This document shows positions 1-54,034 of a stretch of 54,034 nt of DNA, in pieces. The stretch's first letter is position 1; each line of letters opens with the position of its first letter. The notes under the pieces are model-generated. The model was not told the origin of the DNA. It saw only the letters and a list, made by a program, of their open reading frames with translations, and ran no database searches. Made by a program: the position numbers and the translations under genes. Source of the stretch: Solidesulfovibrio fructosivorans JJ] (lineage in GTDB: Bacteria > Desulfobacterota > Desulfovibrionia > Desulfovibrionales > Desulfovibrionaceae); NCBI RefSeq assembly GCF_000179555.1, contig NZ_AECZ01000027.1, positions 1 to 54,034 on the forward strand, read 5' to 3'.

Positions 1-218
1 CCACGCCGGCCACGCCGGCCACGCCGGCCACGCCGGCCACGACCGCCACGCCGGAAGGCGCGCAGCCGGCCGAACCCAGCGCAACCGCGCCGCAACCCGC
101 GCCCACCGAACAGCCGGCACAACCGGCCAAGCCGGAACAGGCCAAGCCCGGCGCCACGGCCACGCCGCCGGCCTCCCCCGAACTGCCGCCAGCCCTACCC
201 GACCGGTCCGGGTCGTAG
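1..218 (+). CDS. C-terminal tail of a Thr-Pro-Ala repeat protein (5' end outside window)
   Basis: An open frame enters from the left edge and ends at TAG 216-218. The visible 71 residues begin with four perfect Thr-Pro-Ala units and continue as a low-complexity Ala/Pro/Thr/Glu/Gln/Lys region with several Gln-Pro-Ala and Lys-Pro-Glu steps. Such tails are common as periplasmic or cell-wall spanning linkers (TonB-like or SPOR-type proteins), but no domain is visible here, so no function can be assigned. The nine-base period of the repeat suggests length variation by slippage. Confidence 0.55.
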   Translation, partial: TPATPATPATPATTATPEGAQPAEPSATAPQPAPTEQPAQPAKPEQAKPGATATPPASPELPPALPDRSGS

Positions 219-306
219 GGAAGACGCCAGGGGAGGCGCTGCCTCCCCTCGGCCCCCACCGCCCCACAGCCCCTCCATCCACCATCTCAGCCCGGTAAAA
301 GGGGGT

Positions 307-410
307 CCGGGGGACATCAAGTCCCCCGGCAGGTCCAGGGCAGCGCCCTGGCAGAGAGGTGCAGGAGAGGCTCCGCCTCTCCTGCCGGGTCGCAGGGGCA
401 GCGCCCCTGC
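307..410. repeat. Run of four short perfect hairpins between the repeat protein and dinB
   Basis: Four inverted repeats follow each other: CCGGGGGAC with its complement (307-315/321-329), CCAGGGC (335-341/345-351), GCAGGAGAGGC (361-371/375-385) and GCAGGGGC (392-399/403-410). The gap lies between two convergent genes, so these may act as a bidirectional terminator. The GGGGC-AGC-GCCCC type of hairpin recurs near 30985-31000 in this window, which suggests fragments of a dispersed repeat. Confidence 0.6.
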
Positions 411-435
411 TGCCTCCCCCGCTCCCGCGACGCCC

Positions 436-1602
436 CTACTCCCGCTCGAAATCGAACAGCCGGCCGCGCACGATGGCGTCGCGGCCGAACTTGCCGCGAA
501 TGGCGTCCAGGGCGGCGTCGATCTTCCCGCCTTGTTCACGGCGTTGCCGGGCCGGGTCCTCGAAAAGGCTCAACTGGCGCGGTTCGTTTCCGAAGTTGGA
601 GACGCCGACGCCGATGAGGCGCAGGGGTTTGGGCAAGGGCTCGGCCTCGAGGAGTTCCTTGGCCACGGCGTAGATGACGGTGTCGCTCGCGGTGGGGTCG
701 GGCAGGGTGCGGCTGCGGGTGATCTGGCGGAAATCGTTGAATTTGAGCTTGAGGGTGATGGTGCGGCCGGACTGGTTGTCCCGGCGCAGTTCGCGGCCGA
801 CGCGCTCGGACTGGTGGAGCAGCCAGGCGGCGAGTCTGGCCCGGTCGGCGGTATCGGTGGAAAAGGTATTCTCGGCGCTGACGGATTTGGCTTCGCGGCA
901 CGGATTGACGGTGTCGCTGCCCTGGCCGCAGGCCCGGGCGTAGAGGTCGAGGCCCCATTTGCCCAGGTGGCGCTGCCAGAATTCCGGGGGATATTGCGGG
1001 ATTTCCCCGACGACGCGGATGCCCAGGCGGGAAAGGGCGGCCTGGGCGCGTTTGCCCACACCCGGAATCTTGCCCACGGGGAGATCGGCCAGAAACAGGG
1101 AAACCTGGTCCGGGGCGACGATGGTCAGGCCGTCGGGCTTGTCGTAATCCGAGGCGATCTTGGCGATGAATTTGACGGGCGCGATGCCGACCGAACAGTT
1201 GAGTCCGGTGGCCTCGCGGATCATGGATTTGAGGCGGCGGCCGAGGGTTTCCGGGGGGCCGAAAAGGGTCTCGGTGCCGGTGATGTCGACGTAGGCCTCG
1301 TCGATGGAGGCGGGTTCGACCAGCGGGGAGACGGCCTGGAGCGTGGCCATGACGAGGCGGGAGACTTCGGCGTAGCGGCGGCGGTTGCCGGGCAAAAACA
1401 CGCCGTGGGGACAGCGGCGTTTGGCCTCGGCCACGGGCATGGCCGAGTGCACGCCGAACGTGCGGGCTTCGTAGGAGGCGGCCGAAACCACGCCTCGCAG
1501 GTCCCGGCCGATGATGACCGGTTTGCCCATGAGCGCGGGGTCGTCGTGCTGCTCGACGGAGGCGAAAAACGCGTCCATGTCGAGGTGGAGGATGGTCGCC
1601 AT
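436..1602 (-). CDS. dinB: DNA polymerase IV (Y-family translesion polymerase)
   Basis: The 388-residue protein begins ILHLDMDAFFASVEQ, the first catalytic aspartate motif of Y-family polymerases, and carries SIDEAYVDIT, the second acidic motif. A fingers/palm region, a helix-hairpin-helix stretch (GKIPGVGKRAQAALSRLGI) and a little-finger domain follow. Near the C-terminus QLSLF is a textbook beta-clamp binding motif. Length fits the family. It performs error-prone bypass synthesis at stalled forks. The ATG at 1602 is preceded by GAGG at rather close spacing. No LexA-type operator was recognised upstream. Confidence 0.95.
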   Translation of the reverse strand: MATILHLDMDAFFASVEQHDDPALMGKPVIIGRDLRGVVSAASYEARTFGVHSAMPVAEAKRRCPHGVFLPGNRRRYAEVSRLVMATLQAVSPLVEPASIDEAYVDITGTETLFGPPETLGRRLKSMIREATGLNCSVGIAPVKFIAKIASDYDKPDGLTIVAPDQVSLFLADLPVGKIPGVGKRAQAALSRLGIRVVGEIPQYPPEFWQRHLGKWGLDLYARACGQGSDTVNPCREAKSVSAENTFSTDTADRARLAAWLLHQSERVGRELRRDNQSGRTITLKLKFNDFRQITRSRTLPDPTASDTVIYAVAKELLEAEPLPKPLRLIGVGVSNFGNEPRQLSLFEDPARQRREQGGKIDAALDAIRGKFGRDAIVRGRLFDFERE

Positions 1603-1690
1603 GGCCTCGGCATGCGACGGCGGCCAGGAAAAAGCAAGGGGGGCGAGGGACGTTTTTTCCCCGCCCGCCCCCTTTCGAAAAAACGGTCGC

Positions 1691-1891
1691 CTAGGCCTTG
1701 ATGTTCAAGTTTCCGCCGACGCCGGTGGCGGCGGAGAGCACCTTGGTCTGAAAGTCGTAATCCTGGTTCACGCCGCCCGTGGCCAGGTCGGTGTTGAGCC
1801 TGTCGAGGGTCTTGGTGACCAGTTCGGCCCCGAGCTTTTGCTGCTCGAATGCGCCGCCGGCCGCCGTCGTTTTGGTGTCTATCGCGTCCAT
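1691..1891 (-). CDS. Short protein of unknown function (66 aa)
   Basis: I choose the ATG at 1891 because GGGAGGAT sits 5-6 bases before it; a longer frame reaching 1930 lacks such a site. The protein is soluble, without signal peptide or membrane segment, and ends GVGGNLNIKA. That ending and the size faintly recall small YjfB-like putative motility proteins, but the similarity is too weak to name it. It lies upstream of dinB in the same direction, with a poor inverted repeat (CGTTTTTT/AAAAAACG, 1651-1685) between them, and is divergent from glgP. Confidence 0.6.
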   Translation of the reverse strand: MDAIDTKTTAAGGAFEQQKLGAELVTKTLDRLNTDLATGGVNQDYDFQTKVLSAATGVGGNLNIKA

Positions 1892-2037
1892 GGCATCCTC
1901 CCGGGACGAGAAACGTTCCCTTATCGTCACCTATCGGCCACGGGGCATGCCTCCTTTAGGCTCACCGTTGGACAACGCCGCGTGTCCTTTGCTACAAGTG
2001 GCATACATCCCCTTTCGACCTTTGTAAGGAGGCTTCC

Positions 2038-4503
2038 ATGCCCGTCGAGAATTGCCCCCTCCAGACCCTCGACGCCGACTCCCTTTCCTGCTCCATCCGG
2101 GAGCATATCACCCATTCCCTGGGCAAACCCTGCGCCGAGGCCGGAAACCGTGACGTGGCCATGGCGCTTTCCATGACCCTGCGTGACCGGCTTGTGGACA
2201 AGCTGCTCGAAACCCGCAAGCGCTACCGCGACGCCCGTGCCAAGCGGATGTACTACCTGTCCATCGAGTATCTGCTCGGCCGCTGCCTGGGCAACAACCT
2301 CTACAACATGAGAATCGACGAAGAGTGCCGCAACCTGGTCAAGCAATGGGGCTACGACCTGGAGGAACTGCGCGAGTTCGAGCGCGACCCGGCGCTCGGC
2401 AACGGCGGGCTGGGGCGGCTGGCCGCCTGCTTCCTCGACGCCCTGGCCACCCTCGACATGCCGGGCTGCGGCTACGGCATCCACTACGAATTCGGGCTCT
2501 TTAAACAGAGCATCCAGAACGACCGCCAGGTCGAGCAGCCGGACTACTGGATGGCCGAAGGCATGCCGCTGCAAATCGAACGCCGCGACCAGTCCGTCAT
2601 CGTGCCCATTTACGGCCGCATCGAAAGCCATCAGGGCCCGGACGGCTCCTACCTGCCGCTGTGGGTCGACTGGCAGGACCTGGTCGGCGTGCCCTACGAC
2701 ATCCCCATCGTGGGATTCGGCGACAAGACCGTCAATTACCTGCGCCTTTTCGCCGCCCGCTCCACCGACAACTTCGACATGAAAATTTTCGACCAGGGCG
2801 ACTACATCAAAGCCATCCACCAGAAGGTGTATTCGGAACTGGTCTCCAAGATCCTCTACCCCAGCGAATCCATCTCGTTCGGCAAGGAACTGCGGCTGAC
2901 CCAGGAATACTTCCTGGTCTTTTGTTCGCTGCGCGACATCACCCGGCGCTTTCTCAAACAAAACCGCAACATCGAAGAGCTGCCCGAATTCATCGCCATC
3001 CAGCTCAACGACACCCACCCGGCCCTGGCCGTGGCCGAGCTGATGCGCATCCTGGTCGACGAACGCCGCGTGCCCTGGGACCGGGCCTGGAACATCACCA
3101 ACCGCACCCTGGCCTTCACCAACCACACCCTCATGCCGGAATCCCTGGAGATGTGGCCGGTGGACCTCATGGGCAAGGTGCTGCCCCGCCACCTCCAGAT
3201 CATCTACGAGATCAACGCCCGGTTTTTGAGCCAGATCCGCCTGACGTCCAAGGCCGACGACGCCACCCTGCGCCGCATGTCGCTGATCGAGGAGCAAGGC
3301 GGCAAGCAGGTGCGCATGGCCAACCTGGCCGTGGTCGGCTCCCATTCCGTCAACGGCGTGTCCAAGCTCCATTCCGAGCTGGTCAAAAAAGTCCTGTTCC
3401 CGGACTACGCCGCCCTGTGGCCCGGCAAGTTCAACAACAAGACCAACGGCATCACCCCCAGGCGCTGGCTCTATAAGGCCAATCCCGGGCTGTCGGCGCT
3501 TATAACCGAGGCCATCGGCGACGCCTGGATCATGGACCTCGACAAGCTGCAGGACCTCGTGCCCCTGGCCGGCGACGCCGCCTTCCAGCAGAAGTTCCTG
3601 GCCGTCAAACGGGCCAGCAAGGCCCATCTGGCCGAATACGTGGCCCAGACCACGGGCGTGATGCTCTCGCCGGACGCGGTCTTCGACATGCAGGCCAAGC
3701 GCATCCACGAGTACAAGCGCCAGCTTTTAAACATCATGCACATCCTGCACGACTACCTGCGCGTGACCGAGGACGGCTACGTGCCGCCCGTGCCCCGGGT
3801 GTACGTCTTCGCGGGCAAGGCCGCGCCGGGCTACTTCGAGGCCAAGGAGATCATCCACCTCATCTGCTCCGCCGCCCGCGTCATCAACGCCGACAAGCGC
3901 GCCGCCAAGCACATCAAAGTGGTCTTCGCCGCCGATTACCGCGTGTCCCTGGCCGAAAAGCTCATCCCCGCCGCCGACGTCAGCGAACAGATCTCCACCG
4001 CCGGCACCGAGGCCTCGGGCACGGGCAACATGAAGTTCTCGCTCAACGGCGCCCTGACCATCGGCACCCTGGACGGGGCCAACATCGAAATCCGCGAGGC
4101 CGTGGGCGCGGAAAACTTCTACCTGTTCGGCCTGACCACACCGGAAGTCGAGCGCCAGCTCGGCGACGGCAGCTACGATCCCTGGGAATACTACGGCAAA
4201 CACCCCGAAATCCGGCGAGTCCTGGACGCGCTCTCGGCCGGCCGCTTCACCCCTGACGAACCCCAGACCTTCCACTGGATTTTCGAAAAAATGCTCGCCA
4301 AGGGCGAACGCTACATGCACCTGGCCGACTTCATGCCCTACCTGGAAACCCACGAACGCCTGGGCATGGACTACGCAAAACCGGCCGTGTGGGCCAAAAA
4401 GGCCATCCTGAACGTCGCCCGCATGGGCTATTTCTCCGCGGACCGCACCATCCGGGAATACGCACGCGATATCTGGGGCATAAAGCCCATCGCGCCGAAA
4501 TGA
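2038..4503 (+). CDS. glgP: Glycogen/starch (alpha-glucan) phosphorylase
   Basis: This 821-residue protein has the full GT35 phosphorylase length. It releases glucose 1-phosphate from alpha-1,4-glucan with pyridoxal phosphate as cofactor. Diagnostic stretches include YYLSIEYLLGRCLGNN, NGGLGRLAACFLDALATLD, QLNDTHPALAVAELMR, TNGITPRRWL and the PLP-lysine motif EASGTGNMKFSLNG, with the lysine at residue 666. AAGGAGG lies just before the ATG. It appears monocistronic: a strong hairpin element starts 24 bases after the stop. It implies glycogen storage, which is known in sulfate reducers. Confidence 0.97.
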   Translation: MPVENCPLQTLDADSLSCSIREHITHSLGKPCAEAGNRDVAMALSMTLRDRLVDKLLETRKRYRDARAKRMYYLSIEYLLGRCLGNNLYNMRIDEECRNLVKQWGYDLEELREFERDPALGNGGLGRLAACFLDALATLDMPGCGYGIHYEFGLFKQSIQNDRQVEQPDYWMAEGMPLQIERRDQSVIVPIYGRIESHQGPDGSYLPLWVDWQDLVGVPYDIPIVGFGDKTVNYLRLFAARSTDNFDMKIFDQGDYIKAIHQKVYSELVSKILYPSESISFGKELRLTQEYFLVFCSLRDITRRFLKQNRNIEELPEFIAIQLNDTHPALAVAELMRILVDERRVPWDRAWNITNRTLAFTNHTLMPESLEMWPVDLMGKVLPRHLQIIYEINARFLSQIRLTSKADDATLRRMSLIEEQGGKQVRMANLAVVGSHSVNGVSKLHSELVKKVLFPDYAALWPGKFNNKTNGITPRRWLYKANPGLSALITEAIGDAWIMDLDKLQDLVPLAGDAAFQQKFLAVKRASKAHLAEYVAQTTGVMLSPDAVFDMQAKRIHEYKRQLLNIMHILHDYLRVTEDGYVPPVPRVYVFAGKAAPGYFEAKEIIHLICSAARVINADKRAAKHIKVVFAADYRVSLAEKLIPAADVSEQISTAGTEASGTGNMKFSLNGALTIGTLDGANIEIREAVGAENFYLFGLTTPEVERQLGDGSYDPWEYYGKHPEIRRVLDALSAGRFTPDEPQTFHWIFEKMLAKGERYMHLADFMPYLETHERLGMDYAKPAVWAKKAILNVARMGYFSADRTIREYARDIWGIKPIAPK

Positions 4504-4526
4504 TGTGAAGAGGGAGACTAATTTCC

Positions 4527-4688
4527 GGGGGGAAACTTTTCTGTAGAAAAGTTTCCCCCCGGACCCCCTTTCAAAAGACTTTCAATAGTTACAGTGAATG
4601 AGCGTTATACCATCCGCAACCGGTAAAAGATTTAGGAAAGGGAGAGCGCGAGAGGGGAGAACCCTTTTTAAAGGGTTTCCCCTCTCGC
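4527..4688. repeat. Composite intergenic repeat, copy 1 (two hairpins)
   Basis: Hairpin A is a perfect 16-bp stem with a two-base loop (4527-4542/4545-4560). Hairpin B spans 4648-4688 (GCGAGAGGGG...CCCCTCTCGC). A conserved linker with CCCCCTTT, AAAGACTTT and AGGAAAGGGAGAGC joins them. The same order recurs at 9641-9802 and 38511-38671, and inverted at 53932. Located after glgP, it probably terminates glgP transcription. Confidence 0.85.
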
Positions 4689-4727
4689 ATGATTCCTTCC
4701 GCAAAAAATCGAGGGAGGACGTTATCC

Positions 4728-5543
4728 ATGGTTCGCTTCATCCGCATCATCAGCCTGGCCTTCGTGGCCCTGACCATGTGCTGCGGCCCCGCCGTCTCCG
4801 CGACGACGCCGTTCGACATTTACGAGGGCAGCAACCTGCGCAAAATCGTGCAGCGCGGCACGCTGGTCGTGGGCATGGAACTCAAATTCTGGCCCTTCGA
4901 GTACGTGGACAAGGAGGGCAACCCCGTCGGCTTCGACGTGGACATCGCCAAGACCCTGGCCGACCGGCTGGGGGTCAAGCTGGAAATCAAGGACATGGAG
5001 TGGACCGGGCTCATCCCGGCCCTGACCGCCGGCAAGATCGACCTCATCATCTCCGGCATCAGCGGCACGCTGGAGCGGGCCAAGTCCATCACCTTCACCT
5101 CGCCCTACTTCACCACCGGGCTTTGCGCCCTGCTCTCGGCCAAAAGGGCCGGCGACGTCAAAAACGTGGACGCGCTCAACGCCCCGGGCCGGGTGCTCGC
5201 GGTCAAGACCGGCACCACCGCCGATCTCGTGGCCACCAAGAAATTCACCAAGGCCACCATCAACCGCTACAAGGACGAGACGGCCTGCGTCCAGGAAGTG
5301 GTGGCCGGCCGGGCCGACGCCTTTTTCTACGACCAGATCTCCATCGCCAAGCACCACAAGCAAAATCCCGAGGCCACCAAGGCCATCCTCAAGCCGTTTA
5401 CCTACGAGCCTTTTTGCATCGCCCTGCAAAAAGGCGATTTTGACTGGTGGCAGTGGCTGGAGATGTATCTGACCACCATCAAGGCCGACGGCACGCTTGA
5501 CGCGCTGCACGATAAGTACTTCAAGGACATCCTCGGCAAATAG
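4728..5543 (+). CDS. Amino-acid ABC transporter periplasmic substrate-binding protein
   Basis: A 271-residue family-3 solute-binding protein. A signal peptide occupies about residues 1-24 (cleavage near VSA/TT). The mature protein starts with the typical RGTLVVGMELKFWPFEY, GFDVDIAKTLADRLG, MEWTGLIPALTAGKIDLIISGI series, and ends LDALHDKYF. The start at 4728 follows GAGGGAGGA; an upstream in-frame ATG at 4689 lies inside the repeat and has no good ribosome site. The permease lies two genes downstream. No ATP-binding subunit is present nearby, so it must be supplied from elsewhere. The ligand is probably a polar amino acid; which one cannot be read from sequence. Confidence 0.93.
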   Translation: MVRFIRIISLAFVALTMCCGPAVSATTPFDIYEGSNLRKIVQRGTLVVGMELKFWPFEYVDKEGNPVGFDVDIAKTLADRLGVKLEIKDMEWTGLIPALTAGKIDLIISGISGTLERAKSITFTSPYFTTGLCALLSAKRAGDVKNVDALNAPGRVLAVKTGTTADLVATKKFTKATINRYKDETACVQEVVAGRADAFFYDQISIAKHHKQNPEATKAILKPFTYEPFCIALQKGDFDWWQWLEMYLTTIKADGTLDALHDKYFKDILGK

Positions 5544-5681
5544 CCCCGTCCGTCGCCCGCTGTCGTCGCCAAGCCCCTTTCGTCCGGGTCGCGGCGGCGG
5601 GCGACGCTCCTTTCATTTCCGTCCCGGGCGCACGGCCCGGGCAGACCCCGGCCGGCCCCGACCGGCACCCGGGAGGCAACC

Positions 5682-6065
5682 ATGCCCCGCGCACGCATCC
5701 GTGCCTGCGTCATCCTGGCCATTTTGGTCCTTTTCGCCGCCAACCCGGCCCCGGCCCAATCGTCACGGGTGGTTATGGCCCATATCTTCACCGTGCCGGC
5801 CGATCCGCCCGGCGGCGACATCGACACGGTGCTGCCGGCCTTCGAGAACTGGCTGGCCACGTCTTTCGGCGGCTACACGCGCCTGGGGGCCGGCGACGGC
5901 GCCTGGAAAAACGAAAAGGGCCAGGTGGAGACCCAGGGCAACATCGTCTTCCTGGTCACGACCAACAGGGACGTGTCCAAGGACATCGCCGCCCGGCTGA
6001 CCCGGGATTTCGGCGAACGCGCCCCCTTCGTGCTGGTCTTTCCGGCGGGGATGTTCGTCAAATGA
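5682..6065 (+). CDS. Small secreted protein of unknown function inside an ABC transporter operon
   Basis: A 127-residue protein with a clear signal peptide (about residues 1-25, ending PAPAQS). GGGAGGCAACC precedes the ATG. The mature part contains GDGAWKNEKGQVETQGN and RDFGERAPFVLVFPAG, a small alpha/beta layout that faintly recalls DUF3574-type proteins; this is weak. It sits between the binding protein and the permease, and its stop overlaps the permease start in ATGA, so the two are translationally coupled. A transporter accessory role is only an inference. Confidence 0.75.
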   Translation: MPRARIRACVILAILVLFAANPAPAQSSRVVMAHIFTVPADPPGGDIDTVLPAFENWLATSFGGYTRLGAGDGAWKNEKGQVETQGNIVFLVTTNRDVSKDIAARLTRDFGERAPFVLVFPAGMFVK

Positions 6066-6823
6066 CGTGGTCCACGCCCCGGTGGCTTGTCCGGGCCGTT
6101 TTGCTCGCCTCCCTGACGGCCGGCCTGTGGGTCGCGTTGTCGCATATCCAGTACCACTGGGACTGGAACGCGGTCTGGGGGTATCGCGACATCTTCATCG
6201 CCGGGCTTGGCATGACGGTGTACGTCTCGGCCGGAGCCATCGTCCTGGGCCTTTTTTTCGGCCTGGCCTCCGGGCTGGCCTCGGTGTCGGGCAATGTCTG
6301 GCTCACCGAGATGGCCGCCCTGTACGTCGGGGCCTTTCGAGGCACGCCGCTTCTGGTGCAGATCCTCATTTTCTATTTCTGCGTCGGCGTGGTGATCCAC
6401 GTGGACAGCCCGTACGTGATCGGCACGGTGACCCTGGCCTTTTTTTCCGGGGCCTACATCTCGGAGATGGTGCGGGCCGGGGTCGAATCCATCGACGTCG
6501 GCCAGTGGGAAACGGCCCTTTCCTCGGGACTCACCCACCGCCAGACGCTCTTCTACGTCATCTTTCCCCAGGCGATCCGGCGCATCGTGCCGCCGGTGAC
6601 GGGCCAGTTCGTCTCCTGCATCAAGGACTCGTCGCTTTTGTCCGTCATTAGCGTCCGCGAACTGACCAAAGCGGCCGAAGTGGTCAACTCCACCACCTAC
6701 AAAACCTTCGAGGCCTATCTCCCCTTGGCCCTGCTCTACCTGCTTCTCACCTGGCCCCTTTCGCACTTGACCGGCCGCCTGGAAAGGGGAATACGAAATG
6801 GAACCAAATCACGACCGCGATAA
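6062..6823 (+). CDS. Amino-acid ABC transporter permease (HisM/GlnP type)
   Basis: A 253-residue integral membrane protein of the His/Glu/Gln/Arg permease family. Membrane segments lie near residues 12-30, 42-72, 90-135 and 215-235. The EAA-loop region is recognisable as ESIDVGQWETALSSGLTHRQTLFYVIFPQAIRRIVPP. The ATG overlaps the preceding stop by four bases. It forms the channel for the substrate captured by the protein at 4728-5543. No ATPase gene follows; a redox pair does instead. Confidence 0.93.
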   Translation: MTWSTPRWLVRAVLLASLTAGLWVALSHIQYHWDWNAVWGYRDIFIAGLGMTVYVSAGAIVLGLFFGLASGLASVSGNVWLTEMAALYVGAFRGTPLLVQILIFYFCVGVVIHVDSPYVIGTVTLAFFSGAYISEMVRAGVESIDVGQWETALSSGLTHRQTLFYVIFPQAIRRIVPPVTGQFVSCIKDSSLLSVISVRELTKAAEVVNSTTYKTFEAYLPLALLYLLLTWPLSHLTGRLERGIRNGTKSRPR

Positions 6824-6849
6824 TGCCTCGCGCATGCAAGGAGATTTTC

Positions 6850-7113
6850 ATGAGTGCGGACATCAAGGTTTACGCCCTTTCCACCTGCGTGCACTGCAAA
6901 CACGCCAAAGAATATCTCGAGGAACACAAGATTCCTTTTGACTGCGTCCACGTGGACTTCCTCTCCGGCGAAGAGCGCGCCAAGATCATGGACATCGTGC
7001 GCAAGCTCAACCCGGCCCTGTCCTTTCCCACCATCGTCATCGGCGACAAGGTCATTGTCGGCTTCCGCCGCGACGAGCTCGAACAGGCCGTAAGCGAGTG
7101 CGAAAAGCGATGA
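6850..7113 (+). CDS. Glutaredoxin-like thiol-disulfide protein
   Basis: An 87-residue thioredoxin-fold protein with the active-site motif CVHC at residues 13-16, followed by KHAKEYLEE. The cis-proline element FPTIVIGDKVIVGF is the usual glutaredoxin glutathione or partner face. AAGGAG sits seven bases before ATG 6850. An earlier in-frame ATG at 6823 overlaps the permease stop and lacks a ribosome site. The 3' end overlaps the next gene in ATGA. The tight pairing with an FTR-beta homologue suggests it is the electron acceptor of that protein, an inference from gene order. Confidence 0.92.
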   Translation: MSADIKVYALSTCVHCKHAKEYLEEHKIPFDCVHVDFLSGEERAKIMDIVRKLNPALSFPTIVIGDKVIVGFRRDELEQAVSECEKR

Positions 7114-7451
7114 ACGCCCGCGAACTCCACGAGACGCTCAAGCCCATCCAGGAAGCCAAGGGAAACTATTTCAACCCCGACATGGAAATGACCCTGGACC
7201 TGTTGGCGAGCCTTCTGACCAACAAGGAGCGCTACGGCTACATGGCCTGCCCCTGCCGGCTGGCCTCGGGCAAATTCGAACTCGACCGCGACGTGGTCTG
7301 CCCGTGCATTTACCGCGATCCGGATGTGACCGAGTTCGGGGCCTGCTTTTGCGGACTCTACGTCTCCAAGGCCGTGCGCGACGGCGAAACGACCCTGCCC
7401 GTGGTGCCGGAACGCCGGCCGGTGGAAAAGACCCTGGCCGCGCTCGGCTGA
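7110..7451 (+). CDS. Ferredoxin:thioredoxin reductase catalytic (beta) subunit-like protein
   Basis: A 113-residue protein with the signature cysteine pattern of FTR-beta: CPC at 47-49, CPC at 64-66 and CFC at 79-81 (CHC in the plant enzyme). Six cysteines would bind a [4Fe-4S] cluster and supply the redox-active disulfide. No variable subunit is present, as in other non-photosynthetic FTR-like proteins. The ATG overlaps the glutaredoxin stop, so both proteins are co-translated. Likely role: passing electrons from ferredoxin to the partner glutaredoxin. Confidence 0.9.
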   Translation: MNARELHETLKPIQEAKGNYFNPDMEMTLDLLASLLTNKERYGYMACPCRLASGKFELDRDVVCPCIYRDPDVTEFGACFCGLYVSKAVRDGETTLPVVPERRPVEKTLAALG

Positions 7452-7606
7452 TCCGCGACGCGCCGAGACCGGCCCCCTCGGCCTGACCGCCCCGCAAAGG
7501 CCTCCCTGCGCCCGCCCCTTGAAAAGGATGGCGGCATGCAATAGCCTTATTGTTCCATCAACACCGGCTGCCTTTTTTGGGCCATACCCTGTGAGGGCTT
7601 TGCGCA

Positions 7607-9631
<2,025 letters not shown>

Positions 9632-9640
9632 ATAAAAGAG

Positions 9641-9802
9641 CTGGGGGAAACTTTTCTGTAGAAAAGTTTCCCCCAGGCCCCCTTCCAAAGACTTTTAATA
9701 GTAACAGGCTGTTATCCGTACAACAGCTGTTACGATAAAAATTTGAGGAAGGGGAGAGCGCGAGAGGGGAGAACCCTTTTTCAAAAGGGTTTCCCCTCTC
9801 GC
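9641..9802. repeat. Composite intergenic repeat, copy 2 (three hairpins)
   Basis: Hairpin A is a perfect 17-bp stem with a two-base loop (9641-9657/9660-9676). Hairpin B spans 9760-9802. Between them GTAACAG (9701-9707) pairs with CTGTTAC (9727-9733). The order matches copy 1. It lies between the convergent kinase and pyrR genes, so it probably stops transcription from both sides. Confidence 0.85.
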
Positions 9803-9825
9803 ACCTTCTTTTCTCTCAATCTGAA

Positions 9826-10362
9826 TTATCCGACCAGCATGACGCCGTCTTCGCCGTCGAGTTCGGCCACGGCCACGTCCACGTGTTCGCCGGGTTCGGT
9901 ATGCACGCGTTTGCCGACGTAGTCGGCCTGGATGGGCAGTTCGCGGTGCCCCCGGCGGTCGATGAGCACGAGCAACTCCACCCGGTTGGGCCGGCCGTAG
10001 TCGAGCAACGCCTCCAGGGCGGCCCGGATGGTGCGGCCGGAAAAGAGCACGTCGTCGATCAGCACCACGTTTTTTTCGGCCAGGGAAAACGGGATGTGCG
10101 ACGGTCCCACCTGCGGCTGGACTTCGCTATTGGTCCAGTCGTCGCGGTACAAATTGATGTCGAGCTTGCCGAGCGGCACGTCGCAGCCGGCCTTGGCGTC
10201 GATAAGCGCCTTGAGCCGCGTGGCCAGCTCCGCCCCCCGGCGCTGGATGCCGACGAGGGCCAGCCCGCAACCGGGGTCGTGGTGCTCGATGATTTCAAAG
10301 GCCAGCCGTTCCAGGGTGCGGCGCACCTCGCCGGCGGTCATCAACTTTCTCGGTTTCGTCAC
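9826..10362 (-). CDS. pyrR: PyrR: pyrimidine regulatory protein / uracil phosphoribosyltransferase
   Basis: A 178-residue PyrR homologue. The phosphoribosyltransferase PRPP loop is VVLIDDVLFSGRTIRAAL, preceded by the hood region with VGIQRRGAELATRL and LDINLYRDD. I start it at GTG 10362, seven bases after GGAGG. Longer in-frame starts give an unusual N-terminus and lack a site. PyrR binds pyr mRNA in a UMP-dependent manner and also makes UMP from uracil. No pyr genes are in this window. Confidence 0.93.
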   Translation of the reverse strand: MTKPRKLMTAGEVRRTLERLAFEIIEHHDPGCGLALVGIQRRGAELATRLKALIDAKAGCDVPLGKLDINLYRDDWTNSEVQPQVGPSHIPFSLAEKNVVLIDDVLFSGRTIRAALEALLDYGRPNRVELLVLIDRRGHRELPIQADYVGKRVHTEPGEHVDVAVAELDGEDGVMLVG

Positions 10363-10510
10363 GGCATCCCTCCGCCCTTTTCCGGAAAATACCCCACGGG
10401 GACCACCCCTGGCAATCACGGGACCGCCATCAGAAAGCCCTGCCGCGCGCAAAACCGGCGACAGTGGAAAGGCGATGCCGATGGCAGCTTCCCATACATA
10501 AAATTAACTT

Positions 10511-10536
10511 TATAATTTCAATATGCTATAATTTCA
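10511..10536 (+). promoter_or_regulatory. Twin TATAATTTCA repeats in an AT-rich island
   Basis: TATAATTTCA occurs twice (10511-10520, 10527-10536) in an AT-rich stretch about 110-130 bases before the selenoprotein gene. Each copy contains a perfect -10 consensus. No good -35 hexamer is spaced correctly upstream, so this is only a candidate promoter. A second candidate lies closer to the gene: TTGACT about 10585, 17 bases, TAGTTG. Confidence 0.3.
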
Positions 10537-10643
10537 GCATTCCATTTGTCGATCAAGGATTGACTTTTTGCACAGCCCCCCTATTTGACTTTCCGATCGG
10601 TCGTGCTTAGTTGCATCGAACGCGTACTTCCCAGGAGGATTCC

Positions 10644-10970
10644 ATGGTCGAATTGACGGAAAGCGCAAAAACCCAGCTCGACGGGTATTTTGCGGAAAAA
10701 GAAAAAAGCCCCATCCGCATCTATCTTTCCTCGGGCGGCTGAAGCGGCCCCAGACTGGCGCTGGCTCTGGATGAGCCGCGCGATACGGATGAGGTCGCCG
10801 AGGTTTCCGGCTATACGTTTGTCATTGAAAAGGACTTGGTGGAAAAGGGCGCCCCGTTTTCGGTCGACATGACCTACATGGGCTTCGCCGTCACCTCGCG
10901 CCTGGAACTCGGAGGCGGCGGCTCTTGCGGCGGCTCCTGCTCCAGCGGTTCCTGCTCCACGGGCGGCTGA
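10644..10970 (+). CDS. HesB/IscA-like selenoprotein (in-frame UGA read as selenocysteine)
   Basis: The frame runs from ATG 10644 (GGAGGAT upstream) through an in-frame TGA at 10740-10742 to TGA 10968, giving 108 residues with Sec at position 33. Both sides of the TGA match the neighbouring gene: YLSSGG-U-SGPRLALALDE here against YLNKGS-C-CGPSLTLALDE at 11095. The UGA therefore replaces a conserved cysteine and the frame is intact. A stem-loop starts two bases after the UGA. The tail is a Gly/Ser/Cys repeat (GGSCGGSC). HesB-like selenoproteins are a known family in sulfate-reducing and related bacteria; the A-type fold usually binds Fe-S clusters or iron. The exact role is unknown. Confidence 0.9.
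10740..10779 (+). promoter_or_regulatory. Selenocysteine UGA and candidate bacterial SECIS hairpin
   Basis: Directly after the UGA (10740-10742), GCGGC (10744-10748) pairs with GCCGC (10775-10779), and CCAGA (10750-10754) pairs with UCUGG (10766-10770), leaving an 11-base apical loop rich in G and U. Position and size fit a bSECIS recognised by SelB. An alternative fold pairs CCAG with CUGG at 10761-10764. Pairing was done by eye. Confidence 0.7.
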
Positions 10971-11094
10971 TCTCCCGGGCGGGGAATCCATAGGAAATCA
11001 CCGGAGCCTGGGCGCTTGACCCATTGACCAGCCTTATTTGACAATCCCATCTCCGGTGATTACCCCTTTGGCATCCCGCGTCCTGGAGGTTCGC

Positions 11095-11436
11095 ATGGTT
11101 TCTTTGACGGATACGGCTCGCGCCGAACTCGACAATTATTTCGCGGACAAACAGAAGTCCCCCATTCGCGTGTACCTCAACAAGGGCAGCTGCTGCGGCC
11201 CTTCCCTGACCCTTGCCCTCGACGAAGCCCGTGAAAACGACGACGTTTTCGACCTCAACGGCTACACCTTCGTCGTGGAAAAGGAACTGATGGCCATGGC
11301 CAGTCCCATCACCGTGGACATGACCGACTACGGCTTCTCCGTTTCCTCGAGCCTGCAGCTCGGCGGCGGTTCCTGCGGCGGTGGCTCCTGCGGCAGCGGC
11401 GGCTCCTGCGGCAGCGGCGGCTCCTGCTGCAGCTAG
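11095..11436 (+). CDS. HesB/IscA-like protein, cysteine form
   Basis: A 113-residue paralogue of the selenoprotein at 10644. It starts MVSLTDTARAELDNYFADKQKSP and has a CC pair (KGSCCGP) where the neighbour has Sec-Ser. The C-terminus is an extended cysteine-rich repeat (GGGSCGGGSCGSGG... ending SCCS), giving eight cysteines in all. I choose ATG 11095 because GGAGG lies six bases upstream; the frame is open back to 11038 without a site. A clear terminator follows. A-type Fe-S carrier or iron/selenium-linked redox function is a family-level inference. Confidence 0.9.
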   Translation: MVSLTDTARAELDNYFADKQKSPIRVYLNKGSCCGPSLTLALDEARENDDVFDLNGYTFVVEKELMAMASPITVDMTDYGFSVSSSLQLGGGSCGGGSCGSGGSCGSGGSCCS

Positions 11437-11465
11437 CCTTGGCCTTGCCTCGACGCATTTCCGAA

Positions 11466-11491
11466 GGGCCGGTCCGCCGGCCCCTTTTTTT
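11466..11491 (+). terminator. Intrinsic terminator after the Cys-form HesB-like gene
   Basis: GGGCCGG (11466-11472), loop TCCG, CCGGCCC (11477-11483), then C and seven T residues. It separates the first two HesB-like genes from the third, which has its own promoter directly afterwards. Confidence 0.9.
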
Positions 11492-11508
11492 GCCCGGCGC
11501 GGCCTTGG

Positions 11509-11538
11509 TTGACACCCCCGGACCGCCCCCGCTACTAT
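11509..11538 (+). promoter_or_regulatory. Near-consensus sigma-70 promoter for the third HesB-like gene
   Basis: TTGACA (11509-11514), an 18-base spacer and TACTAT (11533-11538). The start codon at 11546 begins only eight bases after the -10 box, so transcription is expected to start at or just before the ATG, giving a leaderless mRNA. No Shine-Dalgarno sequence is visible. Confidence 0.7.
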
Positions 11539-11545
11539 CATTGCC

Positions 11546-11878
11546 ATGGAAATCGTCGACAGCGCCGCTTTTACCGTGACCGAGGCCGCCCTTTCCGCTC
11601 TGTCCCTCCATTTCGGCGACGACCGACCGCCGTGCCTGCGCGTGTTCCTTTCCTTTATGAGCGAAAGCGGTCCCCGGCTGGAGTTGTCCCTGGACGCGCC
11701 GACCGGCGACGACGCCACGTTCGCGGTGGACGGCTGGCAATTCGCGGTCAACCGGCAGTTATGGCTTCAGGCCGCGCCGCTGACCGTGGACTGCGACGGG
11801 CAAGGATTCCGGATCCGCTCGAGTCTTGATTTTTCCGAAGCCGGCGGCTCTTGCGGCGGCTCCTGTTCGCATCATTGA
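11546..11878 (+). CDS. HesB/IscA-like protein lacking the central Cys/Sec
   Basis: A 110-residue third paralogue. Alignment by eye gives FLSFMS-E-SGPRLELSLD against YLSSGG-U-SGPRLALALD of the selenoprotein, so the Sec/Cys site is Glu. Other landmarks remain: the Asp-rich turn (APTGDD), the W-F-V strand and a short GGSCGGSCSHH tail. It was probably derived by duplication and lost the catalytic position. A single upstream Cys (PPCLRVF) remains. Transcription probably starts from the promoter at 11509 without a leader. Confidence 0.85.
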   Translation: MEIVDSAAFTVTEAALSALSLHFGDDRPPCLRVFLSFMSESGPRLELSLDAPTGDDATFAVDGWQFAVNRQLWLQAAPLTVDCDGQGFRIRSSLDFSEAGGSCGGSCSHH

Positions 11879-12161
11879 CGCGGTCGCGCCGTCTGGTTGC
11901 CGTCACGCTTTCTTTTTTGCCGAATCACGCCTTTTCCCGTTTCTTCCGATTATTTTTCCACGCCGCGCGCCGGCCCCGGCACTGTCGTTTCATCACGGGA
12001 TTTTGGCATTTTTAGCATGGTTACAGGAAGTTATTCTACCATAAAGAGCGTTTTGACCCTTTTTCCAGCCCGCCTCACTCGGGCACGACGGGTCACGCCT
12101 TGCCAAGGCCCTTGCCTTTTACTACTATTCAAATTGGTTGGCGCTACGCAAAGGAGTCCTC

Positions 12162-12548
12162 ATGCCCGGCAAAATTCTCATCGTCGATGATGAGGTGCAT
12201 ATCCGTATGCTCCTCGAGCAGACGCTTGAAGAGCTGGAGGAGGAGTGCGGCGTGGAGATCCTTTCCGCCCAGAACGGCGAGGAAGGATTGGCCCTCATCC
12301 AATCCCAAAAGCCCGACGTGGTCTTCCTGGACATCATGATGCCCAAACTCAACGGCTACGAGGTCTGCCAGCGCGTCAAGGAAGACCCGGCCATCACCGG
12401 CATCGGCATCGTGCTGCTCACGGCCAAGGGACAGGAAGTCGACCGCCGCCAGGGCATGGAACTCGGCGCGAGCCGCTACATGACCAAGCCGTTCGATCCC
12501 GACGAAGTCCTGCGCGTGGCCAAGGAACTGCTGCACCTCGACGCCTGA
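12162..12548 (+). CDS. CheY-like single-domain response regulator
   Basis: A 128-residue receiver domain only. It shows ILIVDDE, the acceptor aspartate in VVFLDIMMPKLNG, the T/A position in VLLTAKG and the lysine in YMTKPFDPDE. AAGGAG lies seven bases before ATG 12162. It is followed 11 bases later by a GAF/HD-GYP gene in the same direction, so the pair probably forms an operon in which the receiver controls the c-di-GMP enzyme. No cognate kinase is adjacent. Confidence 0.95.
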   Translation: MPGKILIVDDEVHIRMLLEQTLEELEEECGVEILSAQNGEEGLALIQSQKPDVVFLDIMMPKLNGYEVCQRVKEDPAITGIGIVLLTAKGQEVDRRQGMELGASRYMTKPFDPDEVLRVAKELLHLDA

Positions 12549-12559
12549 TACGTCCGCCC

Positions 12560-14287
12560 ATGATCGTTCTGCGGCGGCTGCTCAAAAAAAAGACATTCAG
12601 CCCGGTGCTCGACCGGGCGGCGCGGCTGCTCGGCCCGGGCTGGCAAGTGACGCTCAGCGAAAACGCGCCCGACGCCGCCGATAGCCTCGCCTGCGAGACG
12701 TTGCGCCTCGAGGGCGAGCCCATCGGCTATCTCGTCGTCACGCCGCCCCCGGACGCCCGGCTTTGTCCCTCGGAAATCCCCCGGCTGCCCGAACTGGTCC
12801 GCTTTGTCGCCGACACCCTGCAAACGCTCCTGGCCGGCGAAGTCGTCAAGCGCAGCCTGGCCGCCGAAACCCTTGGCAAATATCGCGAAATTTCCTTGCT
12901 CCACCGGGCCACCCTCGAGCTCAACGATTCGTTGCGCCCCCGGGACGTGGCCCAGGCCCTGCTCGACGAATGCCGTTTCGGCGAACTGCCGGCCCGTTCC
13001 GGCATGGTGTTTTTGCGGCCGCCGTCCTCGGAGGACTTCAGCCCGGCTTGTTCTTTTGGTGACGCCGCCACGCAACGCCTGGCGGCCATCGCCGGCTCGA
13101 CGCTTTTTTGGGACATCGCCCGCGCCCAGAAAGGGGAAATCGTCAACGAGCTCGGCAGCGACCGCCGTTGGCGGGACGAGGCCGACCTCGCCTCCCTGCT
13201 CCTTTGCCCGCTGATCGCGGCGAACCGTTGCGTGGGCATGCTGGCCCTGGCCGGCACCCCCGACGTCCGCTTCGAGGCCAGCCACCTGCAGTACGTCGGC
13301 ACGCTCGCCACCGTGGCCGGTATCGCCCTGGGCAACGCCCTGCACTTCGAGGCGGTCCAGGCGCTCATCAACTCCCTGATGCAGGCGCTGGCCACGGCCA
13401 TCGACGCCCGCGACCCCTTCACCGCCGGCCATTCCCAACGCGTGGCGCGCCTGGGCGTGGCCCTGGCCAAGGCGGTGCACGACGATACGGAGTTTTTTCC
13501 GGACGTGGCCTATACGCCCAGCGATCTGGAGGAACTGCTCTATGCCGGGCTGTTGCACGACGTCGGCAAGATCGGCATTCGCGAAGAAGTGCTGACCAAG
13601 GCCACGCGCCTGCCGGCCGGGACCATGGAGGTCATCGGCCAGCGCATGGCCCTGGAGGCGCTTGTTACCGGCCGGGACAACAAGGCGGAATTCGAAGCCC
13701 TTTCCCGCATCAACGCGGCCGACGGCATCACGCGCGAGGACGCGGCCCTGGTCGCGGCCGTGGGGGCCAGAACCGTCACCGTGGGCGAGGCGCGTCTGGC
13801 GCTTTTAACGGAGCGGGAAATCGCCTGCCTGCTCATCGCCCGGGGCAACCTCACCCCCGAGGAGCGCCGGGAAATCGAGCGCCATCCGGCCGAATCCCAC
13901 CGGATCCTGTGCCACATCCCCTTTCCCGGAAACATGGGACGGCTTTTGACGATCATCTCCCAGCACCACGAGCGCCTGGACGGCTCGGGCTATCCCGGCG
14001 GGCTCAAGGCCGATGACATTCTCTTGCAAAGCCGCATCATCGCCATCGTGGACATCTACGACGCCATCACCATGGCCCGGCACTACAAACCGGCCCTGCC
14101 TCGCGAAAAGGCCCTCGGCATCCTGTGGGCCGAAGCCCGGGCCGGACGCATCGACGCGCGGCTGGTCGAGCTGCTCGAACGCCACATCGCCACCATCGAA
14201 CGCGATTGCGAACGCTTGAGCGGCCGCATGGATTTGTCGGAATATCTGGAACAAGAGGCGGCCCCCAAAGGGGCCGGCAAGGACTGA
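12560..14287 (+). CDS. GAF/HD-GYP domain protein, probable cyclic-di-GMP phosphodiesterase
   Basis: A 575-residue protein. An N-terminal unassigned region (1-110) precedes a GAF-like domain (about 112-270) and an HD-GYP domain. Metal and catalytic motifs are HSQRVARLG (His291), LHDVGKIGI (His333-Asp334) and HHERLDGSGYPGG (His469, His470). Between the HD motif and the usual LTPEERREIERHP helix lies an insertion of roughly 70 residues not seen in minimal HD-GYP domains. HD-GYP enzymes hydrolyse c-di-GMP. I start it at ATG 12560, just after the receiver gene; its ribosome site is weak, consistent with coupling. Confidence 0.93.
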   Translation: MIVLRRLLKKKTFSPVLDRAARLLGPGWQVTLSENAPDAADSLACETLRLEGEPIGYLVVTPPPDARLCPSEIPRLPELVRFVADTLQTLLAGEVVKRSLAAETLGKYREISLLHRATLELNDSLRPRDVAQALLDECRFGELPARSGMVFLRPPSSEDFSPACSFGDAATQRLAAIAGSTLFWDIARAQKGEIVNELGSDRRWRDEADLASLLLCPLIAANRCVGMLALAGTPDVRFEASHLQYVGTLATVAGIALGNALHFEAVQALINSLMQALATAIDARDPFTAGHSQRVARLGVALAKAVHDDTEFFPDVAYTPSDLEELLYAGLLHDVGKIGIREEVLTKATRLPAGTMEVIGQRMALEALVTGRDNKAEFEALSRINAADGITREDAALVAAVGARTVTVGEARLALLTEREIACLLIARGNLTPEERREIERHPAESHRILCHIPFPGNMGRLLTIISQHHERLDGSGYPGGLKADDILLQSRIIAIVDIYDAITMARHYKPALPREKALGILWAEARAGRIDARLVELLERHIATIERDCERLSGRMDLSEYLEQEAAPKGAGKD

Positions 14288-14317
14288 GACCGTCGGCGGG
14301 GCGTCAAAACGCCCCTG

Positions 14318-14782
14318 TCACAGGGCGGATTTGTCCACCACGGCGGCGGAAAGCTCCGCTTCGGCCGCGATCTTACCGTCCACGGTCGCCTCGACATGCA
14401 TCCGGCAAAGCGTCATCCGGCGCTTCAGGTCGAAGCAGCGCAGCACAAGCTGGTCCCCCGGCGTCACCGGCCGACGGAATTTGGCCTTTTCCACGCCCGT
14501 GAACATGAAGATGCGGTCCCCAAGCGGACCTTCGAGGCTCTTGGATACGAGCAGCCCGCCCGCCTGGGCCAGGGCCTCCAGGATCAGCATGCCCGGCATG
14601 ACGGGCAGGCCCGGGAAATGTCCCTGAAAAAAAGGCTCGTTCACGGTCACGTTCTTGATGGCCGTAATGGAGACCCCGGGCTCGTATTCCAACACGCGGT
14701 CGACCAGCAAAAACGGGTAACGGTGGGGGAGCAGATCGAAGATTTCGGTAACGGCGATTGCGCCGCCGGGAGTGGCCGTCAT
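14318..14782 (-). CDS. fabZ: 3-hydroxyacyl-ACP dehydratase FabZ
   Basis: A 154-residue hotdog-fold dehydratase of fatty acid synthesis. Motifs include FDLLPHRYPFLLVDRV, NEPFFQGHFPGLPVMPGM with the catalytic histidine, and the glutamate-bearing LILEALAQAGG. Length is typical. In many Gram-negatives fabZ sits with lpxD and lpxA after skp; here the gene after it is convergent (12560-14287) and lpxD/lpxA are absent. A hairpin lies between skp and fabZ, so it may be partly uncoupled from the operon. Confidence 0.96.
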   Translation of the reverse strand: MTATPGGAIAVTEIFDLLPHRYPFLLVDRVLEYEPGVSITAIKNVTVNEPFFQGHFPGLPVMPGMLILEALAQAGGLLVSKSLEGPLGDRIFMFTGVEKAKFRRPVTPGDQLVLRCFDLKRRMTLCRMHVEATVDGKIAAEAELSAAVVDKSAL

Positions 14783-14810
14783 GGCGCCCTTCTTTCCTTG
14801 AGGTGTAGAA

Positions 14811-14843
14811 AAGGGGCCGGAGCGCCAGGCGCTCCGGCCCCTT
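14811..14843 (-). terminator. Hairpin between skp and fabZ (attenuator or terminator)
   Basis: AAGGGGCCGGAGC pairs with GCTCCGGCCCCTT around a GCCAGGC loop. Read on the minus strand it is followed by a short T run (CCTTTTC). It lies 23 bases after the skp stop and 28 bases before the fabZ start, so it may reduce readthrough into fabZ. Confidence 0.7.
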
Positions 14844-14865
14844 GACCGTCCACGGCGTGGCGGAC

Positions 14866-15372
14866 TTATTTGCTTCTGTCGAATTGGGCCCTGACCGCGG
14901 AAGTCACGTCCATCTTGGGATCGTAATACGGGACGCTGCGGGCTTCGAGAATGATGGTGTAGCCGTTTTTGGCGGCGTACTCGGAAACGACCTTCTGCAG
15001 GCGGTTTAAAAGCGGCTGCAACACGCCCTGCTGGGCCTGCTGCTCTTCCTGCTGGAGCTTGTTGCGGTCGTCGAGATACTTGCGGGCCTTGGCCTCGAAA
15101 TCGGCCGCCTTGCTCTTCATGGCGTCCTGGGACAGGGCCACGCTCTTTTTCTGCAGTTCGTTCTGCATTTTCTTGAGATTGTCACCCTGGGCGGCGATGG
15201 CCTTTTCCCGGGATTCGAACCGCGACTTGAGCCCGGAAAGGGCCGCCTTGCCGACGCTGGAATTGGACAGTGCGTCATCAAGGTTGATGATGCCGATCTT
15301 GCCCTGGGCAAACGCCGACACCGGCACGACCAGAATGGCCAAAATGATCAAAACCCGTAACATACCGCCCAT
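14866..15372 (-). CDS. skp: Skp/OmpH-family periplasmic chaperone
   Basis: A 168-residue protein with a signal peptide (about residues 1-22, cleavage near AFA/QG). The mature N-terminus KIGIINLDDAL matches the Skp strand. A long Lys/Glu/Gln-rich coiled coil (about 45-125) follows, and the end returns to the beta core (YTIILEARSVPYYDPKMD). AAGGAG lies seven bases before the ATG. It carries unfolded outer-membrane proteins to BamA, whose gene is immediately upstream in the same operon. Confidence 0.93.
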   Translation of the reverse strand: MGGMLRVLIILAILVVPVSAFAQGKIGIINLDDALSNSSVGKAALSGLKSRFESREKAIAAQGDNLKKMQNELQKKSVALSQDAMKSKAADFEAKARKYLDDRNKLQQEEQQAQQGVLQPLLNRLQKVVSEYAAKNGYTIILEARSVPYYDPKMDVTSAVRAQFDRSK

Positions 15373-15507
15373 TACTCGACTCCTTGCTCGTTCCGTGTGT
15401 TTCGGGGCGTCCCCCGGTTCGTCAGCCCAGTTGCGTGTAGGGGAAGCGTGGCTTGACGCGGCGCTTCCCCGATTCGATGTCCCGTCGTCGTCCTTGGCCG
15501 GCGTTTC

Positions 15508-18159
15508 CTAGAACGTCTGGCCCATGGAGAACCCGACCTGCGACGGTTGCAGGTGATGCTTCTCGGCGTCGAGGCCGTAGCCGTACTCCACCCGGATCAG
15601 GCCCATCGGCGAGTACCAGCGGACGCCGGCGCCGACGCTCTTGTAGAGGTCCGAGTTGATATCGTTGTAGTCGCCCCAGGAATTACCGGCGTCGAAGAAG
15701 ACCACGCCGAGCAGCCCGTTGGACTTGCTGATGGGGAAGATGGTTTCAAAGTTGGTGAAGAATTCCGCCTTGCCGCCGATGCGCTCGTGGGTCCAGGGGT
15801 CCTTGGGCGAGATCTTGTCGAGCTCGTAACCGCGGACGTTGTTGATGCCGCCGAGGTAGAAGCGCTGGTAGACCGGGATGTCGCCGCCGGAGTTGGGCAG
15901 CAGCACGCCGACCTGTCCGCGCCAGTGGAAGACCAGATCGAGCGGCAGCGGCTGGAAGAAGTTCGAGGTGAACATCGGCTTGACGTACGCGTCGTCGCCG
16001 CCCACCGCGCCGCCGGCGTATTCCAGGGACAAGGTGTTCTTGGTGCCCTTGGTCGGCTTGGTGGCGCTGTCCACGGTATCGCGATCGATTTCGGCGTAGA
16101 CGGCGCTGGACCAGTGCCAGCCGGCCGACTGCTGGATCGTGCTCGAGGAGTTCCAGTTGAGGTGATAGATGTGGTAGTGGTCCAGGCGGTAATCCCAGGA
16201 CAGCACGGTGTATTCGCCAAGGGGATAGGCGAAGCGGATCTTGCCGCCGGTGGTGGTCTTCTTGAAGTCGTCGTAGGCCCGGTAGACTTCGTAGACGTCC
16301 GCGCCCACGGCCAGGTTGGAGTCGTAGAGCCGGGGGTTGGTAAACGACAGGATGCCCCGGCTGGACTTGCCGCTGAACATGCCCTGGAACTTGGCGTGGT
16401 AGCCCTTGCCGAAGAGGTTCTTCTCCTCGACCGAGCCGCCGAAGAACACGCTGTCCGAGGTGGAGTAACCGGCGCCCAGGCTGATGGAACCGGTGTTCTT
16501 GTCCTTGACCTTGACCTTGATGTCCACTTCGTTCGGATTGTCGGTGGGCACGGTCTCGATATCGACCTTCTCGAAGTACTCGATCTTGTCCAGGCGCTCG
16601 TTGGAGCGGCGCAGCTTGGAGCCGGAGAAGAGATCGCCGTCGGCGAGCTTGACCTCGCGGCGGATCACGTTGTCGCGGGTCTTTTCGTTGCCCTCGATGG
16701 ACACGCGGCGCACATAGACCTTGCGGCCCTTGTTGATCACGTAGACGATGTCGATGACCTTGGTGTCGGGATGCTTTTGCATGTCCACGTCGGCCTCGGC
16801 GAAGGCATAGCCGTCGTCGGCGTAGAGCTCGGCCAGGGCGTTGAGGTCGTCGCGCACGACCGAGCGGTTGAAATACTCGCCCTTGGCCGAAAGCTCGTCG
16901 AGCTTGATGCGGTCCATGAGCTTGGGTTCGTCGTAAAGCAGGTCGCCGGAGAAGGACACGCTGCCGACCTTGTAGCGATCGCCTTCCTCCACCCGGAAGA
17001 TGACGGTGATGCCGTCGTCGCCGTAGACCACCTCGGGCTGGCCCACCTTGGCGTCAACAAAGCCCCGGTTGGCGTAGTAGGCCTCGAGGGCGGCGGCGTC
17101 GCGTTCGAGCATCTCCTCCTTGAGCACGCCCGATCCGGTGATCCAGGACCAGAAATGGCGGGTGGAGGTGGCCAGCTCGGCTTTCAGGTCGTCTGGATCG
17201 ATCTGCTTGGCGCCCTCGATCTTGACTTCCTTGATATAGAGCTTCTTGGGCTCCTTGATGATGATATTGAGGCGGGCCACCCGGGGATCGGTCTGTTCCA
17301 GCTCGTAGGTGACCTCGGTCTTGTAGTAGCCCTTCTTGCTGTAGAGCTCGCGGATCTTGCCCAGGTCGTCGGCCAGCACCTTGAGGTTGAGGACGCCGCC
17401 GGCCTTGGTGCTCATGACCTCCAGGATGTCGTCCTTTTTCACGTCGCCGTTGCCGGTGACGCCGATGGCCTGGATGCGCGGCTTTTCCTTGACCACGAAG
17501 GTCAGCTTCTTGCCGCCCGGGACGTTGTCCAGGCGCACCTGGACGTCATCGAAATAGCCCATGTCGAAGAGCTTCTTGATGTCTTCGTTGACGGCCTTGG
17601 GATCGTAATTCTGGTTGACCTGGCTCTTGATCTTTAAGAGCACCACTTCCTTGTCGAGGATGGAGTTGCCTTCGACGTCCACCTCGACAATGCGGTCCGT
17701 GGAGCCCACGGCCGAGACCTGGTTCTTGATCTTCTGGGCCAGATCGGTCGCGGCGGCGTCGAGGCCCATGAGATTTTTGGCCGTGGCGAAGACCGTGGCC
17801 GGCTCGCCGCCGGAGGTCTTGGCCACGCGGGCGTCGAGGCTCACCGCCTCACCCACCTTGGACATGCTGCCGTAGACCACGTAGTCGGCCTTGGCCGAGG
17901 CGGCCTGGCGACGGGCGGCGGCCGCGTCGCGGGCCGGGGTCGCGCCCTCGGCCACGGAGGCGACGCCGTCGGCCTTGAGCTTGTCCATCAGCATGCGGGG
18001 AAGGCTCTTCTGGACGGACTGCAGGGCGTCGGCCGCATTGATCTCAAAGGGCAGCACCAGCACCTTTCCGGACTGGGCCAGGGCCTGCCCCGCGGCCAAC
18101 GCCACCAGGCACGCCGCAAGGATAAGCCCTTCAAGACCGATTCGTTTCATTGCGCGCAT
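15508..18159 (-). CDS. bamA: Outer-membrane protein assembly factor BamA, with N-terminal extension
   Basis: An 883-residue precursor. A signal peptide (about 1-27) is followed by a roughly 150-residue N-terminal domain (GKVLVLPFEINAADALQ..., KADYVVYGSMSKVGEAV) not part of classical BamA. It resembles small periplasmic domains that compute outer-membrane protein-linked activity, but I cannot name it. Five POTRA-type repeats follow (about 180-520), then a beta-barrel (about 540-883) ending GFSMGQTF with the C-terminal Phe signature. GGAG precedes ATG 18159, which overlaps the lolD end by 29 bases, so translation is probably coupled. Confidence 0.93.
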   Translation of the reverse strand: MRAMKRIGLEGLILAACLVALAAGQALAQSGKVLVLPFEINAADALQSVQKSLPRMLMDKLKADGVASVAEGATPARDAAAARRQAASAKADYVVYGSMSKVGEAVSLDARVAKTSGGEPATVFATAKNLMGLDAAATDLAQKIKNQVSAVGSTDRIVEVDVEGNSILDKEVVLLKIKSQVNQNYDPKAVNEDIKKLFDMGYFDDVQVRLDNVPGGKKLTFVVKEKPRIQAIGVTGNGDVKKDDILEVMSTKAGGVLNLKVLADDLGKIRELYSKKGYYKTEVTYELEQTDPRVARLNIIIKEPKKLYIKEVKIEGAKQIDPDDLKAELATSTRHFWSWITGSGVLKEEMLERDAAALEAYYANRGFVDAKVGQPEVVYGDDGITVIFRVEEGDRYKVGSVSFSGDLLYDEPKLMDRIKLDELSAKGEYFNRSVVRDDLNALAELYADDGYAFAEADVDMQKHPDTKVIDIVYVINKGRKVYVRRVSIEGNEKTRDNVIRREVKLADGDLFSGSKLRRSNERLDKIEYFEKVDIETVPTDNPNEVDIKVKVKDKNTGSISLGAGYSTSDSVFFGGSVEEKNLFGKGYHAKFQGMFSGKSSRGILSFTNPRLYDSNLAVGADVYEVYRAYDDFKKTTTGGKIRFAYPLGEYTVLSWDYRLDHYHIYHLNWNSSSTIQQSAGWHWSSAVYAEIDRDTVDSATKPTKGTKNTLSLEYAGGAVGGDDAYVKPMFTSNFFQPLPLDLVFHWRGQVGVLLPNSGGDIPVYQRFYLGGINNVRGYELDKISPKDPWTHERIGGKAEFFTNFETIFPISKSNGLLGVVFFDAGNSWGDYNDINSDLYKSVGAGVRWYSPMGLIRVEYGYGLDAEKHHLQPSQVGFSMGQTF

Positions 18160-18835
18160 AGAGTTCTCCACCCTGCAGCTCCAGTCTCCGGCCCATGAGA
18201 GCGGCCAGGTTATGGTTGTGAGTGACCACAACCAATGTCATGCCGAGCTCGGCGTTAAGACGGGCGAGTACCTCGCCCACCTTGGCGCCTGTGGCTTCGT
18301 CCAGGTTGCCGGTGGGTTCGTCGGCCAGAAGAACGCCTGGCCGTAATAGGACAGCACGGGCGATGGCCGCCCTCTGCCTCTCTCCCCCGGAAAGCGTTGT
18401 TACCCTGTGTTCGGCCCTTTCATCAAGCCCCACGAGCGATAAAGATGCCCTGGCCCTGTCGAAAGCCTCGCGACGCGCGACGCCTGCGATAAGCGCCGGC
18501 ATGGCCACGTTTTCCACGGTCGAAAATTCCGGCAGCAGATGATGAAATTGAAAGACAAAACCGATTTCCCGGTTGCGCACACGGGCCGCCTCCGCGGGCG
18601 TAAGCGCGGCCAAGTCGCGCCCGCGAAACCGGACCTCGCCCGCGGTGGGCTTATCCAGGGCCCCGAGCAGGTGCAGCAGCGTGGACTTGCCCGACCCCGA
18701 CGCGCCGAGGATGGCCATGGAGTCGCCGGCCGGGATGGTGAAATCCAGGCCTTTTAAAACCACGACCTCTTCGGCCGGCCCTTGATAGGCCTTGCGCACC
18801 CGGATCAGTTCGTACAGCGGGGCGGCATCAGTCAT
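18131..18835 (-). CDS. lolD: Lipoprotein-releasing system ATP-binding protein LolD
   Basis: A 234-residue ABC ATPase of the LolD/MacB subgroup. Walker A is GASGSGKSTLL, the signature is LSGGERQRAAIARA, and Walker B is GVLLADEPTGNLD, the LolD-type sequence. It overlaps the lolC stop in ATGACTGA and the start of bamA. It drives release of lipoproteins from the inner membrane to the carrier LolA. Confidence 0.95.
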   Translation of the reverse strand: MTDAAPLYELIRVRKAYQGPAEEVVVLKGLDFTIPAGDSMAILGASGSGKSTLLHLLGALDKPTAGEVRFRGRDLAALTPAEAARVRNREIGFVFQFHHLLPEFSTVENVAMPALIAGVARREAFDRARASLSLVGLDERAEHRVTTLSGGERQRAAIARAVLLRPGVLLADEPTGNLDEATGAKVGEVLARLNAELGMTLVVVTHNHNLAALMGRRLELQGGELYARNETNRS

Positions 18836-20057
18836 GGCGCAGCGCCTCCGCGGGCGAGAGGCGCGAGGCCTGCCTTGCCGGATACAGGGTGGCCAGAAAA
18901 CACAGGGCCAGGGCCGTGACGCCGATGACGGTCAGATCCGGCCAGTCCAGGCGCACGGGCAGGTGGTCCATGGGATAGACGTCGCCGGGAATCTTGATGA
19001 ACTGGTATTTTTCCAGGGCCAGGGCCACGCCGACCCCCAGGACGTAGCCGAGCGCCGTGCCCACCACGCCGATGATCGTGCCCTGGAGCATGAAGATGTT
19101 GCGGATGTTTTTCGCCGTGGCCCCCATGGACATGAGGATGGCGATGTCGCGGGTCTTTTCCATGACCAGCATGACGAGCGTGGTGATGATGGAAAACGAG
19201 CCCACGAGCACGATCATGACCAGGATCACGAACATGGCCGTCTTTTCCAGGTGCAACGCCTTGAAAAGGTTTCCGTTCATGTCGATCCAGGTGCGCACGT
19301 AGACCGGCGGCCCGCCCATGGCGTCGCGCACCTTGCCCACAAGCCGCGTCACCGCGTCGACGTCGGCCACCTTGAGCTCGAGGCCCGTGGCGATGTCGCG
19401 CTTAAATCCCAAAAGCTCCTGGGCGGCGGGGATGGTGACGTAGGCCAGGGTCGAGTCGTATTCGTACATGCCGGTCTTAAAAAGGCCCCGGATGGTGAAG
19501 GTCTTGACCTTGGGCGAAAATCCGGCCGCGCTTTCCTTGCCCGCCGGCGACATGAGATTGATGGTGTCGCCAAGCGACAGGCCCAGGCGGTCGGCCAGCT
19601 CGCGCCCGACGATGATGCCCGGGAAAAGCCCCGGCGTGTCGAGGTCGGCGAGCTTGCCCGCCACCATCTCCTGGGGCAGGGCCAGCACCTTGCCGGCCGA
19701 GACCGGGTCCACCCCGCGCAGCACCACGCCCTTGACCCCGCGCGGGCTCGACAACATGACCTCGGTGTAGACGAAGGGCGTGGCCCCGAGCACCCCGGGC
19801 ACGGCCTCGACCTTTTTCATGTCCTCGCGATAATGGTGCAACGCCCCGCCGGCCACGGCCGCGACCATGTGGGCGTTTATGCCGAGAATCTTGTCGCGAA
19901 GCTCCGAGGAGAAGCCGTTCATCACCCCGACCACGACGATCAGGGACGCCACCCCGAGCCCCACCCCGAGGATGGAAATCAGCGAGATGACGGAGATGAA
20001 GGCCTGCTTCTGGCGGGCCAGGAGGTAACGTTTGGCGATGAAGTATTCGAAACTCAT
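18828..20057 (-). CDS. lolC: Lipoprotein-releasing system permease (LolC/LolE type)
   Basis: A 409-residue FtsX/MacB-type permease. An N-terminal membrane helix (about 25-48, VISLISILGVGLGVASLIVVV), a large periplasmic domain and three C-terminal helices follow the LolCDE plan. It starts MSFEYFIAKRYLLARQKQAFISVIS, a typical LolC/E opening. ATG 20057 overlaps the lysS stop (ATGA). Only one permease gene is present, so it may form a homodimer with LolD. Confidence 0.94.
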   Translation of the reverse strand: MSFEYFIAKRYLLARQKQAFISVISLISILGVGLGVASLIVVVGVMNGFSSELRDKILGINAHMVAAVAGGALHHYREDMKKVEAVPGVLGATPFVYTEVMLSSPRGVKGVVLRGVDPVSAGKVLALPQEMVAGKLADLDTPGLFPGIIVGRELADRLGLSLGDTINLMSPAGKESAAGFSPKVKTFTIRGLFKTGMYEYDSTLAYVTIPAAQELLGFKRDIATGLELKVADVDAVTRLVGKVRDAMGGPPVYVRTWIDMNGNLFKALHLEKTAMFVILVMIVLVGSFSIITTLVMLVMEKTRDIAILMSMGATAKNIRNIFMLQGTIIGVVGTALGYVLGVGVALALEKYQFIKIPGDVYPMDHLPVRLDWPDLTVIGVTALALCFLATLYPARQASRLSPAEALRHD

Positions 20058-21643
20058 GTACCCGGCGCGCCCTCGGGCCGCAGCAGCGGAAACAGGATCA
20101 CCTCGCGGATGGAGGCCTGGTCGGTGAGGAGCATGACCAAACGGTCGATGCCGATGCCCTCTCCGGCCGCCGGCGGCATGCCGTACTCCAGCGCCCGCAC
20201 GTAGTCGTCGTCCATGCGGTGGGCCTCGTCGTCTCCAGCTTCCTTTTCGCGGACCTGCTCCTCGAAACGCTGGCGCTGGTCCACGGGGTCGTTGAGCTCG
20301 GAAAAGGCGTTGGCCATCTCCCGGCCGGCGATGAAAAGCTCGAAACGGTCGGTGATGGTCGGGTCGTCGGTGTTGCGGCGCGAGAGCGGCGAGATTTCCG
20401 TGGGGTAATGATAGATGAAATGGGGCTCGATGAGCTTGGGCTCGACAAAGATGTCGAAGAGCTTGGCCTGGACCTTGCCCAGCTTTTCGCCCTTGAGCAC
20501 CTTCTCCCCGCTTTTCTCCACCAGCGCCTTGGCCGCGTCGAAGTCGTTGTAGACCGCCGGGTCGATGCCGCCGATGGTTTGCAGGGATTCGTGGAAAGGC
20601 ACCCTGGCCCAGCCCGGTCCGAGGTGGATGGTCTGGCCCTGGTACTCCACGGCGTCGCTGCCGGTCACGGCCCGGGCGATGTGCCCGAAGAGCCGCTCGG
20701 TCAGGTCCATGAGGTCGTTGTACCGGGCAAAGGCCCAGTAGAACTCGCACATGGTGAATTCCGGATTGTGGCGGGTGGAGATGCCCTCGTTGCGGAAGTT
20801 GCGCCCCACCTCGTAAACCCTCTCGAAGCCGCCGACGAGCAGACGCTTGAGGTAGAGCTCCGGGGCGATGCGCATGTAAAGGCTCATGTCGAGCGCATTG
20901 TGGTGCGTGATGAAGGGCTTGGCCGTGGCGCCGCCGGGGATGGCCTGCATCATGGGGGTTTCGACCTCCATGAAGCCGGCGGTGTCCAGAAAGGCGCGCA
21001 GTTCGCGCACGATCTTGGTGCGGGCCTTGAAGATCTCGACGGCCTTGGGCGTGACGATCAGGTCCACGTAGCGCTGGCGGTAGCGCGTCTCCACGTCCTT
21101 TAAGCCGTGGTACTTCTCGGGCAGCGGCCGCATGGACTTGGTGAGGAGCTTGATCGTGGCGGCGTGCAGGGTCAGCTCGCCCGTCTTGGTGCGGAAAAGC
21201 TTGCCCGTGACGCCGACGATGTCGCCGATGTCGAACTTCTTGAAGGTGGAATAGACGTCCGTGCCCAGCGTGTCGCGCTCGGCAAAGACCTGCAAGCGGC
21301 CCGAAGCGTCCTGGACGGTGAAAAAGGCCACCTTGCCGAAGGAACGCAGGGCCACGATGCGGCCGGCCAGACGAAAGGTCCGGTCCAGGGCGGCGAGTCC
21401 GGCCTCGTCGAGGGGTTCGTGCGCGCCGGCAACCTCCCCGATTTCGTCGTTTTTCTCGAAATCGTTGGGGTATAGCGGCACGTCCGCATCGAGCAGCTGG
21501 ACGGCCTTGGAGATGCGGTTTTTGAAGACCTCGTTGAGTTCGTCGCGGGCGTCGAGGCTTTCGAGCAGGGGCCGGAAGTCTTCCACCCGCTTGGACTTGA
21601 CCGGAAGCTTGTATTCTTTTTTGCGTGGTGCGTCGCTGCCCAC
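20054..21643 (-). CDS. lysS: Lysyl-tRNA synthetase, class II
   Basis: A 529-residue class II LysRS. An N-terminal OB-fold anticodon-binding domain (about 75-190; GRIVALRSFGKVAFFTVQD) leads into the catalytic domain with YRQRYVDLI, FMEVETPMMQ, YEVGRNFRNEGIS (motif 2) and GIGIDRLVMLLT (motif 3). I start it at GTG 21643, where GGAG lies six bases before; the frame is open further upstream but without a site. It heads the minus-strand operon lysS-lolC-lolD-bamA-skp. Confidence 0.95.
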   Translation of the reverse strand: MGSDAPRKKEYKLPVKSKRVEDFRPLLESLDARDELNEVFKNRISKAVQLLDADVPLYPNDFEKNDEIGEVAGAHEPLDEAGLAALDRTFRLAGRIVALRSFGKVAFFTVQDASGRLQVFAERDTLGTDVYSTFKKFDIGDIVGVTGKLFRTKTGELTLHAATIKLLTKSMRPLPEKYHGLKDVETRYRQRYVDLIVTPKAVEIFKARTKIVRELRAFLDTAGFMEVETPMMQAIPGGATAKPFITHHNALDMSLYMRIAPELYLKRLLVGGFERVYEVGRNFRNEGISTRHNPEFTMCEFYWAFARYNDLMDLTERLFGHIARAVTGSDAVEYQGQTIHLGPGWARVPFHESLQTIGGIDPAVYNDFDAAKALVEKSGEKVLKGEKLGKVQAKLFDIFVEPKLIEPHFIYHYPTEISPLSRRNTDDPTITDRFELFIAGREMANAFSELNDPVDQRQRFEEQVREKEAGDDEAHRMDDDYVRALEYGMPPAAGEGIGIDRLVMLLTDQASIREVILFPLLRPEGAPGT

Positions 21644-21817
21644 GGGATACTCCGTTGCTTGGGGCGTTTCCCCGCCTTGTTGGCGGGCAAGCGCATTTGG
21701 GTACGAGAAATGCGTGACGCCGTCAAGAACAGGCGTCGGGCTTCTTTTTCCCGGCCGGCGCAAAAAAGCCTTGACGCGGGCCGCCGATCGTAATAGCTAG
21801 CTTCCTCGCTTCGCTGT

Positions 21818-21893
21818 TCCCCGGTAGCTCAATTGGCAGAGCGGGTGGCTGTTAACCACTAGGTTGGCGGTTCGAGTCCGTCCCGGGGAGCCA
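21818..21893 (+). tRNA. tRNA-Asn (anticodon GTT)
   Basis: A complete cloverleaf with acceptor stem TCCCCGG (21818-21824) against CCGGGGA (21883-21889), discriminator G and encoded CCA (21891-21893). The anticodon loop CTGTTAA carries GTT for Asn. The T loop is TTCGAGT. An intrinsic terminator follows at once. Confidence 0.97.
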
Positions 21894-21902
21894 GAATATT
21901 CA

Positions 21903-21936
21903 GGGCGTCGGCCAAATCGGCCGACGCCCTTTTTTT
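21903..21936 (+). terminator. Intrinsic terminator of the tRNA-Asn gene
   Basis: GGGCGTCGGCC (21903-21913), loop AAATC, GGCCGACGCCC (21919-21929), followed by seven T residues. Confidence 0.92.
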
Positions 21937-22154
21937 ATCTTCTGAATTCCTCCCCAGTTGCCCCCCAATTGGGGAATGCGAGAGGGTGAAAGCGGGGGAA
22001 GGATGGCCGGACCATGACGAGGAAACGAGGGTGCGGTGCCCAGCCCCTCCTTCGCCGCTCCCACGACGGGCCGGCCAATGACGCCACGCCTCACCCTCCG
22101 CCACGCCCCGTAGTGCTTTGATGGGTACGCGGCTTCGATGCTGTCCCTGCCGGG

Positions 22155-22514
22155 CTACACGGCCAGCAGTCGCCTGGGGTCGATTTTCAGGGCCTCAGCC
22201 AGAAGCCGGGCATTCTTTTTCCCAATGGGCCGGCGTCCGTTCTCCATCTCGGAAATATGGCGGCGCGGGATGCCGGTTGCCTCGGCAAGGGCGATCTGGG
22301 TCAGACCTTCCCGATAGCGCGCCCCGGCAAGGAAGACGCCGGGCAATTCCTCGTCCTTAAAGGGCAGCACGTCCCGCCAGGGCTTGGACGGGGTTTCCTT
22401 GGCCTCAAAGCCAAGCCCCCGCAGGTAGTCCACCGCTTCCTGGCGCTTGGACGCCGGGCCAGTAAAACAAAGCTCCACGGCGTCGGTAAGGGGCTTTTTC
22501 GTGTGTGCCTGCAT
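22155..22514 (-). CDS. HTH (XRE-family) antitoxin, HigA-like
   Basis: A 119-residue protein whose C-terminal half is a helix-turn-helix (about 70-115: LTQIALAEATGIPRRHISEMENGRRPIG). The N-terminal part would hold the toxin-binding element. I choose ATG 22514; GAGG lies about 7-8 bases upstream. The gene follows the toxin in the same direction and overlaps it by 110 bases in another frame. It probably represses the pair through the palindrome at 22783. Confidence 0.9.
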   Translation of the reverse strand: MQAHTKKPLTDAVELCFTGPASKRQEAVDYLRGLGFEAKETPSKPWRDVLPFKDEELPGVFLAGARYREGLTQIALAEATGIPRRHISEMENGRRPIGKKNARLLAEALKIDPRRLLAV

Positions 22515-22761
22515 AAACAACCTCGATGACCTTGATTTGCCCGGCCACGTCCTCCCATACGGCGACGTAGGTCGGTTTTCCTTTCTTCAGGTGACAATGA
22601 TGCCGGTTGCCGGGCAGCCGTGAATAGTTCGGCCAGTCGCCACGCACAGGACCGCCGGCCTCGATGTCCGCGATCAGGAGCGCCAGGGCTTTTTGAACCT
22701 GAAGCGGGAGGCGCATGACCCGCTTTTCGGTCTTGGCCGCGATGTTGACTTTCCAGCCCAT
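22405..22761 (-). CDS. RelE/HigB-type toxin with a C-terminal extension
   Basis: A 118-residue protein. Residues 1-92 match the RelE-like family with HCHLKKGKPTYVAVWED and ending GTHEKAPY, where family members usually stop. Here about 26 further residues follow, read from DNA that also encodes the antitoxin start in another frame. The toxin would act on translation or mRNA. Toxin-first order is the HigBA arrangement. AAGGGG precedes ATG 22761. The pair lies just behind tRNA-Asn, a common place for acquired genes, but no integrase is present. Confidence 0.87.
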   Translation of the reverse strand: MGWKVNIAAKTEKRVMRLPLQVQKALALLIADIEAGGPVRGDWPNYSRLPGNRHHCHLKKGKPTYVAVWEDVAGQIKVIEVVYAGTHEKAPYRRRGALFYWPGVQAPGSGGLPAGAWL

Positions 22762-22782
22762 GGCTTCCCCTTGGGGAGAGGG

Positions 22783-22799
22783 GTACTAATTTTTAGTAC
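22783..22799. promoter_or_regulatory. Perfect palindromic operator of the toxin-antitoxin pair
   Basis: GTACTAA-TTT-TTAGTAC is a perfect inverted repeat 22 bases before the toxin start. On the minus strand TTGACT, a good -35 hexamer, lies four bases upstream of it, so the palindrome occupies the spacer region. This is the expected place for autorepression by the HTH antitoxin. Confidence 0.75.
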
Positions 22800-23001
22800 A
22801 GAGTCAAGACATCGAACGTTTGCGGCCATGACGGCCGCCCAGCATTCCCGGGGGGCCAGACAATAACCCCGAGCCAACGCGGACGACATTTGAAGCCCCG
22901 AGCCTTCCAAGACCGAGCGCCCCACGGCCGCGCTCGCGGGCGCGGCCGCCCGCTTCGAGCGGGAGAAACCCGGCGCGTCCGCCGGATATCCCCCCCGAGG
23001 C

Positions 23002-24000
23002 TCAGCCTTTCGTCCCGCGCAGCACCCTGGAGCCGTTGGGGCCGGTGAAGTCGAGCAGCCGGATGTCGGTCAGCCCCGCCTCGGCCATCATGTCCCGGAT
23101 CTCGCCCACGGCGTAGGCCTGGCCGCGCTCCGTGAGCACCAGCATGTTGAGCGCGAAAAGCGTCGCGAATTCCGGCCCGTCGCCGGCGTCGTCGAGCATG
23201 AACTCGTGGATGAAGACCAGCCCGCCGGGTTCGAGGGCGGCCACCGTCTTTTTGAGGATCGTCAGGCAGCCCGCCCGGTCCTCGGCATGGAAAATCTGGG
23301 ACAGCCAGGCCGCGTCATAGCCGCCCGGGATGGGATCACACAGATAGTCGCCGGGCACGAAATCCACCCGGTCGGCCACGCCGAAACGCCGGCGCACCGC
23401 ATCGGCGAACTCCTCCGAGGCGGGCAGGTCGAACACCGAGGCCCGCAGCCCCGGATTTGCCAGGCAGAAATGCACGGCATAGGTCCCCGGCCCGCCGCCC
23501 ACGTCCACCAGCCGCCCGCGTCCCGACAGGTCGATGGAGGCGGCGAGCCCCGGCGCGATGGCCATGGCCAGGTTGAACATGCCCATGAGGAAATCCTCAC
23601 GGTCGCCGGCCTCCCGCGCCGCGTCCATGGGCCGCTCTTGCGGCCCGCCAGTGCGGATGGACCCGGGCAACCCGGCCCAGGCGGCCATAATCCGGTGATG
23701 GTGGCGGATGATCGAGCCGACGTAGCGCGGGGAACGCTTGTCCAAAAACGTCCTGGCCTGCGCCGTCTGCCGGTAGCGGCCGTCCGTTCCGACGAGCAGC
23801 CCCATGGCGGCCAGGGCCCTGACGAGCATGCCCATGGCGCGCGGATCGCAGGCGCGGGCGGCGGCGATCTCGGCCGGGGTCAGGGCCGCGTCGCCGATGG
23901 CCGAAAACACGTCGAGCATGGCCCCGGCGTGCAGGGCGCAGGTTTTCCAATAGACGTCGGAAAGGGCGAGCAGGGAAGCGGGGCTGTCCGTATCGGGCAT
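23002..24000 (-). CDS. SAM-dependent O-methyltransferase (acetylserotonin-O-methyltransferase-like)
   Basis: A 332-residue protein of the family-2 O-methyltransferases. An N-terminal winged-helix dimerisation domain (about 10-95) precedes the Rossmann domain with the SAM loop LVDVGGGPGTYAVHF, FDLPAS and FVPGDYLCDPIPGGYDAAWLSQIFH. The catalytic His/Glu region is probably FIHEFMLDDAGDGP. ATG 24000 follows GAGGTGCGCC. The substrate is unknown. It is divergent from the glycosyltransferase at 24239. Confidence 0.88.
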   Translation of the reverse strand: MPDTDSPASLLALSDVYWKTCALHAGAMLDVFSAIGDAALTPAEIAAARACDPRAMGMLVRALAAMGLLVGTDGRYRQTAQARTFLDKRSPRYVGSIIRHHHRIMAAWAGLPGSIRTGGPQERPMDAAREAGDREDFLMGMFNLAMAIAPGLAASIDLSGRGRLVDVGGGPGTYAVHFCLANPGLRASVFDLPASEEFADAVRRRFGVADRVDFVPGDYLCDPIPGGYDAAWLSQIFHAEDRAGCLTILKKTVAALEPGGLVFIHEFMLDDAGDGPEFATLFALNMLVLTERGQAYAVGEIRDMMAEAGLTDIRLLDFTGPNGSRVLRGTKG

Positions 24001-24238
24001 GGCGCACCTCGGACGTTTCGGTTGCGGACACGGAGCGACTTGCGACAACAAATCCAAGCCCATGCCATCCTCCCTAGGACATCCGCGCCGCGCCGGCAAC
24101 ACGGCAGTCTCCCTTCTTTCACCCTTGAAAGAATCCATCCAAACTGTAACTCGCCTTTCCCCCCGTTCCTTTCTACAGGGACACTGAATCTTCCCGCGCC
24201 GCCCGGCGCACCCACCATGCAACCCGTTGCGATCCCTT

Positions 24239-25642
24239 ATGAAAAACTCACTTTTCAAGCGTGTTACAGTCGTCGACTGGCTCTACGGCCTCACCCTCCT
24301 CACCACCATGACCGCCGGCGGCACGGCCGCCTGCGCGGCGCTTCGGGACCAGGAGTACATGGCCGCCTTTCTCGAAAGCGATCTGCTCGTCGTCTACGGC
24401 GACCTGGGCCTGGCCCTGGCCCCGGTGACCGCCCTGCTTCTGGCCTGGCGCATGTGGCTGGCCAGCCGCTACCACGCCTTCCCCCCCGCCCCGGACGCGG
24501 CCCTGCCCACGGTCCGCATCGTCATTCCGGCCTACAACGAAGGCGCCCAGGTGCTTTCCACCATCCGCTCGGTCATGGCCAGCGACTACCCGTCGGGCAA
24601 GATGCGGGTGGTGTGCGTGGACGACGGCTCCCGCGACGACACCTGGCAGTGGATGGCGCGGGGCGCGGCGGAATTCCCGGACCGGGTGCGGCTTTTGCGC
24701 CTGGCGCGCAACGGCGGCAAGCGCCATGCCCTGCTCGCGGGCCTTGCCGGCGCGGACGAGGAGGCCTTCGTCACCATCGATTCGGACTCGGAGATAAAGC
24801 CCGACACCCTGCGCCACCTGCTCTCCCCCCTGGCCGCTTCGCCAAAGGTCGGCGCCGTGGCCGGCAACGTCCGCGTGCTCAACCTCGCAGCCTGCGGTCC
24901 CATCCCCAAAATGCTGGAGGTGTCCTTCACCCTGTCCTTCGATTTCCTGCGGCGCGGCCAGAGCGTCTACGGCGGGGTGCTTTGCACGCCCGGGGCGCTG
25001 GCCGCCTACCGGGCTTCGGTCCTCACCCCGGAACTGGCCGCCTGGGCCAATCAGTCCTTCCTCGGCCGGCCGGCCAACATCGGCGAGGACCGGGCGTTAT
25101 CCAACATCGTGCTGGCCAAGGGCTACCGGGTCGTCTACCAGCACGAGGCCGTGGTGTTCACCACGCTGCCCGAAAAATACCGGGGACTGTGCCGGATGCT
25201 TTTGCGCTGGGCCCGCAGCAACGTGCGCGAGAGCCTGGTGATGGCGCGCTATCTTTTCCGGCCGCTTCGCCGGGGCGACGCCGGCGCGGGCTGGTTGCGC
25301 CTGGCCGGCACGGTGGAGCTTGTTTTTCTGCCCCTGACCGAGGCGTTCAAGGTGGCCCTCGTGCTGTGCTTTCTGCTCTCCCCCCTGGCCATGGCCCAAG
25401 CCGCCGTGGTCAGCTGCGCCCTGGCGGCGGTCGTCCCGGCCGTGGTCTACCATCGCCGGCGGCCCGGGGTGTTCGGCTGGCAGTGGGCGCTTTGCTACAG
25501 CTTTTTCTGGCTCTTCGGCCTGTCCTGGATTTCGCTTTGGGGACTTTGCAGCGCCGGCTGTTCCGGCTGGCTCACCCGCCGGCTGCCGCAAAAAGGACAA
25601 GCGGGCCTTGCCGCCCTGGAGACGCAACGGGAAGCGGCCTAG
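24239..25642 (+). CDS. Membrane glycosyltransferase family 2 (HasA/NodC/chitin-synthase-like)
   Basis: A 467-residue protein. Two N-terminal membrane helices, a GT2 catalytic domain (about 95-330) and three to four C-terminal helices match processive beta-polysaccharide synthases. Motifs are IVIPAYNEGAQV, VCVDDGSRDDT, TIDSDSEI (DxD-like), GEDRALSNI and LLRWARSNVRES, close to the Q/RxxRW region of hyaluronan and Nod-factor synthases. It would build and export an N-acetylhexosamine-type polymer. The ribosome site is weak. No partner genes for export are adjacent. Confidence 0.9.
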   Translation: MKNSLFKRVTVVDWLYGLTLLTTMTAGGTAACAALRDQEYMAAFLESDLLVVYGDLGLALAPVTALLLAWRMWLASRYHAFPPAPDAALPTVRIVIPAYNEGAQVLSTIRSVMASDYPSGKMRVVCVDDGSRDDTWQWMARGAAEFPDRVRLLRLARNGGKRHALLAGLAGADEEAFVTIDSDSEIKPDTLRHLLSPLAASPKVGAVAGNVRVLNLAACGPIPKMLEVSFTLSFDFLRRGQSVYGGVLCTPGALAAYRASVLTPELAAWANQSFLGRPANIGEDRALSNIVLAKGYRVVYQHEAVVFTTLPEKYRGLCRMLLRWARSNVRESLVMARYLFRPLRRGDAGAGWLRLAGTVELVFLPLTEAFKVALVLCFLLSPLAMAQAAVVSCALAAVVPAVVYHRRRPGVFGWQWALCYSFFWLFGLSWISLWGLCSAGCSGWLTRRLPQKGQAGLAALETQREAA

Positions 25643-25658
25643 CATAGGCCATCGCAAC

Positions 25659-25695
25659 GGCGCGGGAACGGGCGGGCGAAACCCGCTCCCGCGCC
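25659..25695 (+). terminator. GC-rich hairpin after the glycosyltransferase
   Basis: GGCGCGGGA (25659-25667) pairs with TCCCGCGCC (25687-25695), with an inner GCGGG/CCCGC stem. It lies 16 bases after the stop. There is no T tract, so termination would be weak or factor-assisted. Confidence 0.5.
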
Positions 25696-26370
25696 GGCAG
25701 GCCCCAAACGGGTCACGGATGGTTTTTGAACTTGTCCCGCACGTGCTCGCTGCCGTCGTGACAGGGTCATGGTGTTTCTTTTCGTTCACAACCGCCACAA
25801 CGTCGCGCATGCGGCAAGTATAACCAACACAGCATCGGCGCGATACACGTGTGGCAATCACGCCGATATGCGTTACAACAGTGGCGTTGCTGTCCCGACT
25901 GACCAGTCAGTCGACAAGTATGTTACATATTGCAACACACCTAAAAGTTTTTACGTGAAAAAATTCCCTATTTCCTCTTGCCATCCAGGAATGGCGGCGT
26001 TACCCCAAAGGAAAGTCCCGCTCCAACATGCACGAAACGGCTGCAGCCAGTCAGGTGACACGGGGATGGTCCGTAAAACGGGCCGCCCAAAAGCGGGAAA
26101 ACCGGGGACGGGGAGTATGGCAGGCCCTGGAAAACTGGCAACGCGACAACGAACGCCCCTCGCGTCACGTTTGAGGATTGGGGATACGCCATCGCGACGC
26201 ATGCTTGATCTGTGACCCGGACGTCATGACCGGCCACCGGCCCCTTGCCGTGCAGCGACAAGGACCGCGCCAGCCTGTCCAGGCCGCGCCACGCGAGATC
26301 ACCGGACGCAAACCCGGTGGACGACGGCAGCCGCCCGCTGGCTACTTGGGGAGATCCCCGGGAGTCGGAC
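25696..26370. other. 675-base stretch without a convincing gene
   Basis: This gap is AT-richer than its surroundings at about 25790-25980. Open frames on both strands lack ribosome sites, domain motifs or normal composition. It contains the palindrome at 25896-25913 and an imperfect TGTT...AACA inverted repeat about 25920-25936. I looked for RNase P, tmRNA, SRP and 6S signatures and found none. It leads into the 30-residue gene at 26371, so it may hold that gene's promoter and a long leader. Confidence 0.5.
25896..25913. promoter_or_regulatory. Perfect 8+8 palindrome, TetR-operator-like
   Basis: CGACTGAC-CA-GTCAGTCG is a perfect inverted repeat. The TGAC/GTCA core and short spacing resemble operators of TetR-family repressors. 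No tetR-type gene lies in the window, so the regulator would be encoded elsewhere. Confidence 0.5.
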
Positions 26371-26463
26371 ATGAGCATGGACGATTTGATGACCATCGCC
26401 GGCGCACTTGTTGTTTTGGCCCTGATCGGGTTCATCTTCTACAAGCGCATCATCAAGAACTAA
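26371..26463 (+). CDS. 30-residue single-pass membrane protein, unknown
   Basis: A very short gene: ATG 26371, preceded by GGGAG at six bases, to TAA 26461. The product has an acidic head (MSMDDL), one hydrophobic helix of about 18 residues (MTIAGALVVLALIGFIFY) and a basic end (KRIIKN), so the C-terminus is probably cytoplasmic. A near-ideal intrinsic terminator starts 8 bases after the stop, which supports a real transcript. Size and layout recall small subunits or regulators of membrane complexes, but I do not recognise the family. Confidence 0.75.
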   Translation: MSMDDLMTIAGALVVLALIGFIFYKRIIKN

Positions 26464-26470
26464 CCGCCAC

Positions 26471-26517
26471 GGCCGGCGTCCGTCCAAGCACATGGACGGA
26501 CGCCGGCCGCTTTTTTT
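26471..26517 (+). terminator. Strong intrinsic terminator after the 30-residue gene
   Basis: A perfect 15-bp stem (26471-26485/26494-26508), eight-base loop AAGCACAT, then GC and seven T residues. Confidence 0.95.
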
Positions 26518-26653
26518 GCGAACGATCGTTTCGCGAATCATCCAAGACAACGCCCGCCGAGGCCCGATTTTGCGCCAAAGCAAGGCCGGAGGGTCGGACC
26601 CGCCCTCGCCGAGGGCCGTTTGCCGGGCGAGGCATCGCACGCCAGGCGATCTC

Positions 26654-27286
26654 TCAGGAATACACGGAGCCGTCGAAGCGGTCGTTGAGGCCAAGAGCCA
26701 GACGCTTGGCCTTGATGTGTTCGCTTATGGCCTCGGCCGCCTTGGCCGGATCGGGGCCGACCAGGGACGCCGCCCCGGAAACGGCCGACACCCCGGCGCG
26801 GGAAAGTGCGGCGGCCAGACCGCCGGCCATGGCCTGGCCCCCGACACCCGCCGCGAGACTGGCGGCCGCCGGCAGATCGGCGATTTCCACGTCAAGCGCC
26901 GCCGCCAGGGCGGTAAAAAAGTCCAGAACCGATGCGCCGTCCGGCCCCTCGTCCATACGCAGCACCGGGGAAATGCCCAGGTGGTCGCAAAAATCCGCCA
27001 GCCCCGAACCGGCCTCCGCGACGCCGGAGGGCGCGAGCAGCCCGGCCTGCCCCATGGCGCATGCGGCGTCGCCCGCGGCGAGCACCAGAATATCCTGGCG
27101 AATGAGTTCCCGAGCCAGCCCGGCCAAAACGCCGCCGGCCCCGCCTTCCGGCGCGTCGCCGTCGACGAAGCCGACCAGCCCGCGCACCATGCCGATGGAA
27201 AGGGCCTTGCCAAGCTTGTCCGGCATGCCGCCGCCGGCCGTGATCACGGTCTCGCCCGGGAAAACGGATCGCTGTTCCATGTCCAT
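26654..27286 (-). CDS. CooS (CO dehydrogenase) C-terminal-domain homologue without cluster cysteines
   Basis: A 210-residue protein starting at ATG 27286 (GGAGG five bases before). It aligns by eye with the last Rossmann domain of Ni-Fe CO dehydrogenase CooS: GMVRGLVGFV, LARELIRQDILVLAAG, GISPVL and the end DPAKAAEAISEHIKAKRLALGL. At each place where CooS has a C-cluster cysteine (GCNN, TGC, GSC) this protein has Asp or Gly. The N-terminal two thirds of CooS is absent. It cannot be a CO dehydrogenase by itself. The frame is intact and has a good ribosome site, so either a repurposed sensor/scaffold or a recent remnant is possible. The CooA-like gene lies directly upstream. Confidence 0.75.
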   Translation of the reverse strand: MDMEQRSVFPGETVITAGGGMPDKLGKALSIGMVRGLVGFVDGDAPEGGAGGVLAGLARELIRQDILVLAAGDAACAMGQAGLLAPSGVAEAGSGLADFCDHLGISPVLRMDEGPDGASVLDFFTALAAALDVEIADLPAAASLAAGVGGQAMAGGLAAALSRAGVSAVSGAASLVGPDPAKAAEAISEHIKAKRLALGLNDRFDGSVYS

Positions 27287-27375
27287 GCCGTCCTCCGCTG
27301 TCCGGCCGTCGGCCCAAGCCGCCCGGCCGTTGATCTTTTCGTGGTCGAAATTACTTTTTTTGTCAAAACGGTGTC

Positions 27376-27391
27376 TGTCAGGCAGCTGACA
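27376..27391. promoter_or_regulatory. CRP/FNR/CooA-type palindrome
   Basis: TGTCA-N6-TGACA is a perfect inverted repeat 90 bases before the CooS-like gene. It has the half-site spacing of CRP-family operators. On the minus strand AGTAAT, a possible -10 hexamer, lies about 28 bases downstream of its centre, roughly the layout of a class II activated promoter. The likely binder is the CooA-like protein at 27499-28149. Confidence 0.6.
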
Positions 27392-27498
27392 AATTCCCGG
27401 GCGCACCTGAAAAAATATCCCCGGCATGTCAGGCGCGACAAAGCGACACGCCGCGCCCTCGGAACCGGGCACGGCATGAAACGGATGGCCCGGGAAAA

Positions 27499-28149
27499 TC
27501 AGGCCTCGGCCAGGGCTTGCAGGGCCGTGATGTCCGGCACGCAGATCACGCCCCGGGCGCGTAGCGTAATGACGCCGTCGCGCTCGAAGCCGTTTAAGAG
27601 GGAAGACACGGTCTGGCGCGAGGAACCCACGATGGTGGCCAGCTGTTCGATACTCAGCCCATGGGCGAAGCAGCGCATGGAATCCTCTTCCACCGGGGCC
27701 TGCCCGGCTTCGTGGAGCAGCAGCAGGAGGAGCCGGCGGCGCACGTCGTGGAAAGCCAGGCCGTCGATGACCGAAAAAGCGTGGGAGAGCAGGTCCCCGA
27801 GCACCTTGACCATGGCTGTGGCCAGAGCCGGCATGGAGGTGAAAAACCGGCGCACGACGGCGACGTCGGCTTCCAGCAGTTCCAGGTCGTCCAGGGCCTC
27901 GACATGGGCGCGCGTATGCGTGGTGTAGACGTCGCCGACGTCGAGGATGGCCATGGTGAATTCCTTGTCCTTGTAGGCCAGGTAGACCCTGGCCCGGCCC
28001 TTGGCCACGATGAAGAGGCTGTTGCGGGATTCGCGCGGGGAAAAGACCTGCCGGCCCTTGGCGTAGCGGCGGCTGACGAAGGCCCCTCGCGCGGCGGCGA
28101 ATTCGGGCTTGTCCAGTTCGGCCAGCAGGTCGGCGTCGGTCAGGCGCAT
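27499..28149 (-). CDS. CooA-like CRP/FNR-family transcriptional regulator
   Basis: A 216-residue regulator with an N-terminal effector domain, a dimerisation helix and a C-terminal helix-turn-helix (LSIEQLATIVGSSRQTVSSLLNGFERDGVI). It resembles CooA of Rhodospirillum in KGRARVYL, the GD-x(4)-H segment, DGLAFHDVRRR and the GSSRQT recognition helix. The heme-ligand segment reads GDVYTTHTRAHVEA: the ferrous-heme ligand histidine is retained while the cysteine is Thr. CO or redox sensing is therefore plausible but unproven; the N-terminal proline ligand of CooA is not obvious. Confidence 0.85.
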   Translation of the reverse strand: MRLTDADLLAELDKPEFAAARGAFVSRRYAKGRQVFSPRESRNSLFIVAKGRARVYLAYKDKEFTMAILDVGDVYTTHTRAHVEALDDLELLEADVAVVRRFFTSMPALATAMVKVLGDLLSHAFSVIDGLAFHDVRRRLLLLLLHEAGQAPVEEDSMRCFAHGLSIEQLATIVGSSRQTVSSLLNGFERDGVITLRARGVICVPDITALQALAEA

Positions 28150-28286
28150 GGGGCATCCCCGGTCGGGCGCAAAAGGGAGGGCGGGAAGCGGGCCGGGACC
28201 CGGCGTCCGGGACCGCGACGCAAACTTAGCCGATATCGCCAAAAGGGAAAAGGCGCTCACGGCCGGGGCGGGATCAGTCCCCTCCC

Positions 28287-29060
28287 CTACTTGTCCGGCG
28301 GGCCCAGGTGGGTGAGAAAGGCCGTGAAATTGCCCGTGTACTCGTAGGTGCCCACGTGGGTGAACACGCTGTGCACGTCGGCGTAGATCTCGCCGCCGAT
28401 ATCCGTCCAGCGTTTGCAAAAGGCGTAATCCTCGGGAAGGTAATCCCTGGTCGCCGGGTCGATGGCCGTCTCGAAAAACGCCACGTTGTTCACGTGGTCG
28501 TCGTTGGTGTAGGCGTAATCGTAGGCCAGCTCGGGATAGGCCTCGGCCAGACGCATGAACACCTCGCGCCGTATCAGCATGAACCCCGTGGCCCCGTACT
28601 CCACGGGCAAAAGCCCGGTCCCGGGCTCGGGACGGCCGCCGGGCTTGAGCTTCACCGCATAATGCAGCGAGGCCGCCTGGGCCACGCGCATGAGCACGTT
28701 GCCCTTGATGGTGCGAAGCTTCTCCACATCCAGGTTCTTGACCGGATAAATGCCGCACACCACGTCCTTGTCCGCTTCCAGATACTTCCAGGGCAGATCC
28801 GGGGAAAAGCCGATGTCCGCATCGATGAAAAGCAGGTGCGTGAATTCCTCCTGGCGCATAAACTCGTTGGCCACCAGATTGCGCGCCCGGGTGATGAGAC
28901 TCTCGTGGGACGGGGTGAGCATGCCCGTGCGCACGCCGTTGCGCTCCAGAACCCCGATGGCGGGGATCACCGAGCGTAGATAGTTGACCGTCACGTTGCC
29001 GTTGTAGCACGGCGTGCCGATCATCAGCATGCGTTCCTTGGTCGCGGCCGGCTCGGCCAT
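28287..29060 (-). CDS. Putative glycosyltransferase (GT-A fold, Anp1-like)
   Basis: A 257-residue protein starting at ATG 29060 with GGAGG six bases upstream. It has IGTPCYNGNVTVNYL, ITRARNLVANEF, a metal-binding DxD in LLFIDADIGF, and a GATGFMLIRREVF acceptor-side stretch followed by YTNDDHVNN. This matches GT-A type transferases, with some likeness to Anp1/Mnn9-type sequences. Donor and acceptor are unknown. No signal peptide or membrane segment is present. It lies upstream of the CooA-like gene, 137 bases away. Confidence 0.8.
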   Translation of the reverse strand: MAEPAATKERMLMIGTPCYNGNVTVNYLRSVIPAIGVLERNGVRTGMLTPSHESLITRARNLVANEFMRQEEFTHLLFIDADIGFSPDLPWKYLEADKDVVCGIYPVKNLDVEKLRTIKGNVLMRVAQAASLHYAVKLKPGGRPEPGTGLLPVEYGATGFMLIRREVFMRLAEAYPELAYDYAYTNDDHVNNVAFFETAIDPATRDYLPEDYAFCKRWTDIGGEIYADVHSVFTHVGTYEYTGNFTAFLTHLGPPDK

Positions 29061-29198
29061 GAACCACCTCCGGTCATATCGGGGCACGCGTCGCGCGCAA
29101 CCCCGTCTTTTCGCCCGGTTATCCGGTCCCGCGCCGGCGAAGTCAAGACGTCCCCCCCCCCGCTTTTACACCCGGCCCGGCCTGGGCTATAGACCCCC

Positions 29199-30536
29199 AT
29201 GGCCCTGCCGCGCGACATCCCCTGCGAATCCATCATGGAGTCCCTGGCCGACGGCGTCTTCACCGTGGACACGGACTTCACCATCACCTTTTTCAACCGG
29301 GCCGCCGGAAAAATCGCCGGCATCCCCCCGGCCGAGGCGCTGGGACGCAAATGCTGGGAGGTCTTCCACTCGAGCCTTTGCGACGGGGCCTGCGCCCTGG
29401 GGCAATGCATCAAGGCCGACACCACCCTCTCCGACCAGTCGATCTTCATCGTGCGCCCGGACGGCACAAAAGTCTGGGTCAGCATCAGCGCCGCGCCCCT
29501 TCGCGACGCCACCGGCCGCATCGTCGGCGGCGTGGAAACCTTCCGCGACATCTCCGACCTGACCAGGCTGCGCAAGGAACTCGAAGGCGTGCGCACCCTG
29601 GAGGACATCGTCACCAAAAACCGGGAAATGGCCCGGCACCTCGACCTGCTCCCCCGCATCGCCCAAAGCGGCACCACCGCCCTGCTCCTCGGCGAATCCG
29701 GCACCGGCAAGGAACTCTTCGCCCGGGCCCTGCACAACCTCTCCGACCGGAAAAACGGCCCCTTCATCGCCGTCAACTGCGGGGCCATCCCCGGCGAACT
29801 GCTCGAATCCGAACTCTTCGGCCACGCCCAAGGCGCCTTCACCGACGCCAAAACCGCCCGCAAAGGCCGCTTCGCCCTGGCCACCGGCGGGACGCTCTTC
29901 CTCGACGAAGTGGGCGAAATGCCCCCGCCGCTCCAGGTCAAACTCCTGCGCGTGCTCCAGGAACGCGTCTACGAGCCCCTGGGGTCGGATACCACGCTCC
30001 CCGCCGACGCGCGCATCGTCGCCGCCACCAACCGCGACCTCGAAGCCATGGCCCGGGAAGGCACCTTCCGCCGCGACCTCTTCTACCGCCTGGGCGTGGC
30101 CCGCATCGTCCTGCCGCCCTTGCGCGAACGCCCCGAAGATATCCCCCTGCTCGTCGCCACCTTCATCGAACGCCTCAACCTGCGCCAGGAAAAAGCCGTC
30201 GGCGGCCTGACCGACGCCGCCATGCGCATTCTCCTGCGCCACGACTACCCCGGCAACGTCCGGGAACTGCAAAATATCCTGGAATACGCCTTCATCCTCT
30301 GCTCCCACGGCCGCATCGGCCCCGAACACCTGCCCGATTACCTGCGCCCCGCCCCCAGCCACCCCCAACACGCCACCGACGCCGCCCCCCGGACCATGCG
30401 CGCCATCAAATACCAGGCCGCCAAACACGCCCTGGCCCGCCACGACGACAAACGCATGGAAGCCTGCCGGGAACTCGGCATCACTAAAGACACGCTGCGA
30501 CGAATTTTGAGTCAGGGCGATGGGGAGGGGGAATAG
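29199..30536 (+). CDS. Sigma-54-dependent activator with Cys-rich PAS domain
   Basis: A 445-residue bacterial enhancer-binding protein. An N-terminal PAS domain (about 10-125) contains a cysteine cluster ([19 protein letters not shown]). The AAA+ domain has Walker A GESGTGKE at residue 165, the sigma-54 contact loop GAFTDA at residue 212, and Walker [13 protein letters not shown] Fis-type helix ([16 protein letters not shown]) ends the protein. It would activate RpoN promoters on a signal sensed by PAS, possibly redox or metal through the cysteines. Its targets are not evident here. Confidence 0.94.
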
Positions 30537-30556
30537 GCATGAGGGCCTCCGGCGGC

Positions 30557-30590
30557 CAGGGGGACCTTTTTTGAAAAAAAGGTCCCCCTG
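30557..30590. terminator. Perfect 16-bp hairpin after the sigma-54 activator
   Basis: CAGGGGGACCTTTTTT (30557-30572) pairs with its exact complement (30575-30590) around a two-base loop. It is related in layout to hairpin A of the dispersed repeat, and is followed by the same CCCCTCC/AAAAACTTTT linker type. It lies 20 bases after the stop. Confidence 0.75.
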
Positions 30591-31004
30591 GACCCCTCCA
30601 AAAAACTTTTACCGGGTATGTGTCGTGCATGAGGGGGGGCTTTGGGGGCGGGAGACCGGATGTTTGTCGCCGCAATCGGCCCGGCGGCACGAGGCGCTAA
30701 AGCGCCTCGACGCCGGACGCGATTGCGGCGACAAGATCGCCAGCGGCGAAGCGCCGCATTAAAAAAACACAAGCAAGGGCCTTCCATGTCGCCCCTTTGG
30801 GGCGACCGGCGTGGTGGCGGCGGAATTTGCTTGGGACGAGCCTGCCGCGAAGCGGCGGCACCGTCCCGACAAATTCCGCCGCCATCTTCTCCCTCTCCGT
30901 CTTGCCGCCAGCCACCCCCTCCCCCGGCCGACCAAAGCACACCGGACGGGGGGTCCGGGGGGCCCATGGCCCCTCGGCGGGGCCTGGGGCAGCGCCCCAG
31001 CGGT
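30591..31004. repeat. Gene-free region packed with large hairpins
   Basis: Three strong inverted repeats lie in this gap. The first (30664-30734) has a 15-bp outer stem (30664-30678/30720-30734), an inner CCGGCG/CGCCGG and an apical GAGGCGCT/AGCGCCTC stem. A simple hairpin follows at 30788-30806 (GTCGCCCC/GGGGCGAC). The third (30815-30884) has a 15-bp outer stem, an inner GGGACG/CGTCCC and an apical TGCCGC/GCGGCA. A smaller GCGGCG/CGCCGC hairpin lies near 30743-30757. Open frames here have no ribosome sites or domain features. It could be a structured RNA or a nest of palindromic repeats. Confidence 0.75.
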
Positions 31005-34000
31005 TTAAGTGACAGGCAGACTGACGGTGACGATCGTGCCGGCGTCGGGGGTGGATTCCATGGAGATCTCGCCGCGCTGGCTGCGGGTCATGAGGCGCGC
31101 GGAGTAGGTGCCGAGCCCGCTGCCGCCATTTTTGCCGCTGGTGGCGTATTTTTCGAAAAAGACGGGGATGAGCTCCGGAGGCACGGGCGTGGGGTTTTGG
31201 ACGGTCAGCAAAGCGCGGCCGTCCTTTTCGGCGAGGCTAACGGTCACGGCGTGGCCGGAGGTCTCGGCCTCGATGGCGTTTTTCACGAGGTTGGCGGCAA
31301 TGGTCTGGCACAGCAGGGCGCTGCCGGTGATAAAGAGCTCCTCGGGCGACCGGAGGGTCACGTCGACGCCCTTGGCCTTGGCCGTGGGTTCGAGCATGGA
31401 CACGACGCCGGCGACGATGCGGGCGAGATCGATCCGCTGAGCCTGCAGGACGTAGGTTCCCGTTTCCATCTTATAGAGGTCCAGGGACAGTTCGATCTGC
31501 TCGAGCATTGCATGGCCGGACTGCTCGATTTCACTTAGCAACTCGCGTTGGTCGTCGGTGACCGGCCCGACCACGGCGACAATTTCCGGCAGGTTGACGA
31601 TGCTGTTGAGCGGCGCCTTAAGGTCGTGGCGCATGATGCGCTCCACGTCTTCGCGCACGCGTTCCAGTTCCTTGCGCGCCGAAATGTCGTCGAAAGTCCA
31701 GATGGAGCCTGAGGCGGGGTTGGCGACGTCGATGCGCCGCCCGTCGACGGAACACCAAAACGAGTGGCCGCCCCTGTCGTGGAAGCGCTCTTCGAAATGC
31801 ACTTCCTTTCCGGCGGCGACCAGGGCCAGTTGTTCCCGGCGAAAGGCCCGCAGTCGAGGGATGCTTTCATGGACCCCGGCCAGGCCCTTGCCGGCCAGTT
31901 CCTCGGCGGGGATGCCGAAGAGTTCGGCGAAACGACGGTTGACGCGCACCACCGTATCGTCCGGGCCGAGGTGGACGATGCCCACCGACGAGGCGTTGAA
32001 GATGGCCTCGAATTCGCCCATGAGCTGGCGCAGGCGTTCCTTGCTTTCCCGCTGCCGGGTGATGTCCTCCTTGACGGCCACGAAATGGCTTATTTCGCCC
32101 TGTTCGTCGCGCACGGGCGATATGGAGGAGGCTTCCCAATACAGCTCGCCGTTTTTCTTGCGGTTGCAAAGTTCGCCGCGCCAGACCCTGCCCGCCAGAA
32201 GCGTGTCCCACAGGTCCCTATAAAACGCTTCGGGATGGACGCCGCTTTTGAGGATCCTGGGATTTTTGCCTTTCGCCTCGTCCGGAGTGTACCCGGTCAG
32301 GGTGGAAAAATGGGGATTGACGTATTCGATGGTCCCCTGGAGGTCGGTAATGGCGATGGAGGCCGGGGACTGTTCCACGGCCGCCCACAGCAGGCGCAGC
32401 GTGGCGTCCTTTTTGCGTTCCTCGGTGATGTTCTCGATGGAGGCGATGACCGGGGTGGGCGCGGTGCCGGTCTCGACCGGGCTGAAAATGGCCCGGAGGT
32501 ACAGATTTCGTCCGCCGAGCACGGACGAATAGGGGCCTTCGGCCCTGGACAGTTCCCCGGCCAGGGCCCGGACCAGGGCTTCCTTAAACAAAATGGGCAG
32601 CAGCGCAACGAGGTTGACCCCGATGATGTTGTCCGACGTGATGCCCATGATTTCGAGGTGCCGCTTGTTGCAGCTCACCACGGTGCCGGTGGCGTCAAAA
32701 AAAACCTGGCCAAGAGGCGAGTTGTCGAAAATGACGCGCAGTTGCCGTTCCTGGTCGGCCAGGACGGTTTCGGCCTGTTTGCGCTGGGTGATGTCCGTGC
32801 AAAAGCCTTCGAGGTGGGCGATGGCCCCGGATTTGTCGCACACGGCCCGGATGTTGAGCGAGACCCAGATGAGGTTCCCGGTACGCGTCAGGCGACGGAC
32901 TTCGTAGTTGGAGAGGTGGTCGCGCTTTTTGAGCGTATCGAGCATGGAATCCCGTTCGTCGGGATCGAAGTAGACCTGGTCCCGGATGTTGGCCACTTCG
33001 GCCAGCATGGCTTCGGGATCGGGGTAGCCGTACATTCGGGCCAGATAGCCGTTGACCTTGACGTAGCGGCCGTCGGGGGTGGAGGTGAAAATGCCCACCG
33101 GCGCGTTTTCGTAAAGGTTGCGCAGGACTTCCTCGCTTTGGCGCAAGGCCTGCTCCGCCCGCAGCCGGTCGCCGATGTCACGGATGTAGCCGCCCACGCC
33201 CATCTTTCCCTCGCCCAGGGGCACGGGAAATTTGCGGACCTCGAAGGTGCGATCGCCCAGGGTTTCGATCATGGTCACGATGTCGCGGCCGTCCCGGGCG
33301 GCCACGTCGGATTCGTGGCAGCGGGCGGCGAGTTCGGGCGGCATCAACTCGAAGTCGGTGCGGCCGATGGCGTCTCCGGAAGCCTTTCCCATGAACTCGG
33401 CCAGTTTGTTGTTGATGACCAGATGGCGCAACTCGGCGTCCTTCAAAAAGGCCATGTCGCTGGTGGCGTCGATAAAGGCGCGATAGCGGCTCTCGCCGCG
33501 CCTGAGCGCCTCGTTGGCCGCCACAAGTTCGCTGGTGCGCGCGGCCACGGTGCGTTCCAGACCGGTCTTGGCCGCGTCCAGGGCGGCGGTGGCCACGCCG
33601 ACGGCCCGGGCCAGCCGGGCCGGCCAGGACAGAAAGCCGAAAAAGGCCCCCCAAAGCGCCAGCCAGACGGCGCCCGCCCCCACAAGCAAAGGCATCAGAG
33701 GCCGCAGGGGCTTCCAGCCGCCCTCGGGGACGGCGGCAAGCCGCCACATCCCGCCGGGAACGGCCATCTCCACGGTGACGGGGTTGTCCGCGAAGATCGC
33801 CTGGTCGCCGTAAACCATTGCGCCGTTGCCGGCCAGACGGATGGCCAGACGGATATCGTCCCCACGCTGCACCGCGACATCGTGGAAAAACGCGTCCGCG
33901 TCGATGGTGATGGTGGCCACGCCCCACATGCGGCCGGGGAGCCGGGGCCCGCCAAGCAAAAAGACGGGGGTCCGGGCGATGATGCCACACCCGCCCTGGA

Positions 34001-34472
34001 GCAGTTTTTCGGGTCCGTCGATGGCGGTCCGGCCGTTTTCCAGAGTGCGCGACAGGGCTTCGCGCTGGGAGGGCGGCAGGTCCCGGCGCAGGGACAGGCC
34101 CAGGATGCCGGCGTTGCTGGTTCGCGGAAAGACGTGGCTCACCACGGCGTCGCGGGCGAGCTGGAGGGAGCGGATGTCGGACACGCCATCCATGAGCCCG
34201 GCCGCGAAGTCCCCGAACTGCTCGTCCGTGAGATCGGGGTGGCTGGCGGCATAGGCGGCGATGGCGCGCAGCAACGTGAGTCTTGCGGTCAGGGCCGATT
34301 GCAGGCTCAGACGCGCGTCGCCGAGATGGGCCAGGGCATTGGCCCGGGTCTCCTCGACGAGACGGGCGTTTTCACTGCGCCACAAGACCCAGGCCGCGGG
34401 CAACACCAGAACGGCCGCCAGGGCCAGCGACAAAACCAGCAGTCTGAAGCGTTGCGTCAGGCCGTTGCCCAT
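31005..34472 (-). CDS. CHASE and multi-PAS sensor histidine kinase
   Basis: A protein of about 1155 residues. An N-terminal membrane helix (about 10-30), a periplasmic CHASE-like domain (about 40-230, with SNAGILGLSLRRDLPPSQREAL) and a second helix (about 265-290) come first. Five PAS domains follow (spaced about 120-130 residues between 330 and 920), then HisKA with LRHDLKAPLNS-type motif (IMRHDLK, His949) and HATPase boxes NLVKNAIEAE and GGSGLGTYSAR. There is no receiver, so a separate response regulator is required. The start at 34472 is chosen for GGGGATG upstream; starts at 34481 or 34547 are also possible. Confidence 0.92.
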   Translation of the reverse strand: MGNGLTQRFRLLVLSLALAAVLVLPAAWVLWRSENARLVEETRANALAHLGDARLSLQSALTARLTLLRAIAAYAASHPDLTDEQFGDFAAGLMDGVSDIRSLQLARDAVVSHVFPRTSNAGILGLSLRRDLPPSQREALSRTLENGRTAIDGPEKLLQGGCGIIARTPVFLLGGPRLPGRMWGVATITIDADAFFHDVAVQRGDDIRLAIRLAGNGAMVYGDQAIFADNPVTVEMAVPGGMWRLAAVPEGGWKPLRPLMPLLVGAGAVWLALWGAFFGFLSWPARLARAVGVATAALDAAKTGLERTVAARTSELVAANEALRRGESRYRAFIDATSDMAFLKDAELRHLVINNKLAEFMGKASGDAIGRTDFELMPPELAARCHESDVAARDGRDIVTMIETLGDRTFEVRKFPVPLGEGKMGVGGYIRDIGDRLRAEQALRQSEEVLRNLYENAPVGIFTSTPDGRYVKVNGYLARMYGYPDPEAMLAEVANIRDQVYFDPDERDSMLDTLKKRDHLSNYEVRRLTRTGNLIWVSLNIRAVCDKSGAIAHLEGFCTDITQRKQAETVLADQERQLRVIFDNSPLGQVFFDATGTVVSCNKRHLEIMGITSDNIIGVNLVALLPILFKEALVRALAGELSRAEGPYSSVLGGRNLYLRAIFSPVETGTAPTPVIASIENITEERKKDATLRLLWAAVEQSPASIAITDLQGTIEYVNPHFSTLTGYTPDEAKGKNPRILKSGVHPEAFYRDLWDTLLAGRVWRGELCNRKKNGELYWEASSISPVRDEQGEISHFVAVKEDITRQRESKERLRQLMGEFEAIFNASSVGIVHLGPDDTVVRVNRRFAELFGIPAEELAGKGLAGVHESIPRLRAFRREQLALVAAGKEVHFEERFHDRGGHSFWCSVDGRRIDVANPASGSIWTFDDISARKELERVREDVERIMRHDLKAPLNSIVNLPEIVAVVGPVTDDQRELLSEIEQSGHAMLEQIELSLDLYKMETGTYVLQAQRIDLARIVAGVVSMLEPTAKAKGVDVTLRSPEELFITGSALLCQTIAANLVKNAIEAETSGHAVTVSLAEKDGRALLTVQNPTPVPPELIPVFFEKYATSGKNGGSGLGTYSARLMTRSQRGEISMESTPDAGTIVTVSLPVT

Positions 34473-34694
34473 GCGCCGCATCCCCGGGAAAAGTCGAAAG
34501 CGGACCGCCCGCGCAGGCCGCGCCAAGCGGCAGGCAACCGCGCCCACGATGGACGCATCCCGCCGATTCCAGTCGTTCTATAGCGGTCGCGGGGTTGAGG
34601 CAAGCCTGTCCCTTGACTTCATGCGGCTCCCCGACCACAATTTTTTCGGCATTCCAACGATCACGCACCGCAACATCCGCCAGGAGGTCGGCAA

Positions 34695-35651
34695 ATGACG
34701 ACAACCAGTCTGCGCCAAACGGACAGCGTTTCGGTCACGGTCCTCATCGACAACTCCCTCGACCATTTCCTGCCCGACACGGGTGGGGTCGCGCACCGCC
34801 CGATCCTGTCCTGGACCGACAATCCGGTGGCGGAGCACGGCCTGTCGCTGTGCGTCACCTTCGAAGGCGGCGGCGAACGCCATACGGTGCTGCTGGATAC
34901 GGGACTCAGCGCGCTGACCCTGCTGCGCAACATGGGCAGCCTCGGCGTTTCCCCGGATGACATCGAGGCCATCATCCTCAGCCACGGCCACATGGACCAT
35001 ACCGGCGGCCTGCTGGAACTCCTGGCCAGGCGCAAGGCGGGCTGCGACCTCATTTCGCATCCCGGGGCCTATTGCCGCCGGCGGCTCAACATTCCCGGCA
35101 AGGGGCCGCAGCCGGAGCTGCCGTCGCTTGACGCCGCGGCGCTTCGGGCGGCCGGCGCGAACATCGTCACCGAGGCCGGACCCGCAACATGGTTTTCGGA
35201 CATGCTGCTGACGCTCGGCGAGGTCGAACGCGCCACGGATTTCGAAAAGGGCTTTCCCATGGCCGAGATCGAAACCGACGGCGCCTGGGGCCCCGATCCC
35301 TTCCGCGACGACCAGGCCATCGTGCTGCACGTGCGGGACAAGGGGCTGGTGGTCATAAGCGGCTGCGCCCATGCCGGCATCGTCAACACCGTGCGCTACG
35401 CCCGAAAAGTGACGGGCGTGGAGACGGTCCACGCCGTCGTGGGCGGCTTCCATCTGACGGGGCCGGCCTTTGCTGGCGTGGTCGGGCCGACGGCGGCGGC
35501 GCTGCGGGAATTGGGACCGCGTTATCTCATCCCCATGCACTGCACGGGGTTTACGGCCACCGCGGCCATGGCCCAGGCCATGCCGGAACGATTTCTTATC
35601 AGCAGCGTGGGCACGCGGTTCACCTTCTCCACAGACGAGAAAGCACCGTAG
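34695..35651 (+). CDS. Metallo-beta-lactamase-fold hydrolase (dihydropteroate-synthase-like MBL family)
   Basis: A 318-residue MBL-fold protein with the metal motif SHGHMDHTGG (His97, His99, Asp101, His102), a later GCAHAGIVNT and a PMHCTG histidine site. This pattern matches the archaeal/bacterial family annotated as 7,8-dihydropterin-6-methyl-4-(beta-D-ribofuranosyl)aminobenzene-phosphate synthase-like. Substrate is uncertain. The first residues MTTTSLRQTDSVSVTVLIDN follow CAGGAGG. It is convergent with the gene at 35746, with a bidirectional terminator between. Confidence 0.88.
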   Translation: MTTTSLRQTDSVSVTVLIDNSLDHFLPDTGGVAHRPILSWTDNPVAEHGLSLCVTFEGGGERHTVLLDTGLSALTLLRNMGSLGVSPDDIEAIILSHGHMDHTGGLLELLARRKAGCDLISHPGAYCRRRLNIPGKGPQPELPSLDAAALRAAGANIVTEAGPATWFSDMLLTLGEVERATDFEKGFPMAEIETDGAWGPDPFRDDQAIVLHVRDKGLVVISGCAHAGIVNTVRYARKVTGVETVHAVVGGFHLTGPAFAGVVGPTAAALRELGPRYLIPMHCTGFTATAAMAQAMPERFLISSVGTRFTFSTDEKAP

Positions 35652-35679
35652 GGCCAGCCTCCGAAAGCTTAAAACGAGG

Positions 35680-35737
35680 ACGGCGCGGGAAGGGAAAACC
35701 CTTTTTACCGGGATTCCCCTTCTCGCGCCGTCTTTTG
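35680..35737. terminator. Bidirectional terminator between convergent genes
   Basis: GACGGCGCG...CGCGCCGTC forms the outer stem and GGGAA/TTCCC-type pairing the inner stem (35680-35733), followed by TTTT. It resembles hairpin B of the dispersed repeat. Confidence 0.8.
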
Positions 35738-35745
35738 CCCGCCGC

Positions 35746-36753
35746 TTAAAACACCACCACCTGCTTGCCGACCATGCGGCCGGAACGCTGGGCAAGGTGC
35801 GCTTCGGCGAAAACGGCCGGATCCAGGCCGTGCCGGGTCTTCCCCAATGTCGGCCGCACGACGCCGGAATCCAGAAGCGCCGCCACCCGGGCCAAAATAG
35901 CGCCTTGCCGGGCCATGTCCGGGGTCTTGTACATGGACCGGGCGAACATGAATTCCCAGCGGATGCTGGCGCATTTCGATTTGAAGACCGTGATGTCGAG
36001 CGGCCCCGACGGATCGTCGATCAGGCACAGCGCGCCCTGGGGCGCGATCATGGCGGCCATGGCCCGCCAGTGGGCCTCCATGTGGGTGGTGCAAAAAATC
36101 GCGCCCACATCCGTGATGCCGGCGGAACGCAAGGCGGCGGGCATGTCCTTGGAGTGGTCGAGCACCAGGTGCGCGCCCAGTTCGCGACACCAGGCGGCGG
36201 ACTCCGACCGCGAAGCCGTGGCGATCACCCGCGCCCCGGCCCATACGGCGAGCTGGATGGCCATGGAGCCCACCCCGCCGGCCCCGCCGAGCACAAGCAC
36301 CTCGCGACCGGCGTTGGTCCTGGCCGCATCGGTCAGGCCCAGACGATCGAACAGAGCCTCGTAGGCGGTAAGGCTGGTCAGCGGCATGGCCGCGGCCGCC
36401 GCGTCGTCCAGGGTCTGCGGGGCCTTGGCCGCGATGCGCGCGTCCACCAGATGAAGCGTGGCGTCGGTGCCCGGCCGGGTGGCGTCCCCGGCGTAATACA
36501 CCCGGTCGCCCGGCGCGAAACCGGTTACGGCCTCGCCCACGGCCGCCACCGTTCCCACGGCGTCGTAGCCGAGGATCCGCTCCCCGCCCGAAGCCAGGCG
36601 CGCGTGCACCTTGGTGTCCACGGGATTGACGGAAACCGCCGCCACCCGCACGAGCAGGTCCCACCGCCCGGGAACCGGGTCCGGGACCTCGGCCAGAAAA
36701 AACGCTCCCGACGCGTCGGGCGAAAGGCCGCCCTTGGCCATCAATGCCTGCAT
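35746..36753 (-). CDS. Zinc-type alcohol dehydrogenase-like / quinone oxidoreductase family protein
   Basis: A 335-residue medium-chain dehydrogenase/reductase. The GroES-like N-terminus contains VNPVDTKVHARL and GYDAVGTVAAVG. The NAD(P) Rossmann loop is VLVLGGAGGVGSMAIQLAV. The structural and catalytic zinc cysteines of true alcohol dehydrogenases are missing, so a quinone- or enal-reductase role is more likely. AAGGAGG precedes ATG 36753 by four bases. The ending GRMVGKQVVVF is typical of this family. Confidence 0.9.
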   Translation of the reverse strand: MQALMAKGGLSPDASGAFFLAEVPDPVPGRWDLLVRVAAVSVNPVDTKVHARLASGGERILGYDAVGTVAAVGEAVTGFAPGDRVYYAGDATRPGTDATLHLVDARIAAKAPQTLDDAAAAAMPLTSLTAYEALFDRLGLTDAARTNAGREVLVLGGAGGVGSMAIQLAVWAGARVIATASRSESAAWCRELGAHLVLDHSKDMPAALRSAGITDVGAIFCTTHMEAHWRAMAAMIAPQGALCLIDDPSGPLDITVFKSKCASIRWEFMFARSMYKTPDMARQGAILARVAALLDSGVVRPTLGKTRHGLDPAVFAEAHLAQRSGRMVGKQVVVF

Positions 36754-36850
36754 GGGTGCCTCCTTGTCTCCTCTGGGAAAGACCGTATCAGGTTGCGCCC
36801 AGAAGCCAAGCCTAAGACAATGCGTGATTTTTGAATGCGGCCGGACACGA

Positions 36851-36881
36851 AAAAGGAGCCCCGCAATGCCGGGGCTCCTTT
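36851..36881 (-). terminator. Intrinsic terminator of the small secreted protein gene
   Basis: AAAGGAGCCCCG pairs with CGGGGCTCCTTT around a six-base loop. Read on the minus strand the stem is followed by a run of T residues, 29 bases after the stop of the gene at 36910. Confidence 0.88.
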
Positions 36882-36909
36882 CGCAACGAACTCGCAACGC
36901 GTTTCGAAC

Positions 36910-37257
36910 CTAGAACTGAAGAGCCTGCAGCGCCATGATAAAGGCTTCGTATTCGCCGAGCATGATGGCGCCCTGCACCTGTTGCGGCAGGCCAACCGTG
37001 CTGGTCGTGGCGGGATTGCCGAAATTGAAGTTCGCGCCAACCGCCGCGGAGTCGCCCCATGCCGTGGCGACGCCTTGCGCCACAGCCACATTGTTCGTCA
37101 CGCTCTGAGCGGCCGCACCGCCCGCCGCACCGCCCGCCACAGCACCTTGCGCGCCAGCAGGCGCCCCCGTTTGGGCAAAGGCCATGGAAACAGTCGCCAT
37201 CATCCACACAAAAACACACACAGTTGCCAACGAGATGAAAAATTTCTTGTTCAACAT
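36910..37257 (-). CDS. Small secreted Ala/Gly-rich protein, unknown
   Basis: A 115-residue precursor starting at ATG 37257 (AGGGGG upstream). A signal peptide occupies about 1-28 (cleavage near AFA/QT). The mature part opens with an Ala/Gly stretch, then QSVTNNVAVAQGVATAWGDSAAVGANFNFGN and a C-terminal helix (YEAFIMALQALQF). It has its own terminator and is divergent from the radical SAM gene. It could be an extracellular structural or adhesive protein; I do not recognise the family. Confidence 0.75.
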   Translation of the reverse strand: MLNKKFFISLATVCVFVWMMATVSMAFAQTGAPAGAQGAVAGGAAGGAAAQSVTNNVAVAQGVATAWGDSAAVGANFNFGNPATTSTVGLPQQVQGAIMLGEYEAFIMALQALQF

Positions 37258-37486
37258 AGTTGCCCCCTGTAAATAGTTTTTTATAACAACACGTTTCATG
37301 GCCAGGCTAGATCACACTACACCTCCACGTCGCCAGTGCAAGAAAAAAAACAACCCCGCCTCAAAGATGCGTCGTTTTCCTACGGGGAGGGGATCAGGTC
37401 GCCAAGAAGATGCGGGAAACGGTCGAGGGTCGACAGGACTGCCGTTGCCTTGTGGATTTGCCCCGCTGGGAGTGATAGATTTGGCT

Positions 37487-38476
37487 ATGAACCTTTTACG
37501 CCGTCTTTTTGCGACGCCGCGTTTGGACTGGGTGCAGATCGAGGTCACCACGCGCTGCAACGCGCGCTGCGGCTACTGCCCGCGAACGACAGCCAGGACC
37601 GCCTGGCGCGACGCGGATCTGGATTGGGCCCTTTTCCGACGGCTTCTGCCGCAGCTCGCCACCCCGTATGTCCACCTCCAGGGATGGGGCGAACCGCTGC
37701 TGCATCCCCGCCTGCCGGACATGGTTCGTGAGGTGTCGGCGGCCGGGATGCGCGCCGGGACCACCTCCAACGGCGTCCTGATCGACGCCGCCATGGCCAA
37801 AACCCTCGTCGCCTCGGGGCTTGAGGTCATCGCCCTGTCCCTGGCCGGGATCCGGGCGCGCCACGACAGGCTGCGTCCCGGCGCGCCCTTCGACCGGGTC
37901 ATGGCCGCCCTGGAGGCGCTGGCCGAGGCCAAGGCGGCGGCGAATAGCGCCAAGCCCGAAGTGCATATCGCCTACCTTCTCCTGCGCGCCGACACGGCGG
38001 ACCTCGAAGCCCTGCCTCCGCTTCTCGCCGAACGCGGCGTGGCCCAGGTGGTGGTCAGCAGCCTCGATTACGTGCCGAACCCCGCATTGGCCAACGAAGC
38101 CCTGCTGCCCATGGACGCGGCCGAACAGGAAGCCTTTCGCGCCCGCATCAGCAGCGCCGCCGCAACGCTGCGACAAAGCGGCATCCGGCTGCATTGCCGG
38201 CCGCCATCGCTTTCGCGACGCGCCTCGTGTCCGGAAAACCCCCAAGCCTCGCTGGTGGTGGACGCCCGGGGCGACGTTTGCCCGTGCGTGTTCACGGCCC
38301 TGCCGATCCAGCCCCCGCACCCCGCCGCCGGCAGCCGCCTGTCGTTCGGCAACGTGGGGCAAACCACGCTCGCCCGCATCTGGCGCGAACCCAAATACGC
38401 CGCCTTCCGGGCCGGCTTCGGCAAAGCCCTGCCCCCCGGCCCCTGCCGCATCTGCCGCAAGCCGTTTGTTGCATGA
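37487..38476 (+). CDS. Radical SAM protein with C-terminal cysteine motif (SPASM-like)
   Basis: A 329-residue protein with the radical SAM cluster motif CNARCGYC (Cys24, Cys28, Cys31), a GWGEPLLHP motif and a TSNGVL strand. The C-terminal part contains CPENPQ, DVCPCVF and CRICRK, the spacing of an auxiliary-cluster SPASM domain. Such proteins modify peptides or sugars, or mature enzymes. The start at ATG 37487 lacks a strong site (GGGAG is 11-16 bases upstream). The nearest small protein is the divergent gene at 36910; no functional link is shown. Confidence 0.9.
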   Translation: MNLLRRLFATPRLDWVQIEVTTRCNARCGYCPRTTARTAWRDADLDWALFRRLLPQLATPYVHLQGWGEPLLHPRLPDMVREVSAAGMRAGTTSNGVLIDAAMAKTLVASGLEVIALSLAGIRARHDRLRPGAPFDRVMAALEALAEAKAAANSAKPEVHIAYLLLRADTADLEALPPLLAERGVAQVVVSSLDYVPNPALANEALLPMDAAEQEAFRARISSAAATLRQSGIRLHCRPPSLSRRASCPENPQASLVVDARGDVCPCVFTALPIQPPHPAAGSRLSFGNVGQTTLARIWREPKYAAFRAGFGKALPPGPCRICRKPFVA

Positions 38477-38510
38477 AGGGAGGAGAAGACTTTGGAGAAA
38501 TATGCGCCGA

Positions 38511-38671
38511 GGGGAAACCTTGTCTTACAAAAGGTTCTCCCCCCGGGCCCCCTTTCCAAAGACTCCTACAGGGAACAGCAGGTTATCTAATCGACTCTCG
38601 CAACAGGAGAAAGTTTAGGAAAGGGAGAGCGCGAGAGGGGAGAACCCTTTTCAAAGGGTTTCCCCTCTCGC
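38511..38671. repeat. Composite intergenic repeat, copy 3
   Basis: Hairpin A is degenerate here (38511-38542, GGGGAAACCTT/AAGGTTCTCCCC with a bulge). Hairpin B spans 38631-38671 and is nearly identical to copies 1 and 2. The linker again has CCCCCTTTCCAAAGACT and AGGAAAGGGAGAGC. It lies between the convergent radical SAM and PhoU-kinase genes. Confidence 0.85.
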
Positions 38672-38693
38672 ACTTTTCTTTCCTTACTTCCCC

Positions 38694-40331
38694 TCAATAC
38701 ACGAGCACAGCGTCGGGGAAGGTGAGTTCTTCGAAGGGGCGGCCGGCGTGGCCGGCGGCGCGGGTGAGCAAATACACGCCGCGCAGGAACAGTTCCTGGG
38801 CAAAGGGCCGGTTCATCTCGAACCGGGCCGAGGTGGCCAGGGCCCTGGCCACGCCGAAGACCAGCCGCGCCTCGAAGAGCGCATCGCCCTGTTCGACGGC
38901 GAAGGTGCGGGCGAATTCCAAAAACCGCCGCATGACCAGCGACAGCCGGTCGCGCAGCGCCGTCTCGAACACGGGCAGGCGGAAATTGGAAGCCAGGAAC
39001 ACGGCCGTGTCCTGGACGTAGTCCCCTTCCCGGGAACGGTGCAGGTCGATGTAGTGGATGCGCTGGGCGGTGTGGTCGTAGACGATGTTGTTGAGGTTGA
39101 AGTCGCCGTGCAAAAACACGCGAAAGGGGGCGGCAAGGCCCGCTTCGGCGTCCTCGGCGGCGGCGAGCAGTTCGGAAAGGCCCGGGATGTCCACGCCGCA
39201 AAGGCGCTTGGGACCGGCGGCGAAGCCGGGATAGAGGCGAAAGACGTCGTCCAGGCGGGCGCGCATCTGGCCCATGAAATCCGGGGCCACAGGCTGGCGG
39301 GAAAGCGTCTGTTCCCAGATGCCGCCCACGGTCTGGGTGACCAGGAAGCAGGCGTTTTCCACCACCTCCCGGTCGGCGGTCAGCACCACTTCCTGGAGGT
39401 TGCAGCCGCCCAGGTACTCGAGCAGCATGGAGGCCGATTCGCCGTCGGTCTGAAAGGCCTGGATGTTGGGCGGAAGTCCCGGCAAAAGCCGCTGCCAGCG
39501 CTCGATATTCTCCTTTTCCTTGGCCAGTTTGTCGGCGTTGCCCTCCTTGAAGAGCACGCCCTTGGAGCGTGGGCCTTGCTCCTCCTGGACCCGGCCGATG
39601 CGGCAGCCCGACCGGGTGCCCCAGATGGAGCTGAAATCGCCGGCGGAAAGCGGCATGTCCACGCCGCCGTGGGCCAGGGAATCCTGCAAGGCCTGGTATT
39701 GATGGATTTTGAGCTTCTCGCCGAGGGCGGCGAAAATGACGGCCTCGCCGATATTGAGCAGGGCGTCGCCCATGCGCTCGAGATAGCGGAAAATGTTGAA
39801 GCTCGAGATGGAATTTTCCGGCGATTCCCCCCGGCGCAGGTCGGCCAGGATGGCGTCGAAGGCGGCCTTGAACCGGTTGTCCAGGGAGAATTCCGCCCGG
39901 CAGATATTCAGCGCCAGACGCACGTCCTGGCGGGTGAGCGCCGGGTAGACCAGCCCGAGGGCCTTGTCCACGTCCACGAAGGGATCGCGGTATTCGTAGC
40001 GCCGGATGAAGTTGGGATCGGTCAGGTACTGGACCTGGGAGACGATGTTGACGGCGTAGTCGGCGATGCGTTCGAGGTTGATGTTGATGATGTTGGCGGC
40101 GCGCACCAGATCCAGGGTGCGCTTGCTCATGTCGCGCGAACCGTGGATGCGGCCCCAGCAGGCGTTTTCGATGACGCTTTTGAGGTTGTCGATGTAGTCG
40201 TCGCGGCTTTCGATGCGCTTGATGCGCGCCGGGTCCGGACGTTCGACCACAAGCAGGGCGCTCGAGACCTGCTTGGACACCTCGAGCACCATGAAACGAA
40301 AATTTTCCTCGATGCCTTCCAGAATGCGCAT
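38694..40331 (-). CDS. Fusion of a PhoU domain and an aminoglycoside-phosphotransferase-like kinase
   Basis: A 545-residue two-part protein. Residues about 1-225 form PhoU-like helical bundles (MRILEGIEENFRFMVLEVSKQV, NIININLERIADYAVNIVSQ, YLERMGDALLNIGEAV). Residues about 250-545 form an APH-type kinase fold with the catalytic HGDFNLNN (His408) and the metal-binding YIDLHRSREGDY (Asp429). The kinase substrate is unknown. PhoU domains normally control phosphate uptake through PstB. The last gene of the cassette that begins at 42653. Confidence 0.88.
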   Translation of the reverse strand: MRILEGIEENFRFMVLEVSKQVSSALLVVERPDPARIKRIESRDDYIDNLKSVIENACWGRIHGSRDMSKRTLDLVRAANIININLERIADYAVNIVSQVQYLTDPNFIRRYEYRDPFVDVDKALGLVYPALTRQDVRLALNICRAEFSLDNRFKAAFDAILADLRRGESPENSISSFNIFRYLERMGDALLNIGEAVIFAALGEKLKIHQYQALQDSLAHGGVDMPLSAGDFSSIWGTRSGCRIGRVQEEQGPRSKGVLFKEGNADKLAKEKENIERWQRLLPGLPPNIQAFQTDGESASMLLEYLGGCNLQEVVLTADREVVENACFLVTQTVGGIWEQTLSRQPVAPDFMGQMRARLDDVFRLYPGFAAGPKRLCGVDIPGLSELLAAAEDAEAGLAAPFRVFLHGDFNLNNIVYDHTAQRIHYIDLHRSREGDYVQDTAVFLASNFRLPVFETALRDRLSLVMRRFLEFARTFAVEQGDALFEARLVFGVARALATSARFEMNRPFAQELFLRGVYLLTRAAGHAGRPFEELTFPDAVLVY

Positions 40332-40353
40332 GACCACGCCCCCCGTCGGCCGA

Positions 40354-40638
40354 TCAGGAATCCGACGCGCCCGGGGCGATGGTCAGGCCCCCGTCCCCCT
40401 CGCTTTCCCCGCCGTCCTCGCGCCAGGAGAACTTGAGGTTGAGCTTCATGCGCCCGCTCATGGACTTGGCCTCGACAACAAAGCCGATGGTGCCGCCCGG
40501 GTGCAGGCAAACCTCGCCCTCGCGGCTGGAAAAGCGTAACTCGCCGGCGGCGAAACCGGCGGTCAACGCCTCCATGTAACGCCTAAGCGTCGCGGCATCC
40601 TGCACGGACTCGTACTTGAACCGGGATTCCTTATCCAC
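40354..40638 (-). CDS. amphi-Trp domain protein
   Basis: A 94-residue protein starting at GTG 40638 with AAGGAGG upstream. It shows ESRFKYESVQDAATLRRYMEALTAGFAAGELRF and ends with a KLNLKFSWRED strand, the pattern of the amphi-Trp domain family. It lies 22 bases before the PhoU-kinase fusion in the same direction. From memory, amphi-Trp proteins are annotated next to the GAK-system genes; a function is not established. Confidence 0.8.
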   Translation of the reverse strand: MDKESRFKYESVQDAATLRRYMEALTAGFAAGELRFSSREGEVCLHPGGTIGFVVEAKSMSGRMKLNLKFSWREDGGESEGDGGLTIAPGASDS

Positions 40639-40855
40639 GCCGCCCCTCCTTGCCGTCCGGCCAGTCCCGGGGGCCGGGCCGGCCCCACGACGAAATTCCA
40701 GCATTCCAACATGCCGGAACAATTGCAAGAGGGGATTGGCGGCAGCCGCGCCGCCGCCTCCCGAAACAGGGCCCGAAACGGCGCGCCCGCGAAAGAAATT
40801 CCGCCACTTCCAGACGACAACAATTTGAAATAATTAGAATTTCAAAAAGACACCG

Positions 40856-42061
40856 CTAGGGCTGACCGAGCCGCGACCGGTACTCGTTTATGATCTTGCG
40901 CCGGCTCACCCCGTTGATGATGAGACTCTTGCGGATGGCGAAGTCGTGCCAGGCCGGCTGGAGGCCGATTTCCCGGGCCGCCTTTTCCGTATCCTGCTCC
41001 GCCGGTGGCCGGGTCTTCTCGCTCATGTGGCAATCGTCGCCCATGAAGATGAGCAGCGGCCGCTTGCCGTGCCAGCCCATGCGGTTGCGGCGGTTGACGA
41101 CGTTGATCAAAAACTCGGTGTACTGCTGGGACTGGGGATTCCAGACCTCGATGCCGTCCACGTCGTAATCGGCCAGCAGGATGGGCCAGAACTGTTCCGG
41201 GTGGGGGATGACGATGCCGGCCCCGAGCGACCGGGCTTCCTCGATGATCTCCGAGGCCCGGTAGAAATAGGACAGGGAGAAGGCCTCCTTGACCAGATCC
41301 TTGACGGCCTTGGCGTAAACCTGGGCCCGGTTGACGATGCGGTCGCCGAAACGGGAGCGTAGGGTGTCGAGGAAGTTGCGCACGAGCTTGTTCTTGTAGG
41401 CGTCCTCGGGCATGTCGCCTTCGTGGATGAGCAGCAGGGCCTTGATCTTGGCGGCCTGGATGCGCACGAATTCCACCATCTCCTCGTCGGAATTGGTGCG
41501 GCCGGCCGCGATCTGGCGGCGCTGCTCCCCGACCGGCTCGGCCAGGGCGTCGACATACTCGAAAAGCTGGGAGGCGCGGTAACGGTGGGTGTGGCGCAGC
41601 ATGGAGGACAGGACCTCGGCCCGTTCCGAGTCAAGGCCCTTGAAGTGCAGCAGAAGCTGCACCTTGCGGTTGAAGCCGCTGGAATAGCAGTCCACCTCCA
41701 CGCCCTGGTAGCCGTCGTACTCCAGGAGCACGTTGTGCTGAGTGGGGATGACGAGCTCGTCGACGCGGCCGGGATAGAGGTTGTCGATGCGCTTTTTGAG
41801 CAGCTCCATGGGCACGTGCTCGGGGTGCCAGTGAGCGGCCAGCACGTATTCCTGGCGGGGGTAGGTGCGCGCCGGATTGACGATGCGGTCCACCTGTTCC
41901 GGGGACAGGCGCGTGTCGTTGATGCGGGCGAAAGCGGCCTCGTCCTCCTCGGTCACGTCCCGGTCCACCCGGGACAGGTCGATTTCGACGCAACGGGTCT
42001 CTTCCGGCCCCGGATGGGCGCTGTCGCGGCTTACGGCCGATACGGTCGATGCATCAGGCAT
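40856..42061 (-). CDS. PHP-like metal-dependent hydrolase, unknown substrate
   Basis: A 401-residue protein with histidine-containing segments typical of PHP-superfamily enzymes: AAHWHPEHVP, IVIPHPEQFWP and MGDDCHMSEK, plus VDGIEVWNPQSQ. It starts at ATG 42061, overlapping the stop of the XXXCH-like gene by eight bases (ATGCCTGA). A gap of 217 bases separates it from the amphi-Trp gene. Metal-dependent phosphoesterase activity is inferred from the motifs only. Confidence 0.72.
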   Translation of the reverse strand: MPDASTVSAVSRDSAHPGPEETRCVEIDLSRVDRDVTEEDEAAFARINDTRLSPEQVDRIVNPARTYPRQEYVLAAHWHPEHVPMELLKKRIDNLYPGRVDELVIPTQHNVLLEYDGYQGVEVDCYSSGFNRKVQLLLHFKGLDSERAEVLSSMLRHTHRYRASQLFEYVDALAEPVGEQRRQIAAGRTNSDEEMVEFVRIQAAKIKALLLIHEGDMPEDAYKNKLVRNFLDTLRSRFGDRIVNRAQVYAKAVKDLVKEAFSLSYFYRASEIIEEARSLGAGIVIPHPEQFWPILLADYDVDGIEVWNPQSQQYTEFLINVVNRRNRMGWHGKRPLLIFMGDDCHMSEKTRPPAEQDTEKAAREIGLQPAWHDFAIRKSLIINGVSRRKIINEYRSRLGQP

Positions 42062-42653
42062 GGCGGCTGTGACACTCCTTTTTCATGCGATCGAGCGCGG
42101 CCACCGAGGCGGTCATGGCCTCGAGGTCCCCGCTGGCGGCGGCGGCCTCGAGCCGGTCCACCTCGGCGTCGTAGGCCGGATAGAAGGCGTCGCCCTTGCC
42201 GGGATAGCTGGTCATCCGCCGACTGTCGGCGATAAAGCCAGCCAGGCTGTCGGCATCCGGAACCAGTCCGGCCCGCAGCGACGTCACGATGGCCTTGAAA
42301 AAATGCTTCATGCGTTTTTTGAGGCCCTTGTATTTCGGCCTGCCTTCGGACTCCACGGTTTCGGGCGCACCGGCCAGGGCCGCCTCGCGGGCCGCGTCCT
42401 CGGCCTCGACCCCGGCCGGGGTCGGCAGCGCGGCCAGGCCCAGGGCCGGATATTTGAGGCTGACCTTGAGCAGCGAGGACGCGCCGAGGTGCTTGATGGC
42501 GATTTTGAGGCTCGTGAAGTCCTCAAGGGGCACCACCTCGCCGTCGATGACCAGATTGCCTTCGGCGGCCTGGGCCGTAAGGTCGGTCAGGGCGGCCAGG
42601 GCTTCGACCCGGGGCAGGACCAACTCGAATTTCCGTTTGCGCGATGCGGACAT
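42054..42653 (-). CDS. XXXCH-domain-like protein (GAK-system associated type)
   Basis: A 199-residue protein starting at ATG 42653 with AGGAG about nine bases upstream. It is rich in charged helices, with GRPKYKGLKKRMKHFFKAI in the middle and ends DRMKKECHSRHA. The terminal Cys-His pair within a basic helix is the hallmark of the XXXCH family that I recall being annotated beside the GAK system (ATP-grasp, CofD-like, kinase). None of those three partners is in this window. It heads the four-gene minus-strand cassette. Confidence 0.65.
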   Translation of the reverse strand: MSASRKRKFELVLPRVEALAALTDLTAQAAEGNLVIDGEVVPLEDFTSLKIAIKHLGASSLLKVSLKYPALGLAALPTPAGVEAEDAAREAALAGAPETVESEGRPKYKGLKKRMKHFFKAIVTSLRAGLVPDADSLAGFIADSRRMTSYPGKGDAFYPAYDAEVDRLEAAAASGDLEAMTASVAALDRMKKECHSRHA

Positions 42654-42809
42654 AATACGGTTCTCCTTGTGGCGACGGCCCATGGGGATCGGGACGTGCC
42701 ACCTGCTTCGCGACATTTTTATGCTAGGCGATTTACAGTTTGATGGCAAAAGGCGACGGGGCTCCGATCCCGCCGCGCCAAAGCGCCCCGCCGCGTCCTT
42801 CGCCGCGTT

Positions 42810-45800
42810 TCAGGCGCGCATCCGCCGCGCCCGACGCAGGACCCGCGCCAGGCTTTGGCGCTCCACCGGCTTGGCGATGTAGTCGTTCATGCCGGCGGCC
42901 TCGCACTTCTCCCGGTCCCCGCCCATGGCATAGGCGGTCATGGCCACGATGGGCAGGCCGGCGTGGCCGGCCCGGCGAATGCGCCGGGTGGCCTCCAGCC
43001 CGTCGAGGACCGGCATCTGGACATCCATGAACACGCAGTCGAAGCGCTGCCGCGCGACAGCCGCCACCGCCTGTTCGCCATCGTCGGCCAGATCCACCGT
43101 ACAACCCATTTTTTCGAGCAAACCCTTGGCCGCCAGCTGGTTGACCTGGTCGTCCTCGACCACGAGCACCCGGCAGGCTCCCTGGGACGCGGGCGGCGCG
43201 TCCATGGGCGCATCGATGGAGACATACTCCCCCCGCGGCAGCGCGAACGGCAGCATGAGCCAGACGGTGGTCCCCACGCCGAGCTCGCTTTCGATGGTGA
43301 GCGAACCGCCCATGAGCCGCGTCAATTCCCGGCAGATGGCAAGCCCGAGCCCCGCCCCCTGTTGGTCGCGGGTGTAGGTGCTTTCCACCTGGGTGAAGGC
43401 TTCGCCCACGGCGTCGAGCTTGTCGTCGGGAATGCCGACGCCCGTGTCGGAAACGGCGAACAGCAGGCGCGCGCGCCCGTCCGGCAGCGGCAGCAGGCTC
43501 CAGCCCTCCACCCGCACTTCGCCGGCGACGGTGAACTTCATGGCGTTGCCGGCGAGGTTGAAAAGTATCTGGCGCAACCGCGTCTCGTCGCCGATGACGT
43601 TCCGGGGCAGGTCCGGGTTGGCCAGGCAGACGAGCGGCAACCCCTTTTCCAGGGCCAGCGGGGCGAAGGTTTCGGTGATGGCGGCAAAAACGTCGGCCAG
43701 GCTGAAGGGGGCGACGTGCAGCGTCAGGCGCGCGGCCTCGATGCGGGACAGGTCGAGGATGTCGCCCAGGAGCCGGGTCAGCCGGCCGCCGGAACGGATG
43801 GCCATGTCGGCATACTGCAGCTGCTCGTCATCGAGCGCCGTGGTCTTGAGCAGCTGCATCATGCCCATAAGGCCATTGAGGGGCGTCCTGATCTCGTGGC
43901 TCATGTTGGCCAGAAAGGAGCTTTTGGCCAGGCTCGCGGCCTCGGCCCGGCTGGCGAGTTGCTTCGCCTGCTCGGCCGCCCGCGCCAGCTCGTCCCGGGA
44001 GCGCAGCAAGGCCTCCTCGGCGCGCTTGCGGCGGTCGATGTCCTCGATCACGGAAATGAAATAGTCCGGCTGTCCCGCCGCATCCCGGACCAGGGCCACG
44101 GTCAGGTTCACCCACACGAAGGAACCGTCCTTGCGGATGTAGCGCTTCTCCCGGTTATAGGTGTTGAGGTTGCCGGCCAGCACCTGCCGCACCTTGCCCA
44201 TGTCGGCATCGAGGTCGTCCGGGTGGGTTATCTGCTGAAAGGTCATGCCGAGGAGCGCCTCGCAGGGGTAGCCCAGGATGTCGCACAATTTGTTGTTGAC
44301 CCGCAACCAGCGCCCGTCCGGGCCGACCAGGGCGATGCCCACGGCCGCCAGTTCGAAGGTGGCCTGGAAACGCCGCTCGCTGGCGCCGAGGTCCTGGGCG
44401 TGGCGGCCCGTATCCGCCAGCAGCCGGCCGATGCGGGCGAGCAGTTCCTCGGCGTCGAAAGGCTTGACCAGATAGTCCTGGACCCGCTCGGCGATGAGCC
44501 GGCGACGCAGGGTGTCGTCGGCCTTGGCCGTGAGCATGACCACAGGCACCTTGTCCAGGGCCGGGTCGCGGCGCAGCTCACGCACCATTTCCGTGCCGCT
44601 CAGTACCGGCATCATCACGTCCGAAACGATCAGGTCCGGGTGGCGGGCCTTGGCCGCGGCCAGCCCCTCCCGTCCGTTGACGGCCGCAAGCGTCCGGTAC
44701 CGACCGCCGAGGATATCGAGCAAATAGTCGCGCATGTCCGCGTTGTCCTCGATGACAAGGACCAGCGGCATCCCGGCCCGCTCTTCGGAAGGACGGGCGG
44801 AGGCGGTGATGGCGTCGGCGGGGGCGGCGGGGATGGGTGGAGAAGGTTCGGGGCGGCCATCGTCCGGCGCGTCGTGGACCGTGACCCCGGCCGGAGCGGC
44901 CACGGGCAGGGTGACGGTGAAGACGGCCCCGCCGGCCGGATTCGTCGTCAGGGTCACATCGCCGCCGTGGAGCAGGGCGAACTCCTTGGCGATGGCAAGG
45001 CCCAGCCCCGTGCCGCCGTGTGAGCGGTTCTCCCCGGAATCGAGCTGGCGGAAACGCTCGAAAACCACCTGCTTCTGGTCGTCGGGGATGCCCGGGCCGT
45101 CGTCGGCCACGGTCAGGCGAAAGTGCCCGTCCGTGCGCGCCAGGCGCATTTCCACACGTCCGCCGTCAGGTGTGAACTTGAAGGCGTTGGAGAGCAGATT
45201 TTGCAATATGCGCCGGACCTTCTCGACATCGACTTCGGCCGTCAACGCCCGGGGCGCGTCGACAGTGAGGCTTATGCCGCGCTCCCGGGCCAGGGACTCG
45301 AAGCACGAGGCCATGAACCGCGCCTGCCGGGCCATGTCGCAGCGGGCATAGCGCAGCTCCATGCGCCCGGCGTCGAGACGGGCCACGTCGAGCAGATCGG
45401 TCACATGCGCCAGGAGCAGTTTGGCGTTGCGCTCCATGACGCGGTAGTCCCGCCGCGCTTCCGGGGGCGTCTCCGCCGCGCCCAGCCGCTTGGCCAGGGA
45501 GCCCAGGATCAGGGTCAGGGGCGTACGCAGCTCGTGGCTCACGTTGGCGAAAAAATTGGTCTTGAGCGCGTCGAGTTCCCGCGTCTGCTCGTAGAGGCGG
45601 GTGATTTCCTCGTTGGCCCCGCGCAGGCGGTCATTGGCCTCCCGCGAAGCGGCCAAGGCCGTCTCGGCCGCCCGCCTGGCCCGGCCGAGACGGGCATGGG
45701 TCAGGCTGAACAGCACACCCATGCCGATGAAGACCAATACGGAAACGAGGCTGACCGTGCTTCCCACCCGAAAGGAATAATACGGGGCCACGAAACAAAG

Positions 45801-46010
45801 CCCGAGTATTGCCGATTCCGCCGTGGCGGCCAGGCCGCCGGCCACGCCGCCGATCTGCGAACTGAAGAACACGGCCGGGAAAAAAAGAATCCAGCCAAAA
45901 GGTTCCAGCGTGGACCACAGCAGCCATTGCAAGACGAACGCCACGACAGGCAGCGCAAGCGCCAAGGCCAAACAGGACGGCGAGCAGCCGAACAGCGACG
46001 TTTTTTTCAT
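42810..46010 (-). CDS. Hybrid histidine kinase with two complete kinase cores
   Basis: A 1066-residue protein. Three to four N-terminal membrane helices (about 10-105, DUF4118-like layout) precede kinase core 1 (His[13 protein letters not shown], His159; HATPase with [10 protein letters not shown] and GGTGLGLAI), receiver 1 (SDVMMPVL, Asp464) and a PAS domain (about 535-655). Kinase core 2 follows ([11 protein letters not shown], His705; GAGLGLAI), then receiver 2 ([11 protein letters not shown], Asp996). Two full kinase-receiver modules in one chain are uncommon. The start at 46010 has only a weak ribosome site; upstream starts exist. Confidence 0.92.
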
Positions 46011-46240
46011 GGCGTGGCCGGGGGGAAAACGCCCCGTTTCCTCCTTTTCGGACCGCGCGGACAGGCGCGGCGTGCCCCGCAGGAACAAGCGCCAAGGCGA
46101 AGCGGAAAGTTCGCCAGCTTGTACTTCGATACACACAATGCGCGCCCGGTTGCAAGGGGCTCGCGTTTCCGTGCCCTTCCCCAGGTCGGACCGCGCCGCA
46201 GCCCGGAACCGGAAACCGCCGCAGGCCAGCCCGCGCCGGC

Positions 46241-46271
46241 AAAAAAAAGGGCGACCCCAGGCCGCCCTTTT
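46241..46271 (-). terminator. Intrinsic terminator of the PhoH-family gene
   Basis: AAAAGGGCG (46245-46253) pairs with CGCCCTTTT (46263-46271); on the minus strand it is followed by four further T residues. It lies 21 bases after the stop. Confidence 0.9.
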
Positions 46272-46292
46272 CGCGTCAACGCATGTCCGCGG

Positions 46293-47501
46293 CTACAATT
46301 TCGACTTGAGCACCATGTCCGTGATGGGGCCGCGCGAACGCTCGCCCTTGAGCACGATATGGGCGTAGTTGGGGAATCCCTTGAACTTGCGCACGATCCA
46401 GTTGAGACCGTTGTTGGCCTCGTTGAGATAGGGGTTGTCGACCTGCGAGGTGTCGCCGAGCACCACGCACTTGACGCCCTCGCCCATGCGGGTGAGCACG
46501 GCCCGCACCTCGGTGCGCGACAGGTTTTGCGCCTCGTCGATGATGACGAAGGCGTTTTCGATGTTCATGCCACGCACGAAGGCCAGGGGAAGAATTTCGA
46601 ACTTCTTCGGATTGATGCGCAGCATCTCGTCGTTGGGGTTGAGAAACACCTTGTTGGCCGCCCGGCAGCGGTGGAGCTTGACCAGCAAGTCGAAGACGTA
46701 CTTCACGTAGGGTTCCATCTTCTCGGTCACGTCGCCCGGCAGGTAGCCGAGCTTGGCCCCGATCTCGATGGTGGGCTTGAGCACGAAGATCTTTTCGTAG
46801 TGCTTTTTCTCCTGCACCGCGAAAAGCGCCGCCGCCAGCGCCAGGAAGGTCTTGCCGTAGCCGGCCTCGCTCTGGATGGACACCAGGTCGATGTGCTGGG
46901 ACATGATGAGTTCCAGGGCCAGATTCTGGTAGACGGTGCGCGGCCGCACGTTCCAGACGTCGCAGGTGTAGTTGATGATCTTTTCGCCGTCCGGCGCGTG
47001 GAGCACGGGCTTGCCGTCGCGCCAGGTGAAGCAGTTGGGGACGAGTTCCTCGCCCTCCTCGGCGAATCCCGTGTAGCGCTGGGATTCGGATTCGAAGGGC
47101 TTGGAGTCGCGCAGCTCCTCGCTTTTGAGGCCGCGCAGCTCGGCCTGGAGCTTCAGGATGCGGTCGTTGGTCACGAGCACCGGGTCCTCGATGGACGAGG
47201 CCTGGATTTCGTCGAGGATATGGTTGTCGACGATATCGGTGAAGGCGGAATGGCTCTTGTCGTTCTGGATGAAGTGGATATGCTCCCGGTTGTCGCTTAA
47301 GACCTGGATGACGTTGGCCACAATGTGGCGGAGTTTCGGGGTTTTCTTTAAGCCTTCAAGCTCCATGAGCACGTGGTAGGGAATGTGGATGGCGTTTTCC
47401 ACGCCGTTTCGCAGCCGCAGCACGCTTTCCGGGTTTTCGATCAGAACGTTGGTGTCGAGCACGTAATTCTTGCGTCCCGGTCCCTGCACCTGTCGCGTCA
47501 T
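46293..47501 (-). CDS. PhoH-family protein with N-terminal PIN domain
   Basis: A 402-residue protein starting at ATG 47501 (GGGAGGACTGGC). An N-terminal PIN nuclease domain (about 10-140; YVLDTNVLIENPES, LVTNDRILKL) precedes a PhoH ATPase domain with Walker A SEAGYGKTFLAL, VFLKPTIEIGAKLGYLPGD-type region and Walker B NAFVIIDEAQNLS. This is the PhoH2/PIN-PhoH architecture, linked to RNA helicase/RNase activity. In some species PhoH genes respond to phosphate starvation; a Pho box was not seen here. Confidence 0.94.
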   Translation of the reverse strand: MTRQVQGPGRKNYVLDTNVLIENPESVLRLRNGVENAIHIPYHVLMELEGLKKTPKLRHIVANVIQVLSDNREHIHFIQNDKSHSAFTDIVDNHILDEIQASSIEDPVLVTNDRILKLQAELRGLKSEELRDSKPFESESQRYTGFAEEGEELVPNCFTWRDGKPVLHAPDGEKIINYTCDVWNVRPRTVYQNLALELIMSQHIDLVSIQSEAGYGKTFLALAAALFAVQEKKHYEKIFVLKPTIEIGAKLGYLPGDVTEKMEPYVKYVFDLLVKLHRCRAANKVFLNPNDEMLRINPKKFEILPLAFVRGMNIENAFVIIDEAQNLSRTEVRAVLTRMGEGVKCVVLGDTSQVDNPYLNEANNGLNWIVRKFKGFPNYAHIVLKGERSRGPITDMVLKSKL

Positions 47502-47923
47502 GCCAGTCCTCCCTGGACCCTGACGACGTCGGCCCAAACCGGCCGCGACAGCCGCGGCCGCTTCCCCGACGCCCGTTTGCCGCGCGCCTTCCCCCATCGG
47601 GCCGCGTCCCCGAAACCAGCCTCCAGGTCCCGGGGACGCCGGGCGCGGCGTCCCAAAGTAAAAGGCGGCGCGACGCCCCATGCGCCACGCCGCCTTTTCG
47701 GCTCAATGTCTTCACCGCCTGCGGCAATGCTGCTCCCGATCGGCCCCGGAAGGGACCTTGCGTCAAGCACGTTCGAAGCCGCCGCCTCCCCCGCCGTCGG
47801 CCGCCGTCCCGGAAAGGGACGCGCGCGTCGCGGACGCGGGATGCCTTTTTTGCCTTCAGTTGCGATACAATCCCAACCGCGATGACAAGTCCAGTTTTTT
47901 CCGCCGCCTGCCGCTCGTCCGGA
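47502..47923. other. 422-base gene-free gap between phoH and pstA
   Basis: Apart from the hairpin at 47660-47698 I see no feature. Open frames on both strands have no ribosome sites and look like GC-driven artefacts. The pst operon would be expected to continue with pstB and phoU here, but it does not. Confidence 0.55.
47660..47698. terminator. Hairpin downstream of pstA, possible terminator
   Basis: AAAAGGCGGCG (47660-47670) pairs with CGCCGCCTTTT (47688-47698) around a 17-base loop. It could end transcription of the pst operon, 226 bases after pstA. Confidence 0.7.
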
Positions 47924-48802
47924 TCAGCGCTTCTTCTGCAGCTTGGCCCGGTAGAGGATGGCCCCCAGGTTCATGCCGAGCACCAGCACAATCAGCACCA
48001 GCGCCGTGCCGTATTGCAGGGGCCGCGTCTTGTCGATCTCGGTGCCGGCCGTGGCCAGGACGTAGATGTGGTACGGCAGGGCCATGACCGAATCGGTAAG
48101 GTGGGTCGGCAGATAGGGCGTGAAAAAGACCGCGGCCGTGAACATGATGGCCGCCGTCTCGCCGGCCGCGCGGGAAAGGCCCAGGATGGCCCCGGTCAGC
48201 ATGCCCGGCATGGCCGCCGGCAAAACCACCAGCCGGATGGTCTGCCACTTGGTGGCCCCAAGGCCGAGAGAGGCCTCGCGATAGGTCTGGGGCACGGACT
48301 TGAGCGCCTCCTCGGCCGTGCCGATGATCACCGGCAAAACCAGGATGGACAGCGTCAGGATGCCCGAGAGCAGGCTCACGCCGAGCCCGAAAAAGGTCAC
48401 GAAAAAGGCCAGGCCGAAAAGGCCGAACACCACCGAGGGCACGCCGGCCAAGTTGTTGATGCCAAGCCGGATGAGCCGCAGCGTCCGGCCGGGGGTGGCG
48501 TATTCGTTGAGGTAGACGGCCGAGGCCACGCCCAGGGGAAAGGCCACGGCCATGGTGCCGAGGCTCAGGTAGATGGTGCCGAGGATGCAGGGCAGGATGC
48601 CGCCGGCGGTCATGGAGTCGCGCGGCATCTCGGTGAGGAAACTCCAGGAGATGGCCGGCAGGCCCTTGACCAGCAAGAAGCCGCAGATAAGGACCAAGGC
48701 GGCCATGTTCACGAGCGAGGACAGCCCGAACACGCCCCACATGATCTTCTGGGTGCGGTGGCGGCGGGCAAGGCCGGCCTGGGTGATGGCGTTGGCGTTC
48801 AT
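47924..48802 (-). CDS. pstA: Phosphate ABC transporter permease PstA
   Basis: A 292-residue permease with six predicted membrane helices and the PstA-type sequence ILPCILGTIYLSLGTMAVAFPLGV, AVYLNEYATPGR, NNLAGVPSVVFGLFGLAF and the EAA-like YREASLGLGATKWQT. AAGGAG precedes ATG 48802. It is paired with pstC 18 bases upstream. No pstB or phoU gene follows. Confidence 0.96.
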   Translation of the reverse strand: MNANAITQAGLARRHRTQKIMWGVFGLSSLVNMAALVLICGFLLVKGLPAISWSFLTEMPRDSMTAGGILPCILGTIYLSLGTMAVAFPLGVASAVYLNEYATPGRTLRLIRLGINNLAGVPSVVFGLFGLAFFVTFFGLGVSLLSGILTLSILVLPVIIGTAEEALKSVPQTYREASLGLGATKWQTIRLVVLPAAMPGMLTGAILGLSRAAGETAAIMFTAAVFFTPYLPTHLTDSVMALPYHIYVLATAGTEIDKTRPLQYGTALVLIVLVLGMNLGAILYRAKLQKKR

Positions 48803-48820
48803 GTTGGCGCTCCTTAGGCA

Positions 48821-49714
48821 CTACAGGGTGGCCGCGCCGACCTGTTTGTGCTTTTCGGCCACGTGGCTGGCCACGATATTGAAAACCAGCGTGAAAAGGA
48901 AAAGGACGATGCCGATGGCGAAAAGCGCCCGGTAGTGGTTGCCGCGAAAGGCCGCCTCGGCCATTTCCGCGGCGATGCTCGACGGCATGGGCCGCACGGG
49001 CGAAAAAATGGAGGTGGGGATGATCGCCGCGCCGCCGGCGACCATGAGCACGACCATGGTCTCGCCGATGGCCCGGGACATGCCGAGCATGACCGCCGTG
49101 GAAATGCCGGACAGCGAGGCCGGCAGCACCACCTTGGCGATGGTCTCGAAATGGGTCGCCCCCAAGGCCAGCGAGGCTTCCTTGAGCTCGCGGGGCACGG
49201 AGTAGATGGCGTCCTCGGACACCGAGCAGATGGTCGGCACGGACATGAAGGCCAGCATGAGCGAGGCATTGAAAAGGTTGAGCCCGGTGGCCAGGTCGAA
49301 GGTGTCCTGCAGGTAGGGCGCGACCACCACCATGCCGAAAAAGCCGATGACGACCGAGGGCAGCGCGGCCAAAAGCTCGACAATGGGCTTGAAGATGTCG
49401 CGGGTCTTGCGGCTGGCGATCTCGGCCAGGTAAATGGCGGTCATGACCCCGAGCGGGATGGCGATGGCCGAGGACAGGGCCGTGACGGCGAGCGAGGCCA
49501 CGATCAGCGGAAAGATGCCGAACAACGGCGGATCCGAGGTGGGATACCACAGCGACCCGAACAGAAAATCCGTCACCGAGACCACGCTGAAAATCGGCAG
49601 GCCCTCGACGAACAGATAGATCATGATGAGCGCCAGGGCCACGATGGAGGACAGCGCCGTCAGAAAGAACATGTTGCGGATCAGGTCGTCCTTGGCTTTG
49701 CGCGAAAGGGCCAT
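48821..49714 (-). CDS. pstC: Phosphate ABC transporter permease PstC
   Basis: A 297-residue permease: LWYPTSDPPLFGIFPLIVASL, AIYLAEIASRKTRDIFKPIVELLAALPSVVIGFFGM and LKEASLALGATHFETI are PstC signatures. The first helix is about residues 17-36. It lies between pstS and pstA in one operon. Confidence 0.96.
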   Translation of the reverse strand: MALSRKAKDDLIRNMFFLTALSSIVALALIMIYLFVEGLPIFSVVSVTDFLFGSLWYPTSDPPLFGIFPLIVASLAVTALSSAIAIPLGVMTAIYLAEIASRKTRDIFKPIVELLAALPSVVIGFFGMVVVAPYLQDTFDLATGLNLFNASLMLAFMSVPTICSVSEDAIYSVPRELKEASLALGATHFETIAKVVLPASLSGISTAVMLGMSRAIGETMVVLMVAGGAAIIPTSIFSPVRPMPSSIAAEMAEAAFRGNHYRALFAIGIVLFLFTLVFNIVASHVAEKHKQVGAATL

Positions 49715-49796
49715 GCGATTTCTCCCGAGAGCGCGTCCCGGCCCCGCAAGCCGGAACCGGGACGCGTAAATGGGCGGAGGTTTGGTGCGAAGGCGA

Positions 49797-50600
49797 CTAG
49801 CTCAGGGGCACGTAACCGACTGCCTTGACCAGCTTCTGGCCTTCGGCGCCGAGCAGGAAGTCCACCAGGCCCTTGACCGCGCCGGCGGGAGCGCCGTTGG
49901 TGTAGATGTAGAGGTCGCGGGATATGGGGTACTTCTTGGACTTGGCGGTCTCGGCGGTGGCCTTGACGCCGTTGACGCTCAGCGGCTTGGTGGAGGCGTC
50001 GAGGTAGCCCAGGCCGATGTAGCCGATGGCGTTCTTGTTCTTGCTGACGGCCTGGACCACGGCGCCGTTGGAAGCCTGCATCAGGGCGCCGGGGAACACG
50101 TGGGCCTTTTTCATGACCAGGTTCTCCCAGCACTCATAGGTGCCCGAGGAGGTGTCGCGGGAAATGACGACCACCGGGCCCGTGCCGCCGAGATCCTTCC
50201 AGGAGGTCACCTTGCCGGTGTAGAGCTCCTTGAGCTGCTCCAGGTTGACGGCTTCGAGCTTGTTGGCCGGATTGACGATCGGGACGATGGCGTCGATGGC
50301 CACCACGGTCTGGACCGGATTTTCGCCCTTGCTCTTGGCCAGGTCGATTTCCTTCTGCTCCATGGCGCGCGAAGCCATGGCGATATCGGTGGAACCGTCG
50401 ATCAGGGACTTGATGCCGTTGCCCGAACCGCCGCCGGAAACGGAAATCTTCACGTCCGGATGGGCCTTCATGTAGGCCTCGACGACCTTCTGCATGATGG
50501 GCAGGACGGTGGTGGAACCGTTGACTTTGATGGCGGTTTCGGCAAACGCGGTGGAGGCCACGAGCAACAGCGCGGCCACGATACCAATAAGTTTCTTCAC
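49797..50600 (-). CDS. pstS: Phosphate ABC transporter substrate-binding protein PstS
   Basis: A 267-residue periplasmic protein with signal peptide (about 1-20, TAFA/ET). KVNGSTTVLPIMQKVVEAY, SGGGSGNGIKSLIDGSTDIAMASR and DTSSGTYECWE form the phosphate-binding sites of the PstS family. GGAGG precedes ATG 50600. A Pho box lies 70-98 bases upstream. Confidence 0.96.
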   Translation of the reverse strand: MKKLIGIVAALLLVASTAFAETAIKVNGSTTVLPIMQKVVEAYMKAHPDVKISVSGGGSGNGIKSLIDGSTDIAMASRAMEQKEIDLAKSKGENPVQTVVAIDAIVPIVNPANKLEAVNLEQLKELYTGKVTSWKDLGGTGPVVVISRDTSSGTYECWENLVMKKAHVFPGALMQASNGAVVQAVSKNKNAIGYIGLGYLDASTKPLSVNGVKATAETAKSKKYPISRDLYIYTNGAPAGAVKGLVDFLLGAEGQKLVKAVGYVPLS

Positions 50601-50933
50601 TTGAGAACCCTCCTAAGTGGTTGTCGCGCCACGATTGGCGCGAAATGCCCCAGGTCACGGGCGAAACCTATGGACGGACTGTGACGGTTCGGTGACAAGG
50701 CCACGGAAAACGCGTGACGCGGCACCCTGTCCGAATTCACAAATGATTCCCACAAGTTGTATTGTTCAATTGTTACAAGGCCTCCATGACGACGCCGGGG
50801 CCGCCACACCGGGCGGCCGGACGCCGGGCGGGCGCTGACGGGACGGTTCCTTGACCACGGGGCTTGGCCGGTCTATGTACGTGACCATATACCTGGAACA
50901 GAAATTTTGACCACCCCTCCAGCCGGAGTCGTC
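50601..50933. other. Divergent control region of pstS and rpe
   Basis: This 333-base gap separates divergent pstS and rpe. It holds the Pho box at 50670-50698. From 50740 to 50790 it is AT-richer. GACGCCGGGGC and CCGGGCGGCCGGACGCCGGGCGG runs near 50790-50835 may fold, but no clear rpe promoter was recognised. Confidence 0.5.
50670..50698 (-). promoter_or_regulatory. Pho box upstream of pstS
   Basis: On the minus strand TTGTCAC-CGAA-CCGTCAC-AGTC-CGTCCAT gives two good 7-base PhoB repeats and a weaker third, each separated by four bases. Spacing is that of the classical Pho box (11-base period). Phosphate-starvation induction of pstSCA by PhoB is expected. Confidence 0.8.
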
Positions 50934-51570
50934 ATGCCCGCACCGTTTATTCTTTCGCCTTCCCTGCTTTCCTCCGACTTCGGCCGGCTGGCCGACGAAC
51001 TGGCCGCCCTGGAAGGGGCCGGCCTGCGCTGGGTCCATCTGGACGTCATGGACGGGCTGTTCGTGCCCAACATCACCTTCGGCCCGCCGATCATCGCCGC
51101 CATGCGCCGCCGCAGCAAACTGTACTTCGACACGCACCTCATGATCGAGCGGCCGGAGCGTTACCTGGCCGCCTTTCGCGAGGCCGGCTCGGACCTCATC
51201 TGCGTCCATGCCGAGGCCACGGTCCACCTGGAACGCGCGGTCTCGGAAATCCGCCGCCTGGGCGCGGCCCCGGGCGTGGCCCTCAATCCCGCCACCCCCC
51301 TTTCCCAGGTGGAATACCTGCTGCCGCAACTCGAGATGGTGCTGGTGATGACCGTCAACCCCGGGTTCGGCGGCCAATCCTTCATTCCGTTCTGCCTGGA
51401 CAAGGTCAAGGATCTTGCCGCCATGCGTCGGGAACGCGACCTCTCCTTCCGCATCCAGGTGGACGGCGGCGTCTCTCCGGACAATACCGCCGCCCTGGTG
51501 GCGGCCGGCGCCGACGTGCTGGTGTCCGGGTCGGCCTTTTTCGGCCACCCGCCCTACAAGGAGCGCCTGG

Positions 51571-53597
<2,027 letters not shown>

Positions 53598-53601
<4 letters not shown>

Positions 53602-53924
53602 TGCCAGACAACCTCCAACGCGCCCGTGCCTTCCTGCTGGAGACGCACCAGCTGGGCCCGGCGGAAACCGAAGAAGCCCTTTGCGTGGCCGCCTCGGTGC
53701 TGCGGATGGGGCTCACGCGCCTTGATGCGGCGATCCGGGCGGGCGACGGGGAGCAATGCGCCGAGCAGGCCCATGCCCTCAAGGGCAACCTGCTCAACCT
53801 CGGCCTGCCGGACCTCGCCGCCCTGGCCGCTAAGGCCATGGAACCGGCCCGAACGGAAGACTTCGAAGCCGTCCGCGAGACGGGCACCTCCCTGACCACC
53901 GCCCTTGGGCCGTTTTGGAAGTGA
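53598..53924 (+). CDS. Histidine phosphotransfer (HPt) domain protein
   Basis: A 108-residue helical protein. The phosphoacceptor motif is AHALKGNLLNLG, His59. Its ATG (53598, or 53601) overlaps the stop of the hybrid kinase, so kinase and HPt are co-translated. It would take the phosphate from Asp603 and pass it to a response regulator not encoded nearby. Confidence 0.9.
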
Positions 53925-53931
53925 AGAAGAT

Positions 53932-54034
53932 GCGAGAGGGGGAACCCTTTGAAAAGGGTTCCCCCTCTCGCGCGCTCCCCTTCCGAAACTTTTTGGCTTT
54001 ATTGGCGCAGCACAGACAACAGGCAATTATCGTT
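53932..54034. repeat. Composite intergenic repeat, copy 4, inverted and cut by the window end
   Basis: Hairpin B lies first here (53932-53971), followed by the reverse complement of the linker (CGCTCCCCTTCC). Order is opposite to copies 1-3, so the element is inverted. Hairpin A, if present, lies beyond the window. Confidence 0.8.

Follow-up and report, generated by a model that had tools for sequence, protein, structure and literature searches.

A remnant of CooS without its C-terminal C-cluster ligands is probably a non-catalytic CO-response protein beside cooA in Solidesulfovibrio fructosivorans

The short gene next to cooA in Solidesulfovibrio fructosivorans probably encodes a non-catalytic CO-response protein. 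On balance we favour the view that it is a catalytically dead remnant of cooS that has been domesticated, and we put the probability of the whole explanation, in which this remnant is induced by CooA and acts by binding a partner, at about 0.6. In Desulfovibrio, CooA is the neighbour and the switch of CO oxidation genes. The window, the whole stretch of 54,034 nt that was analysed, carries both genes on the minus strand where the initial annotation had placed them: cooA (27499..28149; a CO-sensing CRP-family regulator of 216 aa) is separated by 212 nt from the gene for a cysteine-depleted domain 3 of Ni-CODH (26654..27286; 210 aa plus stop), referred to here as the mini. The mini frame is open from its ATG at 27286 to a stop at 26654-26656, and the strong ribosome site noted previously, GGAGGA at 27291..27296 (minus strand), lies 4 nt 5′ of the ATG and aligns with that of full cooS. 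A 17-pair terminator-like stem-loop (26470..26509; pattern scan only) stands between the mini gene and a convergent gene (26371-26463, plus strand) for a 30-residue protein resembling a single membrane span, which is also present at the corresponding locus in three congeners (G109, G181 and G167). Nothing matched in Rfam across 26000-29200 or in a plasmid search, and a promoter scan of 26400-28300 found no sigma-70-type site. Elsewhere in the window, a HipB/Y4mF-like antitoxin-type HTH gene (22155-22761, minus strand; weak match) overlaps a small upstream frame, possibly as a toxin-antitoxin pair.

The proposed identity of the CO sensor held up. The gene at 27499..28149 is cooA as judged from its sequence, and its product is predicted to bind heme and CO. 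The best solved relative is CooA-1 of C. hydrogenoformans (2fmy; phmmer E 3e-46, residues 1-210), with which the THTRA and RQTVS motifs align; we take these to be the heme-ligand and recognition-helix motifs. The protein also matches the HTH_Crp_2 domain, and a tree places it with CooA of congeners. Between cooA and the mini gene lies a CooA-type operator, TGTCAGCTGCCTGACA (27376..27391, minus strand), the one exact match to TGTCRGCNNNCYGACA in the whole window and one of two in the 4.67 Mb genome. It differs at 3 of the 14 specified positions from TGTCGGCNNGCCGACA, the operator consensus given in the excerpted text of PMC545781, and its 3′ end is 89 nt from the mini ATG both here and in G109. 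In 10 of 14 genomes of the genus the exact TGTCRGCNNNCYGACA lies in the gap that separates cooA from the mini or from cooS, these being the same ten that have CooA, and the full cooS genes of congeners carry it at the same place as the mini does.

Further minis were recognised in four other genomes of the family, all open, without frameshift and beside cooA, where frameshifted remnants would have pointed to decay. Two are in the genus (G109 and G181); the others, G091 and G105, represent two other genera, and there the mini is convergent with cooA and is preceded by TGTCAGCCAGCCGACA, a site that the same excerpt of PMC545781 gives for D. desulfuricans cooSC. An operator-like site is therefore retained upstream of all five minis.

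That the mini is a C-terminal domain of CooS, as first proposed, was borne out by matches to Prismane (PF03063, E 5e-14, covering profile positions 348-469 of 513), to TIGR01702 (E 9e-24; 83.6 bits, below the curated cut-off of 478 bits) and to residues 412-628 of the D. vulgaris CODH 6vwy (E 5.5e-30); the remaining minis score 46.8-82.8 bits with TIGR01702. Hybrid-cluster protein, also a PF03063 relative, is a weaker match than CODH. As the match begins at CODH residue 412, the N-terminal domains with the B- and D-cluster cysteines and the C-cluster His are absent. Reading the alignment with 6vwy by eye, we found cysteines 448, 478 and 519 replaced by Gly43, Asp73 and Gly114, in keeping with the reported change to Asp or Gly. 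These positions we take to be the three C-terminal C-cluster ligands, so that all three are gone; the excerpted text of PMC6344411 agrees with the assignment. Across the five minis such cysteines are lost at 14 of 15 positions, also by eye, with G181 retaining one; the replacements (Gly, Asp, Arg, Ser, Tyr, Ala, Lys or Pro) differ from copy to copy, and in addition the EWYSEK...NILGS stretch is deleted or replaced in every mini. The predicted fold of the mini is that of CooS domain 3 (alpha/beta), although the input alignment held CooS rows, which favours a CODH fold. The C-terminal tail ALGLNDRFDGSVYS (26657..26698, minus strand) is common to the mini and the CooA-linked full CooS of the genus. 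A full cooS was sought elsewhere in the genome, and none was found: the mini protein retrieves itself alone at E <= 0.001, and the sole further PF03063 hit proved to be a hybrid-cluster protein (TIGR01703, 748 bits).

The initial annotation described CooS as cut to its last ~210 residues. The C-terminal domain is indeed what was kept, but the start region was kept too, and the mini is better described as the product of an internal in-frame deletion, because the DNA of that region and of roughly the first 8 codons aligns with full cooS. Around and upstream of the start codon, the three genus minis align with seven full cooS genes in the blocks TTTGTCRGCnnnCTGACAGAC, GTAA, the GGAGGA ribosome site and the start ATGGnCAnGGAA, G181 differing in the base after ATG. 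The start codons concerned (27263..27286, minus strand) encode MDMEQRSV, against MAKEPKSV in the full CooS of G167; as a protein match the first 11 residues do not rise above shuffles (118 of 300 reach the score). From residue 9 on, the mini aligns with G167 CooS from residue 413, so that some 400 codons are missing in frame. The gene order in G167 is cooA-cooS-cooC-small membrane protein, and in the genus mini loci cooA-mini-small membrane protein; no cooC was found in the stretches retrieved around the genus minis. In a tree of 38 CooS C-terminal sequences the minis of S. fructosivorans, G109 and G181 are joined (0.927) next to the full CooS of G167 (0.826), on long branches. The tree of 24 CooA sequences places G181 with a second CooA of G160 (0.983) and with G167 (0.791), apart from S. 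fructosivorans and G109, and G091 together with G105 (1.0), apart from four other sampled CooAs of their genera. Separate truncations within the genus are thus plausible from the trees, with support of about 0.79-0.98, and we give even odds to the idea that in sulfate reducers CODH catalytic subunits became stand-alone CooA-controlled pseudoenzymes on two or three independent occasions.

Matches to the mini profile (A1) occur in 119 of 288 family genomes, and the five minis are counted among these leaving aside the short frames G278, G061 and G268:C54. Frames in G283 and G027 were rejected as minis as they run to contig ends, and G268:C23 as it is a cooS split over two frames. Among the 14 genomes of the genus, seven have full cooA-cooS loci (G025, G133, G097, G160, G121, G143 and G167), three have minis, two (G080 and G152) have a full CooS without a CooA match, and G058 and G174 (69% complete) gave neither match. 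Of the five mini genomes only G181 gave another CooS match, to a full CooS on another contig. Among 395 genomes sampled across the phylum, of which 256 had a match, no clear mini was seen among the matches listed, leaving out G352, G328, G370 and G335. Scanning public genome contigs with the mini protein alone gave no relative, and with profile A1 four loci, three of them full-length CooS and the fourth the G181 mini. A link of cysteine-less CooS domains to CooA had been anticipated, and all five minis do lie within 5 kb of CooA, but the link is not specific, since 96 of 133 non-mini CooS places share it (Fisher P 0.32; CooA from 285 genomes, CooS from 288, six second-piece rows of counted genes omitted). 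Conversely, 19 of 120 places with CooA-like genes have no CooS within 5 kb, four of them being about 10 kb from CooS, and no mini was found in the retrieved stretches of five (G065, G022, G118, G075 and G160). Three of these CooA-like genes (L118 of G118, 4133-4813; L119 of G075, 3953-4714; L116 of G065, 4007-4762) are each upstream of a very long frame that by eye has the look of a membrane antiporter/Ech-type subunit, without CooS in the retrieved stretches. The second cooA of G160 (L120, contig C151, 5645-6424; 77% identical) has the upstream neighbour that the mini loci have; its contig breaks off some 230 nt further on, and no operator was seen there.

One alternative is that the mini is a feedback partner of CooA, binding to CooA itself or to RNA polymerase so as to adjust or terminate the CO response, an idea we regard as rather unlikely. 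It would suit the constant adjacency to cooA, the operator-like site upstream of each mini, the fact that the mini promoter holds one of the genome's two exact CooA-type sites, and the pairing of the G091 and G105 CooAs, as if cooA and mini had moved as a unit. However, full cooS also sits beside cooA, so the adjacency is inherited, and the structure models were of single chains.

The frame might also be a decaying pseudogene, left open by chance after a deletion in GC-rich DNA. Between S. fructosivorans and G109 the mini differs at 112 sites over 210 aligned codons, distributed 24/35/53 by codon position (third-position excess, binomial P 0.0015). Its dN/dS by three methods is 0.40, 0.21 (YN00) and 0.25, compared with 0.21, 0.055 (YN00) and 0.077 for cooA of the same pair; the dN of the mini is 3-4 times that of cooA, so constraint on it is the looser of the two, as decay would predict. 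The missing cooC and the ligand replacements that differ per copy would fit decay as well. Openness by itself is weak evidence, because in neutral simulations without indels the frame stays open in 15-47% of runs. None of 3600 such runs (nine settings x 400), however, reached the observed dN/dS of 0.396, the lowest being 0.45. Identity between the two genomes rises from 63% ahead of the operator to 80% across the 49-nt operator and promoter; it is 75% for the leader, 82% for the mini codon alignment and 74% downstream, where there are six gaps over about 100-190 nt; the operator and promoter are thus no better conserved than the mini itself. The 21-nt length difference between the two minis appears as one 7-codon gap in the codon alignment, compared with the six gaps downstream, and as four gaps (2, 4, 7 and 8 nt) when the nucleotides are aligned without regard to codons; if real, these four would each shift the frame and together restore it. 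The minis of G091 and G105 agree in 42.5% of residues and differ at 135 of 207 third positions, yet at such largely saturated positions their frames are open, and their tail CDRCGGRFSPFS is identical. Since the minis of S. fructosivorans and G109 have the same short start, the deletion probably predates their split, and we infer that the selection measured acted on the mini itself. Purifying selection after the deletion is supported, and the mini appears to have been maintained as a protein, as the functional part of the initial annotation implied. Together with the operator-like site kept before every mini, these observations leave the pseudogene reading disfavoured and improbable.

The other exact CooA-type site of the S. 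fructosivorans genome (L053, 1501-1516; contig C17:24402) precedes a NapH-like 4Fe-4S gene by 124 nt and also occurs in G109. In a further genome, G031, cooA and a degenerate cooS flank a NapH-like gene that has a CooA-type site (L065, 3645-7202); this 617-aa CooS relative has lost its N-terminal cluster cysteines and keeps the three C-terminal ones (by eye), and could be an intermediate stage. The mini might then be an electron-transfer or membrane accessory working with the NapH-like protein under CooA. Against this, the NapH-like protein is widespread, with matches at E <= 1e-50 in 135 of the 285 family genomes, and since the exact site is found in only two of the 14 genus genomes, S. fructosivorans and G109, whose promoters there are nearly identical, it may be chance. 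We therefore rejected the NapH-like gene as a CooA target, and an accessory role appears quite improbable.

A metal chaperone or scaffold still handling Ni or Fe-S, as descent from a metalloenzyme domain, a cysteine (C100) outside the three ligand positions kept in all five minis and a CxxC tail in the G091 and G105 minis might suggest, is very improbable given the 14 lost cluster cysteines, the lack of a full CooS match in four of five mini genomes and of cooC in the retrieved genus mini loci.

Under the favoured reading, of a CooA-induced remnant that binds a partner, CO-bound CooA would switch on the mini gene via the operator at 27376-27391; CO induction is suggested because the promoter with its CooA-type site has been kept. 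Its product would have shed the C-cluster ligands while keeping CODH domain 3 in its alpha/beta fold and the C-terminal tail of the lineage. With the ligands gone, CO oxidation of the CODH kind is not expected of it, and as fold and tail are kept it should act by binding. Conservation of the folded core, the non-ligand cysteine and parts of the tail suggests such a role. The most likely one would be that of a CO-stress protein binding a CO-sensitive partner through core and tail, in the manner of CowN, the closest functional precedent; that the mini protects a partner enzyme is a tentative guess by analogy. Nitrogenase is not singled out as the partner, since nifD is in all 17 genomes examined (5 with a mini, 12 without).

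Of the known systems, the CooA-linked Ni-CODH CooS of Desulfovibrio and Solidesulfovibrio (cooA-cooS-cooC; excerpts of PMC2901600 and PMC545781) is similar in locus type, operator and start region. The mini has its domain-3 fold and, in the genus, its C-terminal tail, but is without the N-terminal two thirds, the cluster ligands, the EWYSEK stretch and, at the genus loci, the cooC neighbour. The mini-CooS of Thermosinus carboxydivorans is likewise a shortened relative, but has complete metal-cluster motifs in the account excerpted from PMC8776680, whereas the present minis have no ligand set. CowN, in the corresponding portion of PMC8047169, is like the mini non-enzymatic, beside cooA and under a CooA-type operator, and sustains nitrogenase; for the mini, enzyme protection is only proposed. 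Pfam and NCBIfam scans of the minis found no CowN family.

We found no cysteine-less stand-alone CooS C-terminal protein described in the open-licence PMC literature. The available text of two surveys, PMC6344411 and PMC8776680, states that short or motif-less CooS hits were discarded, and minis would fall in the blind spot of both. In S. fructosivorans the CO sensor persists in a genome that yielded no full CooS, and the gene with the CooA-type promoter is that of a dead CODH domain. If true, the pseudoenzyme reading would mean a CO response without CO oxidation, and with the mini the conversion of an enzyme into a response protein becomes open to experiment.
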